Shown here in pieces: positions 1 through 64,000 of a stretch of DNA of 64,000 nt. Under the pieces are notes generated by a model. The model did not search any database, had not been told where the DNA came from, and saw nothing but the letters and a program-made list of their open reading frames with translations. Source of the DNA: Flexibacter flexilis DSM 6793. Its GTDB lineage: Bacteria; Bacteroidota; Bacteroidia; Cytophagales; Flexibacteraceae. Each line of letters starts with the position of its first letter. Within the stretch, counting starts at the first letter, position 1. The position numbers and the translations under genes are program-made. Location of the stretch: contig NZ_FOLE01000008.1 of NCBI RefSeq assembly GCF_900112255.1, positions 62,001 to 126,000 of the forward strand, in the 5' to 3' direction.

Positions 1-62
1 TTGATTTTTGTTTTATAACGCTATGATTATCACAAAAACATAGCACTGTATGGGGCTATCCG

Positions 63-70
63 TATATTTG
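63..70 (+). promoter_or_regulatory. Putative -7 box of murF-alr
   Basis: TATATTTG matches the Bacteroidota -7 consensus TAnnTTTG and lies 33 bases before the GTG start of murF-alr. No convincing TTG -33 element is seen at the usual spacing, so this is a sequence match only. Confidence 0.4.
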
Positions 71-103
71 CCGCCATCATTTCACCCTTTTTAGTACAGT
101 ACC

Positions 104-2545
104 GTGATTGCATTCAAAGATTTAGTAGATATAATCGGCGGCTCAGTGTTGCAAGAGCCTGCCACACAGTCGGTTATTAGTTATTTGGCTACCGACAGCC
201 GCAAATTAGTGTTGCCAGCTCGTACCTTGTTTTTTGCCATTCGCGGCACGCGCCACAACGGACACCACTATTTGCCAGACCTTTACGCGCAGGGCGTTCG
301 CAATTTTGTGGTAGAAGTGGCCTTGCCCGAATCCGTCCTTTCGCGCTACCCCGAAGCCAATATCTTGTTGGTAAACAGTGCCGTAGATGCCTTGCAACTG
401 CTTGCGCGGGTGCACCGTCAGGGCTTTGTATTGCCTGTGGTGGCCATTACGGGCAGCAACGGCAAAACCATCGTGAAGGAATGGGCGGCGCAATTGCTTG
501 CGCCAGATTTTAACATTGTACGCAGCCCCAAAAGTTATAATTCCCAAATCGGTGTGCCGCTTTCGGTCTGGAGCATCGCGCCGCAGCACACGTTAGGCAT
601 TTTTGAAGCGGGCATTTCTCAGCCCCACGAAATGACGCGTTTGCAAGCGATTTTGCAGCCGACCATCGGTATTTTTACCAATATCGGTACGGCGCACGAC
701 GAAGGTTTTTCTTCCCAAAACGAAAAAATTGCCGAAAAATGGCAGCTTTTCAAAGATTGCCCTGTGGTGATTTATAACCGTGCGCATGAGGCGTTGGATA
801 CTTTTATTCAAAAATATAAATCTGATAACCAATACGTTATTGCGTGGAAAGTGACCCGCGAGGGCACACGTTACCGCGTGGAAGGTTTGGGCGGCGAGGC
901 GTGGGAGCTAAACTTACCTTTTTCGGATGCGGCTTCGGTGGAAAACGTGTTGCATTGTGTGGCTTTGATGTTTTGTTTGGGAAAAACGCAGGCCGAAACC
1001 CAATCGCGACTGTTGGCTCTCAAACCCGTGTCCATGCGTTTGGAACTCAAGCAAGGAATTAATCAATGTTATTTGATTGACGATAGTTATAACAATGATT
1101 TGGCGGGGCTTACGCTCGCGCTGGATTTACTTAATCAACAAAACCAAGCCGTCAAATCGCGCAAAACCGTGATACTGTCCGATGTGCCGCAAGCGGGCAT
1201 TGAACCCACTATTTTGTACAAACACATTGCGCAATTGCTCACCGAAAAAAACGTAAGGCGTGTGATTGGTATCGGCAAGGAAATCAAAGTGTTACGTCAG
1301 TTTTTTGAAGGAGAAACGGCCTTTTTTGACAGCACGGACAGCTTTTTGGAGGCCATCAAACCACAACAATATTTTCATAACGAACTGATTCTGATAAAAG
1401 GCGCACGCAGTTTTGAGTTTGAGCGAATAGGGCAGTGGCTGCAAGAAAAAGTGCATGGCACGCGCTTGGAAATCAACTTGGACGCGCTGGTCAATAACCT
1501 GAATTTTTATAAAAGCAAACTAAAACCCGAAACTAAACTCATGGTGATGGTCAAGGCTTTTGCTTATGGAAGTGGCAGTTATGAGGTGGCCAATTTGCTG
1601 CAATTTCATCGCGTGGACTACCTGACCGTTGCCTACACAGACGAAGGTGTGGACTTGCGGCGCAACGGCATCACGTTGCCGATTATGGTGATGAATCCTG
1701 CGCCCGAAACCTTCGATAAGTTGCTGTCTTTCAATCTTGAACCAGAAGTATATAGTTTCAGAATCCTGCAAAAACTCTTGGAACATTTGGACGGCCAACC
1801 CGCCAAAATTCACCTCAAAATTGATACGGGCATGAGGCGTTTGGGTTTTGAGGAAAAAGAAATTGCGGCGTTGGTGCAAGTGCTGAACGAAAACAAAAAT
1901 TTAACCGTCGGCTCGGCGTTTAGCCATTTGGCGGGTTCGGACGAGGCCAAACACAACGATTTTTCGCATCAACAGATTGCCACTTACACGCGTAGCGTGG
2001 AGGCTTTGGAGCAAGGTTTGGGTTATAAATTTATTCGCCATATCGTCAATTCGCCAGGCATTATTCGTTTCCCAGAAGCGCATTTTGACATGGTGCGTTT
2101 GGGAATCGGCTTGTACGGCGTGGAAGTAAACGGCTTGGAACAGGCTCATTTGCAGACGGTCGGGACGCTCAAAACGGTTATTTCCCAAATCAAACACGTA
2201 CCCACAGGCGAAAGCATCGGTTACGGAAGGCGCGGCCTTGCCCAACACCCCGACACGACACTGGCCACGATTGCCATTGGTTACGCCGACGGGTTTAGTC
2301 GCGGATTCAGTAGGGGAGTGGGCAGCGTGAAAGTGAACGGACAGCTTGCCCCCGTAGTCGGCAATATTTGTATGGATATGTGTATGATAGACATTACGGG
2401 CATCGCAGCGCAGGAAGGCGACGAGGTCGTTATTTTTGATGACACGCTTACTATCAGCGATTTAGCCGCAAAAATCAATACGATTCCTTACGAAATCATT
2501 ACCAATATTAGTGCGCGTGTCAAGCGTGTTTTTTATACGGAATAA
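104..2545 (+). CDS. murF-alr: Bifunctional MurF ligase / alanine racemase
   Basis: The N-terminal half (about residues 1-445) resembles MurF, which adds D-Ala-D-Ala to UDP-MurNAc-tripeptide in the cytoplasm; the P-loop GSNGKT is at residues 117-122 (Lys121). The C-terminal half (about 452-813) is a fold-type III alanine racemase that makes D-alanine; the PLP lysine is Lys484 in VKAFAYG, and a SIGYGRR segment matches the second catalytic tyrosine region. At 813 residues it equals one MurF plus one Alr, so it is a true fusion and not a frameshift. Such fusions are a known Bacteroidota trait and couple D-Ala supply to its use. The start is GTG at 104, chosen because it follows a TATATTTG box closely; no ATG fits as well. 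It is followed by a strong terminator and appears monocistronic. Confidence 0.95.
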   Translation: MIAFKDLVDIIGGSVLQEPATQSVISYLATDSRKLVLPARTLFFAIRGTRHNGHHYLPDLYAQGVRNFVVEVALPESVLSRYPEANILLVNSAVDALQLLARVHRQGFVLPVVAITGSNGKTIVKEWAAQLLAPDFNIVRSPKSYNSQIGVPLSVWSIAPQHTLGIFEAGISQPHEMTRLQAILQPTIGIFTNIGTAHDEGFSSQNEKIAEKWQLFKDCPVVIYNRAHEALDTFIQKYKSDNQYVIAWKVTREGTRYRVEGLGGEAWELNLPFSDAASVENVLHCVALMFCLGKTQAETQSRLLALKPVSMRLELKQGINQCYLIDDSYNNDLAGLTLALDLLNQQNQAVKSRKTVILSDVPQAGIEPTILYKHIAQLLTEKNVRRVIGIGKEIKVLRQFFEGETAFFDSTDSFLEAIKPQQYFHNELILIKGARSFEFERIGQWLQEKVHGTRLEINLDALVNNLNFYKSKLKPETKLMVMVKAFAYGSGSYEVANLLQFHRVDYLTVAYTDEGVDLRRNGITLPIMVMNPAPETFDKLLSFNLEPEVYSFRILQKLLEHLDGQPAKIHLKIDTGMRRLGFEEKEIAALVQVLNENKNLTVGSAFSHLAGSDEAKHNDFSHQQIATYTRSVEALEQGLGYKFIRHIVNSPGIIRFPEAHFDMVRLGIGLYGVEVNGLEQAHLQTVGTLKTVISQIKHVPTGESIGYGRRGLAQHPDTTLATIAIGYADGFSRGFSRGVGSVKVNGQLAPVVGNICMDMCMIDITGIAAQEGDEVVIFDDTLTISDLAAKINTIPYEIITNISARVKRVFYTE

Positions 2546-2641
2546 ATATGTAGGTTAATGCTTTTGTTATGGGGTGGGAGTAATGCATTTTGCTCTATAA
2601 AACAAATACCTCATGACGCAAACAATAAAATGTTCTCCAAT

Positions 2642-2683
2642 AAAAATTGGTTTATTCCGTTGATACGGGATAAACCAATTTTT
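2642..2683 (+). terminator. Hairpin terminator after murF-alr
   Basis: A 19-bp stem (2642-2660 with 2665-2683, one G-T pair) closes a TGAT loop and runs into a T-rich tract. The rest of 2546-2754 holds no convincing gene; a 61-codon open frame at 2558-2743 runs across this hairpin. Confidence 0.8.
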
Positions 2684-2754
2684 TATTTAATTCCTTATTC
2701 TCCTATGATAATTATGTATATTGCACTGAAGTTGTCATTGTAATTTCTGATTTT

Positions 2755-4020
2755 ATGTCAAAAAAAATAACCCTTTTTGCAAAGATATTCTCTATCTCTT
2801 TCTTATTTATGGGCTGTGGCATGGCGGTTTTTGCCCAAAATAAAACTGAAGACGAAAATGTAATACGATGTGGTGTAGGGCTTTTGTCGCAGTCTCCTAC
2901 TATTTTTACAAAAAAAACAGTAAGTAATGTTTCGGTTACTGCTTCTTGCTCAGATACAACCGTTTATCAAATACCTGTTGTGTTCCATATTATTCATAAT
3001 GGCGAGGCTGTGGGCATTGGTACGAATATTCCAGACAGTCGTCTTACGTCTCAAATTAGAATATTAAATGAAGACTATCGCCGAAAAGAAGGAACGAACG
3101 GTTATAATACAGATTCGCGTGGAGCTGATGCACGCATTCAATTTGTATTGGCCAGTAAAGATCCGCAAGGGAAGGCTACTTCGGGAATTGTGCGTGCCAA
3201 TGGAGGCCAGTCAGAATGGCAATTAAGCGAACAAGCGGCACTAAAAGACAAAAGCAATTGGCCAAAAGATAAGTACCTCAATGTTTGGGTTTGTAATCTT
3301 AAAAATGGTGCGGAAAATTTATTGGGCTTTTCTTCGTTTCCTGTCAATAGCGATTTGGATGGCTTGCCTACAGGTGCAGATAGTACAACCGATGGCGTTA
3401 TGGTTTGTTATAAATATGTGGGCAATAGCCCGTTAAGCACCCGATACAATTTGGGCAGAACGCTTACACATGAAATTGGGCATTTTTTGGGTTTGATTCA
3501 TATTTGGGGCGATGGTTTCGACTGTACCAGTACGGATTATTGTAATGACACGCCAGCTGCTTCGCAGGCAAATTATAACTGTAACACTACTTACGACAGT
3601 TGTCCCGATGCGCAAGGCTCGGACATGACGGCCAATTATTTGGATTATACTTACGATGCATGTATGAATATTTTCACGCAAGACCAAGTAGCCCGAATGC
3701 GCACGGTGCTTTGTGGTAGCATTCGCCGCAAAACGCTTTGGAGTGAATATGTGCCGCAAGAAGAGCCAAAAAGTGTTTCGATGAGCTTATATCCGAACCC
3801 TGTAACAAACAGTAATGTTATTGTTGCTGCCGTAACGGACAATGCGGATGTAACTGTTTTTAATGCAATCGGGCAGAAAATATTGCAAAAAACATTTACG
3901 CCAACTGCGGATAAAATTACAATTAATTTACCTGAATATCAGTTGGCAGAAGGCTGCTATTTCCTAAAAGTGGTACAGCCCTCGCAGACTAAAACATTTA
4001 AAGTAATAGTTCAATATTAA
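2755..4020 (+). CDS. Secreted M43-family metalloprotease, T9SS cargo
   Basis: This is an exported zinc protease of the M43 (pappalysin/cytophagalysin) type. The signal peptide ends near AVFAQ (residue 28). The zinc site HEIGHFLGLIH at 239-249 fits HExxHxxGxxH, and an NYLDY...CMNIFT segment resembles the downstream Met-turn with its conserved cysteines. Residues about 345-421 form a type IX sorting domain: SLYPNPV, a beta-rich stretch and a final FKVIVQY. It should cross the inner membrane by Sec and the outer membrane by T9SS, losing the tail. Family members cleave extracellular proteins; the substrate here is unknown. The next gene begins 10 bases downstream, so the two are probably co-transcribed. 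Confidence 0.9.
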   Translation: MSKKITLFAKIFSISFLFMGCGMAVFAQNKTEDENVIRCGVGLLSQSPTIFTKKTVSNVSVTASCSDTTVYQIPVVFHIIHNGEAVGIGTNIPDSRLTSQIRILNEDYRRKEGTNGYNTDSRGADARIQFVLASKDPQGKATSGIVRANGGQSEWQLSEQAALKDKSNWPKDKYLNVWVCNLKNGAENLLGFSSFPVNSDLDGLPTGADSTTDGVMVCYKYVGNSPLSTRYNLGRTLTHEIGHFLGLIHIWGDGFDCTSTDYCNDTPAASQANYNCNTTYDSCPDAQGSDMTANYLDYTYDACMNIFTQDQVARMRTVLCGSIRRKTLWSEYVPQEEPKSVSMSLYPNPVTNSNVIVAAVTDNADVTVFNAIGQKILQKTFTPTADKITINLPEYQLAEGCYFLKVVQPSQTKTFKVIVQY

Positions 4021-4030
4021 TTCAAAGAAA

Positions 4031-4660
4031 ATGAGAGCGTATTATTGGTTGGGTTGGGTTTGCTTCTTTGTGCTTGGTTCGCATCTGGCGGTAGCACAAG
4101 AAACGGCCATTGTCTCAACGATTTACGGGAAGGCTTGGTTGGCCGATGGCGACTCGCTGGAAGGACAAATGAATTTGGATTTCTCGCAAGATTTGCTGGA
4201 AGTGGCCATGCCTAACCGCATGCTAAAAGTGCTTTCTCCGCGCCAAGTGCAAGTGGCCATTTTTACGGATGAGCACGGCAACGCCTCCCAAACATTTTAT
4301 GTGTTGCCGTATGCTATGCGCAAACAATACCAAGTACCAGTGTTTTTTCAGATGGCTTTGCAGGGGCAAAAGGCCAGTTTACTGACGCGTAACAAGCTCA
4401 TTACCGAGACCGTCCCGACTTTTGATAGTTTTGTAGGCCGAACTATGTATTACACGCGCACGCGCCTCATCAAGGAAATGTATTTACGTCTGCCAGACGG
4501 TAACATTACTTACTGGGAAGGAAAAAGCGAGAACGATTTGTATAAAATATTGCCTGACCATCAGCAGGATTTGGAAGTTTTTATTAAAAATAATCGCCTC
4601 AAACTCGCCGATTTTGAGGACATGATGCGGCTTATCGTTTACTATAATCGATTGAAATAA
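4031..4660 (+). CDS. Exported protein of unknown function, M43 protease neighbour
   Basis: I do not recognise this 209-residue protein. It has a signal peptide (hydrophobic core then AVAQ near residue 22) without a lipobox cysteine, so it is probably periplasmic or secreted. The mature part is mixed alpha/beta with no cysteines, no transmembrane segment and no sorting tail. An early GDSLEGQM segment, then FYVLPYAMRKQYQVPVFFQ, are its most distinctive stretches. It follows the M43 protease by 10 bases on the same strand. Inference only: it could be an accessory or inhibitor of that protease. Confidence 0.75.
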   Translation: MRAYYWLGWVCFFVLGSHLAVAQETAIVSTIYGKAWLADGDSLEGQMNLDFSQDLLEVAMPNRMLKVLSPRQVQVAIFTDEHGNASQTFYVLPYAMRKQYQVPVFFQMALQGQKASLLTRNKLITETVPTFDSFVGRTMYYTRTRLIKEMYLRLPDGNITYWEGKSENDLYKILPDHQQDLEVFIKNNRLKLADFEDMMRLIVYYNRLK

Positions 4661-4857
4661 AAGAGCCGACGACTGACGGCCACTTCTCTCCGTTTAACAA
4701 GCCAAATACTACGCTTAAACAAAAACCTGTGCCGATTAACCTATTTTTTTGGGTTTCAAAACCGAAAAACAATTTAGTTTGTTTCAAAGAAAAGCTTCTA
4801 CAATCGTTGCGGAAGTCTTTTGTTGCAAATCAATTACCGTATTTTTTCTTTTTCGCT

Positions 4858-6129
4858 ATGGAAAGAAAACCCAAAAAAGTCGTCGTGGTCGGTGGAGGCT
4901 TCGGCGGCATCAATTTTCTTAAAGTTTTAGCCAACGATAACCGCTTTGAGGTTACGCTTGTCGATAAAAATAACTATCATTTCTTCCCGCCGTTGCTCTA
5001 TCAGGTCGGGACAGCTTTTATCGAACCGTCTAATATTTCTTATCCATTCAGGCGATTCTTTCAGGATAAAGCCAATATGCGTTTCCATTTGGGCGAATTA
5101 CTGTCCGTCAATCCAGCCGAAAACACCATTACCACCGACACGGGAACACTTCCTTACGATTATTTGGTAGTGGCTTTGGGTACGGAAAGTAATTATTTCG
5201 GGATGGAGAATGTGAAAAATAATTCACTGACACTCAAAAGTATAGACGAGGCCACGCATTTGCGCAACCATTTACTGCTGAACATGGAAGATGCCGTGCG
5301 CGAAACCGATCCAGCCGCCAAAGCCCGACACCTCAACATCGTCATTGCGGGCGGAGGCCCTACGGGTGTAGAAGTGGCGGGAATGCTCGCGGAAATGGGT
5401 AAACATATTGCCCCGAAAGAGTATCCAGAACTGGACACGAGACTACAGCATTTGTATTTGGTGGAAGCAGGTGGCGTGTTGCTTGCGCCGATGAGCGGCA
5501 AATCGCAGCAAGAAACGTATAAGGTGCTCAAAGAATTGGGTGTCAATATTTTACTTAATACCTCCGTAAAAGATTATGTGGACGGTGGTGTAGTGTTAAG
5601 CGATGGCCAACATATTCAGACCAATACACTGATTTGGACTTCGGGCGTGGTGGGGCGTGAAGTAAAAGGTTTGCCAGCCGAAGCTGTTGGACGCGGTCGG
5701 CGTATCTTAGTCGATGCTTTCAACAAAGTACAAGGAACAGAAAACATTTACGCCATCGGCGATATTTGCTTCCAAACCACTGACAAAGACTATCCTAACG
5801 GCCACCCACAACTTGCACAAGTGGCCATCCAACAAGGCTCATTATTAGCCCAAAACCTTCAAAATAGTTTGGAAAGTAAAGCGCAGAAGCCATTTGCTTA
5901 CAACAATAAAGGTTCAATGGCCATTATTACCAAATACAAAGCGGTAGCCGATTTGCCCAATGCTTTTTTCAAAGGGTTTGTGGCGTGGCTGTTGTGGTTG
6001 GTAGTGCATATTATGCCGATTGCAGGTTTTAGGAATAAAATTTGGCTCGCCTTTAGTTGGTTGTGGGCGTTTGTAACCAACGACCCAACTTTGCGCATTA
6101 TCATTCGGCCACACGACAAAGACAAATAA
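4858..6129 (+). CDS. NAD(P)/FAD-dependent oxidoreductase, NDH-2-like
   Basis: This is a flavoprotein of the type II NADH dehydrogenase family, which passes electrons from NADH to quinone without pumping protons. The first Rossmann motif VVGGGFGG binds FAD near the N-terminus; the second, IAGGGPTGVEVAG, binds NAD(P)H; AIGDIC near residue 300 completes the FAD site. A hydrophobic segment near the C-terminus (FVAWLLWLVVHIMPIAGF) fits membrane anchoring in NDH-2 enzymes. I chose ATG 4858 because the GxGxxG motif then falls at the usual distance from the N-terminus; the frame is open upstream to GTG 4729. It stands alone before a bidirectional terminator. It may serve as an alternative NADH entry to the respiratory chain. 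Confidence 0.88.
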   Translation: MERKPKKVVVVGGGFGGINFLKVLANDNRFEVTLVDKNNYHFFPPLLYQVGTAFIEPSNISYPFRRFFQDKANMRFHLGELLSVNPAENTITTDTGTLPYDYLVVALGTESNYFGMENVKNNSLTLKSIDEATHLRNHLLLNMEDAVRETDPAAKARHLNIVIAGGGPTGVEVAGMLAEMGKHIAPKEYPELDTRLQHLYLVEAGGVLLAPMSGKSQQETYKVLKELGVNILLNTSVKDYVDGGVVLSDGQHIQTNTLIWTSGVVGREVKGLPAEAVGRGRRILVDAFNKVQGTENIYAIGDICFQTTDKDYPNGHPQLAQVAIQQGSLLAQNLQNSLESKAQKPFAYNNKGSMAIITKYKAVADLPNAFFKGFVAWLLWLVVHIMPIAGFRNKIWLAFSWLWAFVTNDPTLRIIIRPHDKDK

Positions 6130-6136
6130 TACAACA

Positions 6137-6175
6137 AAAGCGGGGCGATTTTCAGCATGAAAATCGCCCCGCTTT
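6137..6175. terminator. Bidirectional hairpin terminator
   Basis: A 16-bp stem (6137-6152 with 6160-6175) with a 7-base loop is flanked by A-rich and T-rich sequence. It separates the convergent NDH-2-like gene and the sorting-domain protein. Confidence 0.85.
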
Positions 6176-6193
6176 ATTTATGATAAAGTTTTG

Positions 6194-6787
6194 TTATTCT
6201 TTAATAAATAACCGTGTGCCAATAATTTTTTTGGCGGAATCGTAAAGCTGAATAAAATATTTGCCTTGCGGAAAATTAGCCACCGAAACAGATTTATTAT
6301 TTGTTGCTGCTCCTTTCAAAATCTCTTTTCCACCCAAGTCCGTAATGCTAAAATATTGGGCTTGTTGCGGCAAATAAATGGCTTGCGCGGCAGGATTAGG
6401 CCAAACGTTCCCCGTAATAGATATTACGTTTTTGGAAATACTTGTCGTTACAGAGCTGTCAATTTTAATGATTTTCCTTTGAATTGTATCATTATTGGCA
6501 TATAACCGAACTTTATATAAACCTACTACTGCAGGTTGGCCTATATACACTTCATGCGTGCCTGCCGCCCAATTATGATACTCGAAGTTTTGTATCAGCG
6601 TACCCAGTACATTATAAATTTTTAATTTTACGGTATCCGTGGGTTGTCCCAAGAAAATACGCGCGGCGGTAGAATCAGAAAAAGGGTTGGCACTAAAACT
6701 CAGCGAGTCAGGTGTTTGTGCAAATGACTGGTAATTGGTCAGCAATAAAATTGCCAACACCATAAAGGCGCGAAAATGTTTTGTCAT
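6194..6787 (-). CDS. Exported protein of two T9SS sorting-like domains
   Basis: This 197-residue protein has a signal peptide (cleavage near SFAQ) and then little except two tandem beta-sandwich modules that both resemble type IX sorting domains. The first (about 27-110) has SANPFSD, a YNVLGTLI strand and GLYKVRL. The second (about 120-197) has VWPNPA, FSITDLGG, GKYFIQL and ends RLFIKE. Normally such a domain is a tail on a large cargo enzyme; here there is no cargo. It could be a remnant of a larger protein, a small surface adhesin or a structural filler. It ends in a bidirectional terminator. Confidence 0.8.
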   Translation of the reverse strand: MTKHFRAFMVLAILLLTNYQSFAQTPDSLSFSANPFSDSTAARIFLGQPTDTVKLKIYNVLGTLIQNFEYHNWAAGTHEVYIGQPAVVGLYKVRLYANNDTIQRKIIKIDSSVTTSISKNVISITGNVWPNPAAQAIYLPQQAQYFSITDLGGKEILKGAATNNKSVSVANFPQGKYFIQLYDSAKKIIGTRLFIKE

Positions 6788-6863
6788 GAGATGTAGATAA
6801 ATATGTTAAAAATGAAAGGTTATTGTCAAATAATAAAATAATACTTTGCAAAGTCGCTATTTG

Positions 6864-8096
6864 TTAGGTAAAAAACAAATAAGCTAACCCGATGGCGGCA
6901 ATCATGCCCACCGCGTCGGCAATGAGTCCGCACGGAATGGCGTAGCGGCTGTTGCGCACACCCACCGAACCAAAATACACGGCTACGATATAGAAAGTTG
7001 TATCTGCAGAACCTTGCATAACACATACCAAACGCCCCACAAACGAATCCGCGCCATAGGTTTTCATGGCATCGAGCATCATGCCCCGCGCTCCGCTACC
7101 GCTTAGCGGCTTCATGAGTGCGGTTGGCAAAGCGGGTACAAAGTCGGCGTTAATATTGGCTGCGTCCAGTGTATAAGTAATGCCCTGAAGCAACAAATCC
7201 ATTGCTCCGCAAGCCCTGAACACGCCGATACCCACGAGCATTGCCACCAAATACGGAATTACTTTGGTAGCCGTCTCAAAACCTTCTTTCGCGCCTTCAA
7301 TGAAGGTTTCATACACATTTATTTTTGCTTTAATGGCCAAAACAATAAATAATGTCAGCACCCCAAACAAAATGAAGTTGCCGACAATGCTCGAAATTTT
7401 CCCGATTTGTTCTTGTGGCAGTCCCAGAAAATACCAAATAATTAGCCCAACCACCAAGCTAACACCGCCCAAATACGCCAATATTACTTTATCAAACAAA
7501 TTGATTTTCTGATAAATAGCTACAGAAATAAGCCCTGCCATCGTAGAGAAAAATGTAGCTAAAAGCGTTGGCAAGAAAATGTCCGCAGGATTGCCCGCAC
7601 CCATTTGCACCCGATACACCATAATCGAAATCGGGATAAGCGTAAGACCCGAAGCATTGAGTACCAAAAACATAATTTGGGCATTAGAAGCCGTGTCTTT
7701 GTTGGGGTTCAATTCCTGAAGTGCTTTCATGGACTTGAGGCCGAGCGGCGTGGCGGCATTGTCCAGCCCCAACATGTTGGCCGAAAAGTTCATTAGCATC
7801 GCTCCGATAGCGGGATGATGTGGCGGTATTTCGGGAAAAAGTCTTGTAAAAAATGGATTCACCAGCTTGGCCAGCCGCGTAATCGCGCCAGCTTGCTCGC
7901 CGATGCGCATAAAACCCAACCAAAGCGACATGGCACCCGTCAAACCAATCGAAATTTCAAAGGCTGTTTTGGACATGGCCATCGTGGAATTGACCAGTTC
8001 GGGAAATACTTCTGTGTCGCCGAAAAATACCAATTTGATAGTGGCAATAACAAAAGCAATAAGAAAGAACAGAATCCAAATATAATTCAGTACCAT
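6864..8096 (-). CDS. Fused SpmA-SpmB (nucleoside-recognition/Gate) membrane protein
   Basis: A polytopic inner-membrane protein of 410 residues in which the SpmA-like half (about 1-200) and SpmB-like half (about 230-410) are joined. Landmarks are NFSANMLGLDNAATPLG in the first half and KPLSGSGARGMM with MQGSADTTFYI in the second, both typical of the Gate superfamily. In Bacillus, SpmA and SpmB are separate and help spore core dehydration; in non-sporulating Bacteroidota a fused version is common and its substrate is unknown. The start ATG lies 60 bases downstream of a TATATTTG box on this strand. Monocistronic. Confidence 0.88.
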   Translation of the reverse strand: MVLNYIWILFFLIAFVIATIKLVFFGDTEVFPELVNSTMAMSKTAFEISIGLTGAMSLWLGFMRIGEQAGAITRLAKLVNPFFTRLFPEIPPHHPAIGAMLMNFSANMLGLDNAATPLGLKSMKALQELNPNKDTASNAQIMFLVLNASGLTLIPISIMVYRVQMGAGNPADIFLPTLLATFFSTMAGLISVAIYQKINLFDKVILAYLGGVSLVVGLIIWYFLGLPQEQIGKISSIVGNFILFGVLTLFIVLAIKAKINVYETFIEGAKEGFETATKVIPYLVAMLVGIGVFRACGAMDLLLQGITYTLDAANINADFVPALPTALMKPLSGSGARGMMLDAMKTYGADSFVGRLVCVMQGSADTTFYIVAVYFGSVGVRNSRYAIPCGLIADAVGMIAAIGLAYLFFT

Positions 8097-8155
8097 AATT
8101 TATTGAAAATAAAAGACTTTGGGGTTTGGTTGGACAATCACCGTAACAATACCCG

Positions 8156-8163
8156 CAAATATA
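8156..8163 (-). promoter_or_regulatory. Putative -7 box of spmAB
   Basis: On the minus strand this reads TATATTTG (TAnnTTTG). A second minus box, TATCTTTG at 8194-8201, overlaps the palindrome TTTGGCCAAA (8188-8197), which also carries the plus-strand box TAATTTTG at 8184-8191. The intergenic region 8097-8329 therefore has a cluster of possible divergent promoters. Confidence 0.35.
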
Positions 8164-8287
8164 CAAAAGGGGAGGTGTTTTGCTAATTTTGGCCAAAGAT
8201 ATAGGCGAGCTGTAAACGCAAATATGCTTTTCGTTAAGTAAAACGGGACATTGATATAATACCCAAGAGTAGGTAAGTTATCAATTG

Positions 8288-8295
8288 TATTTTTG
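8288..8295 (+). promoter_or_regulatory. Putative -7 box of the lipoprotein gene
   Basis: TATTTTTG matches TAnnTTTG and lies 34 bases upstream of the chosen ATG at 8330, giving a short leader. Confidence 0.4.
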
Positions 8296-8329
8296 TCTTG
8301 AAGCATACTACTATTTTTTGTCATCAATC

Positions 8330-8863
8330 ATGAAAAAATACTTAACTCTTTTGTATCTGATTTTGGTGATGTCTTGTTCGTCGCCCAAAGTAGAAAAAGA
8401 AGCAAAATCTCTAAGTCTTGTAGATACTGCTCGCGCGTTGATAAAAAGTACCCTCAAGGTAGAAGACTCCGCCGCGCCAGCAATCTCAACGGTGCAGGAA
8501 ACTGCATCCAAAATGCCCAGCAAAATCTTTCGGGGCGATGTAGGCGTGATGATTTATCCTTCTGACAAACAAGTAGATAGTCTGCAAGCGAAAAATCCAG
8601 ATGATTTTATGACCGCCGCCGACGATAATATGTTTTACATGAGCCAAGCCAAAGAATATCTGGAAATGATACACACGTCTGTTGAGCGCATCTCTGCCGA
8701 TACGCTACTGGTTTTTGAGACAGAAAGCGGCCAGAAATTCCCGATGAATATGCGTAAAGAACTGTGGGCAATGGTGATTTTTGATGGCCAGCACGCACCG
8801 CAGCGAATTGATATTACCAATGTTCAGAAAGAATGCGAAAAATATTATCAGCAAAACAAATAA
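8330..8863 (+). CDS. Putative lipoprotein, unknown function
   Basis: A 177-residue exported protein. The N-terminus MKKYLTLLYLILVMSC has a lipobox-like end with Cys16 as probable lipidation site, followed by SSPKVEKEAK. The mature part has a conserved-looking middle (GDVGVMIYPSDKQ, then TAADDNMFYMSQAKEYLE) and a lysine-rich C-terminus. I do not recognise a named family. ATG 8330 is chosen because it starts the signal peptide and follows a TATTTTTG box; the frame is open to 8285. The gene stands alone before a terminator. Confidence 0.75.
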   Translation: MKKYLTLLYLILVMSCSSPKVEKEAKSLSLVDTARALIKSTLKVEDSAAPAISTVQETASKMPSKIFRGDVGVMIYPSDKQVDSLQAKNPDDFMTAADDNMFYMSQAKEYLEMIHTSVERISADTLLVFETESGQKFPMNMRKELWAMVIFDGQHAPQRIDITNVQKECEKYYQQNK

Positions 8864-8941
8864 TAAAGCGCTATATAAAATTCAGTATTTAGTGAATAAT
8901 AAAAAATAATAACTAATTGGTTTATTGTATTTTATGAAATG

Positions 8942-8967
8942 GGCGTAAATTTTTTTACGCCTTTTTT
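8942..8967 (+). terminator. Hairpin terminator before the ECF sigma operon
   Basis: GGCGTAAA pairs with TTTACGCC (8942-8949 with 8954-8961) around a TTTT loop and is followed by a T run. Confidence 0.75.
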
Positions 8968-8985
8968 ATTTATTTTGGCGTTGGC

Positions 8986-9000
8986 GTGCAACTCTTGCAC
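8986..9000. promoter_or_regulatory. 15-bp palindrome before the ECF sigma start
   Basis: GTGCAA-CTC-TTGCAC is a perfect odd palindrome ending 5 bases before the TTG codon at 9006. It could be a protein-binding site or an RNA hairpin over the ribosome-binding region. No clear Shine-Dalgarno sequence is visible here. Confidence 0.4.
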
Positions 9001-9005
9001 ACGGC

Positions 9006-9593
9006 TTGGTATCTGTTAGACAGAAATTAGAAAGAAACTTGACTACTGCACCAACATACATAGACCCACACGCGGCCATTGTGGAGCGTTGCCGAAGCAA
9101 CGACCCCAAGGCGCAATATGAGCTGTATAAGCTCTACAAAAAGGCCATGTTCAATGTGGCCTTGCGCATCGTGGGCGACGTGCAAGAGGCCGAAGATGTG
9201 TTGCAAGAGTCGTTTCTGATAGCATTTAGAGAGGTTAGCAATTTCAAAGGCGATGCTTCGTTTGGGTTGTGGCTCAAAAAGATAGTGGTCAATAAAGCCA
9301 TTCGCGGACTACAAAAGAGGAGGTTAGTTTTTAGTTCGTTGGCCGACGACACCGACCACCCCGACGAAGCAAGCCCTTGGCCTTCGGCACACACGGCCAC
9401 AGAGGAACAAGTACAAGCCATACGGCAAGCCATCATGCGACTGCCCGACGGCTATCGAGTTGTACTTTCGCTGTATCTGTTGGAAGGCTACGACCACGCC
9501 GAAATTGCGCAAATCTTGTCTATTTCGGAGGCTACCTCCAAATCGCAGTATAGTAGAGCGCGTAAAAAACTGCTCGAAATCTGCCAACAATAA
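9006..9593 (+). CDS. ECF-type RNA polymerase sigma factor
   Basis: A sigma-70 family ECF factor that directs RNA polymerase to a small regulon. Region 2 spans about residues 25-95 (YKKAMFNVALRIVGDVQEAEDVLQESFL, with FGLWLKKIVVNKA), and region 4 about 135-190 (RLPDGYRVVLSLYLLEGYDHAEIAQIL, then SKSQYSRARKKL as the recognition helix). Starts are unusual: there is no in-frame ATG before region 2. TTG at 9006 or TTG at 9039 must be used; I give the longer form. The next gene starts 30 bases downstream and encodes a single-pass membrane protein, the usual layout of a sigma/anti-sigma pair. Confidence 0.93.
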   Translation: MVSVRQKLERNLTTAPTYIDPHAAIVERCRSNDPKAQYELYKLYKKAMFNVALRIVGDVQEAEDVLQESFLIAFREVSNFKGDASFGLWLKKIVVNKAIRGLQKRRLVFSSLADDTDHPDEASPWPSAHTATEEQVQAIRQAIMRLPDGYRVVLSLYLLEGYDHAEIAQILSISEATSKSQYSRARKKLLEICQQ

Positions 9594-9623
9594 AAAGAAT
9601 AAGTTACTGATTGTTATGTTGTT

Positions 9624-10193
9624 ATGGATAATTTGGAAGAAATAATCAGAGCCAACAGGCTTGCATTTGACAGCGAAGAGCCATCCGACGAAGTTTGGGC
9701 TTCGATTCGCGAGCAATTGCAACAACCCGCCGCCAAGAAGCCATCACTTTGGACTATTTCGTGGGTAAGGTTTTCAGTTGCGGCGGCCTCCACTGCTTTT
9801 TTGATGATGGCAGGCACAGCGGCTTATCATTGGGGGCAAGTGAGCGGACGTGCAGAAATGGCTGCCACCGTCAAACTTGAACAAATAAATCCGCAAATGG
9901 CTGAGGTTGAGCGTTATTATACCCAAATGATTAGCCTAAAGGAAAAGCAGTTGAGTAAATACGATCTTCAAAAATTGGGTTTGCAGGACGAAAACGACCA
10001 AAAAATGGCCGAGTTGGATTCGACCTACAAGCAACTCAAACACGAATTGGAAACTAACCCCAATCAACAAAAAGTGCTTGATGCCATGACGCGCAACCTG
10101 CAGATGCGTATGTTATTGCTCTCGCGCCAACTGGAAGTTTTACAGAGTATTTCAAAACAATCATCGCAAGAAAATGAAAACATCGTTTTATAA
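9624..10193 (+). CDS. Single-pass membrane protein, probable anti-sigma factor
   Basis: This 189-residue protein has a short cytoplasmic N-terminus (DNLEEIIRANRLAFDSEEPSDEVW), one membrane segment at about residues 49-67 (VRFSVAAASTAFLMMAGTA), and a long helical, charged periplasmic region rich in Gln, Lys and Glu. No zinc-binding anti-sigma motif is present. The position directly after an ECF sigma gene and the topology argue for a membrane anti-sigma factor; this is inference from context. Its last 20 bases overlap the start of the next gene, so the two are likely translationally coupled. Confidence 0.7.
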   Translation: MDNLEEIIRANRLAFDSEEPSDEVWASIREQLQQPAAKKPSLWTISWVRFSVAAASTAFLMMAGTAAYHWGQVSGRAEMAATVKLEQINPQMAEVERYYTQMISLKEKQLSKYDLQKLGLQDENDQKMAELDSTYKQLKHELETNPNQQKVLDAMTRNLQMRMLLLSRQLEVLQSISKQSSQENENIVL

Positions 10194-11739
10194 AATATTG
10201 ATAGCTACCGTATTGGCCTTTAGCGTCTTGCCCAATACCGTTAGTTTGGCGCAAAACAATGCCGAGCAGGAAGCACTCAGAGCAGAAAAAGAAGCTCAAC
10301 GACAAATGCAAGAAGCTCAAAGGCAATTGCAAGAAGCGCAGCGAAAACTCAAAGAAGCGCAAAGACAGGCCGCCGCCGCCCAAAGGCAAGCTGCTGTTGC
10401 TCAGAAGCAAGCTGAAAAAGCAAAAGCAGCTGCCAAACCACCTGCCGTACCACCTGTACCGCCAGCTTCGAAGTCCAAGTCCAGAGTAGATGTTACGGTG
10501 GAAGAAGATGGCCAAACGTGGAACTGGACTTGGGATGCCGACGATTTTGAATCGAAAATAGAACGCTTGGGTACAAAATTGGAACGTGCCTTTGAGGGTT
10601 TTGGGGAAGGAATGGAAGGCTTCGGCGATGATATGGAAAGGGCTGGAGACAAAATTGCGCGTGCTTTTGAAAATGGTAGCGTGGAGTTTGAGCGTTCGCT
10701 CAACGATGCTGATCGTAAATCGGGTCGCAGCCGTTGGGGTGTGAATGATGTTTCTCAAAAACGCACGGTTAGTTTTAAAGCCAATGCCTCAGATGTACAA
10801 AAGTTGAGCATTACCAACAAATACGGAAAAGTGCATATTAATACTTCTGATCGCCAAGATATTAGTATTGAGACGGAAATTATAGCGCACGCCTCAAATG
10901 AAGCAACTGCCAAAAATCTTTTGCAAGGGGTTGATGTTCAGCAATATACAAAAGATAAAATCATGTACCTGAACACGATTATCACCAAACAGAACACCAA
11001 CCGTCGCAACGAATACAAAGGCATGGAAATAAATTACACGGTTACCATTCCCAAAAATTTGTCGGTGCAAGTGAACAACAGTTTTGGAGATGTGTATCTG
11101 GCCACTTTTACGGGTAGCTCGGACGTAAATGTGAGTTATGGTAGCGTTAAATTTGACCAACTGCTCGGCAACGACAACCGCGTAAAAGTATCGTTTGGTA
11201 CGGCAATGGCCGATTATATCCGACAAGGCAAACTTGATGTTTCGTACTCAACGCTTCGCCTCCAAAAAGCGGGTTCGCTTGACATGAAAACCGATTTTTC
11301 TACGCTGGATTTGGATGATATGCAGACAATTATCCTCAATAGCCGTTACGATAACATTGATATTGACAATATAGATGTGTTGCGCGGAAAGGCTGCTTTT
11401 ACCAAAATTTCGTTGGATAAACTTTACGAAGAATTGGACATGAAAGTACAGTATTGCGACAATTTTGAAGTAGGAGAGGTGAGCCGCAAATTCAGGAAAA
11501 TTGATTTGGATAGCAAATTCGGAAGCATTGACCTTGATTTTGATGAAAACGCCACTTTTGATTTAGATTCACATTTTCAATTCGGGGATTTGCGCGTGGA
11601 CAGAGATTTTGTAAAAATGACGGTTTCGGAACGTCGCCCAAATAACAATACTTACAGAGGCACTGTCGGAAAAGGCACGCCAACGAGTGTTGTCAAAATC
11701 AGGTCGCAATATGGCGATGCTCACATAGACACAAAATAA
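10174..11739 (+). CDS. Exported coiled-coil / DUF4097-like adhesin-type protein
   Basis: A 521-residue exported protein. After a signal peptide (VSLAQ near residue 27) comes a long Ala/Gln/Glu/Lys-rich helix (about 33-88) built on AQRQ-type units, a proline linker (PPAVPPVPPAS), an acidic region, and a beta-rich C-terminus (about 200-521). The C-terminal part alternates short strands such as NKYGKVHINTS and NSFGDVYLATF, as in DUF4097 putative adhesin domains with a beta-helix look. It is the third gene of the ECF sigma operon and overlaps its upstream gene, so it may be a target or sensor of that regulatory pair. The anchor of the protein is not visible. Confidence 0.8.
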   Translation: MKTSFYKILIATVLAFSVLPNTVSLAQNNAEQEALRAEKEAQRQMQEAQRQLQEAQRKLKEAQRQAAAAQRQAAVAQKQAEKAKAAAKPPAVPPVPPASKSKSRVDVTVEEDGQTWNWTWDADDFESKIERLGTKLERAFEGFGEGMEGFGDDMERAGDKIARAFENGSVEFERSLNDADRKSGRSRWGVNDVSQKRTVSFKANASDVQKLSITNKYGKVHINTSDRQDISIETEIIAHASNEATAKNLLQGVDVQQYTKDKIMYLNTIITKQNTNRRNEYKGMEINYTVTIPKNLSVQVNNSFGDVYLATFTGSSDVNVSYGSVKFDQLLGNDNRVKVSFGTAMADYIRQGKLDVSYSTLRLQKAGSLDMKTDFSTLDLDDMQTIILNSRYDNIDIDNIDVLRGKAAFTKISLDKLYEELDMKVQYCDNFEVGEVSRKFRKIDLDSKFGSIDLDFDENATFDLDSHFQFGDLRVDRDFVKMTVSERRPNNNTYRGTVGKGTPTSVVKIRSQYGDAHIDTK

Positions 11740-11769
11740 AAATAAGATAGTTAATTGCTTGGTTACCAG

Positions 11770-11812
11770 TGCAGGGGCGCATAATCCAAATTTTGGATTA
11801 TGCGCCCCTGCA
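11770..11812 (+). terminator. Very stable terminator of the ECF operon
   Basis: A 21-bp perfect inverted repeat (11770-11790 with 11792-11812) with almost no loop is followed by GCTTTTTT. It also lies just before the end of the convergent hydrolase gene. Confidence 0.85.
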
Positions 11813-11831
11813 GCTTTTTTAAAACAAAATT

Positions 11832-12704
11832 TTAGGCTAAAAAAACATCTAATTGCTTGACCACATTAGGCCAAAATTGATTTTTGAGCGAAGAACGGAA
11901 AAACCCGAAATGACCTATTTGCTTGACTCCCAATGCGGACGGCTCTACGCGCGTAAATTCAATTCCTTTGTCCGAACGAATGTGTTTCCATAAATTTTGG
12001 GTGTTTTTTTCGTTGGAAATAGTGTCGTCGGGTGTCCAAAAAACGTGAATCGGGAAATCAAATTCTTGATAATGACCTTTCGGAACGGTTTTTTGATAAT
12101 ATTTTGGGCTAAAGAAAAAGTCACGTTCTGCACACCAACTGCGCCATTCTCGTACCACCTCGCGCGGCAAGTCTTCCATGAATCCAAATTTTTTTGCACG
12201 TACCCAGCCCGTCAGTTGGATGCTGAGCGGCGAGAACAGATAAAAGAAAAAGTAGGCTTTCAGTCTGTAATTCAATGGCATATTGGGATAATATCCCGTC
12301 GAAACGGCAATATTGACCGCGCCTTTTACTTCATTCAGGTTGTGCATGAACCCGATTTGCTGCCCGCCTGCGCTATGTGCCAATAACAAATACGGTAGGT
12401 TGGGAAATCGTTGGTTCAAAAAATCTTTGATAGCGGGCATGTCTTTTAGTCCATAATCCGAAAAGCGAAACTGGCAGTCGCGCATATTTTGGGGCGCAGA
12501 CTCGCCGCTTCCTCTGTAATCCCATAGGCAACACACATAGCCGTGCTGAGCGATGTACTCCAAAAACTTCAAATAAGATTCTTTTTTTGCCGCTGTGCCG
12601 CAGTTGAACTGCACGACCGCTTTCGGATTTTCGGGAATTAATAAAATGCCGCGCAGCGTTACGCCGTCGGCACATTGCGTTTCAAATTTTTCTTGATGAA
12701 TCAT
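11832..12704 (-). CDS. Alpha/beta hydrolase (serine esterase/peptidase-like)
   Basis: A 290-residue cytoplasmic alpha/beta hydrolase. The nucleophile elbow is AHSAGG (GxSxG-like, Ser in the middle), the acid is in FWTPDDT, and the histidine in IGHFGFF; these follow the Ser-Asp-His order of the fold. The early CLWDYRGSGES segment is typical of S33-like hydrolases. There is no signal peptide. It lies 35 bases downstream of the TetR regulator on the same strand, so it is probably the gene controlled by that regulator. Substrate unknown. Confidence 0.88.
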   Translation of the reverse strand: MIHQEKFETQCADGVTLRGILLIPENPKAVVQFNCGTAAKKESYLKFLEYIAQHGYVCCLWDYRGSGESAPQNMRDCQFRFSDYGLKDMPAIKDFLNQRFPNLPYLLLAHSAGGQQIGFMHNLNEVKGAVNIAVSTGYYPNMPLNYRLKAYFFFYLFSPLSIQLTGWVRAKKFGFMEDLPREVVREWRSWCAERDFFFSPKYYQKTVPKGHYQEFDFPIHVFWTPDDTISNEKNTQNLWKHIRSDKGIEFTRVEPSALGVKQIGHFGFFRSSLKNQFWPNVVKQLDVFLA

Positions 12705-12739
12705 GTTTTTGGTGTAATTAATGGTTTATAAAATAAAAA

Positions 12740-13291
12740 TTATTTTCGTATTTCGTTGATAATCTGTGATTTGATTTGCTCGAAAGTCGCCAAATAGCCC
12801 ACACGTGCAATTTGCGCCAAGCCCATCAGGTTTGTGATAATCAGGACGGCTTTGTCTTGGGCGGCAATATTGAGATGAAAAGTGCCGTCGGCTTGCCCAT
12901 CTTCCAAAATTTCGCGTACCCAGTTGGCTGTTTGCTGCATAAAATCGTTGAGTTTGAGCCTGATGTTTTCGTCCACTGCGCCCAAATCGCTGGCAAACGC
13001 CCCCACGACACAGACTTGCCCCGCACCACTGAGTTTATAATAATATTGTATAAATCTTTCCAAACGCTCCAATGGCGGACGGCTTCGCAATTTGGCGGTA
13101 TCTTGTTGCAGACGGTCGGCGTGCGCCTGAATAATGGCAATACCCAAATCCGTTTTGGCAGGAAAATGATAATGTATCGAGGCTGTTTTGATGCCCACAA
13201 TTTCCGATATGTCTTTGTAACTAAAGTCGTTATATCCATTTTTGCGCAGCAAAGTATCTGCCGTTTCTATGATGTTGTCTCGTGTGCTCAT
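12740..13291 (-). CDS. TetR/AcrR family transcriptional regulator
   Basis: A 183-residue repressor-type protein. The N-terminal helix-turn-helix (about 1-50) contains ADTLLRKNGYNDFSYKDI and ASIHYHFPAKTDLG, a standard TetR signature. The C-terminal ligand-binding domain is helical and carries LERFIQYYYKL. A perfect 7-bp inverted repeat with 6-base spacer lies 5 bases upstream of the ATG, the expected position for an autoregulatory operator. It heads a two-gene operon with the hydrolase, so the ligand may be a substrate or product of that enzyme. Confidence 0.93.
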   Translation of the reverse strand: MSTRDNIIETADTLLRKNGYNDFSYKDISEIVGIKTASIHYHFPAKTDLGIAIIQAHADRLQQDTAKLRSRPPLERLERFIQYYYKLSGAGQVCVVGAFASDLGAVDENIRLKLNDFMQQTANWVREILEDGQADGTFHLNIAAQDKAVLIITNLMGLAQIARVGYLATFEQIKSQIINEIRK

Positions 13292-13296
13292 GTAGC

Positions 13297-13316
13297 TACC
13301 TATTTACAGATAGGTA
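13297..13316. promoter_or_regulatory. Probable TetR operator
   Basis: TACCTAT-TTACAG-ATAGGTA is a perfect 7-bp inverted repeat with a 6-base spacer just upstream of the tetR start. Position and symmetry fit autoregulation by the adjacent TetR protein; binding is inferred. Confidence 0.7.
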
Positions 13317-13413
13317 AAGATAATTAAAAAATTAAATTCCGAACAAATAGTTTTTTTGTTATTCAAAATCATTGGTATTTTTTTAAAAAAGTACCATTTT
13401 CGCCGCGAAGCTG

Positions 13414-13421
13414 TATTTTTG
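13414..13421 (+). promoter_or_regulatory. Putative -7 box of nuoM
   Basis: TATTTTTG matches TAnnTTTG, 112 bases before the GTG start of nuoM in the divergent tetR-nuoM region. Confidence 0.35.
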
Positions 13422-13533
13422 GGCTTTTTATGCACCAAACACATTTATTTGGTGTTAGTTTTTTGGAGTCAGTAAAATTGTTTTAAACGGTTTTATTGGT
13501 CAATAACTCATTACTAATCATATTGTTACTCGC

Positions 13534-15111
13534 GTGAACGTCCCGTATTTATCTATCCTCATTGTATTGCCCTTGTTGGCGGCACTTATCATTTTATTTA
13601 TTCCCGAAAAGCTCAAAAACTCTTATCGCTGGATTACCTTGTTAGCGGCCTTAGTGCAATTGTGGGTTGCGTCTATGCTGTACTGGGGTTTTGAGGCGGT
13701 AGCGGCAGCACCTTCCGAGCTTTCGGCCTACAAATGGGTAGAGCGTTACAAATGGTTGGCTTTTGGAGGTGATGGCAGCGGCTTACAGATAGATTATTTT
13801 GTGGGTGTGGATGGCCTGAGTATCAGCATGGTTTGGCTTACGGCTTTGGTGATGGCGGTCGGGGCGTTGGCTTCGTGGCACGTTCAGGACAAAGCGCGTG
13901 GTTATTTCGCGCTGTACGGCTTGCTTAGTGCCGCGATTATGGGCTGTTTCGTGGCCTTAGACTTTTTCTTGTTTTATATTTTCTTTGAATTTATGCTTTT
14001 GCCCATGTACTTCCTGATTGGGCTGTGGGGTGGCGTGGGGCGCGAATACGCTTCTATTAAGTTTTTTATTTATACGCTGGTCGGGTCGCTGTTTATTTTG
14101 GTGGGCATGATTGCTTTGTGTACGTCGGTGCAAGAAAATGGCGTTTATACTTTCAGTCTGCCTGCCATGATGAACCCACATAATTTTGCGCCTGATGCGC
14201 TGTTAAATGTAGCGAATCAGACTGTTATTGCTGGCTTGCCTGTTCGTCACTGGATATTTTGGGCATTGGTTATTGGTTTTCTTATCAAATTGCCTGCCGT
14301 GCCTTTGCACACGTGGCTACCCGATGCGCACGTAGAAGCCCCAACTGCTATTTCTGTAGTGCTGGCGGGTGTGTTGCTCAAAGTGGGAGGTTACGGTTTG
14401 TTACGAATTGCGTACAGTATTTTCCCAGATGCAGCCGCGCATTATGCTTGGTGGCTGGGAGCTTTGGGTGTGCTTTCTATTATTTATGGTGCGCTCAATG
14501 CGTTGGCGATGCACGATTTGAAAAAATTGATTGCGTATTCGTCGGTTTCGCACATGGGTTTTGTGCTGTTGGGGATTGCGTCGCTTACACACGAAGGTGT
14601 AAATGGGGCTGTTTATCAGATGTTTAGTCACGGAATAATTTCGGCGATGTTGTTTTTGATTGTGGGCGTACTCTACGACCGCACGCACGACCGCCGTATC
14701 GAAAACTATGCGGGTTTGGCCTCGGCCATGCCGCGTTATACGTTTTTTACGGCGGCGGCCTTTTTCGCTTCGCTGGGTTTGCCGATGTTTTCGGGATTTA
14801 TCGCGGAGGCTTTGGCTTTATTGGGGGCGTTTAAATCGGTGCATTTGTCGCCTGCGATGGCGGTTATTTCTACGTTGGGCATTGTATTGGCGGCAGCCTA
14901 TTATTTGTGGGCGTTTCGCAGAATGTTTTTGGGTAAATTCTGGGTGCGTGGTGGGGATTCGTGGTCGGCGTTTTTGGTGGATTTGACCACGCGCGAAATG
15001 CTGTTGCTCATGCCATTGGCTTTGCTCACATTGTTGTTTGGTGTGTATCCTGCTTTACTTTTAGATAAAATTTCGCCGACTATTACAGCATTTATTCAAA
15101 TGATAAAATAA
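13534..15111 (+). CDS. nuoM: NADH-quinone oxidoreductase subunit M
   Basis: A 525-residue antiporter-like membrane subunit of complex I that carries one of the proton channels. Landmarks are VGVDGLSISMVWLT near residue 90, the helix with EFMLLPMYFLIGLWGG, the LPDAHVEAPTAISVVLAGVLLKVGGYG segment (conserved Lys and broken helix), and HDLKKLIAYSSVSHMGF. About 14 membrane helices are expected. The start is GTG. No other nuo gene lies in the flanking sequence, although nuoM normally sits between nuoL and nuoN. It could be a displaced subunit of a complex I encoded elsewhere or part of another antiporter-type complex. The sequence itself fits NuoM better than MrpD, but that distinction needs a tree. 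Confidence 0.9.
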   Translation: MNVPYLSILIVLPLLAALIILFIPEKLKNSYRWITLLAALVQLWVASMLYWGFEAVAAAPSELSAYKWVERYKWLAFGGDGSGLQIDYFVGVDGLSISMVWLTALVMAVGALASWHVQDKARGYFALYGLLSAAIMGCFVALDFFLFYIFFEFMLLPMYFLIGLWGGVGREYASIKFFIYTLVGSLFILVGMIALCTSVQENGVYTFSLPAMMNPHNFAPDALLNVANQTVIAGLPVRHWIFWALVIGFLIKLPAVPLHTWLPDAHVEAPTAISVVLAGVLLKVGGYGLLRIAYSIFPDAAAHYAWWLGALGVLSIIYGALNALAMHDLKKLIAYSSVSHMGFVLLGIASLTHEGVNGAVYQMFSHGIISAMLFLIVGVLYDRTHDRRIENYAGLASAMPRYTFFTAAAFFASLGLPMFSGFIAEALALLGAFKSVHLSPAMAVISTLGIVLAAAYYLWAFRRMFLGKFWVRGGDSWSAFLVDLTTREMLLLMPLALLTLLFGVYPALLLDKISPTITAFIQMIK

Positions 15112-15189
15112 ATTATTATGGCTTTAATAGTATTATTGTAGGTTATTTGCCTGATAATTGCCAAATATTAAGAATATTATTATTTAACC

Positions 15190-15252
15190 ATAAAGGCAAC
15201 CTTTCTTTTTTCCGAAGATTTATTACTTTTGGAATAGATTGGTTGCCTTTAT
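15190..15252. repeat. 12-bp inverted repeat flanking a promoter-like box
   Basis: ATAAAGGCAACC (15190-15201) and GGTTGCCTTTAT (15241-15252) are perfect inverted copies 39 bases apart. The loop holds TACTTTTG (15224-15231), which fits the TAnnTTTG box and lies 85 bases before the sensor gene. It may act as a terminator for nuoM, or as an operator pair around the sensor promoter. Confidence 0.45.
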
Positions 15253-15316
15253 TATTGTTGGGCATTGAGTGTTATAGCTCAGTATTTTTTGTTCAAAACT
15301 ATTAGTAAATTAGCCT

Positions 15317-17392
15317 ATGAGTGTTGAGAGTTTTAGCTTAAAAAATATATTGGAATGGGGTGTTAAACCTGACTATTCTGATGATATGAATGAAACAATA
15401 CGTATTACCAATCAGTTGGCCATACGTTCTATTCTATTAGGAGTTGTATTTTTTGCGGTAGCTTTTTTCGTTTACCCAAGTTTGCAATTTTTGTTGGTAT
15501 GCTTTCTGCTCAACTGCTTTCTTGCTTTTATATTTAGTGTTCGAGGGAATATTACGGTCGCACGGCTGCTTTTGTGCGCGCCTAATGCCGTATTGGGCAA
15601 TATTGCTATCGCGTATCTGATGCCCGACGGCCAACCCATTTACGCTTCCTTGATCGTGATACAACTCACGTTCTTTATGACCCCTTTTGTGCTGTATTCA
15701 TATTCCGAAAGGTTCTACCTGTTTGCCAACGCCATTTTTGTTGGGGCGTTGATTATGTTGTTTCCGTACTTGAATAATGCTTTTCATGGCGATTTTGATA
15801 CAGAAACATTCAAGTCGGGTTATATGCAATACGTTTGTTTTGGTGTAATCCTTGTTTTTTTGACCGATTCTTTGTTTTTGTTTTTGCATGCCAATCATAA
15901 ATTTAGAGAACGTAACAGTGTTTGGATCGAAGAAAGCAATCAGAAAAATGCAGAGTTAGAAAATGCCCGCCAAGACATTGAAAATACACTTTTGGAAGTA
16001 CAAAAAGCCCACAAAGAAGACGAAAAACGCACTTGGATAGCCAACGGCTTGGCACAAGGAGCGGCTATTTTGCGCCAGTCTGCCGACAATGAACAACAAA
16101 TGTTTGATGATATGTTGTTGTTTATTGTCAAATACTTAAATGCCAATCAAGGGGGATTGTATTTGGTGGAAGGCCACGACGACAACGACTTGCATATTTC
16201 GCTCAAAAGTTTGTATGCCTACGAACGCAAACGCCATCAGCAACGCCGCATCGAAATAGGGCAGGGGCTTTTGGGACGTTGCTATTTGGAGCAAGAAACA
16301 ATCTTCTTGAAAGACGTACCGCAAAATTATACGCAAATTACATCGGGGCTAGGCGCGGCTACGCCTACTTGTATCACGATTGTACCGCTCAAACTCAACG
16401 ATGCCGTAGAAGGTTTGTTGGAACTGGCTTCTTTTCAAGTGTTGGAAGCGCACGAAGTGGAGTTTTTGGAGCGTTTGAGTGAGACCTTGGCATCGTCTAT
16501 CCGTAATGCTCATGTTACCCAAAGAACCCAAACCTTATTGGCTAGGTCGCAGGAACAAGCCGAGCAAATGCGCCAACAAGAAGAAATGATGCGCCAAAAC
16601 GTAGAAGAGTTACAAGCCACGCAAGAAGAAATGATGCGCACGCAGCAAGTAATGGCCACCAAAGAAGCTAATTTGCAAGCACTTCTCAATAATATAGAAG
16701 CTGCCGTCGTGTCGGTGGACAAAGATTATCATTTGCTTACCATCAATAAGCGTATGCGCGAAATGTACCGAAGCAAAGGTGTACAGCTTACGGAGGGCGT
16801 AAATATACTCAAACAACTTTCGGCGGAAGAAGCTGCCGACCGCAAGGAACAATTTGATAAGGCTTTGTCAGGCGAATCTTTTAGTTTTACAGAACGTGTT
16901 ATTTCGCCTGTAACCAAAGAACCAGCTTATTTTGATATAGCATTTATGCCTATTTATGACGAAAACGAAAATATCATAGGTCTTACTTCTATGTCCAAAA
17001 ATGTAACAGAGGCGCAAAACCTTCGCCAAGAAATTGAACGTAAAAAATCAATGCTTGAAGCGGTGATTAATGCCTATGATGATAATATTTTGGTGTTGGA
17101 TAGGGGGTACAATGTTGTTTTGGTTAATAAAGGCTATCGGGAACGTTACAAGCAAATGGGAATAGAATATTATGATGGAATGAATGTGTTTCAGGTGATA
17201 GCCGCCGATGCTCGTGAGGAATGGAAAGGCTACTATGACCGCACTTTGGCTGGTGAAACCTACGCGTTTACATTAGAGTATAAAGATGCACAAGGCAATC
17301 CGTTGCGCCGCCAATATGCGTTCTATCCGATCTATGGCGAAGGCAATCGCTCGATTATTGGTTTGGCTCTAATCAATCGTTTGCTTAATTAA
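15317..17392 (+). CDS. Membrane GAF-PAS-PAS sensor without output domain
   Basis: A 691-residue sensor. Residues about 33-200 contain six hydrophobic segments, followed by a coiled coil (about 205-240), a GAF domain (about 250-400, with GQGLLGRCY and VPLKLNDAVEGLLELASF), a Gln/Glu/Met-rich coiled coil (about 405-455), and two PAS domains (about 455-570 and 575-690; LLNNIEAAVVSVDKDYHLLTIN and VINAYDDNILVLDRGYNVVLVN). The protein ends inside the second PAS fold. There is no histidine kinase, HAMP, GGDEF or methyl-accepting domain. It may signal by protein contact. No regulator is adjacent. Confidence 0.85.
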   Translation: MSVESFSLKNILEWGVKPDYSDDMNETIRITNQLAIRSILLGVVFFAVAFFVYPSLQFLLVCFLLNCFLAFIFSVRGNITVARLLLCAPNAVLGNIAIAYLMPDGQPIYASLIVIQLTFFMTPFVLYSYSERFYLFANAIFVGALIMLFPYLNNAFHGDFDTETFKSGYMQYVCFGVILVFLTDSLFLFLHANHKFRERNSVWIEESNQKNAELENARQDIENTLLEVQKAHKEDEKRTWIANGLAQGAAILRQSADNEQQMFDDMLLFIVKYLNANQGGLYLVEGHDDNDLHISLKSLYAYERKRHQQRRIEIGQGLLGRCYLEQETIFLKDVPQNYTQITSGLGAATPTCITIVPLKLNDAVEGLLELASFQVLEAHEVEFLERLSETLASSIRNAHVTQRTQTLLARSQEQAEQMRQQEEMMRQNVEELQATQEEMMRTQQVMATKEANLQALLNNIEAAVVSVDKDYHLLTINKRMREMYRSKGVQLTEGVNILKQLSAEEAADRKEQFDKALSGESFSFTERVISPVTKEPAYFDIAFMPIYDENENIIGLTSMSKNVTEAQNLRQEIERKKSMLEAVINAYDDNILVLDRGYNVVLVNKGYRERYKQMGIEYYDGMNVFQVIAADAREEWKGYYDRTLAGETYAFTLEYKDAQGNPLRRQYAFYPIYGEGNRSIIGLALINRLLN

Positions 17393-17581
17393 GCGACTGT
17401 TTCTCTGATATTTGTCTGAAAAATGCCAGAAAAAAGTTTATTTTATTTTGATAAGAAAAAAATAAACCCTAATTTTTACGCCCTTTGTCTCCTTTTGCAG
17501 GGCTATTATTTGGGTTCGTGCGGGGTTGAGGCGGGGCAGTGTGCTGCTGAACAGCATTTTTGCTAATTGACACCGCACCAA

Positions 17582-18073
17582 ATGTCAGAAAAAAAAGAAT
17601 TAAAAATAGCGATTGACGTATATGCAAATGAAGCTGAATTGCCAGAACATTTGCGTGTTTTGTGGCACAATGCCACTGCCGCCACGAATAATGCTTACGC
17701 TCCGTATTCTAACTTCCATGTAGGAGCAGCATTGCTGTTGAGTGATGGCTCTATTTTGCAAGGCAATAACCAAGAAAATGCCGCGTATCCGTCGGGTTTA
17801 TGCGCCGAACGTACCGCACTTTTTTATGCTTCGGCTAATTACGGACAGCACCAAGTGAAAGCCATTGCTGTGGCGGCTCGCCCTTCTTTGAAGCCAACCC
17901 ATTTTTTACCCATAGTACCTTGTGGCGGTTGCCGACAAGTAATGCGCGAATACGAATACAAGCAAAAGCAAAACATTCAAATTCTGTTGCCTACTGATGG
18001 CGGAAAATTCTACGTGTTTGATTCGGTGGCTGCGCTTTTGCCGCTGAGCTTTGATGCTTCTCAGTTGGCTTAA
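17582..18073 (+). CDS. cdd: Cytidine deaminase
   Basis: A 163-residue zinc enzyme that deaminates cytidine and deoxycytidine for pyrimidine salvage. The catalytic CAERTAL segment (Cys zinc ligand and proton-shuttling Glu) and PCGGCRQVM (two zinc cysteines) are both intact, and NNAYAPYSNFHVGAAL matches the N-terminal substrate region. Length fits the homotetrameric class. ATG 17582 is chosen over an upstream TTG at 17567. Alone on this strand between the sensor and a small exported protein. Confidence 0.95.
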   Translation: MSEKKELKIAIDVYANEAELPEHLRVLWHNATAATNNAYAPYSNFHVGAALLLSDGSILQGNNQENAAYPSGLCAERTALFYASANYGQHQVKAIAVAARPSLKPTHFLPIVPCGGCRQVMREYEYKQKQNIQILLPTDGGKFYVFDSVAALLPLSFDASQLA

Positions 18074-18129
18074 TGGTTACTGCATATTGCGTATTTAATA
18101 TAAAATAGCGGTTTTTGTAGTCTGAAAAC

Positions 18130-18161
18130 TTGTAGTAATATTCTTATATCTTATATATTTG
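18130..18161 (+). promoter_or_regulatory. Bacteroidota-type promoter
   Basis: A TTG (18130-18132), a 21-base spacer and TATATTTG (18154-18161) match the Bacteroidota -33/-7 pattern. It lies 60 bases before the gene at 18222 and is the best-spaced promoter I found. Confidence 0.5.
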
Positions 18162-18221
18162 TCTGTGAGCAAATCGCTGCTCCGTTTACACTTTCAAAAC
18201 AGACTTAAATAAAATAGGATA

Positions 18222-18725
18222 ATGATGACAGGTATTAAAAAGTATTTGTTGGTATGCGCCATTGGTTTTATTTCTTTGCCAACATTTGCGCAAATGGGCG
18301 GTGCTGATTACGACAACCGCGTAAAAGCCAAACTAGATGAGTGGGGCGTGAAATACGAAATTTCTGAAAAAGGAAATTTTAAGCTCGTGTTCGATATGGG
18401 CGAAAATCGTACGCAACTCGTTATTATTAATTCCAATACTTACGACTATAATAATATAGAAGTAAGAGAAATTTATTCGACCGCCGCCAAAGGCAACAAA
18501 AGCGGCGATTTTGCACATAGCGACCTGTTTACGCTTTTGCGTGATAATGCTGACAAAAAAATTGGAGCTTGGCAAATAGACGGAACAGAGGGGACTTACC
18601 GACTGAATTTTAGTTTGCGTGCTTCGGCTGTTTCGGGTTTAGAAAATCTCAAAAGTATGGTTCAGCTTGCCGCCAAAGTGGCTGATGCCAAAGAAAAGCT
18701 ATTGAGCAAAGGCGACGAGTTTTAA
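18222..18725 (+). CDS. Small exported protein of unknown function
   Basis: A 167-residue protein with a signal peptide (cleavage near TFAQ, residue 24). The mature region begins with DYDNRVKAKLDEWGVKYEI, then a beta-rich stretch (NFKLVFDMGENRTQLVII), and ends with a helix and a lysine-rich tail. The helix-then-strands order loosely resembles the YbjN/secretion-chaperone fold, but this is only an impression. No transmembrane segment, cysteine or sorting tail is seen. It has its own promoter and a long terminator. Confidence 0.75.
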   Translation: MMTGIKKYLLVCAIGFISLPTFAQMGGADYDNRVKAKLDEWGVKYEISEKGNFKLVFDMGENRTQLVIINSNTYDYNNIEVREIYSTAAKGNKSGDFAHSDLFTLLRDNADKKIGAWQIDGTEGTYRLNFSLRASAVSGLENLKSMVQLAAKVADAKEKLLSKGDEF

Positions 18726-18822
18726 TATCAGGGAGTTATACATTAGTTATTGCTTAATTATACATTACAAAATCACACTTATTAACTTGTTCGATGAATT
18801 AAAAACACTGTATTTTATTTTG

Positions 18823-18878
18823 AAACACAAATGGTAGAAATTAAACTCATAAAAGTTTAATTTCTACCATTTGTGTTT
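18823..18878. terminator. 25-bp perfect hairpin between convergent genes
   Basis: Positions 18823-18847 and 18854-18878 are perfect inverted copies around a 6-base CATAAA loop. It lies between the convergent genes ending at 18725 and 18956. The stem is long and AT-rich, longer than most terminators in this window. Confidence 0.7.
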
Positions 18879-18955
18879 TGGTGAGTGTATGATTTTTTCT
18901 TTTAAATAGCTGTTTGACGCGATTATGAGCTTCAAACGGGGGATTATTTCAGCAA

Positions 18956-20323
18956 TTAAATTGATTTGCTAAATATCGGCTGCGTGCTGTGTTCTTTGTT
19001 TTTCCAATAACGTTCGTCGAGGCACACGCATACGTTCCGCAAAAACGCGCGTCCCAGTGGCGTAATGCGCACGCGCTTAGGCTCTACAATCACCAAGCCG
19101 TCGGCTTCCAACGGTCGCAAACGCACTACGGCTTCTTCCAGCGCAGGGCTGTAAGTACTTTCCTGTTCCCAGTCAGTTTCAAAATGACACATTAGGTTCA
19201 GGATATGTTTACGAATAAGCTTGTCTTCGTCGGTAAGCAAATGCCCTTTCGTAATCGGCCATTTTCCTTCGGCGATAGCCTGCTGATATTCTTCTATTTC
19301 TTTGATATTCTGCATAAAAGCCGTGCCCGTGTCGGCGATAGACGACGCGCCCAAGCCTAACAAAATATCCGTTTCCTGCGTGGTATAACCCATAAAATTG
19401 CGGTGCATCGTACCATTGAGGGCGGCTTGTGCCAATGCCTCATGCGGCAGCGCAAAATGGTCCATGCCTATTTCGATGTAGCCCACTTGCAACAGCAAAT
19501 CGCGGCCTAACTCGTACATGGCGCGTTTCTGTTCCGCCGACGGCAAGTCGGCTTCCGTGTAGCGGCGTTGGGCTTTGCTTTTCCAAGGTACGTGCGCGTA
19601 GCTATAAAACGCGATGCGTTCGGGGCGCAATTGTCGCACGCGGTCGATGGTAAGGCGAATGCTATCGGCGGTTTGGAGCGGCAAGCCAAAAATAATATCG
19701 GCATTGATGGACGTGTAACCAATTTCTCGCGCCGCCTCAAAAACGTGTGCCGTTTGCTCAAAACTTTGCAAACGATTAATCACAAACTGAACTTTGGGGT
19801 CAAAGTCTTGCACGCCCACACTCAGGCGCATAAATCCATGATTGTAAAGCACTTGCAACTGTTCTCTGTCTGTTACGTTGGGGTGAACTTCTACACTAAA
19901 CTCTGGGTGCGGTGCAGGTTTTGAACCTTCCAACAGCCCCGACAAAAGTCTGTCTAAGTTTTGGGCAGAAAAAAATGTGGGTGTTCCGCCGCCAAAATGC
20001 AGTTCCTGAAGCGTTGGGGTTTCGCCCAACAGGTTTTTATACATTTGCCATTCGGCCAAAAGACTATCAATATAAGGCGTTTCTACGGCATGATTGCGCG
20101 TAATACGTTTGTTGCAACCGCAATACGTGCACAGTGCTTCGCAAAAAGGCAAATGCACGTACAGGCTTATTCCATTTTCGTGGCGTTGCGTGTAAGCGGC
20201 CTTTACTTGCTGTTCCCAAACGGCTGGCGTAAGGCTGGCATCATTCCAAAACGGAACGGTCGGGTAGCTCGTGTAGCGAGGCGTTGCGGTATCGTATTTG
20301 CGAATAAGCGATTGTAAATTCAT
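18956..20323 (-). CDS. hemN: Oxygen-independent coproporphyrinogen III oxidase
   Basis: A 455-residue radical-SAM enzyme that converts coproporphyrinogen III to protoporphyrinogen IX without oxygen in haem synthesis. The cluster motif CEALCTYCGC puts cysteines at 61, 65, 68 and 70, the CxxxCxxCxC pattern of true HemN. LHFGGGTPTF and RLSVGVQDFDPKVQFVINR are further family landmarks, and length matches HemN and not the shorter HemW type. It is the last gene of ccoI-ccoS-hemN, which suggests expression at low oxygen together with cbb3 oxidase assembly. Confidence 0.95.
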   Translation of the reverse strand: MNLQSLIRKYDTATPRYTSYPTVPFWNDASLTPAVWEQQVKAAYTQRHENGISLYVHLPFCEALCTYCGCNKRITRNHAVETPYIDSLLAEWQMYKNLLGETPTLQELHFGGGTPTFFSAQNLDRLLSGLLEGSKPAPHPEFSVEVHPNVTDREQLQVLYNHGFMRLSVGVQDFDPKVQFVINRLQSFEQTAHVFEAAREIGYTSINADIIFGLPLQTADSIRLTIDRVRQLRPERIAFYSYAHVPWKSKAQRRYTEADLPSAEQKRAMYELGRDLLLQVGYIEIGMDHFALPHEALAQAALNGTMHRNFMGYTTQETDILLGLGASSIADTGTAFMQNIKEIEEYQQAIAEGKWPITKGHLLTDEDKLIRKHILNLMCHFETDWEQESTYSPALEEAVVRLRPLEADGLVIVEPKRVRITPLGRAFLRNVCVCLDERYWKNKEHSTQPIFSKSI

Positions 20324-20385
20324 TGATAAACAGTGTTTTAAGTAGATTTAAAGAAAATTACTCAACCAAACAAAACCTATTACGT

Positions 20386-20598
20386 TTAGGCGTTTACTTT
20401 TTGAGCGTGTTCTTTGTTTTCTTTTTTGGCTTTGTCGGAAATAGCCAAAGCGTTTTTGTCTTCGTCGTCGATGAGCATACGCACCGCAGGCGAAACAGTG
20501 TCGTCAAATTGGCCTTGACGCATCGAACTTGCGAACGCAGCCAAAAAACCGCCCGCTACCAACATGCTGACAGTGAGCAAAATAATGATTACAGCCAT
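20386..20598 (-). CDS. ccoS: Cbb3-type cytochrome oxidase assembly protein CcoS
   Basis: A 70-residue protein with one N-terminal membrane helix (VIIILLTVSMLVAGGFLAAF) followed by FASSMRQGQFDD and a charged tail; the helix plus GQFDD is the CcoS signature. CcoS is needed for cofactor insertion into the cbb3 oxidase. It sits 30 bases downstream of ccoI and 62 bases upstream of hemN on the same strand. Confidence 0.92.
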   Translation of the reverse strand: MAVIIILLTVSMLVAGGFLAAFASSMRQGQFDDTVSPAVRMLIDDEDKNALAISDKAKKENKEHAQKVNA

Positions 20599-20628
20599 GA
20601 CAATAAATATTTAATACGAATAAAGAAA

Positions 20629-23052
20629 TTACAATTTGAATTTTCGGGCGTAGAGTGCAGTCATCCCCACCCCAAACGTAACGACCGAAATCGAACTAAG
20701 TGGCATGAATACCGCCGCAAAAACAGGCGACAAATGACCACTCACGGCCACCGAAAGCCCCACGAAATTATACACTAACGAAAGTAAAAAGCTCCATTTT
20801 ACCACCTTCACGGAAGTGCGTGCATACAACACAAAGTCAGCCAAACGGTACAGCGATTGCGCATCGGCAATCACATCACTCGACGGGCTAAACTGCGCCG
20901 CATCTTGCGTCAAGGCGATGCCTACGTTGGCTTGGCGCAAAGCTCCCGCATCGTTTAGGCCGTCGCCAATCATCACTACTTTGGCCTTTTCGTCGGCTTG
21001 TATTTGGGCGATGTAGTGCATTTTGTCGGCGGGCTGTTGGTTGGTGCGCACGGTCGGGATAAGCGAAAGCACGCTTTCAATGTCGCGCAAACCACCTTTG
21101 TTGTCTCCAGTGAGCAAGGCCAAACGGAAATGTGTAGCCAAATCGGTAAGCATTGTTCTTACACCCTTGCGCAAAACTTGTTGCACGCCAAAATAACCTA
21201 CCAACGTGCCATCAATGCCCAAGGCAATATTTTTATCGTTGGTAACCGTGTTTCTGTCAGCACTTACCCAGTCTATTTTACCCAAACGGAATAGTTGCCC
21301 ATCTACCAGACACTCAATGCCGCAGCCCAACACCTCATGCCATTCGTCAAGCGATTGCACGGCGTAGCGGGTTTTGAGCAAACGCGCCAAACTTTGGCTC
21401 AATGGGTGCGTACTGTGCGAAGCCATTGAGGTAAAAACTGTCCATTGCGCCGCCGTCAGGTTACGACCTTCGTATTTGAGCTCGTTGGCCGTCGGGTCGG
21501 TGAGTGTGCCTGTTTTATCAAAAACAATGCTATTGGCTTCGGCCAAATGTTGGATTACGTCGCTGTTGCGTACATAAAATTTATTTTTACCCAAAATCGC
21601 CATCGCCATTCCCATCGTAAATGGCATACTGAGTGTAAGAGCGCACGGACAAGCCACCACCAACACAGCAGTAAAAGCATTGAGTGCCAAACTGCTATCA
21701 AAAATCAACCAAAAACCACCCGCCGCCGTAGCAATGGCCAAGGTGATGTAGGTGAAATAATGTGCGAAAAGTTCGGCGGTGCGTGTAGTTGGCGTGTCTT
21801 TGGGTTTTACAAATTCGTCTTTATTCCAAAGCTGCGTCAGGTAGCTATGCGAACAAGGTTTTTGTACGGTCAGCTCCGCAATATTTTGCATAATGCGGCC
21901 ACCTGCAAAAATGGTTTGGCCTTTGGCGCAATGTTGTGGCTCGGCTTCGCCTGTTACGAAACTATAATCCACCAGCGCATTTTCAGAAATCAAAATACTA
22001 TCGGCGGGAACAAGTTCTTGAGGACGCAAACGTAAATGGTCTGTGGGCACTAGGTTATTCACGGATTTAATTTGCTCCGCACCCGACGGCAAAACCACCG
22101 TAGCGGCTAAAGGGAAATAAGATTTGTAATCACGCTGAAAATTAAGGCCTTCGTAAGTGATTTGTTGTACATAACGCCCAATCAGCAACAAAAACACCAA
22201 GCCCGACAAGCTGTCGTAGTAGCCTTCGGCGTTCATAAAAACCGTTTCAATAACACTACGCACAAACAACATCAGAATACCCAACGTAATCGGTACGTCG
22301 ATATTCAGGTTCTTTTGGCGCAACGACGTCCAAGCAGAATACCAAAACGGCGAAGCCCCGTAAGCCACCACAGGCACGGACAATGCTAAGTTTAAATATC
22401 TGAACAAATTGCCGTACAAGGCTTGGTCGGCGGCATCTATCCCCAAATACGCGGGGAAGCTCATCAACATCACATTGCCAAGCGCAAAACCCACCACGCC
22501 CAAGCGCAAAAGCAAGGCGTACAGCTCTTTAGAGCGTTTTTTGTGATATGTGTCAGCATCGTTGGCGTTGAGGGTGATAGATGGTTCGTAGCCGATAGTG
22601 GCCAGCAGTTCCACGATTTGGCGCAAACTCACCTGCGAAGGGTCAAAAACCAACGCCAATTCTTTTTTGAGGAATTGCACGCGGCTTTGTAGCACGCCTT
22701 TTTTGATTTTATGGAAATTTTCGAGCAACCAAATGCACGAACTACAATGAATAGAAGGCAAATACAGCGTAATGCGTGCCTCGCTTGGGCTATAAAAATC
22801 GTAGAGGGGTTGGGCTATTTCGGCCACGTCCAAGTACGCAAATTTATCATCAAAAGATTTGCCTTTCAGCGAGTTACCCGCCAGTTTATTGAGTTCGTAA
22901 TAGTCGCAAAGGTTATTTTCTTTGAGTAAAAGATACACCGATTGGCAGCCTTGACAACAAAAAACTTTGTCTTCGATGTGCAGCGAGTTGTCGCGGCATT
23001 CGTCGCCGCAATGTGCGCATTTTAGGTCGGTGTGTGTGTGGGTATGCTCCAT
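20629..23052 (-). CDS. ccoI: Copper-translocating P-type ATPase CcoI/FixI-like
   Basis: An 807-residue P1B ATPase that delivers copper for cbb3 oxidase. The N-terminus is His-rich (MEHTHTHTD) with a cysteine-rich metal region (CAHCG...FCCQGCQ, residues 12-36), then an HMA-like domain with HCSSC at 102-106. Core motifs are TGEA near 367-370, CPC at 468-470 in the membrane pore, the phosphorylation motif DKTGT at 512-516, and GDGLNDA near the C-terminus. The double cysteine N-terminus and linkage to ccoS mark the CcoI subgroup. A 15-bp palindrome lies just before its start. The ccoNOP structural genes are not in this window. Confidence 0.94.
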   Translation of the reverse strand: MEHTHTHTDLKCAHCGDECRDNSLHIEDKVFCCQGCQSVYLLLKENNLCDYYELNKLAGNSLKGKSFDDKFAYLDVAEIAQPLYDFYSPSEARITLYLPSIHCSSCIWLLENFHKIKKGVLQSRVQFLKKELALVFDPSQVSLRQIVELLATIGYEPSITLNANDADTYHKKRSKELYALLLRLGVVGFALGNVMLMSFPAYLGIDAADQALYGNLFRYLNLALSVPVVAYGASPFWYSAWTSLRQKNLNIDVPITLGILMLFVRSVIETVFMNAEGYYDSLSGLVFLLLIGRYVQQITYEGLNFQRDYKSYFPLAATVVLPSGAEQIKSVNNLVPTDHLRLRPQELVPADSILISENALVDYSFVTGEAEPQHCAKGQTIFAGGRIMQNIAELTVQKPCSHSYLTQLWNKDEFVKPKDTPTTRTAELFAHYFTYITLAIATAAGGFWLIFDSSLALNAFTAVLVVACPCALTLSMPFTMGMAMAILGKNKFYVRNSDVIQHLAEANSIVFDKTGTLTDPTANELKYEGRNLTAAQWTVFTSMASHSTHPLSQSLARLLKTRYAVQSLDEWHEVLGCGIECLVDGQLFRLGKIDWVSADRNTVTNDKNIALGIDGTLVGYFGVQQVLRKGVRTMLTDLATHFRLALLTGDNKGGLRDIESVLSLIPTVRTNQQPADKMHYIAQIQADEKAKVVMIGDGLNDAGALRQANVGIALTQDAAQFSPSSDVIADAQSLYRLADFVLYARTSVKVVKWSFLLSLVYNFVGLSVAVSGHLSPVFAAVFMPLSSISVVTFGVGMTALYARKFKL

Positions 23053-23361
23053 ATCTTGCAGGGCTGATTTTCAGCCATTTAAGTCAATACATTATTTGCC
23101 CCAAAAACAGACAAAACACATTGTAAAGCTACGAGTTAGGCTACTGAAAATGCTATTGAGCCATCAATGGGCTTTATGATTTTTGTCAGGAAATCAGGCC
23201 ATTACTCGGCCAGCGAAAAGCCTTCGTTTGAGGGATGAATTAGTATAATAAATAAGTGCAATAGGGTTCTAAAAAGTTCAAATGAATGCTTGTTTGGGAA
23301 ATTATACTACTTTTGTTTTTGAAAAAATAGTACATTTTTTATTGAGTTGAAAAATAAGCCA
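23053..23361. other. Divergent intergenic region ccoI / carbinolamine dehydratase
   Basis: This 309-base region holds no gene. It contains the palindrome GGCTGA-TTT-TCAGCC (23062-23076) 9 bases upstream of the ccoI start codon and a plus-strand TACTTTTG box (23308-23315) 46 bases before the dehydratase. No convincing FNR box was seen. Confidence 0.5.
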
Positions 23362-23598
23362 ATGAACTGGGACGAAAAAGATAATGCTTTAGAAAAAACG
23401 TTTGTTTTTCAGGATTTTGTAGAAGCCTTCGGATTTATGACGCGCGTAGCCTTGTTGGCCGAGCAGCGCAACCACCACCCCGACTGGCACAACGTTTATA
23501 ACCGCGTAACCATTCGCCTCAACACCCACGACGCGGGCAGCACCGTTACCGACAAAGACCGCGAACTTGCCGCCGCCATTGATAGACTTTTTAGTTAA
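23362..23598 (+). CDS. Pterin-4a-carbinolamine dehydratase
   Basis: A 78-residue protein covering most of the PCD fold. The active-site [18 protein letters not shown] segment carries the conserved His-His-Pro-Asp-Trp core, and [19 protein letters not shown] follows as in the family. The enzyme dehydrates 4a-hydroxytetrahydropterin so that tetrahydropterin can be recycled. ATG 23362 gives a normal start before the core; TTG at 23347 would add five residues. No aromatic amino acid hydroxylase gene is adjacent. Confidence 0.92.
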
Positions 23599-23706
23599 TT
23601 TTTGTTAAAAAGAATGGCTATTTTTGAGGTGCATTTTTTTGTACAATAAAATTTGATGTACTTTCTGAGGCATCAAGAAAACGACAAGCCAAAGACCTGA
23701 AAACCT

Positions 23707-24273
23707 ATGTTATTATACGGAGCAGGCGGACACGCCAAAGTAATTATTGAATGTCTGCATTCGCAGGGACAACGTACACAAGGGATTTTTGATGACGCTT
23801 CTATGTTGCACGACTTGCTGGGCGTGCAAGTGCTGGGCATTTATAGCCTCAATGTGTTGCCAGAAGCCAAACTCATTATAGCCATCGGCAACAATCGCGT
23901 GCGCGAACAAATTAGCCGTATGGTACAACATCAGTTCGGAGTGGCCATGCACCGTTTGGCCTATTGCTCGGAATACGCAAAAGTCGGTGCGGGAACAGTA
24001 GCAATGCAATACACTGTAATTCAGCCAGATGCACGCATCGGCCAACATTGCATTATCAACACGGCGGCTGTGGTGGAACACGATTGTCTGGTAGGCGATT
24101 TTGTACATATTGCCCCCAACGCCACGCTTTGCGGACACGTAGAAGTAGGCACGGGCACACTCATTGGCGCGGGCGCAGTAGTTACGCCTTGCGTGAAAAT
24201 TGGGCAATGGGCTACCATACACGCAGGGGCGAGCGTAACTACCGATGTGCCAGACTTTGGCGTAGTACGCTAA
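23707..24273 (+). CDS. NeuD-like sugar O-acyltransferase
   Basis: A 188-residue protein with an N-terminal Rossmann-like part (LLYGAGGHAKVIIECL, GIFDD) and a C-terminal left-handed beta-helix of hexapeptide repeats (VIQPDARIGQHCIINTAAVVEHDC, then GAGAVVTPCVKIGQ). This two-part layout is the sialic-acid/perosamine O- or N-acetyltransferase (NeuD/PglD) family, using acetyl-CoA on a sugar nucleotide. It is slightly short at the C-terminus compared with common members. No sugar synthesis or glycan cluster surrounds it, so the substrate cannot be named. Confidence 0.85.
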   Translation: MLLYGAGGHAKVIIECLHSQGQRTQGIFDDASMLHDLLGVQVLGIYSLNVLPEAKLIIAIGNNRVREQISRMVQHQFGVAMHRLAYCSEYAKVGAGTVAMQYTVIQPDARIGQHCIINTAAVVEHDCLVGDFVHIAPNATLCGHVEVGTGTLIGAGAVVTPCVKIGQWATIHAGASVTTDVPDFGVVR

Positions 24274-24377
24274 GACTTTTGTCGGTGTGTTGTGATAACG
24301 CATTGTATTTACTTATTTTGCACCTCTTTTTAGAAAGAAAACAAGCACTATCTATATTTTTACCCAAAAGAATCGGG

Positions 24378-24385
24378 TATTTTTG
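24378..24385 (+). promoter_or_regulatory. Putative -7 box of uppS
   Basis: TATTTTTG (TAnnTTTG) ends 15 bases before the ATG at 24401, so transcripts would have a leader of only a few bases. Confidence 0.35.
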
Positions 24386-24400
24386 GACGAAATTTTTACG

Positions 24401-25132
24401 ATGGATTTGAAAGAACAAATTAAAACGGAAATTCTGCCCCAACACATCGCCGTTATTATGGATGGCAATGGCCGTTGGGCAAAAAAACAAGGCGCAATGC
24501 GCGTATTTGGGCACCGCAACGCGATTCAGTCGGTGCGCGAAACGGCAGAAGGTTGCGCCGAGTTGGGGGTGAAATTCCTTACTTTATATGCGTTCTCTAC
24601 CGAAAACTGGAACAGACCAGCCATTGAGGTAGAGGCACTTATGCAACTTTTAGTTTCTACTATTCGCTCAGAGACTAAGACACTTACCAAAAACAACATT
24701 CGTTTGGCCACCATTGGCGACACAAGCGGCCTGCCCAAAAGTTGCCAAAAAGAATTGGCCGAAGCCATGGAAGAAACCAAAGACAATACGCGCATGACAC
24801 TGACCTTAGCCCTCAATTATGGCGGGCGTTGGGAGTTGGTGGAAGCTGCGAAGCGTATTGCACAAATGGCCGCCGATGGCCAAATCAAGCCCGAACAAGT
24901 AAGCGAGCAGCTCATTAACAGCCTGTTAGCTACGCACGATATGCCCGACCCCGACTTACTTATCCGTACCAGTGGCGAGTTGCGCATCAGCAACTTTTTG
25001 TTGTGGCAATTGGCGTACTCCGAAATCTATATTACAGATGTGTTGTGGCCAGATTTTCGCAAAAAAGACCTACACGAAGCCATCATCGCCTACCAACAGC
25101 GCGAACGCCGCTTCGGGAAAGTATTAAGTTAG
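24401..25132 (+). CDS. uppS: Undecaprenyl diphosphate synthase
   Basis: A 243-residue cis-prenyltransferase that makes the C55 lipid carrier for peptidoglycan and surface glycans. HIAVIMDGNGRWA near residue 20 carries the catalytic Asp and P-loop, LYAFSTENW and DLLIRTSGELRISNFLLWQ are the other conserved regions. ATG 24401 is preferred to an upstream TTG at 24383 that overlaps the promoter box. It precedes bamA on the same strand, a common Bacteroidota arrangement of envelope genes. Confidence 0.96.
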   Translation: MDLKEQIKTEILPQHIAVIMDGNGRWAKKQGAMRVFGHRNAIQSVRETAEGCAELGVKFLTLYAFSTENWNRPAIEVEALMQLLVSTIRSETKTLTKNNIRLATIGDTSGLPKSCQKELAEAMEETKDNTRMTLTLALNYGGRWELVEAAKRIAQMAADGQIKPEQVSEQLINSLLATHDMPDPDLLIRTSGELRISNFLLWQLAYSEIYITDVLWPDFRKKDLHEAIIAYQQRERRFGKVLS

Positions 25133-25268
25133 GTTTGGGAATAAAATACAATAACACAAGAGCCTATCCGTTCTTTTGCCGTATTTTATTGAGTACAATC
25201 AGAATTTTACATTAACTCTTATTCTATAACAAACAAAGACGCTGCTGACACGGCTCTTTGCATTTTCT

Positions 25269-27872
25269 ATGAGAAAATTATTTGCAGCCTTAGCTTTCGT
25301 TATGGTTTCCAATGCTGCCACACAAGCCCAAATCAAATTGGGTGGACGTGCGGGCGGAAGCGAAACCGTAGAAATGAATTACACGAATCCCCAGAAATAT
25401 GAAATTGGCGGTATTACTGTCAGTGGTGTTCAATTCCTTGACCCTAACGCGATTATTTCGGTTTCGGGTTTAAAGGTAGGCGACGAAATCACCGTGCCAG
25501 GAGAAGCCATTTCGGGAGCAATCAAAAAAATGTGGGAACAAGGCATTTTGGGCGACATTGAAATCAATGTTACACGCACCGACGGCAAATATATTTTCTT
25601 AGATTACCACCTAAGCGAACGCCCGCGCCTTTCTAAGTTTTTGTTCAAAGGCACGAAAAAAGGTGAAACCACCGACCTACGCGAAAAAATCAACCTCATC
25701 AGAGGTCGCGTAGTAACCGACGCTTTGATTAAAAACACTAAAAACACGGTTCAGAAATTTTTTACCGAAAAAGGCTATTTGCACGCTGCCGTAAACATTG
25801 AGCAAATAGCAGACAGTGGTCGCAATAGCGTAACATTGCGCATCAACGTAAAGAAAGGCCGCAAAGTAAAAATTTCGGAAATTGTTTTTGAAGACAATCA
25901 GGCTTTTAGCGATTTGCAGTTGCGCCGCAAAATGAAAGATACCAAAGTACGCCGTTGGTATCGTATATTCAAAGCGTCTAAGTATCAGAAGTCTAACTTT
26001 GAGAAGGACAAACAAAGTCTTATCGCCTACTACAACAAAAATGGTTACCGTGATGCCGACATCACATGGGACACGCTTTACCCTACCAAAGAATACAAAG
26101 AAATGGTACTGGTAAAAACGGATAGCAGTGTTACGCCGCCAAAAGTAACGCGCAAAGACACGACGATTGCGGCCAATAGCCACAAACGCATTGTTATTAA
26201 AATGAAGATAGAAGAAGGCCCTAAGTATTACTTCCGTAACATTACATGGGTCGGCAACTATATTCACGATACAAAAACCCTTAATTCTATTTTGGGGATT
26301 AAGAAAGGTGATGTATATAATGCCACTACATTAGACCGCAAACTTACCTATAACCCAGAGGGTTATGACGTAAGTTCGCTCTACATGGACGACGGTTATT
26401 TGTTCTTTAGTGTTGATCCTGTGGAAGTGGCCATCGTAGGCGACTCCATAGACATCGAATTGCGCATGAACGAGGGCACACAAGCCACCATCAACAAAAT
26501 CAATGTGGCAGGCAATACCAAGACAAACGACCACGTAGTTTTGCGTGAAATTTATACGCTCCCTGGCCAGAAATTTAGCCGCGCCGACCTTATCCGTACA
26601 CAACGCGAGTTGGGTCAACTAGGTTATTTTGACGCAGAGCAAATTGGTATTCAACCAGTTCCGAATCCAGCAAACGGTACGGTAGATATTAACTACACGG
26701 TAGTAGAAAAACCAAGCGACCAAGTAGAACTTTCGGGTGGCTGGGGTGGCTACTATGGTTTTGTGGGTACGTTGGGACTTTCGTTCAACAACTTCTCTGC
26801 ACGTAAAATCTTCAAGAAATACGAATGGCAACCATTGCCACAAGGCGACGGACAACGTTTGGCGATTCGTTTCCAAGCCAATGGCCGTCAGTTCCAAAAT
26901 TATTCTATATCGTTTACAGAACCTTGGTTGGGTGGCCGTCGTCCGAACTCGTTTACGGTTTCCACGAACCATTCCGTACAAAACTACAAGAGTTTGGGTT
27001 CTGGTATGTTGCAAATCACAGGTATATCGGCGAGTTTGGGCAAACGTCTTCGTTGGCCAGACAGCTACTTTACTTTGATGCACTCTTGGGGCTATCAGCG
27101 TTATTGGCTGGACAACTATTCAGACAGGTCTTTGGGCTTTACGAATGGGCATGCCAATAGCTTTAACTATACAACAACGCTTTCACGTAATAGTATTAAT
27201 AACCCAACATTCCCGACAAGTGGATCTACCATTTCGTTAAGCGTAAACTTAACACCTCCGTATTCTTTGTTTAGAAAAAACAACAATTTCAGCGACGACC
27301 AAGAGCGATACAAATGGGTTGAGTTTAATAAATGGATGTTTGACGCTTCTTGGTTTACGCCATTGGCCAAAAACTTAGTCATCAATACACGCGGGCACAT
27401 GGGCTTTATTGGCTCTTACAAAGCGGGTGTGGGTGTTGGACCATTTGAGCGATTCTCTGTGGGTGGCTCAGGCCTTACTAACTTTAACTATCTGCTTGCC
27501 ACCGACGTAATTGGTTTGAGAGGCTATGATGACAATAAAATAACACCTCAAAATGCCACTTTGCCAAATGGTAGCGAAGCCACCAGAGGTATTATTTATA
27601 GCAAATATGTAAGTGAGTTGCGTTATGCGATTTCCACCAACCCTGCGGCTACGATTTTTGTGTTAGGCTTCTTGGAAGCAGGCAACAACTGGGGCAGCTA
27701 TCGCGATTATAACCCTCTTAACTTATACCGTTCGGCAGGTGTGGGTGCGCGTATCTTTATGCCAGCATTCGGGATGATTGGGGTAGATTATGGCTGGCGT
27801 TTCGATAGCGTACCAGGTACTGATATGCCAAAAGGACAACTTCACTTTACCATTGGCCAGCAAATTCGTTAA
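25269..27872 (+). CDS. bamA: Outer membrane protein assembly factor BamA
   Basis: An 867-residue outer-membrane protein that inserts beta-barrel proteins. A signal peptide (cleavage near TQAQ) is followed by five POTRA-type repeats to about residue 440 and a 16-strand barrel to the end. GYLHAAVNIEQI, YRDADITWDTLYP and the ARIFMPAFGMIGVDYGW barrel segment fit the Omp85 family; the C-terminus LHFTIGQQIR is a typical last strand. The length exceeds that of E. coli BamA, largely from insertions in the POTRA region. It lies between uppS and two Skp-like chaperone genes, the expected operon. Confidence 0.95.
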   Translation: MRKLFAALAFVMVSNAATQAQIKLGGRAGGSETVEMNYTNPQKYEIGGITVSGVQFLDPNAIISVSGLKVGDEITVPGEAISGAIKKMWEQGILGDIEINVTRTDGKYIFLDYHLSERPRLSKFLFKGTKKGETTDLREKINLIRGRVVTDALIKNTKNTVQKFFTEKGYLHAAVNIEQIADSGRNSVTLRINVKKGRKVKISEIVFEDNQAFSDLQLRRKMKDTKVRRWYRIFKASKYQKSNFEKDKQSLIAYYNKNGYRDADITWDTLYPTKEYKEMVLVKTDSSVTPPKVTRKDTTIAANSHKRIVIKMKIEEGPKYYFRNITWVGNYIHDTKTLNSILGIKKGDVYNATTLDRKLTYNPEGYDVSSLYMDDGYLFFSVDPVEVAIVGDSIDIELRMNEGTQATINKINVAGNTKTNDHVVLREIYTLPGQKFSRADLIRTQRELGQLGYFDAEQIGIQPVPNPANGTVDINYTVVEKPSDQVELSGGWGGYYGFVGTLGLSFNNFSARKIFKKYEWQPLPQGDGQRLAIRFQANGRQFQNYSISFTEPWLGGRRPNSFTVSTNHSVQNYKSLGSGMLQITGISASLGKRLRWPDSYFTLMHSWGYQRYWLDNYSDRSLGFTNGHANSFNYTTTLSRNSINNPTFPTSGSTISLSVNLTPPYSLFRKNNNFSDDQERYKWVEFNKWMFDASWFTPLAKNLVINTRGHMGFIGSYKAGVGVGPFERFSVGGSGLTNFNYLLATDVIGLRGYDDNKITPQNATLPNGSEATRGIIYSKYVSELRYAISTNPAATIFVLGFLEAGNNWGSYRDYNPLNLYRSAGVGARIFMPAFGMIGVDYGWRFDSVPGTDMPKGQLHFTIGQQIR

Positions 27873-27881
27873 TACAAAAAG

Positions 27882-27907
27882 AAACCCCAAGAGCTCTTTT
27901 GGGGTTT
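27882..27907 (+). terminator. Hairpin terminator or attenuator after bamA
   Basis: AAACCCCAA (27882-27890) pairs with TTGGGGTTT (27899-27907) and is followed by T's. It lies between bamA and the first ompH gene, so it may lower but not abolish read-through. Confidence 0.65.
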
Positions 27908-27934
27908 TTATTCTAAAAATAACACTTACAGAAA

Positions 27935-28486
27935 ATGAAAAAATTGGCAATTCAGGCATTTTTAGTAGTTTTGGCCTGCGTTTTTTGGCACGATTCTTAT
28001 GCACAAAAGTTTGGGTACATTGATTCCAAATTTATTTTGGGACAAATGAAAGAATACAAACAAGCGCAAAGCGAAATTGCACAACTTTCGCAAGGCTGGC
28101 AAAAAGAAGTTGATGCCAAAAACAAAGAGGTTGATAACATGGAAAAGGCGTATTTGGCCGAAGAAGTGTTGCTTACTGATGAAATGAAAAAGGAACGTTT
28201 GGCGGCCATCTCTAAAAAACGGGAAGAAGCTCGCGAATACCAACGAAAAATATTTGGCTTTGAAGGGCTTTATTTTCTCAAAAAACAAGAACTGATTAAG
28301 CCTGTACAAGACAAAGTTTTTGATGCCGTAGAGAAAGTGTCTAAGGCCAAGAAAATTCAAATTATGTTCGACAAGTCGGGTGAGTTGGTGATGATTTACA
28401 CAGACCCCCGCCACGATTACACGGATTTTGTGCTTGAAGAGCTCGGAATCGGCAACAAAGATGATGTGATTGACAACAAACGTTAA
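27935..28486 (+). CDS. OmpH/Skp-family periplasmic chaperone
   Basis: A 183-residue exported chaperone with a signal peptide (cleavage near SYAQ). The mature part starts KFGYIDSKFILGQMKEYKQA, typical of Skp/OmpH, and continues as a long charged coiled coil (AQLSQGWQKEVDAKNKEVDNMEKAYLAEE). Skp trimers hold unfolded outer-membrane proteins for delivery to BamA, which is encoded just upstream. A second, divergent copy follows directly. Confidence 0.92.
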   Translation: MKKLAIQAFLVVLACVFWHDSYAQKFGYIDSKFILGQMKEYKQAQSEIAQLSQGWQKEVDAKNKEVDNMEKAYLAEEVLLTDEMKKERLAAISKKREEAREYQRKIFGFEGLYFLKKQELIKPVQDKVFDAVEKVSKAKKIQIMFDKSGELVMIYTDPRHDYTDFVLEELGIGNKDDVIDNKR

Positions 28487-28556
28487 AATGCAAGGTTTAT
28501 CTACCTATACAACTGAAATTCAAAATATTACCAATAAAAACAAAAATAATTTACCA

Positions 28557-29204
28557 ATGAAAAAACAAATAATTGCCTTATTTTTTGCTCTCATCGCTGT
28601 AACAGTTGCAGCACAAGCACAAGACAGTACTGCCACAAAAGTAAATGCCGCAGGAGCAAAAAATCTTAAAATTGGTTATACCAACGTAAACTATATATTG
28701 AGCGTAAGCCCTCGCGCCAAAGAAATTGAAGCAGATTTGAAAGCGCGTGGCATTCAATTGAAAAAAGAGATTGATGGCAAAATGCAACAACTCGAAACCA
28801 AGTACGCGGACTATCAAAAAAATGCCGCTACCATGCTTGAGTCTATTCGTGTGGACAAAGAAAATGAGTTGCGTACGTTGCAAGCCTCTATCGAAACTTT
28901 GCAACAAAACGCTCAAACAGAGCTTAAAAACAAAGAAGATGAGTTGCTAAAGCCTGAAATCGAAAAAATCTACAAGGCTATCAATGAAGTAGCGATCGCA
29001 GAAGGTTACACTTACGTGCTAAATTCAGACCAAGTGCTTTTGTACGCTGTTGAGCAATTCGACGTAACAGAATCTGTGGCTAAAAAATTAGGTTTTAAAT
29101 TGCCTGCTCCTGGTTCTGAAACTGCCACACCTGCTGCTACTCCAAAACCAGCAACAGGTACAACAAGTCCTAAAAAACCAGCCACTTCGCCTAAGAAAAA
29201 ATAA
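28557..29204 (+). CDS. Second OmpH/Skp-family chaperone with Pro/Thr/Lys tail
   Basis: A 215-residue OmpH-family protein. ATG 28557 begins the signal peptide MKKQIIALFFALIAVTV (cleavage after AQAQ); the frame is open upstream but not needed. The Skp core (KIGYTNVNYILSVSPRAKEIEADL, then a coiled coil) is followed by a low-complexity tail rich in Pro, Thr, Ala and Lys (about 175-215, ending SPKKK) that ordinary Skp lacks. It probably arose by duplication of the upstream gene. A strong bidirectional terminator follows. Confidence 0.92.
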   Translation: MKKQIIALFFALIAVTVAAQAQDSTATKVNAAGAKNLKIGYTNVNYILSVSPRAKEIEADLKARGIQLKKEIDGKMQQLETKYADYQKNAATMLESIRVDKENELRTLQASIETLQQNAQTELKNKEDELLKPEIEKIYKAINEVAIAEGYTYVLNSDQVLLYAVEQFDVTESVAKKLGFKLPAPGSETATPAATPKPATGTTSPKKPATSPKKK

Positions 29205-29220
29205 TTGATTGCTATTTGAA

Positions 29221-29265
29221 ATAAAAAGGAAAGCCTCACTACATTAGTGAGGCTTTCCTTTTTAT
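29221..29265. terminator. Bidirectional hairpin terminator
   Basis: A 21-bp stem (29221-29241 with 29245-29265) with a 3-base loop separates ompH and the M1 peptidase; it includes the stop codon of the latter. Confidence 0.9.
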
Positions 29266-30923
29266 TTCAAGGCCTTACAGCCCACATAAAACAAATCGGT
29301 ATTGACTTGTACCTCAAACTTTTTGGGGTCTTTGGGTGCGCTAATGGCCACATATTGCCATTGCGTGCGCGGCTGAAGTCGTTGGAATTTCGAGCCGCCG
29401 ATGCTCACTTCTACGGGCATATCAAAGGCCATTTCTGCCGTATTCCAGCGGTAAGCCACTTGCCAAGTGCCTTCGGTATTTTGTTCCAATTTGTATTCGA
29501 ATTGTGGCGGCTGCGCATAGCGCAAATACGCCTCGAACAATGGCCGCCAGTGCAAGGTGTTGGGAGCTTTTCTTTCAAAAAAATCAATGATTTGGGCGGT
29601 AGTAACGGGCGAGCGCAAAAATTCTTTGTTCAGGCCGCGTATTAGCTCCCACCAAAGCGCGTCGTTGTGGAGGGCATGGCGGAGCGTGTGGAGCATCCAA
29701 GTTCCCTTAAAATAATTGTCGCTGTCGTCCCAGTAGTTATAATTGACGCCCAACGGCGCGAGCATAGGCTCTTTGTTGCCGATGCGTTTGCGTTGCTCTT
29801 TCAGGTATTCGATGGTTTTTTCTTTCCCCCAAAGCTCTTCTATATAAATGGCTTCGGCGTAAGTACAAAACGATTCGTGTATCCACATTTCGGCGTGGTC
29901 GGTGCAACTCAGGCTATTGCCCCAATATTCGTGGCCGCTTTCGTGTATAATAATAAAGTCAAAACCCTGTTTGTTATTTTTGTAGGCGTTGCCGTAAGCC
30001 ACACAACTCTGATGCTCCATGCCCCAGTAGGGTGTTTCTACGAGTTTGTAACCGTCGCGCACAAATGGATATTCTCCAAAATATTTTTCATAGCATTTTA
30101 ACATGGGTTTTACTTGCTTAAAATGTTGTGCGGCAATGTCTTTATTGTTTTTAAGGACATAATAATCCAGCTTCAATACATTGCCTGCTGCCGTCCGAAA
30201 CGTGTCGGCGATGTGTGCGTAACGCGCAATATTGAGCGTAATGTTATAATTATTAATGGGATACGACACCAACCAATCGTAACGCGCCGTAGAATCGGTG
30301 ATGTTTTTTTGCCCTAAAAACTGGCCATTGGCTACGCAGGTGAGTTCGGCGGGCACTTCGCAGCGAATGTAAGTGCTGTCGGGTTCGTCGGACAAATGGT
30401 CTTTGCATGGAAACCAGACACTTGCGCCCAAGCCTTCGCACGCAACGCCCACCCAGTCGAGGCCGTCGGGGTCTTTGCGCCACACCAAACCGCCATCCCA
30501 AGGCGGATTGGCGGCTTTTTGGGGTTGGCCGTTATAATAAATGCGTATGCTTTGGCGGCTGCCTTTGCGCAACTCCTCAGGAAAGCGCACCCAAAACACA
30601 TCATTTTCACGCGAAAAATTGAGTTTTTGGCCGCGCCAAACGATGCTGTCTATGTTCATGTTGTCGAACAAATCCAACTGAATGCGGCGGCAGGCCTGCA
30701 CGACCTGAAACGTAATTTGGTTGTAACCACTCAAAAAATGCGTGCGAGGTTGCACGCGTAAATTCAGGTCATAAACGCGCACGTCATAACAGGCACGTTC
30801 GGGCGAAAGACTGCCGCGCAACGTGTCGCCGTGCGTAAACGTGTATTTTTTTGCGTTTTGGGCTTGAGCCATAGACCCAAAGCCGCACAAAACGCACCAT
30901 AAAATCAGTAATTGACGATACAT
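29262..30923 (-). CDS. Exported M1-family aminopeptidase
   Basis: A 553-residue exported zinc aminopeptidase. Signal peptide cleavage is near MAQAQ (residue 22). Zinc ligands are HESGH at 327-331 and Glu350 in WIHESFCTY, spaced exactly HExxH-x18-E. The usual GAMEN substrate motif is replaced by GMEHQ (301-305). No sorting tail is present, so a periplasmic location is likely. Residues 30-250 form the N-terminal beta domain. The C-terminal helical domain of long M1 enzymes is short here. ATG 30923 begins the signal peptide; a TATATTTG box lies 30 bases upstream. Confidence 0.92.
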   Translation of the reverse strand: MYRQLLILWCVLCGFGSMAQAQNAKKYTFTHGDTLRGSLSPERACYDVRVYDLNLRVQPRTHFLSGYNQITFQVVQACRRIQLDLFDNMNIDSIVWRGQKLNFSRENDVFWVRFPEELRKGSRQSIRIYYNGQPQKAANPPWDGGLVWRKDPDGLDWVGVACEGLGASVWFPCKDHLSDEPDSTYIRCEVPAELTCVANGQFLGQKNITDSTARYDWLVSYPINNYNITLNIARYAHIADTFRTAAGNVLKLDYYVLKNNKDIAAQHFKQVKPMLKCYEKYFGEYPFVRDGYKLVETPYWGMEHQSCVAYGNAYKNNKQGFDFIIIHESGHEYWGNSLSCTDHAEMWIHESFCTYAEAIYIEELWGKEKTIEYLKEQRKRIGNKEPMLAPLGVNYNYWDDSDNYFKGTWMLHTLRHALHNDALWWELIRGLNKEFLRSPVTTAQIIDFFERKAPNTLHWRPLFEAYLRYAQPPQFEYKLEQNTEGTWQVAYRWNTAEMAFDMPVEVSIGGSKFQRLQPRTQWQYVAISAPKDPKKFEVQVNTDLFYVGCKALK

Positions 30924-30952
30924 GGAGTTAGGGTTTTTGTTAAGAAATAAGG

Positions 30953-30960
30953 CAAATATA
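30953..30960 (-). promoter_or_regulatory. Putative -7 box of the M1 peptidase gene
   Basis: On the minus strand this reads TATATTTG (TAnnTTTG), 29 bases upstream of the start codon. Confidence 0.4.
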
Positions 30961-31086
30961 CGGTTTGTGCGCAATAAGACTACAGGTTAAATATTGAAGT
31001 GCTTTGTTTTTGTTAATTACATTTTTATTAAAATAAGGTTAATTTTTGAAGCCTTTTTTCAAATAAAAGTAGCTTTTTTGTTAAAA

Positions 31087-31120
31087 TTGCTTTTAAATTA
31101 GAGTCAAATTTTTATTTTTG
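31087..31120 (+). promoter_or_regulatory. Putative promoter of the ammonium transporter
   Basis: TTG (31087-31089) and TATTTTTG (31113-31120) are separated by 23 bases, slightly more than the usual Bacteroidota spacing, and lie 23 bases before the ATG. Confidence 0.4.
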
Positions 31121-31143
31121 CATCAATCTAACAACAAAAACGT

Positions 31144-32484
31144 ATGACACAGAAAAGACTTGCTATTGTTCCGTTTGGTGTACTGATTGCTTTGAGCATT
31201 TTGGGGCTACTCATGCCAAACATTCCTTCTCATTTTTCCGACAAGCCCATCAACTCAGGCGACACGGCTTGGATCATGGCGGCTAGTGCTTTGGTTTGCC
31301 TAATGACACCAGGTTTGGCCTTTTTTTATGGCGGCATGGTCAATTCCAAAAACATTATTTCTACGATGCTCCAAAGTTTCATTTGCCTGGCGGTGGTAAG
31401 TCTTATTTGGATTGTGTGCGGCTTTAGCATGGCTTTTGGCGATAGCATTGGCGGTTTCATTGGCGACCCTCGCACTTTCTTTATGTTTAAAGGCGTGTTG
31501 GAAGGCGACCCTTGGAGTTTGGCTCCGACCATTCCACTGATTTTGTTTGCGTTTTTCCAACTCAAATTTGCCATTATTACACCTGCTCTCATCACGGGTG
31601 CATTCGCGGAACGCATTCGTTTTACGTCATATTTGTTGTTTATCTGCTTGTTTTCTTTGCTGATTTATACGCCATTGGCGCACTGGACTTGGCACCCCGA
31701 CGGCTTTTTGTTTCAGATGGGTGTGTTAGATTTTGCAGGTGGCACGGTGGTACATATTTCGGCGGGCTGTGCAGCATTGGCTTCGGCTATTTACCTCAAG
31801 CAACGCAAACGCTACAACGAAGGCGCACATCAACCCGCCAATATTCCGTATGTGATTTTGGGAACTGGTTTGTTGTGGTTCGGCTGGTTCGGTTTCAATG
31901 CTGGTTCGGCTTTGGGTGCTAATGTATTGGCTGTGAGTGCTTTTTCTACTACCAATGTAGCAGCAGCAGCAGCAGCAATGGCTTGGATTTTGTTTGATGC
32001 GGTGCGTGGCAAAAAACCTTCGGCCTTGGGTGCGTGTATTGGGGCGGTGGTTGGTCTGGTGGCCATTACGCCTGCGGCGGGTTTTGTGAGTATTTCACAT
32101 AGTATTTTTATTGGTACGTTTGCCAGCCTTGTGAGTAATTTGGTGGTGGAATGGCGTACCAAAACAACCATCGACGACACGTTAGACGTGTTTCCGTGTC
32201 ATGGTGTGGGCGGTATCGTGGGCATGATTCTGACAGGTGTGTTTGCGCACCAAGCCATTAATGCCGCTAATACGACAGGCAACGGCTTGTTTTTTGGCGA
32301 AACGGCTTTGTTTCTGAAACATTTGCAGGCCTTGGCTATCGTGATTGCTTTTGCTTTTGGCGGTTCTTTTGTTTTGCTCAAAATCACTGACCTTATTTCT
32401 CCGTTGCGCGTAAGCGAAGAAGAGGAAGCCGAAGGTCTGGACATGAGCCAACACGGCGAGCAGTTTGTAAGCTACGGCCATTAA
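31144..32484 (+). CDS. amt: Ammonium transporter
   Basis: A 446-residue inner-membrane Amt/Rh protein with about 11-12 helices. The family signature DFAGGTVVHISAGCAALASA is present near residue 200 and includes the first pore histidine (VHISAG); the second pore histidine region is FPCHGVGGIVGM. TPGLAFFYGGMV near the N-terminus is also conserved. The C-terminus is short and acidic. Usually amt is followed by the PII gene glnK; here it stands alone between its own promoter and a terminator. Confidence 0.95.
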   Translation: MTQKRLAIVPFGVLIALSILGLLMPNIPSHFSDKPINSGDTAWIMAASALVCLMTPGLAFFYGGMVNSKNIISTMLQSFICLAVVSLIWIVCGFSMAFGDSIGGFIGDPRTFFMFKGVLEGDPWSLAPTIPLILFAFFQLKFAIITPALITGAFAERIRFTSYLLFICLFSLLIYTPLAHWTWHPDGFLFQMGVLDFAGGTVVHISAGCAALASAIYLKQRKRYNEGAHQPANIPYVILGTGLLWFGWFGFNAGSALGANVLAVSAFSTTNVAAAAAAMAWILFDAVRGKKPSALGACIGAVVGLVAITPAAGFVSISHSIFIGTFASLVSNLVVEWRTKTTIDDTLDVFPCHGVGGIVGMILTGVFAHQAINAANTTGNGLFFGETALFLKHLQALAIVIAFAFGGSFVLLKITDLISPLRVSEEEEAEGLDMSQHGEQFVSYGH

Positions 32485-32523
32485 AATCCAGATGCGTATT
32501 TTATTTTACTACTTCTCTCCATA

Positions 32524-32574
32524 AAATAAAAAACAGCCTTGCATTCCCGAAAGGAACAAGGCTGTTTTTTATTT
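32524..32574. terminator. Bidirectional hairpin terminator
   Basis: An 18-bp stem (32524-32541 with 32557-32574) with a 15-base loop lies between the convergent amt and T9SS cargo genes. Confidence 0.85.
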
Positions 32575-32590
32575 CTGTCTGCAAAAAAAA

Positions 32591-34225
32591 TTATTCTTTT
32601 ATAAAAGTTTTGCGAATGACTTGGCCTTTAGTAGTTTGGCCAACTAAGAAGTAAGTGCCAGTCGGTAAATGGCTTACGTTTATTTTAGTGCTTGTGGGTA
32701 CAAGTGCCTGAATGGTAGCACCAGTAGCAGACATGACTTTAAGCGATTGAAGTGCAATGTTTTCGGGGTTGCTTAGCGTCAAATACGTTTGCGCTGGGCT
32801 TGGATAAAGGTCTATTTTATCGCTCAACGAAATGCTTGATTTGGTGGTCGTTAGGGTTGTATCAATACCAAATACCTGATATTTAGCATTACCAGAGGTT
32901 AGTATTTTAGTTGTCAATGAATTTTCATTACTAATACTGGCAAAATAAGTGCTGTCTGTTTTAAATAATTCTACTCCATTATCATTGATTATTCGTATTG
33001 TATGTATATACGTGTTGTTGTTGTAATAGGAGTATAAGATTTCTGCATTGTTGCTGCTGTTTAACACCCCAATATTTACTTTTGGCTCAAAACCTGTTCC
33101 ATAGTTAAGGTATTGGCCAGCGGGAACTGGGAGATTGACGTTTTTCCATATACTATAATCCGATGGATTATAAAAGGTGATTTTTTTCGCAGTACTGTTG
33201 AATACAGAATATTTCAGTCCTACGTTGGGTGAATAAATGGGCTTGACTATTCCCTGAATCAGATGGTCGAACATGAAATCTGACAAATTATAAAAATGGC
33301 TATTGGTATATTCGCCTGTCGAGGCATTATAACCTAAAGTCATAATTTTTTGTGTAGCACCATCTTTGATCGTGATAGGTATTTGTCCGTAGTCGTATGA
33401 CCATAGTGTTGCACCTAATTCGTTGGCTATTTTTGCTCCATTAATATTGGTCGTGGTGTTGGTATAAGCGCAGGCTATTTCAATCAGAGAATCTGCATTA
33501 AATTCATTGTCCGAAATAGTGAAAGTCCAAGGGTTTATGGTATAGCTATTATTGGGTGGTACTAATGTTATTGTTTTCCATAAAGAATGGTCTGCATTAT
33601 AGATAAGTGCCGTAGGAATGGCTGTACTATAATCATTGGTGAAATATTTTTCTCCAAATAAATTCAGTTTTTTGCGCTTAATATAGTAGTTATTGTATTG
33701 TGCTTCATAGTTGAGACTTGGCAAATCATATACAGTAGCTGTAGGTGCAAGTACTGAGGAGGAATATACAAAAAGTTTGGCTGCCAATCCGTCTGTCGTG
33801 TCAATCTTGCTATTTATGCCCGCTGTTTCAAAGAGTGAATCTCCATTTTCATTTGCAATAATCAAACGATATTTGAGAATAGATGACGTACCGATGTATG
33901 CCGAATCCAAACAATGATACATTATTTCAAGGAGGGTATCACTATTAATAGTAGTTTGTGTGATACTTTGTATAGTCAATGGGCTATAACCTTCTGGAGG
34001 TGAAAGGGTGATGGTTTTCCTTAATGTATGATTGGCATTGTAAATATTTACCTCTTTGCTTGTGAGGGGATAATCATATTGACAATATTTTTCTTCGCCA
34101 TTGATTAGTTTTATACGTGTAATTGGCTTGCTATAAGTATGTTCCAGTGCAAATTGTTGTCCCCAAACCGTTTGTTGTACACTTACTAATGCCGCGACGA
34201 GCAGCCATAATCTGAATATTTTCAT
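32591..34225 (-). CDS. Three-repeat exported protein with T9SS sorting domain
   Basis: A 544-residue exported protein of unknown function. After a signal peptide (TVWGQ), three imperfect repeats of about 130-150 residues follow, each with a segment of the form YNANHTLRKTITL, YNADHSLWKTITL or YNPSDYSIWKNVNL, a proline-glycine turn and a strand such as NSDTLLEIMY or NADSLIEIAC. The last 80 residues form a T9SS sorting domain (DLYPSPAQTYLTLS ... GTYFLVG ... KTFIKE). Asn, Thr, Tyr and Ser are abundant. This looks like a repeated beta-rich surface protein. ATG 34225 begins the signal peptide. Confidence 0.8.
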   Translation of the reverse strand: MKIFRLWLLVAALVSVQQTVWGQQFALEHTYSKPITRIKLINGEEKYCQYDYPLTSKEVNIYNANHTLRKTITLSPPEGYSPLTIQSITQTTINSDTLLEIMYHCLDSAYIGTSSILKYRLIIANENGDSLFETAGINSKIDTTDGLAAKLFVYSSSVLAPTATVYDLPSLNYEAQYNNYYIKRKKLNLFGEKYFTNDYSTAIPTALIYNADHSLWKTITLVPPNNSYTINPWTFTISDNEFNADSLIEIACAYTNTTTNINGAKIANELGATLWSYDYGQIPITIKDGATQKIMTLGYNASTGEYTNSHFYNLSDFMFDHLIQGIVKPIYSPNVGLKYSVFNSTAKKITFYNPSDYSIWKNVNLPVPAGQYLNYGTGFEPKVNIGVLNSSNNAEILYSYYNNNTYIHTIRIINDNGVELFKTDSTYFASISNENSLTTKILTSGNAKYQVFGIDTTLTTTKSSISLSDKIDLYPSPAQTYLTLSNPENIALQSLKVMSATGATIQALVPTSTKINVSHLPTGTYFLVGQTTKGQVIRKTFIKE

Positions 34226-34306
34226 CTCTATAAGGTTGTTTAAATAATAAACCACTAATATAATAATTTTGCATGATTAATAAAATAGCTTTCTGTTTTC
34301 TTTTTA

Positions 34307-34314
34307 TAAATTTG
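34307..34314 (+). promoter_or_regulatory. Putative -7 box of the esterase gene
   Basis: TAAATTTG matches TAnnTTTG and lies 25 bases before the ATG; a second match, TAATTTTG, is at 34264-34271. Confidence 0.35.
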
Positions 34315-34339
34315 AAAACGATTATTTTGATACACGAAC

Positions 34340-35164
34340 ATGAAAAAACGTACTTTTTTACTTTTCTTTTTGGGGCTTTTGGCCTTCCAACTCAACGCAC
34401 AATTGCTTACTAAAAAGCCTTTTGTATTGGGCGAAACGCTCGAAATAAATTCGGTTCAATTGGGCGAAAAACGTAGTTTAAATATTTATTTACCAGCAGG
34501 TTATAACCCAGATTCGGCACGCCGCTATCCCGTTATTTATCTGCTGGACGGCTCGGCAGGCGAAGATTTCGTACACGTGGCGGGCTTGGTGCAGTTCTGG
34601 AACATGATGCAAATGATGCCGCCAACTATCGTAGTAGGCATCGGCAACGTGGACAGAAGACGCGATTTTACTTATCCCAGCACCGACGCGCAAGACCAAA
34701 AAGACTTTCCGACTACTGGCGGCTCGGCTAAGTTTATTGCTTTTCTGGAAAAAGAATTGCAACCATCTGTAAACCAGCAATATAAGACACGCGGCAAAGG
34801 AATGCTGATAGGCCAATCGCTCGGCGGTTTGCTTGCCACAGAAGTGTTATTGACCAAATCCGAACTTTTTGACCAATACGTTATCGTCAGTCCGAGTTTG
34901 TGGTGGGACAAACAGTCTTTGAGCCAAAACGCCGCCGCCATGTTTGCCAAGCAACCCGACAGCCCTCGACAAGTTTTTGTGGCGGTAGGGGAAGAAGGCA
35001 AAGTGATGACGCCTTTAGCGCGAAAATTGTCGGAAACACTGAAAAAGTCGGGGAAGAAAAATCTTAGTACGCATTTTGCGTATATGCCCGACGAAGACCA
35101 TGCAACTATTTTACATCTGGCTGTTTATAAGGCGTTTAAGTGGTTTTATCCTGCTCAGAAATAA
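34340..35164 (+). CDS. Exported alpha/beta-hydrolase esterase (esterase D-like)
   Basis: A 274-residue exported hydrolase. Signal peptide ends near QLNAQ. RSLNIYLPAGYNPDSARRYPVIYLLDG is typical of esterase D/Fes-type enzymes; the nucleophile is in GQSLGG (GxSxG) and the histidine in DEDHATI. IVSPSLWWD is another landmark of the family. Members cleave small esters, sometimes siderophore esters; no iron genes are nearby, so the substrate stays open. A Crp/Fnr regulator begins 45 bases downstream on the same strand and may be co-transcribed. Confidence 0.88.
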   Translation: MKKRTFLLFFLGLLAFQLNAQLLTKKPFVLGETLEINSVQLGEKRSLNIYLPAGYNPDSARRYPVIYLLDGSAGEDFVHVAGLVQFWNMMQMMPPTIVVGIGNVDRRRDFTYPSTDAQDQKDFPTTGGSAKFIAFLEKELQPSVNQQYKTRGKGMLIGQSLGGLLATEVLLTKSELFDQYVIVSPSLWWDKQSLSQNAAAMFAKQPDSPRQVFVAVGEEGKVMTPLARKLSETLKKSGKKNLSTHFAYMPDEDHATILHLAVYKAFKWFYPAQK

Positions 35165-35209
35165 TTTTCTATTGGTAAACGTTTTTAAATCAATTGATTA
35201 ATAAAATAT

Positions 35210-35782
35210 ATGTTTGAGGCACTGTATCGTTATGTCGCGCCATTCGTAACGCTGACCGACAAAGAAAAGGTAGTTTTTGAGCAGGCTTTTACGTTTCGGC
35301 AAGTTCCCAAAAAGTTTAAGTTGGTGCGCGAAGGCGAGGTTGCGAGTGAAATATATTTTATTAACAAAGGTTTGATTAGATTGTATTATACAAAGGATAT
35401 CGAGGAAATTACAGGTTTTATTTTTCAGGAAAATCTGTTTGCCAGTAGTTTTGATAGTTTGTTGCGGGCTGCGCCCAGTATCCAGACGCTCGAAACACTC
35501 GAAGATTGCGACTTGCTCGTATTGCAAGGTCAAGCGATGGACAAACTATACGAACGACTTCCCAAAATGAATGTGATTGTCCGTAAAGTAGCCGAACAAC
35601 GCTTTATTAATGCCCAGCAAATTCTCTCGTCGTTTATTCTGGACAGCCCCGAAGAGCGTTACCGCAAATTTGAAATGCAGCACAAAGATTTGTTACAGCG
35701 TGTGCCTCAGCATATTATCGCCTCGTATTTGGGTGTTACGCCCGTGTCATTGAGCCGCATACGCAAACGAATTATTGACTAA
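35210..35782 (+). CDS. Crp/Fnr-family transcriptional regulator
   Basis: A 190-residue regulator. Residues about 20-120 form a cyclic-nucleotide-binding-type beta roll (KFKLVREGEVASEIYFINKGLIRLYY, then FASSFDSLLRAAPS). The C-terminal helix-turn-helix is IIASYLGVTPVSLSRIRKRI. The Arg for cAMP binding and the Fe-S cysteines of FNR are not evident, so the signal is unknown. Such proteins are common single regulators in Bacteroidota. Gene order suggests linkage to the esterase upstream. Confidence 0.9.
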   Translation: MFEALYRYVAPFVTLTDKEKVVFEQAFTFRQVPKKFKLVREGEVASEIYFINKGLIRLYYTKDIEEITGFIFQENLFASSFDSLLRAAPSIQTLETLEDCDLLVLQGQAMDKLYERLPKMNVIVRKVAEQRFINAQQILSSFILDSPEERYRKFEMQHKDLLQRVPQHIIASYLGVTPVSLSRIRKRIID

Positions 35783-35803
35783 ATCAGGTTTTTAGGCCAT
35801 GCG

Positions 35804-35840
35804 AAAAGAGCTTTTCTTCTAAAAAAAGAGAAGCTCTTTT
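35804..35840 (+). terminator. Hairpin terminator after the Crp/Fnr gene
   Basis: A 15-bp stem (35804-35818 with 35826-35840, one G-T pair) with an A-rich loop follows the regulator gene. Confidence 0.75.
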
Positions 35841-35919
35841 GCATTTATTATCTTTTGTAAAGAAATCGACTCGCGGCGGCTGCCTAATTTTGTCTTATCA
35901 AAAACAAACAGAAATTGTG

Positions 35920-36360
35920 ATGAAAAATTCAAAATCAATTGTAACCGAAATTGTAATTAATGCGCCTGCCGCAAGGGTTTGGGAAATACTCACCAACACC
36001 GAAAAATACGCCGACTGGAATCCTTTTCTTTTGAAAATAAAAGGCGAAATAAAAACAGGAAATCGGCTGGAAAATACCATGAAAAATGGCAATAGTACGA
36101 TGACTTTTCGGCCTGTGGTGCTGCAAGTAATTCCCGAAATTTATTTTGAATGGTTGGGCAAATTGTGGGTGTCGGGCATCTTCGACGGTCGGCATTATTT
36201 TCGCCTCGAAACGCTCGAAGCCAATCAAACAAAACTCACACACGGCGAAGAATTTAGCGGACTTTTGTCGGGTTATGTGCTCAAAAATAATGGCAATGAT
36301 ATTCGCCAGAATTTCGTGGCCATGAACCAAGCCATTAAACAACGCGCTGAAAATCAGTAA
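35920..36360 (+). CDS. SRPBCC-domain protein
   Basis: A 146-residue protein of the START/Bet v1-like (SRPBCC) fold. IVTEIVINAPAARVWEILTNTEKYADWNPFLLKIKG is the usual N-terminal strand-helix, FDGRHYFRLETLEANQTKLTHGEEFSG the middle, and a long C-terminal helix closes the cavity. These proteins bind or modify hydrophobic ligands; no catalytic residue can be assigned. ATG 35920 begins the domain directly. No export signal. Confidence 0.85.
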   Translation: MKNSKSIVTEIVINAPAARVWEILTNTEKYADWNPFLLKIKGEIKTGNRLENTMKNGNSTMTFRPVVLQVIPEIYFEWLGKLWVSGIFDGRHYFRLETLEANQTKLTHGEEFSGLLSGYVLKNNGNDIRQNFVAMNQAIKQRAENQ

Positions 36361-36365
36361 TAAAA

Positions 36366-36395
36366 AACCCTTATGGGTGGTAGCCTATAAGGGTT
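36366..36395. terminator. Bidirectional hairpin terminator
   Basis: AACCCTTAT (36366-36374) pairs with ATAAGGGTT (36387-36395) between the convergent SRPBCC and GAF genes. Confidence 0.65.
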
Positions 36396-36405
36396 GGTCT
36401 AAAAG

Positions 36406-37164
36406 TCAGTTCTTTTCCAAATGTTCTAAAATCATTCCGATTACGTTGCTCATTAGGTAAGCAAATGTTTCTTCATCAGAAGTCCATTGGCGCACGCCGC
36501 CTACGTGTTCGTGGCAGATTACGCCACGCATTTGGCCATTTGCCCAAATCGGCACGTCGAGCAAAGCCCCAATATTGAGCGGAGTAAGATACGATTTCGA
36601 AAACTCGCTGGTGGCTTGGTCGTTGTGGGCGTTATTGGCCGAAATGGTACGTTCTGTTTCGATGGCTTTGAAATAAACGGGGAAGTCGCCAGCATTAATG
36701 ACTACGCCATTACTATGTGTTTGGTTTGAGCGTACAAACAAATCTGTGCAGACAATAGCAGTTTTGGTATCGTTATAAAGCCAAATACTGGCGCGTTCTA
36801 CGTCGGCGGCTTCTACTAAGGCTTCGGTGATGCGTTTGGCCGTGTCGCTCAAATTCCCTTGATACAAATGTCTTTGGGCGATAATATCGGCGGCCACGTT
36901 CATGTGTTTGCGTAATTTTGCTCCAATAACAGTAGTGGTATCTATTACCACCGTTCCTGAATTTGATGTGTTCGTTGGTACTTTTCCGATTTCTCGGACG
37001 ATGGCTTGGAAGCAACTTTCCAATAACTTAATATTTTCGGTGGTGTCGGGTAATGTGCGGGCCTCTACCGAAGTCATTTTGGATAATACAGAAAGTTTGG
37101 TTCGGGCTTGTATGCCACCAAGTTCGCCTACTTTAATAAAAAGGTCGTGTAGTTGTTGTGCCAT
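36406..37164 (-). CDS. GAF-domain protein
   Basis: A 252-residue cytoplasmic protein. The N-terminal part (about 1-75) is helical, and residues about 85-250 form a GAF domain, with ERASIWLYNDTKTAIVCTDLF and GALLDVPIWANGQMRGVICHEH. There is no catalytic or DNA-binding domain. ATG 37164 is preferred to upstream in-frame starts as the residues before it look non-coding in composition (aromatic-rich). Possibly a stand-alone small-molecule sensor. Confidence 0.75.
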   Translation of the reverse strand: MAQQLHDLFIKVGELGGIQARTKLSVLSKMTSVEARTLPDTTENIKLLESCFQAIVREIGKVPTNTSNSGTVVIDTTTVIGAKLRKHMNVAADIIAQRHLYQGNLSDTAKRITEALVEAADVERASIWLYNDTKTAIVCTDLFVRSNQTHSNGVVINAGDFPVYFKAIETERTISANNAHNDQATSEFSKSYLTPLNIGALLDVPIWANGQMRGVICHEHVGGVRQWTSDEETFAYLMSNVIGMILEHLEKN

Positions 37165-37250
37165 ATAAAAACGGAAAAAGTCTAACAATGCTACCAAATA
37201 TAAGTTTTTAGTATAAAACGCCATAACATTATAGCTTTTTTGGTAAAAAA

Positions 37251-37287
37251 AATCCCGAAACAGAGTGAATTGTACTGTTTCGGGATT
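37251..37287 (-). terminator. Terminator of the DNase I-fold gene
   Basis: A 13-bp perfect stem (37251-37263 with 37275-37287) is followed on the minus strand by a T run. Confidence 0.85.
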
Positions 37288-37305
37288 TCGTTGTTTTTGC
37301 ATGGG

Positions 37306-38598
37306 TTATTCTATTAGCATACGTTGCGTATTACCTAGCCCTTTGGTATTTTCCACACGCAACATATACAAACCTTGTGGCAACTGGATACTGGTTTGGA
37401 GTTGGCCGCTTTCGACTTGAGCCGTAGTGCTGTTCAAAAGCTGTCCCACGGTATTATAAATGCTTAATTTGTAGGAAGTTCCGTCTATATCTTTTATTTC
37501 GCAGCGAATCAGGCCATTGCGTACAGGGTTGGCCAAACGCACAAAAAGTTGTTGGTTTTGGCGCGAAAGCAATGACGTAACCGTACCTGTTACCTTGAAC
37601 TTGGCTGTTACGGGCAAATGGTCAGAACTGTTAAAAAGCGCATTGGCTACTGCCGCAGGAACAGACGAATTTGTTCCGTCGTTTACGTTGCCGTTGTAGC
37701 GGTTGCCGTCTTGCCCTACGGCCTTGTACGAGCCTTGAATAAATTGTGCCCCCGCCGAGTCGTTGAGCAAATGCGAGGTAAGCATGATATGGTCAAAACG
37801 GTCGTCCATGCCGCCACCAGCCAAACAGCCGTTGCTGGTTACGCGTGTGGATTGTGTGTGATAGGCTTTAAATGATGAGTTGCCGCTCCATGCCCCCATT
37901 TTATTAATGGGATCATAGAATTTATACTTTGAGTTGGTGGGCGTAATAAGATTTTGGTACGCTGTTTCGGCAGAAGTGTAAAGATTCAAATCGCCCATAA
38001 ACATATAATTGGCAGCTTTGTTTTTGGCCGCCAAAAAATCTACGACCGATTGCGTCATTTGTCCGCGTGTGGTAGCGTCGGCGGTGGTGTTGCCCGCTTT
38101 GAGGTGCGCCACGATGCACACAAAAAATACGGTGTCGTTGGTTACGGCCAAATTTGGGTCTTTATAATAAAGGCGGTACAAATCAATGTCGCGGGTAGCG
38201 GCCAAAATGGTTTCGCGCGAATGATAAACGAGTTTGTCGCTATTATAATAGAGCATATTAATAATGCTCGAATTGACCGTGTTAGACGATGGCGTTTTTT
38301 GGTAATGCGTCACGCCGTCGGTATTGAGTACCAAATCGCGCAGGCGGTCGGCATACGTGGAGGTTTTGTTTACTTCGTTAAATCCCACAATATCAGGGTT
38401 TACGTACTTGACGATGGTCTTGATGTTGGGGTCTTTGGTCGCTACGGCGTTGTTGGTAGTGGTGCAATAGCTTGTATAATTGCCGTAATTGGTCAGGTTG
38501 TACTGCATTACGGTAATTGTATCATTGATTTGGGCTTTGGCCGAAAGCAAACCGCCACATACGGCCAGTAGCGAAAGAAGTGAGATTTTTGTTCTCAT
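37306..38598 (-). CDS. Secreted endonuclease/exonuclease/phosphatase-fold protein, T9SS cargo
   Basis: A 430-residue exported protein. Signal peptide ends near SAKAQ. Residues about 25-335 resemble the DNase I-like phosphoesterase fold: MQYNLTNYG, DIVGFNEVN (metal-binding Glu), VAHLKAGN, MGDLNLY (Asp/Asn pair) and SSDHLPV (catalytic His) appear in order. The last 80 residues are a T9SS sorting domain (RLANPVRNGLIRCEI ... LYMLRVEN ... RMLIE). It probably acts as an extracellular nuclease or phosphodiesterase. Exact substrate unclear. Confidence 0.9.
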   Translation of the reverse strand: MRTKISLLSLLAVCGGLLSAKAQINDTITVMQYNLTNYGNYTSYCTTTNNAVATKDPNIKTIVKYVNPDIVGFNEVNKTSTYADRLRDLVLNTDGVTHYQKTPSSNTVNSSIINMLYYNSDKLVYHSRETILAATRDIDLYRLYYKDPNLAVTNDTVFFVCIVAHLKAGNTTADATTRGQMTQSVVDFLAAKNKAANYMFMGDLNLYTSAETAYQNLITPTNSKYKFYDPINKMGAWSGNSSFKAYHTQSTRVTSNGCLAGGGMDDRFDHIMLTSHLLNDSAGAQFIQGSYKAVGQDGNRYNGNVNDGTNSSVPAAVANALFNSSDHLPVTAKFKVTGTVTSLLSRQNQQLFVRLANPVRNGLIRCEIKDIDGTSYKLSIYNTVGQLLNSTTAQVESGQLQTSIQLPQGLYMLRVENTKGLGNTQRMLIE

Positions 38599-38690
38599 CA
38601 GAAAATAAACTAAAGAATGGGTAAAAGTTTCATATTTAATAAGTTATGAGAATGGTTATAGTTTGTAATAAAAGTAATATTGCGGGCAAA

Positions 38691-39278
38691 TTACGATTTT
38701 TTGGGCTCAAAATCTTTTTTCCATTGTCTGTAGCCATGTATGGCCAAAAGTAAATAAATGAAAAATAAAATGGCCGTAAGGTGTAGATTTTTGTAGTAAT
38801 AAATACCAATCGAAACGGCATTGACCCCGACCCACAACAACCAATTTTCTACATATCGGCGTGCCAACAGATATTGTCCCACCAAACTAAAGGCCGTTGT
38901 CAGTGCGTCCCAAGCGGGTACGTCGCCGTTGGTGTAGCGGTGCAGTAGCCACCAAATCAGCAGCCAAAGGCCTGCGCCAGAGAGCATTACCCAAAGCCAT
39001 TGTTTTTTGTTAAGAAATTGAATGTCAAGTTTTTGGTGCGTATTTCTGCTTTTGTTTTTCGCCCAACTATACCAGCCGTACACCGAGGTAAGGCCATAAA
39101 AAATTTGCAAACCCGTTTCGGCGTAGAGTTGTCCGTTCCAGCAAATGACCGTGTAGCAAACCACATTGATTAAAGCCACAGGCCAACCCCAAATATTTTG
39201 GCGGGAGTTGAGCCACACGCACAGCGCACCCGTAGCCACGCCGAGCCATTCCAAATAAAATAGCCAATCTGTTGTCAT
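38691..39278 (-). CDS. pnuC: Nicotinamide riboside transporter PnuC
   Basis: A 195-residue membrane protein with about seven helices. WLNSRQNIWGWPVALINVVCYTVICW and FYGLTSVYGWYSW are PnuC landmarks, and the segment QYLLARRYVENWLLWVGVNAVSIGIYYYK completes the core. PnuC imports nicotinamide riboside for NAD synthesis by facilitated diffusion. ATG 39278 opens the mature-looking N-terminus. No thiamine pyrophosphate riboswitch was seen, so the thiamine-type paralog PnuT is less likely but not excluded. Confidence 0.88.
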   Translation of the reverse strand: MTTDWLFYLEWLGVATGALCVWLNSRQNIWGWPVALINVVCYTVICWNGQLYAETGLQIFYGLTSVYGWYSWAKNKSRNTHQKLDIQFLNKKQWLWVMLSGAGLWLLIWWLLHRYTNGDVPAWDALTTAFSLVGQYLLARRYVENWLLWVGVNAVSIGIYYYKNLHLTAILFFIYLLLAIHGYRQWKKDFEPKKS

Positions 39279-39365
39279 GTAAGTTTCGGGGAGGAATATT
39301 TGATAAAAGGGCAAAAAAAAGGTTCTTTCTCGTGAAAAAAAGAACCTTGCTTACAAATATGCTTA

Positions 39366-39950
39366 TTAGGCTTTTGAATGGCCTACAAATTCATCGTAAA
39401 GTTTTTGGGCTTCGATTAAGGTTTTATCCAAATCTTCATTCAATAATATTTTATCAAATTTGTCTTGGAAACTCATCTCAAATTTCACTTTGAACAAGCG
39501 GCGCGAAATGCTTTCTTCCGTGTCTGTGCCGCGTCCACGCAAACGTTTTTCGAGTTCTTCTTCGCTTGGCACTTTCACAAAAACGGCCAAAGCACGTTCT
39601 TGGTAATAGCGTTTCAGGCTCAAACCGCCCTTTACATCCACATCAAAAATTACGTGTTTGCCTTGCGCCCAAATACGCTCAATTTCAGACTTTAATGTTC
39701 CGTAGAACGCGCCTTCATAGACTTGTTCCCATTCTACAAATTCGTCATTATCTATGCGTGCTTTAAATTCTTCGGGCGTGAGGAAGTAGTAATCTTTTCC
39801 GTTTTCCTCGTTGCGGCCACGTTTGTCGCGTGTGCAAGCTGAGATAGAAAACCCTAAATCCGAGTTGTTGGCCAGCAAGTGTTTGACGATAGTTGTTTTG
39901 CCCGAACCTGACGGGGCGCAAAAAATAATGAGTTTACCTTCAAAGGCCAT
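39366..39950 (-). CDS. gmk: Guanylate kinase
   Basis: A 194-residue kinase that phosphorylates GMP to GDP. The P-loop is APSGSGKTT (residues about 12-20), [21 protein letters not shown] binds GMP, and [14 protein letters not shown] is the Walker B-like strand. Length is normal. The RsrA-like anti-sigma protein gene ends 2 bases upstream, so the two are almost certainly co-transcribed. Confidence 0.96.
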
Positions 39951-39952
39951 AC

Positions 39953-40300
39953 TTAAATTTGTGTTTCCTTAATTTTGGACTTAACGCAATCAATAAGGTC
40001 GCAAGGTAATGACTTTTTCTCAAGTTTCTGCATGAGCATCTCTTTGATGGCTGCTTCGAGCTTGTACTCTTTATAACAAGGCATACACTGTTTTGTATGC
40101 TCCAAAAAGGCCTGTTGTTCTTCCTCTGTAGCTTGGCAATCAACGATTTTCTCCAACATTTCCAAGCAGGCGTTGCGTTTTTCTTGAAAAACGGCTTCTT
40201 CTTCTGCACTCATTTCTGAGGTCTTTTCGCTACATGGCTGATTGGTATAATTCTCCTGCGCCAAAATTTGCTTTAAGCGATTAGTAACTTCCTGGTTCAT
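39953..40300 (-). CDS. Soluble zinc anti-sigma-like protein (RsrA/ZAS type)
   Basis: A 115-residue soluble protein. The segment with Cys45 (ACLEMLEKI), His68, Cys72 and Cys75 (HTKQCMPC) matches the Cys...His-x3-Cys-x2-Cys zinc signature of ZAS anti-sigma factors such as RsrA, which release a sigma factor when oxidised. Extra cysteines are at 23, 55, 100 and 105. There is no membrane segment. The fit is good, but no ECF sigma gene is adjacent; gmk follows directly. An anti-sigma role is inferred from the motif. Confidence 0.75.
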
Positions 40301-40498
40301 TGTAATATAAGACTGTTTGTGTATAAAAAAAATTACTCATAGTGTGTGTTATTTCACAAATACAACGAAAACCTTTGTTTTAGTTCATTTTCGGTATTTT
40401 TTTTTTCAAATAAAATGAAATTTTCAGGACTTCAATGTTATTCACTAAAAATTTGTAGCATTGCCAAATAGATTCTGTACAGAAAAACTCTTTATAAG

Positions 40499-40891
40499 AT
40501 GATACGATATGTTTATACGATTTTGTATGTAGAACGCGTGGCTTGTTCGGTGGCTTTTTATCAAAAAGCATTTGGCTTTGATCTGAAATTTATGACTCCA
40601 GACGAGAGTTACGCCGAATTGCTTACGGGTGCTACTACCTTGGCTTTTGCTTCTAAGGAATTGGCTAACAGTAATTTGAAAGAAGGTTTTCAGACTTCGG
40701 ATCTGTCGGCGCATCCGTTTGGAATAGAGCTGGGGTTTGTGGTAGAAGATGTGCCTGCCGCCGTAGAACGCGCCCAAAAAGCAGGTGCAACACTCACGGA
40801 AGCACCCAAACAAAAACCTTGGGGGCAAACGGTGGCCTATCTCCGCGATACCAACGGTTTTCTGATAGAGCTTTGTACGCCAATGGGTTAG
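40499..40891 (+). CDS. VOC-superfamily protein (glyoxalase/bleomycin-resistance fold)
   Basis: A 130-residue protein with the paired beta-alpha-beta-beta-beta modules of the VOC fold. VYTILYVERVACSVAFYQKAFGFDL is the N-terminal module and IELGFVVEDVPAAVERAQKAGA the second, ending DTNGFLIELCTPMG with a metal-ligand type Glu. Such proteins can be isomerases, dioxygenases or drug binders; the activity is not clear. Stands alone, convergent with a glycosyltransferase-like gene. Confidence 0.88.
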   Translation: MIRYVYTILYVERVACSVAFYQKAFGFDLKFMTPDESYAELLTGATTLAFASKELANSNLKEGFQTSDLSAHPFGIELGFVVEDVPAAVERAQKAGATLTEAPKQKPWGQTVAYLRDTNGFLIELCTPMG

Positions 40892-40915
40892 AGAAATAAA
40901 GGTGCTTTTGTAATA

Positions 40916-40949
40916 AAAACGCCATCAAATATACATTTGATGGCGTTTT
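40916..40949. terminator. Bidirectional hairpin terminator
   Basis: A 15-bp perfect stem (40916-40930 with 40935-40949) with a 4-base loop separates two convergent genes. Confidence 0.85.
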
Positions 40950-40953
40950 GCGT

Positions 40954-41868
40954 TTATTTTTCGTATAAAGCACTAATTCTCTTTTCTAAATTGGCTTGAA
41001 AGTACGTGTCGTAGCCGTTTTCGCCATGAATCACTACGTTAGGCGTATAGTAGCATAATTCCAAAATACGAGGGACTTTCATGGCTTCTGCCAAGGCATA
41101 GGGGAAAGATTGATTGCCTATGAACAACTTAGCCCCTGCAATAAGTTGAGCCAGTTCCAAAAAGTCTTTCACTTTTACATGTTCTATGTTGGGTACTTGT
41201 TTTTTTGCCAACTGATATTCGTGATCCAAACCCACAAAAACTATTTTTGGGTATTGAGCCAAGAAACTAAAATCTAAATGCGGATTCTGGTATCTTTCAC
41301 TGCGTGCCCAGACAATAGTGTCTTTATAGTTGTTATTGGGAATTGCCTGTATCCATGCACGTGATAGATCGTAGTTGGTGTCAAATATCTGAAAGTACCA
41401 TCGTGAAATATCGCCTAAGCAAGAACTTACAGGAAGCTCTCTAAATAAGTCCAGATTGTATGTAACAGGTTGCTGTCCGTCATAAATACCTACACTATTG
41501 ATATAGGGTTGGGCTTCGAGCAAAGGCTTGATCATTTCTGCTATCTTCTCATTGAGCATTACGCCGCCGAGTGGATGGTCTTTGCTACAGCCTTTCTGAT
41601 TGAGATGCAAATACAAATGACTGGGTTTGTGCATCGAAAGAGCTATAATGCTTGGCAGGGCATATATAATGTCTCCCACATTTCCTGAATGCTTGAAGCT
41701 AACCGTATCTGCGACTTTGGGCGGTGATACTACCGACAAATATTTCTGATTAAATTCTTTGGACGTAAGGAACTTGCGCATCTGCTTATAATACATATAA
41801 TCAGCAGGGCGATTGAGTTTCAGCAAAAACTTTTGGGCAAAGTTTAGCTTTTTGTTAGGTATTTTCAT
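40954..41868 (-). CDS. GT9-like glycosyltransferase
   Basis: A 304-residue protein that resembles heptosyltransferase-type GT-B enzymes. The N-terminal segment GNVGDIIYALPSIIAL parallels their GDvi-alPal loop, and LFIGNQSFPYALAEAMKVPRI parallels the GNDSG-MHLAAALGVP sugar-nucleotide loop, with Gln-Ser-Phe in place of Asp-Ser-Gly. The C-terminus is Lys-rich. It could add a sugar to lipopolysaccharide or another glycan, but the altered loop leaves activity open. No other glycan genes are adjacent. Confidence 0.7.
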   Translation of the reverse strand: MKIPNKKLNFAQKFLLKLNRPADYMYYKQMRKFLTSKEFNQKYLSVVSPPKVADTVSFKHSGNVGDIIYALPSIIALSMHKPSHLYLHLNQKGCSKDHPLGGVMLNEKIAEMIKPLLEAQPYINSVGIYDGQQPVTYNLDLFRELPVSSCLGDISRWYFQIFDTNYDLSRAWIQAIPNNNYKDTIVWARSERYQNPHLDFSFLAQYPKIVFVGLDHEYQLAKKQVPNIEHVKVKDFLELAQLIAGAKLFIGNQSFPYALAEAMKVPRILELCYYTPNVVIHGENGYDTYFQANLEKRISALYEK

Positions 41869-42081
41869 GAACGAATTAAGTGTGTATGTAATTTATATTG
41901 GAACAGAGGCCAATAAACTATCAGACCCTAAATCTGTGATTTTTTTGTCAATAAAACAAATAATATTCCTACGATTTCTTCTTTTTGCCTGTTTTGCAAG
42001 AACTTCGAATTGTTCAAACCATATCAATTCTAACCAATAATCTATACCTTGCGGCACAAAATCGTCCTTATATTGTTTAGT

Positions 42082-43329
42082 ATGAAAATAATTTTCCTGA
42101 TTCTGCGCCGCGAATATTTACAAAAAGTCAAAAATAAAATGTTTATTATCATGACTTTGTTAGGACCGTTGCTTTTTGCTGGGCTTACTGCCATAGTAGG
42201 TTGGGTTACTATTACCCTCATTACTTCCGAAAATAAAGTAGTGGAGGTGTTTGATGAAAGTGGCCTGTTTGCAGGTAAATTTCCTAGCACACACAATATT
42301 GAATTTGTGGAGGCTTCCAGCAAAAACCTAACGACGGATAAAAGTAACCTCAAAGAAAAAGACCGTTATGCATTGCTTTACATTCCTGCTGGCGTGTCGC
42401 CCGACAATACCAAAGGCATTACGATTTTCTATGAAAACAGCCCCAATTTTTATATTGAGACTCGCATCAAAGACATCATCGAAAAAGAATTGGAGAATAT
42501 ACGTATGCGGGAAGTAGGCATAGATCCTACACTTATCGCGCAAATGAAAGTAAATATTGACCTCAATACCAAAACGTTAGATAAAGAATCTAAAGAAAAA
42601 GAAAGTAGTACGGAGGCGGCTATGGGTGCGGGTTATGTTGGCGCGTTTTTGATTTATATGTTTATTTTTATGTACGGCGTACAGGTACTCAAGGGTGTGC
42701 AAGAAGAAAAAACTAACCGTATCGTAGAAGTGATGATTTCGTCGGTGAAGCCTTTTCAGCTAATGATGGGCAAAATTTTGGGTATTGCGGCAGTCGGACT
42801 GACACAATTTGGGTTGTGGATGCTACTTTCTTATGTCTTTTCGTCGGGTGTCGTCATGGCGATGGCGAGCCAGATAGATGTTTTGGCTATTCTCAATACA
42901 ATCAATATGCCGTTGGTTTTGTTTGGGTTTTTGTTTTATTTCATTTCGGGTTATTTGCTGTATAGTGCTTTGTTTGCGGCCATTGGCGCGGCAGTGGACA
43001 ACGACACAGACAGCCAACAATTCATGTTTCCGATTACCATACCGCTAGTTATTGCGTTTGCTTCTACACAACTGATTTTGCGCGATACCAACTCAGCCTT
43101 GGCCATTTGGCTTTCGGTGATTCCGTTTACGGCACCCATCGTGATGATGGTTCGCATCCCTTTCGACCCGCCCGCATGGCAAATCGCCGTTTCGATGCTT
43201 TCGATGATTCTTGGATTTTTGTCAACTACGTGGCTTGCGGCGCGTATTTATCGCGTGGGTATCCTGATGTACGGCAAAAAAGTAAACTACAAGGAATTAG
43301 CCAAATGGCTTTTCTATAAAAATTTGTAG
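42082..43329 (+). CDS. ABC-2 type transporter permease (NatB-like)
   Basis: A 415-residue inner-membrane permease. One helix lies at about residues 20-45, then a large periplasmic domain (about 50-180) and five or six helices to the end. The segment GVQEEKTNRIVEVMISSVKPFQLMMGKILGI is characteristic of ABC-2/NatB permeases. ATG 42082 is preferred over an upstream TTG. The partner ATPase normally precedes this gene in an operon; here the upstream gene is on the other strand and no ATPase is present. The frame is intact, so it is not a pseudogene by this evidence. Confidence 0.88.
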   Translation: MKIIFLILRREYLQKVKNKMFIIMTLLGPLLFAGLTAIVGWVTITLITSENKVVEVFDESGLFAGKFPSTHNIEFVEASSKNLTTDKSNLKEKDRYALLYIPAGVSPDNTKGITIFYENSPNFYIETRIKDIIEKELENIRMREVGIDPTLIAQMKVNIDLNTKTLDKESKEKESSTEAAMGAGYVGAFLIYMFIFMYGVQVLKGVQEEKTNRIVEVMISSVKPFQLMMGKILGIAAVGLTQFGLWMLLSYVFSSGVVMAMASQIDVLAILNTINMPLVLFGFLFYFISGYLLYSALFAAIGAAVDNDTDSQQFMFPITIPLVIAFASTQLILRDTNSALAIWLSVIPFTAPIVMMVRIPFDPPAWQIAVSMLSMILGFLSTTWLAARIYRVGILMYGKKVNYKELAKWLFYKNL

Positions 43330-43532
43330 CTGTTTTTTGCAAAAAAACGTTTGATAAGGACAGGCTATATGTTTTTTGGATGTGAGTAAATAAACTGCTC
43401 ATATATTTGGTGTTGGGATTTGGATGAATTTAGGTCATTTTTTCCGCTGGCGTGTATTTTTTTTCCTTGTTTCCTCGTTTTTTGTATCACAGACAAAAAC
43501 TAAGCATATTTGCCATTATTCTGTATTTGCCC

Positions 43533-45176
43533 ATGAAAAGATATTATAGCCTATTGGCCTTGTTGTGTTGCTGCGTGCCCTCTGCTTGGGCGCAAATTGA
43601 GCGTAACCAAAACGGAGAAATCTCGGACGAGGAAGTGGTGATTATTAAAGAAAAGGAATTAAAGCTACCCGAAGCCGTGCGCAATTTTGAAAAAGTAACG
43701 ATTCCGTTGCCTGTGCCTGCGCCAACGCCTCAAAAATATTCTTTTCAGACTTTTGGGGCAACGCTGCCCGCCATTGACCCGCGTATGAGTGTGGTACGTC
43801 TGCCCGAAGACGAACTTGACAAACTTTACGGCACTTATCTAAAAGGGGGCTTGGGGAATTATGGCACTACTTATCTGGAGGCTTTTCATAACAGCAAACG
43901 CACCAACGATTATGCGTATGGCGTGCATTTCAAACATTTTGCTTCGGCCAAAGGCTCTGTAAAAAACAGCGGCAGCGGCGAAAATCGTTTTGCAGGTTAT
44001 GGTAAATATTTTAACGAAAAATATATCCTGACTGGCCGACTCGACTATTCGCGCGAACGCTATAATTATTATGGCTACCCGACGGAAGTGTCCAAAGATT
44101 CGCTCAAGCAAATTTATAATACGCTTTCTTTTGGTGCGACGCTACAAAACGCCACCGATTCGGCAGCTTTTAATTATGTCGGCAACATCAATTTCTCTAA
44201 TTTTTCGGATTCGCACAAAAACAGAGAATCTGAATTTGGGATTGGCTTTAATAGCAGCTACAAACTCAACGAAACCATGACGCTGTTTGTGCCGTTGGAA
44301 GTGGCTCTTTTGCAATACAAAAATGATACGCTTTCGTTGGGACGCAATTATACGGCTTTGCGTCCGAGCTTTCAGTACAAAGAAGGAGCTTTGACGGCTT
44401 CGGTGGGTTTTAATCTTGGTTTTTGCAATGATACGGCCAAACTTGCCACCAAAACCACGATTTACCCGACCGTAGAATTAGCTTATCAGTTAATGGGTGG
44501 TTCGCTGACCGCTTTGGCGGGTTTTAATGGCGATTTGGAAAAAAGAACCTATCGCAATACCGTACAGCTCAATCCATTTGTAAAAGGGGAGTTGCCGCTT
44601 TCGCACGCCAACAAGACGATGGATTTGTATGCAGGTTTTAAAGGCGTAATCGCCAAAGACTTTTTTTACAAAATCACGGGCGGAATGCAACAATATAAGC
44701 AATTAGCCTTTTTTGTGAGTGATACGGCAGACGTGGCCAAATTTACGCTGGCCTACGACAGTGCCAAAGTAAATATCACACGTTTTACGGGTGAGTTCGG
44801 CTACGCACCTTCCGACAAATGGCGTTTTGCTTTCAAAACGGATTATTACGGATATTCTACCAAAAAGTTGGCGAAAGCATGGCACAGTCCAGCCTTGCGC
44901 ATGAATTTGAATACACGCTATAATTATAGAGAAAAAGTTTATATAGATTTTGATTTATATTATATCGGAACGCAGTACGCATTTAACCCACTAACGAACC
45001 AAACACAGGAATTGAAAGGAATTGCGGACGTAGATTTGCGTATCGACTACAAGTTTTCGCAGAAATTTTCAGCATTTCTTAACATGGACAATATACTTTC
45101 TCAAAAAAACCCCCGATATTTGTATTACCAAACAAGAGGACTGCTCGTAATGCTTGGAGCAACAGCATCTTTTTAG
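43533..45176 (+). CDS. Outer-membrane beta-barrel protein (TonB-receptor-like barrel)
   Basis: A 547-residue exported protein with a signal peptide ending near SAWAQ. Alternating hydrophobic strands with aromatic ends continue from about residue 85, and the C-terminus ends in ATASF, an aromatic residue typical of the last strand of outer-membrane barrels. GKYFNEKYILTGRLDYSRERYNYYGY is an example strand pair. No TonB box or plug domain is clear, so it is probably a plug-less barrel. Function unknown. It precedes the SPOR gene on the same strand by 79 bases. Confidence 0.75.
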   Translation: MKRYYSLLALLCCCVPSAWAQIERNQNGEISDEEVVIIKEKELKLPEAVRNFEKVTIPLPVPAPTPQKYSFQTFGATLPAIDPRMSVVRLPEDELDKLYGTYLKGGLGNYGTTYLEAFHNSKRTNDYAYGVHFKHFASAKGSVKNSGSGENRFAGYGKYFNEKYILTGRLDYSRERYNYYGYPTEVSKDSLKQIYNTLSFGATLQNATDSAAFNYVGNINFSNFSDSHKNRESEFGIGFNSSYKLNETMTLFVPLEVALLQYKNDTLSLGRNYTALRPSFQYKEGALTASVGFNLGFCNDTAKLATKTTIYPTVELAYQLMGGSLTALAGFNGDLEKRTYRNTVQLNPFVKGELPLSHANKTMDLYAGFKGVIAKDFFYKITGGMQQYKQLAFFVSDTADVAKFTLAYDSAKVNITRFTGEFGYAPSDKWRFAFKTDYYGYSTKKLAKAWHSPALRMNLNTRYNYREKVYIDFDLYYIGTQYAFNPLTNQTQELKGIADVDLRIDYKFSQKFSAFLNMDNILSQKNPRYLYYQTRGLLVMLGATASF

Positions 45177-45255
45177 GTAAAATATAAACTAATCTTAAAA
45201 ATAAAACAATGCAGCTTGCTTTTGGCAAGAAATTGCGTTACTCTTTATAGTTGTT

Positions 45256-46356
45256 ATGGTTGAAAAATACATTAAATATCTGCTATTTAATTATGATTGC
45301 GTAGTAATCCCTGATTTGGGTGGTTTTATTACGAGTTATAATACTGCGGAGGTTCACCCAGTACGACATACGTTTTTGCCGCCGTCGAAAGCAGTGGCAT
45401 TTAATGAACGTCTTAAAAATGATGATGGACTGTTAGCCAACACAATAGCCAAGTTTGAAAATATCAGCACGGAAGAAGCGTATTTTCAGATAAAAGGTTT
45501 TGTGTTTGATATTCGTGAAGCACTCAAAGACCAAAACAAGTGTTATATCAAAGAAATTGGAACACTGTTTATTAATCACGAATACGCCTTACAGTTTGAA
45601 CAAGATTCAAAAAACAATTACGAAAACGAAAGTTTTGGATTGCCTGAATTGTTCTTTAAGCCCATTATCAGAGAAAATGTCGCGACTCGTTTGGTAGCAG
45701 CTTCCAAAGATCGCGCCGCTGCAACAAGCAATCGCGTTCCTGCGCCCGCCCGCCGCCGCAATGATAGTGTTTGGACTTATATTTTGGCTATTCCTGTATT
45801 GGCGGTGATTGCATTGGTAGCCGTTTCGGTTTACTTCGTAGCTTTTACTGATGGCAAACAAGGTATTGCGGGTTTTAATCCTTTGCAAAAAAATAGTACG
45901 ATAGCCCCGCAAGAGACTGAGGCGGACGATGTCGCAATGGTTACAGAGCCAACAGAAGATTCTGCTACGCAACAAGAAACAAGTGAGCCTATCGCGGCAG
46001 TAGAGCCACACCATACGCCGAAGAAAGAACCAAAGGCTTTGCCTAAAGTTCATCAAGAATCCTCAATGATGGATGCGGTAACTTCAAGCCCAGCGGAAGT
46101 AGAGACGATTACCCCAACCGATGGCAGTAAACGTTATTATGTAATTGTAGGAAGTTTTTCTAAACCCGAAAATGCCGTAAGTTTGCGTCAACGTTTGGCT
46201 ATATCAGAAGCTACCGCCAAGGTGATTCACCCAAGCGATAACAGAGGTTTGTATAAAGTGAGTTTAGCTGATTATGAAAATCTTACACAAGCACAAGCAA
46301 AACTCAATGAAGCACAAACCCGTTTTAAAGAATCGCTTTGGGTTTGTAAATATTAG
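45256..46356 (+). CDS. HU-CCDC81 and SPOR domain membrane protein
   Basis: A 366-residue protein. Residues about 1-145 carry two HU-type domains of the CCDC81 family (CVVIPDLGGFITSYNTAE, then KCYIKEIGTLFINHEYAL). One membrane helix follows (about 173-196), then a low-complexity Thr/Glu/Pro linker, and a C-terminal SPOR domain (about 290-366; YYVIVGSFSKPENAVSLRQRL) that binds denuded peptidoglycan at division sites. This HU-TM-SPOR layout has been described in Bacteroidota, where it may link the inner membrane to the cell wall or division. Its ligand for the HU domains is unknown. Confidence 0.9.
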   Translation: MVEKYIKYLLFNYDCVVIPDLGGFITSYNTAEVHPVRHTFLPPSKAVAFNERLKNDDGLLANTIAKFENISTEEAYFQIKGFVFDIREALKDQNKCYIKEIGTLFINHEYALQFEQDSKNNYENESFGLPELFFKPIIRENVATRLVAASKDRAAATSNRVPAPARRRNDSVWTYILAIPVLAVIALVAVSVYFVAFTDGKQGIAGFNPLQKNSTIAPQETEADDVAMVTEPTEDSATQQETSEPIAAVEPHHTPKKEPKALPKVHQESSMMDAVTSSPAEVETITPTDGSKRYYVIVGSFSKPENAVSLRQRLAISEATAKVIHPSDNRGLYKVSLADYENLTQAQAKLNEAQTRFKESLWVCKY

Positions 46357-46385
46357 AACTTAGTTGAAAAATACGATAAAATAGC

Positions 46386-46416
46386 AAAAGGCTTTGGAGC
46401 AAATCCAGAGCCTTTT
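46386..46416 (+). terminator. Hairpin terminator after the SPOR gene
   Basis: A 13-bp stem with one G-T pair (46386-46398 with 46404-46416) is followed by T's. Confidence 0.8.
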
Positions 46417-46465
46417 TTGTTGATACGAAATACAATATTATTCAATCATTAAACGACAAAATACG

Positions 46466-47062
46466 ATGTCTTATTTGGAAACAGTTCGCACGCGCTACAC
46501 GACCAAGAAGTATGATGCAAATATTAAGATTAACAATCAGCAAATCAATGAGTTAATGAAAGTGCTGCATCTTGCGCCATCTTCCATTAACAGCCAGCCT
46601 TGGCGGTTTATTTTTGTGGCTGACCAGCAAATCAAAGAGCAATTGTCTAAAGTATCGTTTCATAACACAGATAAACTTTTGCATTGTAGTCATGTGGTGG
46701 TGTTGGCGGTGGAGAAGATAGATGCGTTTGAAAAGCGTTTGCCTGCTTCGCTGCCTAGTGGTGCGGTGGAATATTACCATAAAATGATAAAGCCAAAAGG
46801 AGAGGAGCACGTCAAAACGTGGATGTCGGAGCAAGTATATATCGCGCTGGGTTTTTTGTTGAGTGCGGTGGCCAGCTTGGGCATTGACTCTACGGCTATG
46901 GGCGGCATTATGCCCGACCAATACGATGCGATTTTGAAATTAGAAGGTTGCCAAACCCTTGTTGCGGTGGCTTTAGGTGGGAGAGCCGCCGACGATGCCA
47001 ACCAACTATCCGTTATTCCGAAACGCCGCCGACCTTTTGAGGATGTTGTGTATAGTATTTAA
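46466..47062 (+). CDS. Nitroreductase-family NAD(P)H oxidoreductase
   Basis: A 198-residue FMN enzyme of the NfsB/FRase type. The segment RTRYTTKKYDANIKI is the N-terminal FMN-phosphate site, LAPSSINSQPWRFIFV the conserved core, and GIDSTAMGGIMPDQYD the C-terminal FMN region. It reduces nitroaromatics or quinones with NAD(P)H; the natural substrate is unknown. Alone on its strand before a terminator. Confidence 0.92.
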   Translation: MSYLETVRTRYTTKKYDANIKINNQQINELMKVLHLAPSSINSQPWRFIFVADQQIKEQLSKVSFHNTDKLLHCSHVVVLAVEKIDAFEKRLPASLPSGAVEYYHKMIKPKGEEHVKTWMSEQVYIALGFLLSAVASLGIDSTAMGGIMPDQYDAILKLEGCQTLVAVALGGRAADDANQLSVIPKRRRPFEDVVYSI

Positions 47063-47093
47063 TTGGTAATTTTTAGAATCTAAATTTTCCGTA

Positions 47094-47137
47094 AAAAACT
47101 CCCGTTATGTGTTAACTTATCAAAAACGGGAGTTTTT
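47094..47137 (+). terminator. Hairpin terminator after the nitroreductase gene
   Basis: A 13-bp stem (47094-47106 with 47125-47137) is followed by TTTTTATT. Confidence 0.85.
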
Positions 47138-47223
47138 ATTACCAATAATAAGTTTTATAAATTTAATTATGTTAAGTAAAATAGAAAATTAACGGATAAT
47201 AAAGCAATGGAAGGGGAGAAGAA

Positions 47224-47262
47224 CAACAAAAGGCGTTGAGATTTACCTCAATGCCTTTGTTG
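47224..47262 (-). terminator. Terminator of the M42 peptidase gene
   Basis: AAAGGCGTTGAG pairs with CTCAATGCCTTT (47229-47240 with 47247-47258, one G-T pair); on the minus strand it runs into T-rich sequence. Confidence 0.7.
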
Positions 47263-47286
47263 TCATGCAATGAAACGAATGTTTTT

Positions 47287-48357
47287 TTATTTGATATAAC
47301 GGAAATCGTGACCCGCTTTCAGCGACAATAACGTATTGTAAATGAGTTGAATCACGTTTTCTACGTCGTCTTTGTGTACCGTTTCTACCGTCGTGTGCAT
47401 ATACTTGAGCGGCAGCGAGATAAGAGCCGAAGCAATTCCGCCCGACGAATAAGCAAACGCATCGGTGTCCGTGCCTGTGCTACGAGAGGCGGCCATGCGC
47501 TGAAACGGAATGTTATTCTGTTCGGCAGCGTCAATAATCATGTCAAGCAAATTATTTTGCACCGCTGGACCATAACTCAACACTGGACCTCTGCCGCAAG
47601 CCTGTTCGCCTTGCTCCACGGGTTTGTACATAGGCGAAAGCGTATCGTGGCAAACGTCCGTGATAATGGCAACGTCTGGTTTGATGCGTGCCGCTATCAT
47701 TTCCGCGCCGCGCAGCCCGATTTCCTCTTGCACCGAGTTTACGATATACAAGCCATAATCAAGTTTTACATTGTTTTCTTTCAGGCGGCGAGCCACTTCC
47801 GCAATCATAAAGCCGCCCATACGGTTGTCGAGGGCACGGCCAACCCAAAATTTGTTGTTTAGTTCGGTCAGTTCGTCGTCGAACACGGCTACACAACCCA
47901 CATGAACACCCAAATCCAAGACTTCTTGTTTGCTTTCGCAGCCCAAATCCAAGAAAATATTATTGATTTTGGGGGCTTCGTCTTTGGCGATGTCGCGCAC
48001 GTGAATCGCTGGCCAACCAAATACACCTTTTACGATGCCTTTTTTCGTGAAAATATTCACACGCTTGCTCGGTGCGATGAGTGCATCCGAACCGCCATTG
48101 CGTTTGAGATATACATAGCCTTTGTCGGAAATATAGCTTACAAACCACGCGATTTCGTCGGCGTGCGCTTCAATTACGACTTTGTATTTTGCTTCAGGAT
48201 TCACGACCGCAACGGCAGTTCCGTACACGTCCGTGAAATAAGTATCGGTATAGGGTTTGAGATAATCCAACCAAATTTGTTGGCCACTCGACTCAAAACC
48301 AGTAGGAGAAGCATTGTTAAGATATTGATACAGAAATGATTTGCTTTGAGCGTCCAT
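47287..48357 (-). CDS. M42-family aminopeptidase
   Basis: A 356-residue cytoplasmic metalloaminopeptidase of the M42 (TET/glutamyl aminopeptidase) family. Metal and catalytic residues are seen in VIEAHADEIAW, GRALDNRMGG, VQEEIGLRGAE (catalytic Glu pair), ITDVCHDT and the final HTTVETVHKDDV. Members trim short peptides as large tetrahedral assemblies. ATG 48357 is preferred to the upstream in-frame start at 48390. No export signal. Confidence 0.94.
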   Translation of the reverse strand: MDAQSKSFLYQYLNNASPTGFESSGQQIWLDYLKPYTDTYFTDVYGTAVAVVNPEAKYKVVIEAHADEIAWFVSYISDKGYVYLKRNGGSDALIAPSKRVNIFTKKGIVKGVFGWPAIHVRDIAKDEAPKINNIFLDLGCESKQEVLDLGVHVGCVAVFDDELTELNNKFWVGRALDNRMGGFMIAEVARRLKENNVKLDYGLYIVNSVQEEIGLRGAEMIAARIKPDVAIITDVCHDTLSPMYKPVEQGEQACGRGPVLSYGPAVQNNLLDMIIDAAEQNNIPFQRMAASRSTGTDTDAFAYSSGGIASALISLPLKYMHTTVETVHKDDVENVIQLIYNTLLSLKAGHDFRYIK

Positions 48358-48458
48358 AATTGTGTTTTCAGTTAAGTGAACAAAGTACAAGGATACATAG
48401 CCTTTCGGTAAAATTCAAGTACAATTTTAACTATCAATACAAATAAAAGCACTGGTAT

Positions 48459-49382
48459 TTAGTTAAACTTTGCTCGAAATTCTAACGGACTCATTTCTGT
48501 TTTGTTTTTGAATAATTTGTTAAAAGATTGCGAATGCTCAAAACCCAACTGAAATGCAATTTCATTGACAGAAAGATGCGTAGTGGAAAGCATCTCTTTT
48601 GCTTTTTCTATAATTTTTTCGTGAATATGTTGTTGGGTACTTTGTCCTGTGAGTGTTTTCAGCACGGCACTCAAATAGTTTGGTGACATGTTCAGTTCGT
48701 CAGCAATTGACTGTACGTTTGGTAGCCCGTGATTAATTAAATAGTTGTCATTGAGTCGGTTGTTTAACAGATTTTCTAATCGCTCAAGAATTTGATGATT
48801 GCTTTTTTTCCTCGTAAAAAACTGTCGTTGATAGAATCGCTCAGAATAATTGAGGAGTGTTTCGATGTGTGATACAATGATATTTTGACTAAACTTGTCC
48901 GTATTGGTTTGGCATTCTTGCTGAATATTTTGCACAATTGCTTGTAATATTCCTTCTTCTTTTTCGGAAAGAAACAAAGCCTCATTAACGGAATAACCAA
49001 AATAATCGTAGTTTTTGATGTTTTTGGCAAGAGAACTATTCCATAGGAAATCAGGGTGAATGAGCAGCATCCAACCCGAACGTTTGGGCACGGGAAGGCG
49101 ATTGGGTTCAATGCCAAATATTTGATTGGGCGAAATAAAAAACATGACGCCTTCATCAAAATCATAGGCTTGCTGGCCATACTTTAATTTTGCATTGATT
49201 CCGCGTTTTACCGAAATTTGATAAAAATCAAAAACCCAATTTTGGGCATTTACTTCTTCTTTACACGCAATAGCACCGTAGTCAATTACGCTAATAAGTG
49301 GATTTTCGGGCGGCGGCAAACCTTTTAGCCGATGAAATTCGCTGATAGTTTTTACCCTAAATGGTTGTGGCGACTGGCTCAT
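48459..49382 (-). CDS. AraC-family transcriptional regulator
   Basis: A 307-residue regulator. Residues about 1-195 form a cupin-like sensory domain, and the C-terminal 105 residues the two helix-turn-helix units (NVQSIADELNMSPNYLSAVLKTLTGQSTQQHI and VNEIAFQLGFEHSQSFNKLFKNKTEMSPLEFRAKF). It is the downstream gene of an NmrA-like oxidoreductase on the same strand and probably controls it. ATG 49382 is chosen as the start of the sensory domain; the frame is open upstream to 49448, across the hairpin repeat. Confidence 0.92.
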   Translation of the reverse strand: MSQSPQPFRVKTISEFHRLKGLPPPENPLISVIDYGAIACKEEVNAQNWVFDFYQISVKRGINAKLKYGQQAYDFDEGVMFFISPNQIFGIEPNRLPVPKRSGWMLLIHPDFLWNSSLAKNIKNYDYFGYSVNEALFLSEKEEGILQAIVQNIQQECQTNTDKFSQNIIVSHIETLLNYSERFYQRQFFTRKKSNHQILERLENLLNNRLNDNYLINHGLPNVQSIADELNMSPNYLSAVLKTLTGQSTQQHIHEKIIEKAKEMLSTTHLSVNEIAFQLGFEHSQSFNKLFKNKTEMSPLEFRAKFN

Positions 49383-49410
49383 ATTATACAGAAAGAAAAG
49401 CCGAAAAATA

Positions 49411-49466
49411 CTACATAAATCCAACTGAATTTCACCCAAATTAAGCAAAATTCAGTTGGGTTGTAG
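49411..49466 (-). terminator. Long inverted repeat between nmrA-like and araC genes
   Basis: CCAACTGAATTT (49421-49432) and AAATTCAGTTGG (49448-49459) form a 12-bp stem, extended by CTACA/TGTAG (49411-49415 with 49462-49466). It could end transcription of the NmrA-like gene or reduce read-through into araC. Confidence 0.55.
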
Positions 49467-49476
49467 CGATGTTGGA

Positions 49477-50379
49477 TTATGATTGTTTAAATGCGAGGGC
49501 AAAATCTTTGGCAAAATCCGATAGTTTTACTTTTCCTAAAACAGGATGATGTTGGTAATAATGCTCATATATTTTTCGAGTTCGGATACTTGCATTCATT
49601 TCTACAAAACCTTTTGCTGTTTCGGGGTTCATACCTATGCCAATCATTCGCTGAAGCATTTGTTCATCAGAAACAACAACTCTCTTTAAATCAGGCATTT
49701 CTATTGCATTGCCCAGAATAGTAGTTGCTTCGTTGGGCGAAACCTCATCGCTGGCGATATAGCGAAAAGATTTTCCTACAAAAGGAAGTTCCACCTCTTC
49801 GGCAATGGTGGCGGCTATGTCCAACGGCGAAACCCAAGGTTCTACTTCATCGCCGCCATAATTGGAAATAATTGTTCCGTTTGCCTTGATGCTGGGGATG
49901 TAGGCCAGCATATTATAGTAAAATCCCATCGGGCGCATGAACTTTACGGCTACCTCATCAGGCAACTGGCTAAGCAGTTGTTCTATGTTATAATGAAATA
50001 CTAAAATTCCGTTTCCTTGTGGTCGGTCTGCCCCAATACTGCTGAGGTGAATGACTTTTTTGACGCCTGATTTTTCAATGGCCTGTTTGTAATTAGCACC
50101 TATCTGGGTGAGCAATGCTACGACATCAGTCTGTTGTTCAAAAAAAGCATTTTTTCCGTGCGTTACCATACTGTACACGAGGTCGGCTCCCGCGAAAGTT
50201 TGTGTAAGAAAATCAACGTCTAACATGGTGCCAATGGCTGCTTTTGCGCCAATCGACTCAATCTCAGACTGTCGTTCGGGTTGGCTGCTCACGACGGTTA
50301 CTTCATGGCCTTTTTCAACTAAAGAAATAGCCAATGGCTTACTGATGTTCCCTAAAGAACCTGTTACTACTATTTTCAT
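49477..50379 (-). CDS. NmrA-like NAD(P)H-binding protein
   Basis: A 300-residue atypical short-chain dehydrogenase. MKIVVTGSLGNISKPLAISLVEKGHEVTVV is the Rossmann start with GxxGxxx, and KKVIHLSSIGADRPQGNG is the central strand. NmrA-type proteins often sense or reduce NAD(P)-linked compounds such as quinones; catalytic Tyr-x3-Lys is not evident. The start is uncertain: ATG 50379 or ATG 50388 three codons upstream. An operator-like palindrome lies 41 bases upstream. Confidence 0.85.
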   Translation of the reverse strand: MKIVVTGSLGNISKPLAISLVEKGHEVTVVSSQPERQSEIESIGAKAAIGTMLDVDFLTQTFAGADLVYSMVTHGKNAFFEQQTDVVALLTQIGANYKQAIEKSGVKKVIHLSSIGADRPQGNGILVFHYNIEQLLSQLPDEVAVKFMRPMGFYYNMLAYIPSIKANGTIISNYGGDEVEPWVSPLDIAATIAEEVELPFVGKSFRYIASDEVSPNEATTILGNAIEMPDLKRVVVSDEQMLQRMIGIGMNPETAKGFVEMNASIRTRKIYEHYYQHHPVLGKVKLSDFAKDFALAFKQS

Positions 50380-50420
50380 TTTTAACATCTTTTGGTATGA
50401 TGCAAAATTGGGCTATAGTT

Positions 50421-50440
50421 TTCGGACAAATGTATCCGAA
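50421..50440. promoter_or_regulatory. Operator-like inverted repeat
   Basis: TTCGGA-CAAATGTA-TCCGAA is a perfect 6-bp inverted repeat with an 8-base spacer in the divergent region between the NmrA-like and SDR genes. Its size fits a dimeric regulator; the regulator is not known. Confidence 0.5.
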
Positions 50441-50620
50441 TCTATGGTTGTAGTAGCTGTTTCTATGTTTTTTAAAATTGCAGTGTTTTAGGCTTAAGAA
50501 ATAAAATATTCTTCAATGCGGAACATTTAAGCCTTTTATCTCAAAATAGTTGGTTTCTTTTTTGGGTATAATGAATTTTGTGTTCAATAAAAGAGGAAAC
50601 TATTTTTCTTGACATATAAA

Positions 50621-51343
50621 ATGCAAACATTAAAAGGAAAAACCGCCATTGTTACGGGCGCAGGTAAAGGTTTAGGCCGTGCGATGGCTTTAGAAATGGC
50701 CGCCGAAGGCGTTAATTTGGGTTTGATTGCACGTACAGAAGCTGATTTGTTGCGTGTGACTCAGGACGTAAAGGCGCAGTATCCAGAAGTGACGGTTGCT
50801 TACGCGGTGGCCGACGTAGCCGAATACGACCAAGTAAAAACGGCGGTTGCTAAGCTCGCCGACGAACTGAAAACCATTGATATTCTGGTAAATAACGCAG
50901 GAATCCTCAAAGTTGGTGGCTTTTTGGAGCTGCCAGTAGCCGAATGGGAGCAAGTATTTCGCGTGAATGTGTTCGGAACGTATTATGTAGTGCACGAAGT
51001 GTTACCGTATATTTTGCAACAAGGCAAAGGCGACATTATCAATGTGGCCTCTACGGCAGGCTTGAAAGGTAACGCCAAATTGAGTGCTTACGGCGCGTCC
51101 AAAGCGGCGGTTATTAACCTGACGGAAGCCCTCATGCAAGAAGTTCGCAAATCCAATATTCGCGTTACGACCATTAACCCAAGCACGATTGCCACGGAAA
51201 TGACGCTCAATGCCAAATTTACGGACGGAAACGAAGACAAAGTGCTTCAACCCGAAGACCTCGCCGTATTGGTGGTGCATAACCTGAAATTACCGCAAAG
51301 AGCTTTTGTAAAAGATTTTGGCCTTTGGTCAACCAATCCGTAA
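50621..51343 (+). CDS. Short-chain dehydrogenase/reductase (FabG-like)
   Basis: A 240-residue classical SDR. GAGKGLGRAMALEMA is the cofactor-binding TGxxxGxG motif, NNAG follows, and the catalytic Ser-Tyr-Lys are in NVASTAGLKGNAKLSAYGASKAAV (YxxxK). The IclR regulator gene follows on the same strand. It is similar to 3-oxoacyl-ACP reductases, but the isolated position argues for a catabolic or detoxifying role. ATG 50621 is preferred to a TTG start at 50609. Confidence 0.9.
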   Translation: MQTLKGKTAIVTGAGKGLGRAMALEMAAEGVNLGLIARTEADLLRVTQDVKAQYPEVTVAYAVADVAEYDQVKTAVAKLADELKTIDILVNNAGILKVGGFLELPVAEWEQVFRVNVFGTYYVVHEVLPYILQQGKGDIINVASTAGLKGNAKLSAYGASKAAVINLTEALMQEVRKSNIRVTTINPSTIATEMTLNAKFTDGNEDKVLQPEDLAVLVVHNLKLPQRAFVKDFGLWSTNP

Positions 51344-51454
51344 CCAGCTAAAAACGGAAGATTTTTTGTAACTCGTAGTACATATCTCAGTGTAGGTATG
51401 TACTATTTTTTTAAATAAATCGGAACAAAATGGTGGCAGAGACCGCGCGGCAGT

Positions 51455-51462
51455 TATTTTTG
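51455..51462 (+). promoter_or_regulatory. Putative -7 box of the IclR-type gene
   Basis: TATTTTTG matches TAnnTTTG, 23 bases before the ATG at 51486. Confidence 0.35.
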
Positions 51463-51485
51463 TTCTGAATAAATGAACTTTGGAG

Positions 51486-52181
51486 ATGATACTATCCGTC
51501 AAAAAAGCCATGCTCATCATGGAATATGTCGCCCAAAATGGCAATAATGTTCGTTTGCAAGACATCGTGGACTCGTTGGGCATGGAGAAAACTACCGCCC
51601 ATAATTTCCTCAAAACATTGCTCGAACTCGGCTACATGGAGCAAGACCAACACAGTCCGCGTTATCGGCTCAGCGACAAAATGTATATGCTCATGCCGCC
51701 GCCGTTGTCCGTGCATACGCTCAAACAACGCTTTCGGCCTATTTTGGAAAAAATAACAGAACTTACGGGTGAAACTTCGTACCTCACCGTCCAACTGGGC
51801 ACGTATATGCGCCACGAACTCAAATGCGACCCAAACAGGTCGGTGCGTATCAGTTTGGAACTGGGAAAAGAGCTGGATATTATGAACTCTGCTTTGGGAA
51901 ATGTGTTTATGGCGTATTCGGAATATTTGCGGAATACGCTTTTGCGCAATGAGTCCGCCGCACAACTGAGCGTTTGGGACGACCGCTTGGGCAAAGTGTT
52001 GAGCAAGGGGTATGCAGAAGATTTTGAACGCCTAGAGAAAGAACTGAATTGTATTGCAGTGCCTGTGTTAGAACAAAATAGGTTGGTGGCTGCGATTGGG
52101 GTTTCGGGGCCATCGTATCGTTTTCAGGCCAAAGAAATGCAGCAAGCCGCCGAAATTGTGAGTTCTTTTCTCCAAAAATAG
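51486..52181 (+). CDS. IclR-family transcriptional regulator
   Basis: A 231-residue regulator. The winged helix-turn-helix is at about residues 5-60 (ILSVKKAMLIMEYVAQNGNNVRLQDIVDSLGMEKTTAHNFLKTL), and the rest is the IclR effector domain (EKITELTGETSYLTVQLGTYM ... VLEQNRLVAAIGVSGPSYRF). IclR proteins usually repress nearby catabolic genes; the flanking SDR genes are candidates. ATG 51486 lies close to its promoter box; a TTG at 51480 is also in frame. Confidence 0.92.
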   Translation: MILSVKKAMLIMEYVAQNGNNVRLQDIVDSLGMEKTTAHNFLKTLLELGYMEQDQHSPRYRLSDKMYMLMPPPLSVHTLKQRFRPILEKITELTGETSYLTVQLGTYMRHELKCDPNRSVRISLELGKELDIMNSALGNVFMAYSEYLRNTLLRNESAAQLSVWDDRLGKVLSKGYAEDFERLEKELNCIAVPVLEQNRLVAAIGVSGPSYRFQAKEMQQAAEIVSSFLQK

Positions 52182-52229
52182 TTAAACCAACGCACATTCT
52201 TGTTCATTGATGAATATGTGTTGGTTTAA
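52181..52229. terminator. Imperfect hairpin between IclR and SDR genes
   Basis: GTTAAACCAAC pairs with GTTGGTTTAAC, with an imperfect inner stem; it lies between convergent genes and overlaps the IclR stop codon by one base. Confidence 0.6.
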
Positions 52230-52258
52230 CATAATAAAATTTATTGCAACAAAACGAC

Positions 52259-53011
52259 TTAGATAGCCGTATAACCGCCGTCGGCGATGTAATACGCGCC
52301 TGTGCTGAAAGAGGCTTTGTCTGAACTCAAAAACGCTACTAACTCCGCAATTTCTTTCGATGTGCCTAAGCGATTCATAGGGGCTTTGGCGGCGATTGCT
52401 TTTTTCGCGGCATCGTCAAGGTGCGTTTCGAGCAAAGGTGTAAGGATATAACCTGGCCCTACGGCATTACAACGAATGTTTTTCTGTGCGTATTCCGCCC
52501 CGATGTTTTTGGTAAGGCCAACAACCGCATGTTTGGTAGCTGTGTAAGCCGAACTGTAAGGCGCGGCTACTGTGCCGTGAATAGAGGCAATGTTTACGAT
52601 GCTACCGCCGCCATTTTTCTCCATTTGTTCGAGTTGGTAACGGCAACCATAAAACACGCCATTCAAATTGATACTGATTACTTTGTTCCAAGCCTCAATG
52701 TCGTATTCGCCAGTGAGTTGGGCTGGACCGCCGATACCCGCATTGTTGCAGGCTACGTCCAGACGACCGTATTGCGCTACGGCTGCGGCTACCAATTGCT
52801 TATTGTCTTCGGCACTTGACGTGTCCGCTTTGAAAAAAAACGCTTCGCCGCCGCTGCTTTTGATTTCGTTTACTACTTGTTGGCCGCTTGTTTCGTTAAT
52901 ATCCGACACAACTACTTTAGCTCCTTCTTGAGCATACAAAACGGCAATGGCTTTGCCAATGCCTGAACCTGCGCCTGTTACGATGGCGACTTTGTCTTTT
53001 AATAGTGACAT
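52259..53011 (-). CDS. Short-chain dehydrogenase/reductase (glucose 1-dehydrogenase-like)
   Basis: A 250-residue classical SDR. GAGSGIGKAIAVLYA binds the cofactor, NNAGIGG follows, and the catalytic residues are in NIASIHGTVAAPYSSAYTATKHAV (Ser, YxxxK). Asp in VVSDINE suggests NAD preference. The C-terminal GAYYIADGGYTAI is typical of this subgroup. An imperfect inverted repeat lies upstream (53047-53085). It is convergent with the IclR gene and may belong to the same regulon. Confidence 0.92.
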   Translation of the reverse strand: MSLLKDKVAIVTGAGSGIGKAIAVLYAQEGAKVVVSDINETSGQQVVNEIKSSGGEAFFFKADTSSAEDNKQLVAAAVAQYGRLDVACNNAGIGGPAQLTGEYDIEAWNKVISINLNGVFYGCRYQLEQMEKNGGGSIVNIASIHGTVAAPYSSAYTATKHAVVGLTKNIGAEYAQKNIRCNAVGPGYILTPLLETHLDDAAKKAIAAKAPMNRLGTSKEIAELVAFLSSDKASFSTGAYYIADGGYTAI

Positions 53012-53205
53012 AACTGGTGTAAAATTAATGTATAATAAATGATAACTAAATGCGCAGTAAGCTATGAGAATAGTTTGTGCATTTATTCCAAAACCAAATT
53101 TATTAAAAGTTAGTTTTTCTTGCTTCAAAATAAATCAATGATTTTTACTTTGAAAATATAAATGGTTGATTATCTGTAATCTATGCCAAAAAATATTTTA
53201 TAAAA

Positions 53206-53244
53206 AACAAGCTGCATCTCTTTTGACGGAGAATGCAGCTTGTT
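53206..53244 (-). terminator. Terminator of the PorT-like gene
   Basis: AACAAGCTGCAT pairs with ATGCAGCTTGTT (53206-53217 with 53233-53244) and leads into a T-rich run on the minus strand. Confidence 0.85.
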
Positions 53245-53271
53245 AAAATACAGGTAAATATTTGTAATGTT

Positions 53272-53910
53272 TTAACGAAGACTGTACCCAACGCTCAGAA
53301 TAAATTGCTGATTGTTTTGTTTGAAAGTCGTGCCTTGCGACTGGAAATAGTCATTTTGGAACTGTGTTAGGCTGCCTTCGTAGCGCAAATCCACAAAAAT
53401 TTTGCTGATGTCCACGCCGATACCTGCCTGATAGCCAAAGGCAAAGGATTTTGCATCGGGAATGGTTTCGTCGTTTACTTTGGAAGAAATATTATAGCTG
53501 CCCACGATACCAGCTTGCAAACGGGCTATTTTGCCGAACGGAAACCAGTTGAGCATGACAGGTACGTCCAAACGCGTAAAACGCACTTGTTGCACATCGC
53601 CGAGTGCTTGGCCTGTGCTTGCGTCTGTTACTTTGATGTTGCCGCCTGTCGTCGAAAACAAGATTTCGGGTGCAATGGCGTATTGTTGAGAGCGAAAACG
53701 CGTAAAAATACCCGCGTGAAAGCCCAAAACAGCATCGCCTGCGCTGTATTTACGCGAATTGATTTGCGATTGTACGTCTTCGATGGTCATGTTGGCATAA
53801 TTTACGCCCACACGCGGCCCATAAGAAAACTTAGGGACTGATTGTGCCCAAGAGCAGTTCATTAGCCCCAACAAAGTGATTAGTGAGAATAAATGTTTGT
53901 AGTGTAGCAT
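53272..53910 (-). CDS. PorT-like outer-membrane beta-barrel protein
   Basis: A 212-residue exported barrel. Signal peptide ends near SWAQ. FSYGPRVGVNYANMTI is the first strand; GFHAGIFTRFRSQQYAIAPEILFS, LDVPVMLNWFP and FGYQAGIGVDISKIFVDLRYEG are typical of the PorT family, and the last strand is QFILSVGYSLR. PorT itself is a T9SS component, but many relatives have other roles; assignment to the secretion machine is not safe. Confidence 0.85.
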   Translation of the reverse strand: MLHYKHLFSLITLLGLMNCSWAQSVPKFSYGPRVGVNYANMTIEDVQSQINSRKYSAGDAVLGFHAGIFTRFRSQQYAIAPEILFSTTGGNIKVTDASTGQALGDVQQVRFTRLDVPVMLNWFPFGKIARLQAGIVGSYNISSKVNDETIPDAKSFAFGYQAGIGVDISKIFVDLRYEGSLTQFQNDYFQSQGTTFKQNNQQFILSVGYSLR

Positions 53911-54075
53911 ACGATTTGAAGAAATAAATATCCAAAATATCCGCAAATTAACACCAAAAAACTATATCGTTTATCTTACATTTGAAGTATATTTTTTTAA
54001 ATTTTGGGTAAGGCCAGCCGCGTGTATTTGCAATAGCGCGTACACTGTTGTATTATTGTTGTGAGTTTCTGGAAT

Positions 54076-55146
54076 ATGAAAAAATTTAGACAAATCACGG
54101 CCTTGTTGGTATTAGGCGCAGCCACATTGGCACAAGCCCAAGTTTCGGCACCCAAATACAGCAACGAATTTCTTTCGATAGGCGTAGGGGCACGAGGGCA
54201 GGGCATGGCCTCGGCGCAGGCGGCTATTACCGACGACGTTACGGCGGGTTATTGGAATCCTGCGGGGCTTACCAACATTAGCACGCGTTATGAGGCTTCA
54301 CTGATGCACGCCGAATATTTTGCGGGCATTGCCAACTACGATTATATTGGTTTTGCGACCCAACTCGACAGCCTTAGTACATTGGCCGTGTCGGGCATAC
54401 GCCTGAGCGTGGACGATATTGCCGACACGCGTTATCTGATTATTGGCGACCAGATAGACTATTCGCGTGTGCGGAGTTTTTCGTCTTCGGACAATGCCGT
54501 GTTGGTGTCGTATGCGCGTAAAAATGTGTTTGTCAAGGATTTAAGTATCGGTGCAAATTTCAAAATTGTTTATAGAAACGCGGGAACTTTTGCCAATGCT
54601 TGGGGTTTTGGGCTGGACGCTGGGGCGCAATATCGTCGCCGCAATTGGTTGCTTGGCCTGATGGCACGCGACGTAACCAGCACTTTTAACGCGTGGTCTT
54701 ATAACACTGCTGAACTTGCCGCCGTTTATACCCAAACGGGTAATAAAATACCTGAATCTTCTATCGAAATTACGCTTCCCAAATGGATTTTGGGCGTAGG
54801 CCGCGAGCAGAAAATTTACAAAAAATGGGGAATGTTGGCCGCGCTTGATATGGAAATGACTTTCGACGGGCAGCGCAATGCGCCAGTTTCGTCTAAGTTG
54901 GTGTCCATTGACCCACGCGCAGGGCTGGAACTGAATTACAACAAAATGGCTTTTGTGCGAATTGGGGCGGGCAACATTCAGAAAATCAAGCAGTTTGACG
55001 GAACAAAGAAAGTAACGTTTATGCCCAATTTTGGCGTAGGCATTCGCTACAAACAATTGGCCTTAGACTATGCACTCACGGATTTGGGCAACGAGTCGGA
55101 GGCATTGTATTCCAATATTTTTTCAATCAAATTGAATTTTAAATAA
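54076..55146 (+). CDS. PorV/PorQ-family outer-membrane protein
   Basis: A 356-residue exported barrel. After a signal peptide (TLAQAQ) comes EFLSIGVGARGQGMASAQAAITDDVTAGYWNPAGL, the hallmark N-terminus of PorV/PorQ (FadL-like) proteins. The C-terminus NIFSIKLNFK is a final barrel strand. PorV shuttles T9SS cargo to the attachment complex; this may be a PorV or a paralog. It heads a group with a small membrane protein and ispD on the same strand. ATG 54076 is preferred to GTG 54061. Confidence 0.87.
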   Translation: MKKFRQITALLVLGAATLAQAQVSAPKYSNEFLSIGVGARGQGMASAQAAITDDVTAGYWNPAGLTNISTRYEASLMHAEYFAGIANYDYIGFATQLDSLSTLAVSGIRLSVDDIADTRYLIIGDQIDYSRVRSFSSSDNAVLVSYARKNVFVKDLSIGANFKIVYRNAGTFANAWGFGLDAGAQYRRRNWLLGLMARDVTSTFNAWSYNTAELAAVYTQTGNKIPESSIEITLPKWILGVGREQKIYKKWGMLAALDMEMTFDGQRNAPVSSKLVSIDPRAGLELNYNKMAFVRIGAGNIQKIKQFDGTKKVTFMPNFGVGIRYKQLALDYALTDLGNESEALYSNIFSIKLNFK

Positions 55147-55178
55147 AATAATCCATACATCTCATACACCTTTTTCCC

Positions 55179-55520
55179 ATGAAATCATTTATTACAATTC
55201 TTGTTGTTTCGGCTGTCTTGCAATGGCTGCTGCCTTATTGGTGGGTAATGGCTCCTGTGGCTTTTTTAGCTGGTTTTTCGTTCAAAAATAGCCCTTTCAT
55301 CGCCTTTGGGCAGGGATTTTTGGCGATTGCCTTGCTTTGGTTTGGCTATTCGTTGGCCATCGACATTCTCACACACAGTATTTTATCCAAAAAGATAGCT
55401 GAAATGATAACGGGTAGCCCCAACCAATGGCTTATTTTGCTGATTACGACGCTGGTAGGGGGTTTGGTAGGCGGTTTTAGTTCGTTGGCTGGCAATTTGT
55501 GGAGCAATAAAGTTTCTTAA
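55179..55520 (+). CDS. Small integral membrane protein, unknown function
   Basis: A 113-residue protein with about four hydrophobic helices (ILVVSAVLQWLLPYWWVMAPVAFLAGF, GFLAIALLWFGYSLAIDIL, LILLITTLVGGLVGGFSSLAG). No family is recognised. It lies 32 bases after the PorV/PorQ gene and 10 bases before ispD, so probably in the same transcript. Confidence 0.75.
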   Translation: MKSFITILVVSAVLQWLLPYWWVMAPVAFLAGFSFKNSPFIAFGQGFLAIALLWFGYSLAIDILTHSILSKKIAEMITGSPNQWLILLITTLVGGLVGGFSSLAGNLWSNKVS

Positions 55521-55530
55521 AAGATTTTTG

Positions 55531-56208
55531 ATGAATAACCGATACGCTGTTATTGTGGCGGGCGGAAGCGGCAGCCGTATGCAAAGCCAAACGCCCAAAC
55601 AATTTATTGCTGTGCGTCAATTGCCTGTGCTCATGCACACGCTGCACCGTTTTGCGCAACATGTTTTACCCCAAAAGATTCGTTTGGTGTTGCCTGCGGC
55701 GCATTTCCAGACATGGAATGAATTATGTGCGCAATATAATTTTTCGTTGCCTGTGCAAGTGGTTGAGGGCGGAAATTCGCGCTTTCAGTCGGTGCGCAAT
55801 GGCCTGAAAACCATTGAAAACAGCAGTTCGGAAGCATTGGTGGCCATACACGATGGCGTGCGGCCTTTGGTGTCGGGGCAGGTAATTGAGCAATGTTTTG
55901 AGCAAGCACAAATTTACGGCAATGCCGTGGCCAGTGTCGCCCTGAAAGATTCTATTCGGCAAATATTGCCTGATGGCGCGTCTCAAGCGGTTGATAGGCA
56001 GCTGTTTAGGTTAGTTCAGACACCCCAAACTTTTGCGTTGCCCTTGATTGCGGCTGCGTATGATGTAGAAGAAACGGCTTTTTTTACGGATGATGCCTCT
56101 GTGGCAGAAGCCTACGGTGCAACGATTCGGCTCGTAGAAGGCAATTACGAAAACATTAAAATCACGACTCCTGAAGATTTGGCTATTGCCGAAGCATTTT
56201 TGAATTAA
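55531..56208 (+). CDS. ispD: 2-C-methyl-D-erythritol 4-phosphate cytidylyltransferase
   Basis: A 225-residue enzyme of the MEP isoprenoid pathway, which joins MEP with CTP. VAGGSGSRMQSQTPKQF is the nucleotide-binding loop with its Arg and Lys, AIHDGVRPLV binds the metal-nucleotide, and TDDASVAEAYG is conserved near the C-terminus. The MEP pathway supplies precursors for uppS elsewhere in this window. ATG 55531 is preferred over an adjacent TTG. Confidence 0.95.
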   Translation: MNNRYAVIVAGGSGSRMQSQTPKQFIAVRQLPVLMHTLHRFAQHVLPQKIRLVLPAAHFQTWNELCAQYNFSLPVQVVEGGNSRFQSVRNGLKTIENSSSEALVAIHDGVRPLVSGQVIEQCFEQAQIYGNAVASVALKDSIRQILPDGASQAVDRQLFRLVQTPQTFALPLIAAAYDVEETAFFTDDASVAEAYGATIRLVEGNYENIKITTPEDLAIAEAFLN

Positions 56209-56247
56209 GGTTTTGTAAAATACTAAAACACTCTATGCAGAAATGGG

Positions 56248-56255
56248 TATATTTG
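56248..56255 (+). promoter_or_regulatory. Putative -7 box of the DivIVA-domain gene
   Basis: TATATTTG matches TAnnTTTG, 54 bases before the ATG at 56310. Confidence 0.4.
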
Positions 56256-56309
56256 CGTTTTAATTGAGTACATTTATACTCCATTTCTTCCTTATTGCAA
56301 CTTGCTGCC

Positions 56310-57038
56310 ATGAAAATAACTCCCTTAGAAATCAGACAGAAAACCTTTGAAAAGAAGTCCTTTGGAGGCTACGATAAAGACGAGGTGCAGGCCTATCTTA
56401 CTTCGTTGTCGCAGGCGTGGGAACGCGTCATGGACGAAAACAAAGAGTTAAAAATCCGTCTGGAAACTGCCGACCGTGAGGTACAAAAGCTCCGTGAGGT
56501 AGAAAGTTCTTTGTTCAAAACCCTCAAAACTGCCGAAGAAACAGGCGCAAATTTGGTGGAACAAGCCAACAAAACGGCTGCCCTCAATATTCGCGAAGCC
56601 CAAATCAAGGCCGAATCTTTGCTTAAAGATGCCAAATGGCAAGCCAAATCCATTATAGAAGATGCTGAAAAGCAGGCCAAAGAAATAGAACGCGAATGCA
56701 GAGGCATCGAAAATACGCGCGATAATTTTATTGCGGAATTGCGGAATTTGGCTAACGATTTATTGGACAAAGCCGAGCGTTCGCGCCAAAAAGCCCAGCC
56801 CACTCATTACGTTTCCCAACCCGAAAGAGAAGCATTTAAAGCCCAGCTACAAGATGTCGAAAAGCCCATCGAAGTAGTAGAAACGCCTATCGTTGCGCCT
56901 ACGCCAGTGATTGCGGTGGCTACGCCCGAACCTGTGGCCGTGCCAGAGCCGCCAGCCGCCGTATATGTAGCTCCAGAACCCAAAGAAGAAGTGCCCGAAA
57001 CGAAAAAAGGCGGTTCTTTCTTTGATCAAATAGGTTAA
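56310..57038 (+). CDS. DivIVA-domain protein
   Basis: A 242-residue cytoplasmic protein. KITPLEIRQKTFEKKSFGGYDKDEVQAYL is the DivIVA N-terminal membrane-binding domain, followed by a long coiled coil (about 40-170) and a Pro/Val/Glu-rich tail ending GGSFFDQIG. DivIVA proteins bind curved membrane and organise poles or septa. In Bacteroidota the partners are little known. Its own promoter and a terminator make it monocistronic. Confidence 0.88.
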   Translation: MKITPLEIRQKTFEKKSFGGYDKDEVQAYLTSLSQAWERVMDENKELKIRLETADREVQKLREVESSLFKTLKTAEETGANLVEQANKTAALNIREAQIKAESLLKDAKWQAKSIIEDAEKQAKEIERECRGIENTRDNFIAELRNLANDLLDKAERSRQKAQPTHYVSQPEREAFKAQLQDVEKPIEVVETPIVAPTPVIAVATPEPVAVPEPPAAVYVAPEPKEEVPETKKGGSFFDQIG

Positions 57039-57063
57039 TAATCAACAAATTATATGCAAAACT

Positions 57064-57095
57064 CCCGTATCGTTGCGTCAATGATACGGGTTTTT
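57064..57095. terminator. Bidirectional hairpin terminator
   Basis: CCCGTATCGTT pairs with AATGATACGGG (57064-57074 with 57080-57090, one G-T pair), followed by T's; it separates convergent divIVA-type and oxyR genes. Confidence 0.8.
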
Positions 57096-57099
57096 GTTT

Positions 57100-58038
57100 T
57101 TAGATTTTGGCAATCACCAGTTCGTGTTTTGGGTAGTCGTTGGAAGCTAAATTTTGACTAACAATGCCCGCAATCTCGGCGGTAAGCATCTGAATAATAC
57201 GCTGTTTGGCAAAAGGCCGAAAGTAAATCAAACTCACTTCGCGCACGGGAATTGGCGCAACAAAATGCCGCACTTTTCGCTTTTTCTCGTTGGGTAGCGT
57301 CTGAAAATACAGTTCGGGTATCATCGTAAGGCCGCCAAACTCGTCCACCATGTTGAGCAGTGTTTCAAAAGAATTGGCCTCGAATTTGAAGTTTTCGGGA
57401 ACATCGCATTTCTTTTTCAGCGAACACAGCTTGATAAATTGCTCGCGCAGGCAATGGCCTTCTTCCATAAGCCAAATTTTGTGATTACGGATTTCGTCGG
57501 GGATAATGTATTTTTTGTCTTCCTCAAAATTGCCGTAAACCATCAGGGCTTCATAATACAAAATATTTTCTTCTATATCTTCCAGCCCCAACGGTGTCGC
57601 CAAAATCCCCGCATCGAGTTGCCCATCGCGCAACTGCTTGACAATGTGTGCAGTAGTGGTTTCGATGATTTCTATCGAAAGGCTCGGATATTTCTCAATG
57701 ATTGGCCGAATGATTTTGGGCAATAGCGCATTGGCAATGGTCGGAATAATGCCCACACGAATTTGTCCCGACAGTTCGCCCCGCATATTTTTGGCTTTGT
57801 CTTGCAGCAACTGCGTGTGTACGAGCACTTTTTGTGCTTCGGCCAGTATTTCCAAACCCGCGTCTGTTGTTAAAATGGGGTTGTGTTTTCGGTCAAAAAT
57901 GATAAGCCCTAACTCATCTTCTAACTTTTTTATCATAAAACTGAGCGTGGCTTGCGTTACGTTGCAATGCGCCGCCGCTCGGCTAAAGTTTTTGAGTTGA
58001 TGTACGGCCAGAATATATTCTAATTGCTGAATGTTCAT
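57100..58038 (-). CDS. oxyR: Hydrogen peroxide regulator OxyR
   Basis: A 312-residue LysR-type regulator. The N-terminal helix-turn-helix is LKNFSRAAAHCNVTQATLSFMIKKLEDELG. The sensing cysteines Cys196 (EEGHCLREQ) and Cys205 (IKLCSLK) are nine residues apart, the same spacing as Cys199 and Cys208 of E. coli OxyR; Cys211 is an extra one. Peroxide forms the disulfide and activates target genes. It is divergent from an exported catalase gene, with an OxyR-like site in between, so local control is likely. Confidence 0.95.
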   Translation of the reverse strand: MNIQQLEYILAVHQLKNFSRAAAHCNVTQATLSFMIKKLEDELGLIIFDRKHNPILTTDAGLEILAEAQKVLVHTQLLQDKAKNMRGELSGQIRVGIIPTIANALLPKIIRPIIEKYPSLSIEIIETTTAHIVKQLRDGQLDAGILATPLGLEDIEENILYYEALMVYGNFEEDKKYIIPDEIRNHKIWLMEEGHCLREQFIKLCSLKKKCDVPENFKFEANSFETLLNMVDEFGGLTMIPELYFQTLPNEKKRKVRHFVAPIPVREVSLIYFRPFAKQRIIQMLTAEIAGIVSQNLASNDYPKHELVIAKI

Positions 58039-58046
58039 GTGTCTGT

Positions 58047-58083
58047 ATTGATGAAATCTATTACAAATATAGAAAATTTTAGT
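58047..58083. promoter_or_regulatory. Candidate OxyR-binding site
   Basis: The tetranucleotides ATTG, CTAT, ATAG and TAGT occur at 7-base gaps (58047, 58058, 58069, 58080), compared with the OxyR pattern ATAG-N7-CTAT-N7-ATAG-N7-CTAT. The two inner elements match exactly, the first matches 3 of 4, the last is poor. Confidence 0.5.
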
Positions 58084-58106
58084 TTTATCAATAATTATAA
58101 AGATTA

Positions 58107-58114
58107 TACTTTTG
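58107..58114 (+). promoter_or_regulatory. Putative -7 box of katA
   Basis: TACTTTTG matches TAnnTTTG, 32 bases before the catalase ATG and 23 bases downstream of the candidate OxyR site, a position suited to activation. Confidence 0.45.
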
Positions 58115-58146
58115 TCTCAATAAGTTTAATCAACAGATAAAATACC

Positions 58147-59682
58147 ATGAATAAGCATTATATCTTTGGTGCGATGCTTTTGCTAACCAGTTCGTTAGCC
58201 TTCGCACAACAAAAACCTTTGACTACGAACACGGGCGCACCTGTCGGCGACAACCAAAATTCGGTAACCGTTGGCCAAGATGGTCCCGTATTGTTGGAAG
58301 ACATTCACTTGATTGAAAAATTGGCTTCTTTCGACCGCGAACGCATTCCCGAACGTGTCGTGCACGCTCGCGGCGCGGGTGCTTTCGGCGAGTTTGTGGC
58401 GGCTGCGGATATGTCGGCCTACACCAAAGCCAAATTTTTGAGCCAAGCAGGTAAAAAAACACCTGTGTTTGTGCGTTTTTCAACGGTTGTACACGGAAAC
58501 GGCTCGCCTGAAACCTTGCGCGACCCGCGTGGTTTTGCTACCAAATTTTATACCGAAGAAGGAAACTACGACATTGTAGGCAACAACTTGCCTGTGTTTT
58601 TTATCCGCGATGCTATCAAATTCCCTGACATGGTGCACGCTTTCAAACCTTCGCCGATTCTGAACAAGCAAGACCCAGCGCGTGTGTTTGACTTTTTCTC
58701 TCATCAACCAGAAGCAACGCACATGCTTACTCGCGTGTACTCGGACTACGGGATTCCTGCCTCGTATCGCGAAATGAACGGCTCAAGTGTCCATGCGTTT
58801 AAGTGGATTAATGAAAAAAATGAAGTCGTTTATGTGAAATACACTTGGAAAAGCAAACAAGGCGAACGTAACCTAACAATGGCCGAAGCGGCGAAAGTGC
58901 AAAGCCAAGATTTTCAGCACGCAACCGTTGATTTGTACACCAATATCAAAAAAGGAAATTTCCCGCAATGGGATTTGTATGTACAAGTTCTGAAGGCTTC
59001 CGAATTTGAAAAACTGGATTTTAATCCATTGGATGCAACCAAAACTTGGAACGAAAGCGTAGCCAAATCCATGTTGGTAGGCACAATGACGCTCAACAAA
59101 GTGCCAGACAACTACTTTGATTCGGTGGAACAATCGGCATTTTCGCCAGGTACTCTAATCCCAGGTGTAGAGGCTTCGGAAGATAAATTGTTGCAAGGCC
59201 GTTTGTTCTCGTACTTTGATACACAACGCTACCGCATCGGCGCGAATTTCCAACAGTTGCCAGTGAATGCGCCAAAAGTGGCCATCAACAGCAACAACCA
59301 AGATGGCGCGTTGAGCAACAAAGGCAAAAGCTCGGATACCAATTACCAACCATCACGCAACGACAATCGCCCAGACAATGCGGCCTACAAACATTCTTCG
59401 GCGCGTTACGGCGATGTGGCCATTACGCAGGCGCGTATTTCTAAGCCAAATAACTTTAAGCAAGCAGGCGAATTTTATAGAAGCCTCGACGAAACCAACA
59501 AAGCCAACCTTATCAAAAACTTGGTAGCGGATTTGGGTCAGGTACAAAACCGCGAGATTCAGAAGATAATGACGGGTTATTTCTACATGGCCGATAGCGA
59601 TTACGGCAAACGCTTGGCCAAAGAACTCAAACTTACGCGCGAGGAAGTGGAAGCAGCTTTGCAAAACGCACAAAAACAATAA
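58147..59682 (+). CDS. katA: Exported monofunctional haem catalase
   Basis: A 511-residue catalase. Catalytic His73 is in VVHARGAGAF, the distal Asn in VGNNLPVFFIRD (146-147), and the haem ligand Tyr356 in RLFSYFDTQRYR. Unlike most catalases it begins with a signal peptide (MNKHYIFGAMLLLTSSLAFAQ), which places it in the periplasm. Length otherwise fits a small-subunit clade. It is divergent from oxyR and is followed by an exported ankyrin protein, as in the katB-ankB pair of Pseudomonas. Confidence 0.96.
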   Translation: MNKHYIFGAMLLLTSSLAFAQQKPLTTNTGAPVGDNQNSVTVGQDGPVLLEDIHLIEKLASFDRERIPERVVHARGAGAFGEFVAAADMSAYTKAKFLSQAGKKTPVFVRFSTVVHGNGSPETLRDPRGFATKFYTEEGNYDIVGNNLPVFFIRDAIKFPDMVHAFKPSPILNKQDPARVFDFFSHQPEATHMLTRVYSDYGIPASYREMNGSSVHAFKWINEKNEVVYVKYTWKSKQGERNLTMAEAAKVQSQDFQHATVDLYTNIKKGNFPQWDLYVQVLKASEFEKLDFNPLDATKTWNESVAKSMLVGTMTLNKVPDNYFDSVEQSAFSPGTLIPGVEASEDKLLQGRLFSYFDTQRYRIGANFQQLPVNAPKVAINSNNQDGALSNKGKSSDTNYQPSRNDNRPDNAAYKHSSARYGDVAITQARISKPNNFKQAGEFYRSLDETNKANLIKNLVADLGQVQNREIQKIMTGYFYMADSDYGKRLAKELKLTREEVEAALQNAQKQ

Positions 59683-59694
59683 AACATAATTCAC

Positions 59695-59733
59695 TCGGCG
59701 GGGGAGTTGCTACGGTTTCTCCCGCCGATTTTT
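59695..59733 (+). terminator. Hairpin between katA and the ankyrin gene
   Basis: TCGGCGGG pairs with CCCGCCGA (59695-59702 with 59721-59728) and is followed by TTTTT. Read-through to the ankyrin gene would be partial if this acts as a terminator. Confidence 0.75.
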
Positions 59734-59754
59734 AGTTACTAAATCATCATAACA

Positions 59755-60273
59755 ATGAAAAAATATCTTTTGTTAATCATTATTGAACTGCTTTCTTTCC
59801 AGTTCATTTTTGCGCAAACCAATGTGTTTGACGCTGCTCGAACCAATGATGTATCCGTTGTCAGTCAGTATGTTAGCTCCAAACAAAATATTGATACACT
59901 TAATAAAGCTGGCCATAGTTTGCTGATTTTGGCAGTTTATAACAATGCTTTTGATGTAGCCAAAATCTTGTTGGAACAGAAAGCGAATATTGAACTTCAG
60001 GACGCAACAGGCAATTCGGCACTGATGGGCGCGAGCTTCAAAGGTTATACGCCAATGGTGGAATTGTTGTTGGCGCATGGCGCAAACCCGAATTTGCTTA
60101 ATTATAACGGCGCAACGGCTTTGTTTTTTGCGGCTACTTTCGGCCATGAATCCATTGCAAAAACATTACTTGCGCACAAAGCCGATACCAAAATCCGTGA
60201 CCGATTCGGCAAGAAGGCCGTAGATTATGCCCTTATCCAAGAAAATGAAGCGTTGGTGGCTTTATTGAAATAA
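59755..60273 (+). CDS. Exported ankyrin-repeat protein (AnkB-like)
   Basis: A 172-residue protein with a signal peptide (cleavage near IFAQ) and about four ankyrin repeats (for example GHSLLILAVYNNAFDVAKILLEQKANIEL, GNSALMGASFKGYTPMVELLLAHGANPNL, GATALFFAATFGHESIAKTLLAHKADTKI). In Pseudomonas aeruginosa AnkB sits in the periplasm and supports KatB activity. Here it follows an exported catalase by 72 bases; the same role is inferred. Confidence 0.9.
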   Translation: MKKYLLLIIIELLSFQFIFAQTNVFDAARTNDVSVVSQYVSSKQNIDTLNKAGHSLLILAVYNNAFDVAKILLEQKANIELQDATGNSALMGASFKGYTPMVELLLAHGANPNLLNYNGATALFFAATFGHESIAKTLLAHKADTKIRDRFGKKAVDYALIQENEALVALLK

Positions 60274-60300
60274 AAAGACATTATGATTTATGAGTGCAAT

Positions 60301-60341
60301 AAAAAAGGAGAAAACCGTATGTGTCGGCTTTCTCCTTTTTT
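60301..60341. terminator. Bidirectional hairpin terminator
   Basis: A 17-bp stem with one mismatch (60301-60317 with 60325-60341) separates the convergent ankyrin and MoxR genes. Confidence 0.8.
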
Positions 60342-60361
60342 GTTTTTTATATAAAATGCTG

Positions 60362-61336
60362 TTAGCGAGGTACTTCTATTCCGTCCAGAATTTGCTTGAT
60401 TACGCCGCCAATCGTTGTGCCGTCCATTTCGCGTTCGGGCGTGAGGGCAAGCCGATGGCGCAACACAGGCGTAACCACAAACCGAATATCGTCGGGCGTT
60501 ACAAAGTCGCGGCCACGCAGCGCGGCAATGGCTTTGCTGGCGTTGAGAATGGCCAGCGAGGCACGTGGCGAAGCTCCCAAATAAAGGGCTGGGTGTTGGC
60601 GCGTTTGGCTTGTAATTTGGGCAATGTACTGAATAAGAGGCTGTTCGATGTGGATTTCTGCCGCTTTTTGCCGAAACTGCACTAACGCTTCTTTGCTCAA
60701 AACGGGTTTTATTTCGGATAAAGGCGTGTTGCCTTTGCGGGCGTTGGCCTGTACCAAAATCTGGGTTTCTTCCGCAAGCGAAGGATATTCTACCGAAATT
60801 TTGAACAAAAAACGGTCGAGTTGGGCTTCGGGTAGGCGGTAAGTTCCTTCTTGCTCAATGGGGTTTTGGGTGGCCAGCACCATAAAAGGCGGTTCTAACA
60901 TATAAGTTGTGCCATCTACGGTTACTTGGCGTTCTTCCATTGCCTCAAAAAGAGCGGATTGCGTTTTTGCGGGAGCGCGATTTATCTCGTCGATGAGGAC
61001 GATGTTAGCAAAAATAGGACCTTGTCTAAACTCAAAATCTGCCGTTTTGCTATTGAAAATCTGCGTCCCGATTACGTCGGAAGGCATCAGGTCGGGCGTA
61101 AATTGAATACGTGCGTATTGTGCCGAAATGCCTGCAGCGGTGAGCTTGGCGGTAAGTGTTTTGGCCACACCGGGCACGCCTTCGATGAGTACGTGTCCGT
61201 CGGCGAGCATGGCCGCCAAAATCAATTCTATCATTTCGCTCTGACCCACTACAACTTTGCCGATTTCGGCGCGTAGTTGCTCGGCGGCTTCACGCAAGGA
61301 AGCAAGGTCTATTCTATTTCCAAAAACTGGCTCCAT
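60362..61336 (-). CDS. MoxR-family AAA+ ATPase
   Basis: A 324-residue ATPase. Walker A is GVPGVAKT, Walker B IVLIDEINRAPAKTQSALFEAMEE, and sensor 1 VLATQNPIEQEGTYRLPEAQLDRF. MoxR proteins act as chaperones that mature or assemble other proteins, usually together with DUF58 and VWA-domain partners encoded directly downstream. Here the next gene downstream is on the other strand and the operon partner upstream is a small exported protein, so its client is not evident. Confidence 0.95.
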   Translation of the reverse strand: MEPVFGNRIDLASLREAAEQLRAEIGKVVVGQSEMIELILAAMLADGHVLIEGVPGVAKTLTAKLTAAGISAQYARIQFTPDLMPSDVIGTQIFNSKTADFEFRQGPIFANIVLIDEINRAPAKTQSALFEAMEERQVTVDGTTYMLEPPFMVLATQNPIEQEGTYRLPEAQLDRFLFKISVEYPSLAEETQILVQANARKGNTPLSEIKPVLSKEALVQFRQKAAEIHIEQPLIQYIAQITSQTRQHPALYLGASPRASLAILNASKAIAALRGRDFVTPDDIRFVVTPVLRHRLALTPEREMDGTTIGGVIKQILDGIEVPR

Positions 61337-61359
61337 TCAAATTTGTTTTTACAAAAGGA

Positions 61360-61959
61360 TTAAGGCGTTTCTTTTACGGGAACAATCGCAAATACTACGC
61401 GGTGGTCTTTTTCGTCGTGCTGCTCACAAATTTCTATTCCGTGTTTGTGGAAATAAAAGGTTTTGTGGCGCAAATGAATGTCTGGCACGTCGAGTGTAAT
61501 GGCGGTTTTGGTTGCTTTTCCCAAAAAATGCTTATACAAGTCCGAATATACGTCGATGGCTTCAAAAGTCAATAGTTTTTTGGTGTTTCCTTGCAAATAA
61601 GGTTCTGCATCGGGGAAGAAACTAATCTGAGCCAAGGCCGTATCGCCTTTGTTCCAAATCAAATAAGCCACGCAGTTTTTTTGTTCGCCTGCTTCGTTTT
61701 TGTCATAAAGATAATAGCGAAGTGTTCCGTCGTGGGTCAAATTATCATATTTGGCGATGAATTGCGGCAATGTTCCCCAATGTTTTTCGGCGGTTTTGAT
61801 GCCCATACCCAACTTGAAGCCAAAAAAAGAGGCTTTATCGCTTTTGAAATGCTTATTGGCCGTGATGTCTGTTTTTTCAATTTCGATTAATTTGCTGTCT
61901 TGGGCGCGAGAAATGGCGGAGGCAGATAGCAGCAAGAATAAAATAAACACGCGTCTCAT
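61360..61959 (-). CDS. Exported protein of unknown function, MoxR neighbour
   Basis: A 199-residue protein with a signal peptide (ISRAQ near residue 20). A segment FFGFKLGMGIKTAEKHWG recalls the GMS-x-x-E-V start of small periplasmic SmpA/BLIP-like domains, but this is a weak impression. The C-terminus contains HKTFYFHKHGIEICEQHDEKDH, rich in His. I do not recognise a family. It ends 23 bases before moxR on the same strand, so the two are likely one transcript. Confidence 0.75.
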   Translation of the reverse strand: MRRVFILFLLLSASAISRAQDSKLIEIEKTDITANKHFKSDKASFFGFKLGMGIKTAEKHWGTLPQFIAKYDNLTHDGTLRYYLYDKNEAGEQKNCVAYLIWNKGDTALAQISFFPDAEPYLQGNTKKLLTFEAIDVYSDLYKHFLGKATKTAITLDVPDIHLRHKTFYFHKHGIEICEQHDEKDHRVVFAIVPVKETP

Positions 61960-62279
61960 ATTCGTATTTGGTTTGTAGTAGGTATAAAAACTTTGTTCAA
62001 AAAGAGTTTAGTGTTTGTGATTGCTTCATTGAGCAAATAAAGGCTATTTCTTTGAAAAAGCTAATGATTATAGTGTTATTATAAGAAACTTTCCATACGC
62101 AAACATTGATACGTTATATTTAGTTACTTGTAACCCAAACTATTAGGCCATTAAGTTTGTTTAGGTAAGTAATAAAAATTTACCAAAAACAATGTTATAA
62201 TAGATTCCGTATTGCAGCGTTCTATTGCATATTAGGCAAGTTTTGTATCTTTAAACCCACAAACAATCAAAAACGCCTT
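61960..62279. other. Divergent intergenic region, 320 bases
   Basis: No gene is visible. It contains the short palindrome GTTAC-TT-GTAAC (62123-62134) and, near the plus-strand gene, TTG (62225-62227), an 18-base spacer and TATCTTTA (62246-62253), a near match to the Bacteroidota promoter pattern, 27 bases before the dCMP deaminase ATG. Confidence 0.4.
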
Positions 62280-62756
62280 ATGCAGAAGCGACCCGCTTAC
62301 GATGATATTTTTATGGAATTGGCCGTTAATTTGTCCAAACGCTCGCATTGCGTGAAACGACAAGTAGGGGCAGTGCTGGTGAAAGATACGCGCATTGTGT
62401 CTATTGGCTACAACGGACCGCCCGCAGGAACGCACAATTGCGATGAGCAGTGGCCAGAAGAAGGTTGCCCGCGCGACTCAAAAGGGAGTTGCTCGTTGGC
62501 ACTACACGCCGAAGAAAATGCCATTCTGTATGCTGTGCAAAATGGCACGAGTATTGAAGGATGCACGCTTTACGTTACGCTTTCGCCTTGTATTGCGTGT
62601 GCGCGTATTGTGTTTAGTATGAAAATCAGCAAAGTAATTTATTTACAATCTTATGCGCAGTACAAAGGCTTGGCCATCGACGAAGGCGTAGATTTTCTGC
62701 AACGTTTTGGCGTAGAAGTGGCTCAATATCAGGGTACACTCGCCAATTTAACATAA
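62280..62756 (+). CDS. Deoxycytidylate deaminase (dCMP deaminase)
   Basis: A 158-residue zinc deaminase that makes dUMP for thymidylate synthesis. LHAEENAILYA carries the zinc His and catalytic Glu, and SPCIACARIVF the two zinc cysteines. GYNGPPAGTHNCDE and the RDSKGSC insert are typical of ComEB/dCMP deaminases. The Cys-rich insert may bind a second zinc as in the phage T4 enzyme. rpoN starts 40 bases downstream on the same strand. Confidence 0.94.
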   Translation: MQKRPAYDDIFMELAVNLSKRSHCVKRQVGAVLVKDTRIVSIGYNGPPAGTHNCDEQWPEEGCPRDSKGSCSLALHAEENAILYAVQNGTSIEGCTLYVTLSPCIACARIVFSMKISKVIYLQSYAQYKGLAIDEGVDFLQRFGVEVAQYQGTLANLT

Positions 62757-62796
62757 TTTAATTTATTTTAACACTCACTAATTATTTGTTTACATC

Positions 62797-64000
62797 ATGC
62801 AAAAACTTGGTCTGAACCTGTCGCTGAATCAAAAACTGTCACCGCAACAAATACAGTTTATCAAGCTATTGCAAGTTACTACTGCCGAACTTAGCTCTCG
62901 TATTCAGGAAGAAATGGAAATCAATCCAGCCTTAGAAGAAGGCTTGGACGAGTTGCCCGACCGCGATAAAGACGACGATGAGTATGACAATGATAGCGAT
63001 TCGGACGAGAGCAACAATAATGATGACGATGATTATGGCGACGACTCGCGCCCCGAACGCAACGACGATGACGGCCCGGCCAGCGAAACGGGAGAACTGA
63101 ATCTGGACGACTATTTGGGTGATGATATTCCAGGTTATAAAATGCAAGGCGACGGCTATAATGCTGACAGTGAAGACGATAGAGAACGTCCGATTGGGGC
63201 GGGTTCGTCGTTGGCCGACGCGCTCATGGTGCAAATGAGCTATTTGCCTCTGACGGAAACGCAACAAAAAATAGGCGAGCAACTCATCGGAAGCATTGAT
63301 GCCGACGGTTACATTCGCCGTCCGCTCACGTCGATTGCCGATGATTTGGCTTTCAAACAAAATATCAATGTCTCGGACGAAGAGGTGGACGATATGCTGG
63401 CCATGATTCAGCAGTTCGACCCCGCAGGCATCGCCGCCCGCAACCTGCAAGAATGCTTGTTGCTGCAACTCGACCGCCGCACCGACAATTACGAGGTGGC
63501 TTCGCTGGCTATCAGGATTGTAGAAGATTGTTTTGATGAATTTACCAAAAAGCATTACGATAAAATCCAACGCCGCCTCGACATAGACGATGCCGCCGAA
63601 CTGAAGGAAGCCATCAAAATGATTACGCACCTGAATCCCAAACCTGGCGAATCGAGTGGGGCAGATGCCAAATCGCAGGTGATTATTCCTGATTTTATCG
63701 TAACAGAAAATGACGGCGAGTTGGAAATTTCGTTAGATGGCCGCAACGAACCGCAATTGCGCGTAAGCCGCCAATACACCGAAATGCTCGAAGCCTACGA
63801 CAAAAGCACCAAGAAAAACAAAGCAATTCGCGAAACCGTAACTTTTGTAAAGCAAAAATTAGACGCGGCGCGTTGGTTCATTGATGCCATTCGCCAACGC
63901 CAACAAACATTGTTGCACACCATGCACGCGATAGTTGGCTTGCAGCGCGACTTTTTTCTGGAAGGCGACGAAGCCAAACTTCGCCCCATGATTCTCAAAG
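62797..64000 (+). CDS. rpoN: RNA polymerase sigma-54 factor (partial)
   Basis: The first 401 codons of rpoN; the gene continues past the window. Region I (1-50) is LNLSLNQKLSPQQIQFIKLLQVTTAELSSRIQEEMEINPALEE, the part that contacts activators and the -12 element. Residues about 47-130 are an extremely acidic region II, roughly half Asp/Glu with runs of Asp. The core-binding region begins near 135 (LADALMVQMSYL). In this window the frame is intact. It probably forms one transcript with the dCMP deaminase gene. Sigma-54 requires AAA+ activators; none is in this window. Confidence 0.93.
   Translation, partial: MQKLGLNLSLNQKLSPQQIQFIKLLQVTTAELSSRIQEEMEINPALEEGLDELPDRDKDDDEYDNDSDSDESNNNDDDDYGDDSRPERNDDDGPASETGELNLDDYLGDDIPGYKMQGDGYNADSEDDRERPIGAGSSLADALMVQMSYLPLTETQQKIGEQLIGSIDADGYIRRPLTSIADDLAFKQNINVSDEEVDDMLAMIQQFDPAGIAARNLQECLLLQLDRRTDNYEVASLAIRIVEDCFDEFTKKHYDKIQRRLDIDDAAELKEAIKMITHLNPKPGESSGADAKSQVIIPDFIVTENDGELEISLDGRNEPQLRVSRQYTEMLEAYDKSTKKNKAIRETVTFVKQKLDAARWFIDAIRQRQQTLLHTMHAIVGLQRDFFLEGDEAKLRPMILK

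Follow-up and report, generated by a model that had tools for sequence, protein, structure and literature searches.

The anti-sigma factors closest to the protein described here are RsrA, the counterpart of SigR in Streptomyces coelicolor, and RshA, the counterpart of SigH in Mycobacterium and Corynebacterium. RsiW, which is membrane-bound, RslA, and ChrR carry the same kind of anti-sigma domain. According to the accessible part of one report (PMC4960319), zinc anti-sigma (ZAS) proteins of the CHCC type have a His-x3-Cys-x2-Cys motif and a fourth ligand, a cysteine that lies 23-26 residues upstream; this N-terminal zinc cysteine is required for redox release, and RsrA contacts its sigma factor through Val54, Leu57, Val75, and Leu79. 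In the accessible part of a 2020 survey of class I anti-sigma factors (PMC7406223), the anti-sigma factors of group AS12 are all actinobacterial, and the ECF12 sigma factors of Bacteroidetes are stated to have no class I anti-sigma factor in their neighbourhood and to be bound to use orphan ones or another mode.

The gene studied here lies in the window, which is the whole stretch of DNA that was analysed (64,000 nucleotides from contig NZ_FOLE01000008.1 of Flexibacter flexilis DSM 6793), and encodes a protein of 115 residues (Table 1). The protein contains seven cysteines (Cys23, Cys45, Cys55, Cys72, Cys75, Cys100, and Cys105) and His68, and the pattern that a first-pass annotation had read from the letters, Cys45...His68-x3-Cys72-x2-Cys75 plus four further cysteines, is exact. 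RsrA and RshA are likewise small anti-sigma factors that have seven cysteines and a zinc pattern of the CHCC type. They differ in that the window protein comes from Bacteroidota and not from Actinobacteria, and its N-terminal part, which contains Cys23, is about 30 residues longer than that of RsrA. RsiW, RslA, and ChrR are HHCC proteins in the available portion of PMC4960319, whereas the window protein is of the CHCC type; furthermore, ChrR has a cupin-like domain and RslA, in the text accessible, is membrane-associated, whereas the window protein has no added domain.

Table 1. Positions of the features at the RsrA-like locus, counted from the first nucleotide of the window.
Feature	Positions	Strand	Basis
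Predicted RsrA-like anti-sigma gene, 115 aa	39953..40300	minus	ORF with ATG start and intact frame; family and structure searches
gmk, guanylate kinase	39366..39950	minus	TIGR03263; conserved neighbour, 3' of the anti-sigma gene
Terminator-like hairpin and T run 3' of gmk	39319..39348	minus	Consensus scan, near shuffle expectation
Intergenic gap upstream of the anti-sigma gene, ending at the divergent glyoxalase-family gene	40301..40498	minus	
Glyoxalase-family gene, divergent, upstream neighbour of the anti-sigma gene	40499-40891		

The stop codon of the anti-sigma gene (39953-39955) is separated by 2 bases from the start of gmk at 39950, in agreement with the earlier reading of the junction, and gmk was identified by TIGR03263 (197.6 bits against a cut-off of 160.45). 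The 2-base gap and the hairpin after gmk (39348-39319, 13 pairs followed by a T run) fit cotranscription of the two predicted genes, and the hairpin is a possible end of a two-gene anti-sigma-gmk unit; the window contained two terminator-like sites where shuffled sequences averaged 1.4, which makes this a weak sign. The promoter of the unit should lie in the intergenic gap upstream, and the 220 bases scanned upstream of the anti-sigma gene contained no TAnnTTTG, the promoter box used in the scan. The gene had also been described as having no sigma factor gene beside it, and this was borne out by its glyoxalase-family neighbour and by the distance to the nearest sigma-70 match on the same contig (C8:71123), which is about 31 kb away and scored only 53 bits with the profile of the operon sigma factors described below. 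A sigma gene overlooked beside the anti-sigma gene was considered and rejected from the open reading frames and a sigma-70 search of the genome.

The window protein matched the RsrA model TIGR03988 at 2.7e-7 (30.6 bits) and did not reach its equivalog cut-off of 62.5 bits. As far as the sequence tells, it is thus RsrA-like but not to be filed as RsrA, and this supports the earlier assignment to the RsrA-like zinc anti-sigma factors. The family and structure scans took in 47 of 80 named homologs; TIGR03988 was matched at E≤0.001 in all 48 proteins scanned (these 47 and the window's own), and a single homolog, L006 from the same order, exceeded the cut-off (64.5 vs 62.5 bits). The Pfam family zf-HC2 (PF13490) was matched at E≤0.01 in 32 of 48 homologs; the window protein scored 14.2 bits, under the gathering score of 22.2, with T4_RIIA1 slightly ahead at 0.011. 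When the window protein alone was searched against the PDB, the best solved structure was that of RsrA (5frf, 0.0024), and a family profile of 30 homologs matched RsrA (5frf/5frh) at 8.9e-11 and RsiW at 4.3e-7, with the next hit at 0.39. The AlphaFold model was of middling confidence (pLDDT 73.6, pTM 0.46) and contained four predicted helices (32-53, 59-69, 73-94, and 100-113), as expected of an anti-sigma domain. Its best structure matches were sigma-bound RsiW, MucA, and RslA, which were weak (Foldseek E of 0.57 or worse, Z of at most 5.8) and interspersed with unrelated chains. The profile thus links the family to RsiW, and the predicted structure gives a weak link to RsiW and RslA.

Cys45, His68, Cys72, and Cys75 are the proposed zinc ligands. 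Cys45 lies 23 residues before His68, within the range given in the accessible text of PMC4960319, and thus the N-terminal cysteine described there is present at the stated distance. Six of the 110 homologs aligned were duplicates that shared a contig or an identical C-terminal part with another, and among the 104 distinct ones, Cys72 was conserved in 99, Cys75 in 95, and His68 in 57 (105, 101, and 60 of 110 when duplicates are counted); all three residues were kept in 50 of the 104. The first-pass annotation had tied its reading to conservation of His-Cys-Cys among homologs, which was found for the two cysteines but not for the histidine; in this respect the family differs from RsrA. The Cys72/Cys75 pair was absent from L162, L165, and L169, and L194 (G030), L196 (G045), and L199 (G121) were free of cysteine; all of these seem to have kept the anti-sigma domain without the zinc site. 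Because some homologs have no zinc site and His68 is not general, redox sensing may differ among members of the family. At least two N-terminal cysteines were found in 39 of 50 homologs lacking the histidine vs 18 of 60 bearing it (Fisher 5e-7, with duplicates), or 37 of 47 vs 17 of 57 when duplicates were removed. A zinc-ligand exchange, with loss of the histidine and gain of a second N-terminal cysteine, was considered and is not established, given three independent supported pairs on the sigma tree and a median sign-test p of 1.

The sigma-contact residues of RsrA listed in the accessible part of PMC4960319 correspond to Ile85, Met88, and Val106 of the window protein in a gapless alignment with the RsrA structure, and the fourth, Leu79, to Ile110 through a 4-residue extension of that alignment. 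Ile, Leu, Val, Phe, or Met occupied these four columns in 103, 94, 104, and 104 of the 104 distinct homologs.

Gene order in relatives was counted from both sides. How often the anti-sigma gene adjoins a sigma gene was given by 30 loci having the anti-sigma protein: an ECF sigma gene lay directly upstream in 28, the two exceptions being the window and G001, a genome of the same family, and gmk came next in 24, with one of the other six (L005) stopping at a contig end. How often close sigma orthologs adjoin the anti-sigma gene was given by 80 named loci, picked by their sigma gene as the highest-ranking among at least 549 matches; an anti-sigma homolog was directly downstream in 80 of these best 80, and the unit continued into gmk in 77 and nadD in 72. 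Of the three loci that lack gmk, L136 stops at a contig end. Among these 80 top-ranked loci (of at least 549), median gaps, calculated from the earliest possible start codons, were 13 bases between sigma and anti-sigma, 3 between anti-sigma and gmk, and 3 between gmk and nadD. By NCBI ranks, the 80 comprised 76 Cytophagales, two unranked Bacteroidota, one Bacteroidales, and one Sphingobacteriales, and a few contigs were common to them and the other locus set. The order sigma, anti-sigma, gmk, and usually then nadD is taken as the ancestral unit in most of the Cytophagales examined. In most relatives the anti-sigma gene comes immediately after the sigma gene, which is another likeness to RsrA and RshA, whereas the continuation into gmk and mostly nadD, as well as the unlinking of the window's gene from the sigma gene, is a difference.

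SigR-type promoters have the form GGAAT...GTT. As a sign of autoregulation, such a promoter was sought upstream of the sigma genes by dyad count and inspection of GGAA sites by eye, and none common across genera was found.

In the window's genome, the usual unit has come apart at both ends: contig C3 carries the sigma gene, C4 carries nadD, and the anti-sigma-gmk junction is the sole remnant. This junction was also kept in G001 and G005, the family's two other genomes having the protein. The spot that nadD occupies in relatives holds a gene for a PnuC-like nicotinamide mononucleotide transporter (window 38691-39314, minus strand), which is another NAD-related gene. The gmk linkage, for which the first-pass annotation had proposed a neighbourhood survey, was conserved among homologs. 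Since this linkage is part of the four-gene unit, it can be explained without the alternative that had been offered, a separate redox switch tied to nucleotide metabolism.

The window's genome contained 16 matches to sigma-70 region 2. One of these, C3:36430-36996 (L034), reached 336.8 bits against a profile built from 28 neighbour sigmas, from which L034 was left out, so that the score is independent, and the next sigma of the genome scored 103.4. The best NCBIfam family of L034 was TIGR02947 (SigH_actino; 169.4 bits, the best of 94 families matched, cut-off of 251.55 not reached), which is a further likeness to the actinobacterial pairs, and its best PDB chain was Mycobacterium tuberculosis SigH (7.3e-40). 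Judged from these matches, L034 is a SigR/SigH-like ECF sigma factor and the ortholog of the operon sigmas. Its presence supports the earlier suggestion that the sigma partner is encoded elsewhere in the genome; the term "orphan" holds for the anti-sigma gene by position, with no sigma gene adjoining, but not otherwise, given the orthologous sigma gene on C3. The genome gave a single RsrA-like match at E≤0.01, and the search for a second RsrA-like gene near the C3 sigma found no anti-sigma match among its neighbours. With regard to a possible single relocation behind the splits in G000 and G001, the stretches around their sigma genes (14 and 18 kb) had one homologous gene pair in common besides the sigma gene (31% over 168 residues), at unequal distances from it.

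A second pair of an ECF sigma and an adjacent small zinc (zf-HC2) anti-sigma gene in the same genome (C3:324993-325658; L001:1369-2205) is of the same general kind, but its best families, TIGR02943 and NF052368, differ on both sides. Its sigma factor was rejected as the partner, with both proteins belonging to other families. It is quite unlikely that the window protein now controls one of the 15 other sigma factors of the genome: their number leaves room for such an exchange, yet only one sigma matches the operon-sigma family strongly, and at least one of the others (C3:325464) adjoins a zf-HC2 anti-sigma gene of another family.

Presence and absence were compared across 59 genomes of the order, with thresholds of E≤1e-50 for the sigma and E≤0.01 for the anti-sigma; the sigma alignment (A2) consisted of the own sigma and 21 of the 28 neighbour sigmas, and the survey score of the own genome is thus not independent. 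Both proteins were present in 40 genomes and neither in 17; two genomes (G040 and G042) had the sigma only and none the anti-sigma only. The genes were neighbours in 36 of the 40 genomes having both and, from their coordinates, apart in G000, G001, G030, and G045; the anti-sigma homologs of G030 and G045 are weak (2.4e-10 and 1.4e-9) and cysteine-free, which makes their split status less certain. Three of the 11 genomes of the window's family had both proteins and eight had neither, and these eight of the 17 may stem from a single loss.

The divergence of the anti-sigma relative to its sigma was the third lowest of 104 for the window (also third of 110), and thus gave no sign of relaxed constraint. 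It is very unlikely that the protein is a decaying remnant or a small non-regulatory zinc protein carried along with gmk. Its single-sequence scores are under the curated cut-offs and its ligands vary among relatives; however, the frame is intact, the CHCC set is complete, the contact positions are conserved, the relative divergence is low, and the protein is absent from all eight genomes of the family without the sigma gene.

Across genomes, anti-sigma and sigma distances were correlated (Pearson 0.75). For the window's pair alone, the distance correlation was -0.03, the second lowest of 104, and it was also low in relatives (0.13 in G001 and 0.20 in G005, where the genes are still adjacent). 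A low value is therefore not a mark of the split, because G005 is low as well; nor does the value of the window's pair support its coevolution. Such a value would also fit a protein that dropped its sigma role after the split and became a redox or metal switch of nucleotide metabolism, with gmk or the gmk product as its target. The survival of the anti-sigma-gmk junction here, in G001, and in G005, and the presence of gmk in 77 of the 80 top-ranked among at least 549 loci, would fit as well. Nevertheless, we consider this highly improbable: the sigma ortholog is retained, none of the 59 genomes has the protein without the sigma, the sigma-contact positions are kept, the divergence is not raised, and binding to guanylate kinase was not indicated by any search made.

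These results suggest, with a probability of roughly 0.78, that the 115-residue protein is of the RsrA type and is the anti-sigma factor to a SigR/SigH-like ECF sigma factor, the gene of which is now unlinked on C3, while the anti-sigma gene was left with gmk. The sequence family, the gene order, the orthologous sigma gene, the matched presence and absence, and the conserved contact positions are the computed basis of this reading. Sigma binding, zinc binding, redox release, and the continued pairing of the separated genes would follow by analogy with RsrA. The reduced, zinc-loaded anti-sigma would wrap the sigma factor and deny it access to RNA polymerase; during disulfide stress, a bond would form between Cys45 and either Cys72 or Cys75, zinc would be expelled, and the sigma factor would be freed. 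As the anti-sigma gene lies beside gmk and apart from the sigma gene, its dose should follow the promoter of gmk.

The RsrA-like kind of anti-sigma factor is known, and what is likely to be new is a positional orphan with a likely partner elsewhere in the genome and a link to gmk that is widespread in the order. A literature search at title level, with most subscription journals outside its coverage, found no title naming a sigma/anti-sigma/gmk operon. The Cytophagales pairs may be the anti-sigmas overlooked for the Bacteroidetes ECF12 factors of which the accessible part of PMC7406223 speaks; the sigmas are candidate ECF12 members that stay under the TIGR02947 cut-off, and the anti-sigmas were perhaps missed owing to their often incomplete zinc motif.

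The sigma was matched at 1e-60 in 96 of 148 genomes of the phylum. A closer look covered 25 loci (L198-L222) among the 30 best rows of sigma matches, and an anti-sigma match was found beside the sigma gene in four and in none of the other 21. One of the four, from Cytophagales, had anti-sigma, gmk, and nadD with the sigma; the three further positives, from outside the order, were one cysteine-free protein and a pair of long proteins whose zinc motif is N-terminal. Because 21 of the 24 loci outside the order had no anti-sigma match adjoining the sigma gene within 1.5 kb, the statement in the available text of PMC7406223 may still hold there. The loci without an adjoining match (L200-L216 and L218-L221, families f39 and f41) carry close sigma homologs. 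At L217 and L222, in other families of the phylum, the gene after the SigR-like sigma gene encodes not the short form but a long protein (331 and 272 aa), which has a zinc anti-sigma motif in its N-terminal part and, judged by eye, a hydrophobic stretch.

If the Cytophagales sigmas are the ECF12 factors meant, the question of their control would come down to a simple test of binding. As a natural case, the split pair shows an anti-sigma and a sigma that are retained together although their genes lie apart, the anti-sigma gene being linked to that for guanylate kinase. A wider and rather doubtful proposal is that a SigR-type thiol-stress switch is wired into the gmk-nadD operon of Cytophagales, so that, by way of one shared transcript, disulfide stress would alter how much GDP/GTP and NAD is supplied. 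The anti-sigma would then be an overlooked regulator of SigR-like sigma factors in Bacteroidota, dosed in this genome by gmk expression and apart from its sigma. With the pairs described here, the control of the SigR-like sigma factors of Bacteroidota becomes testable.
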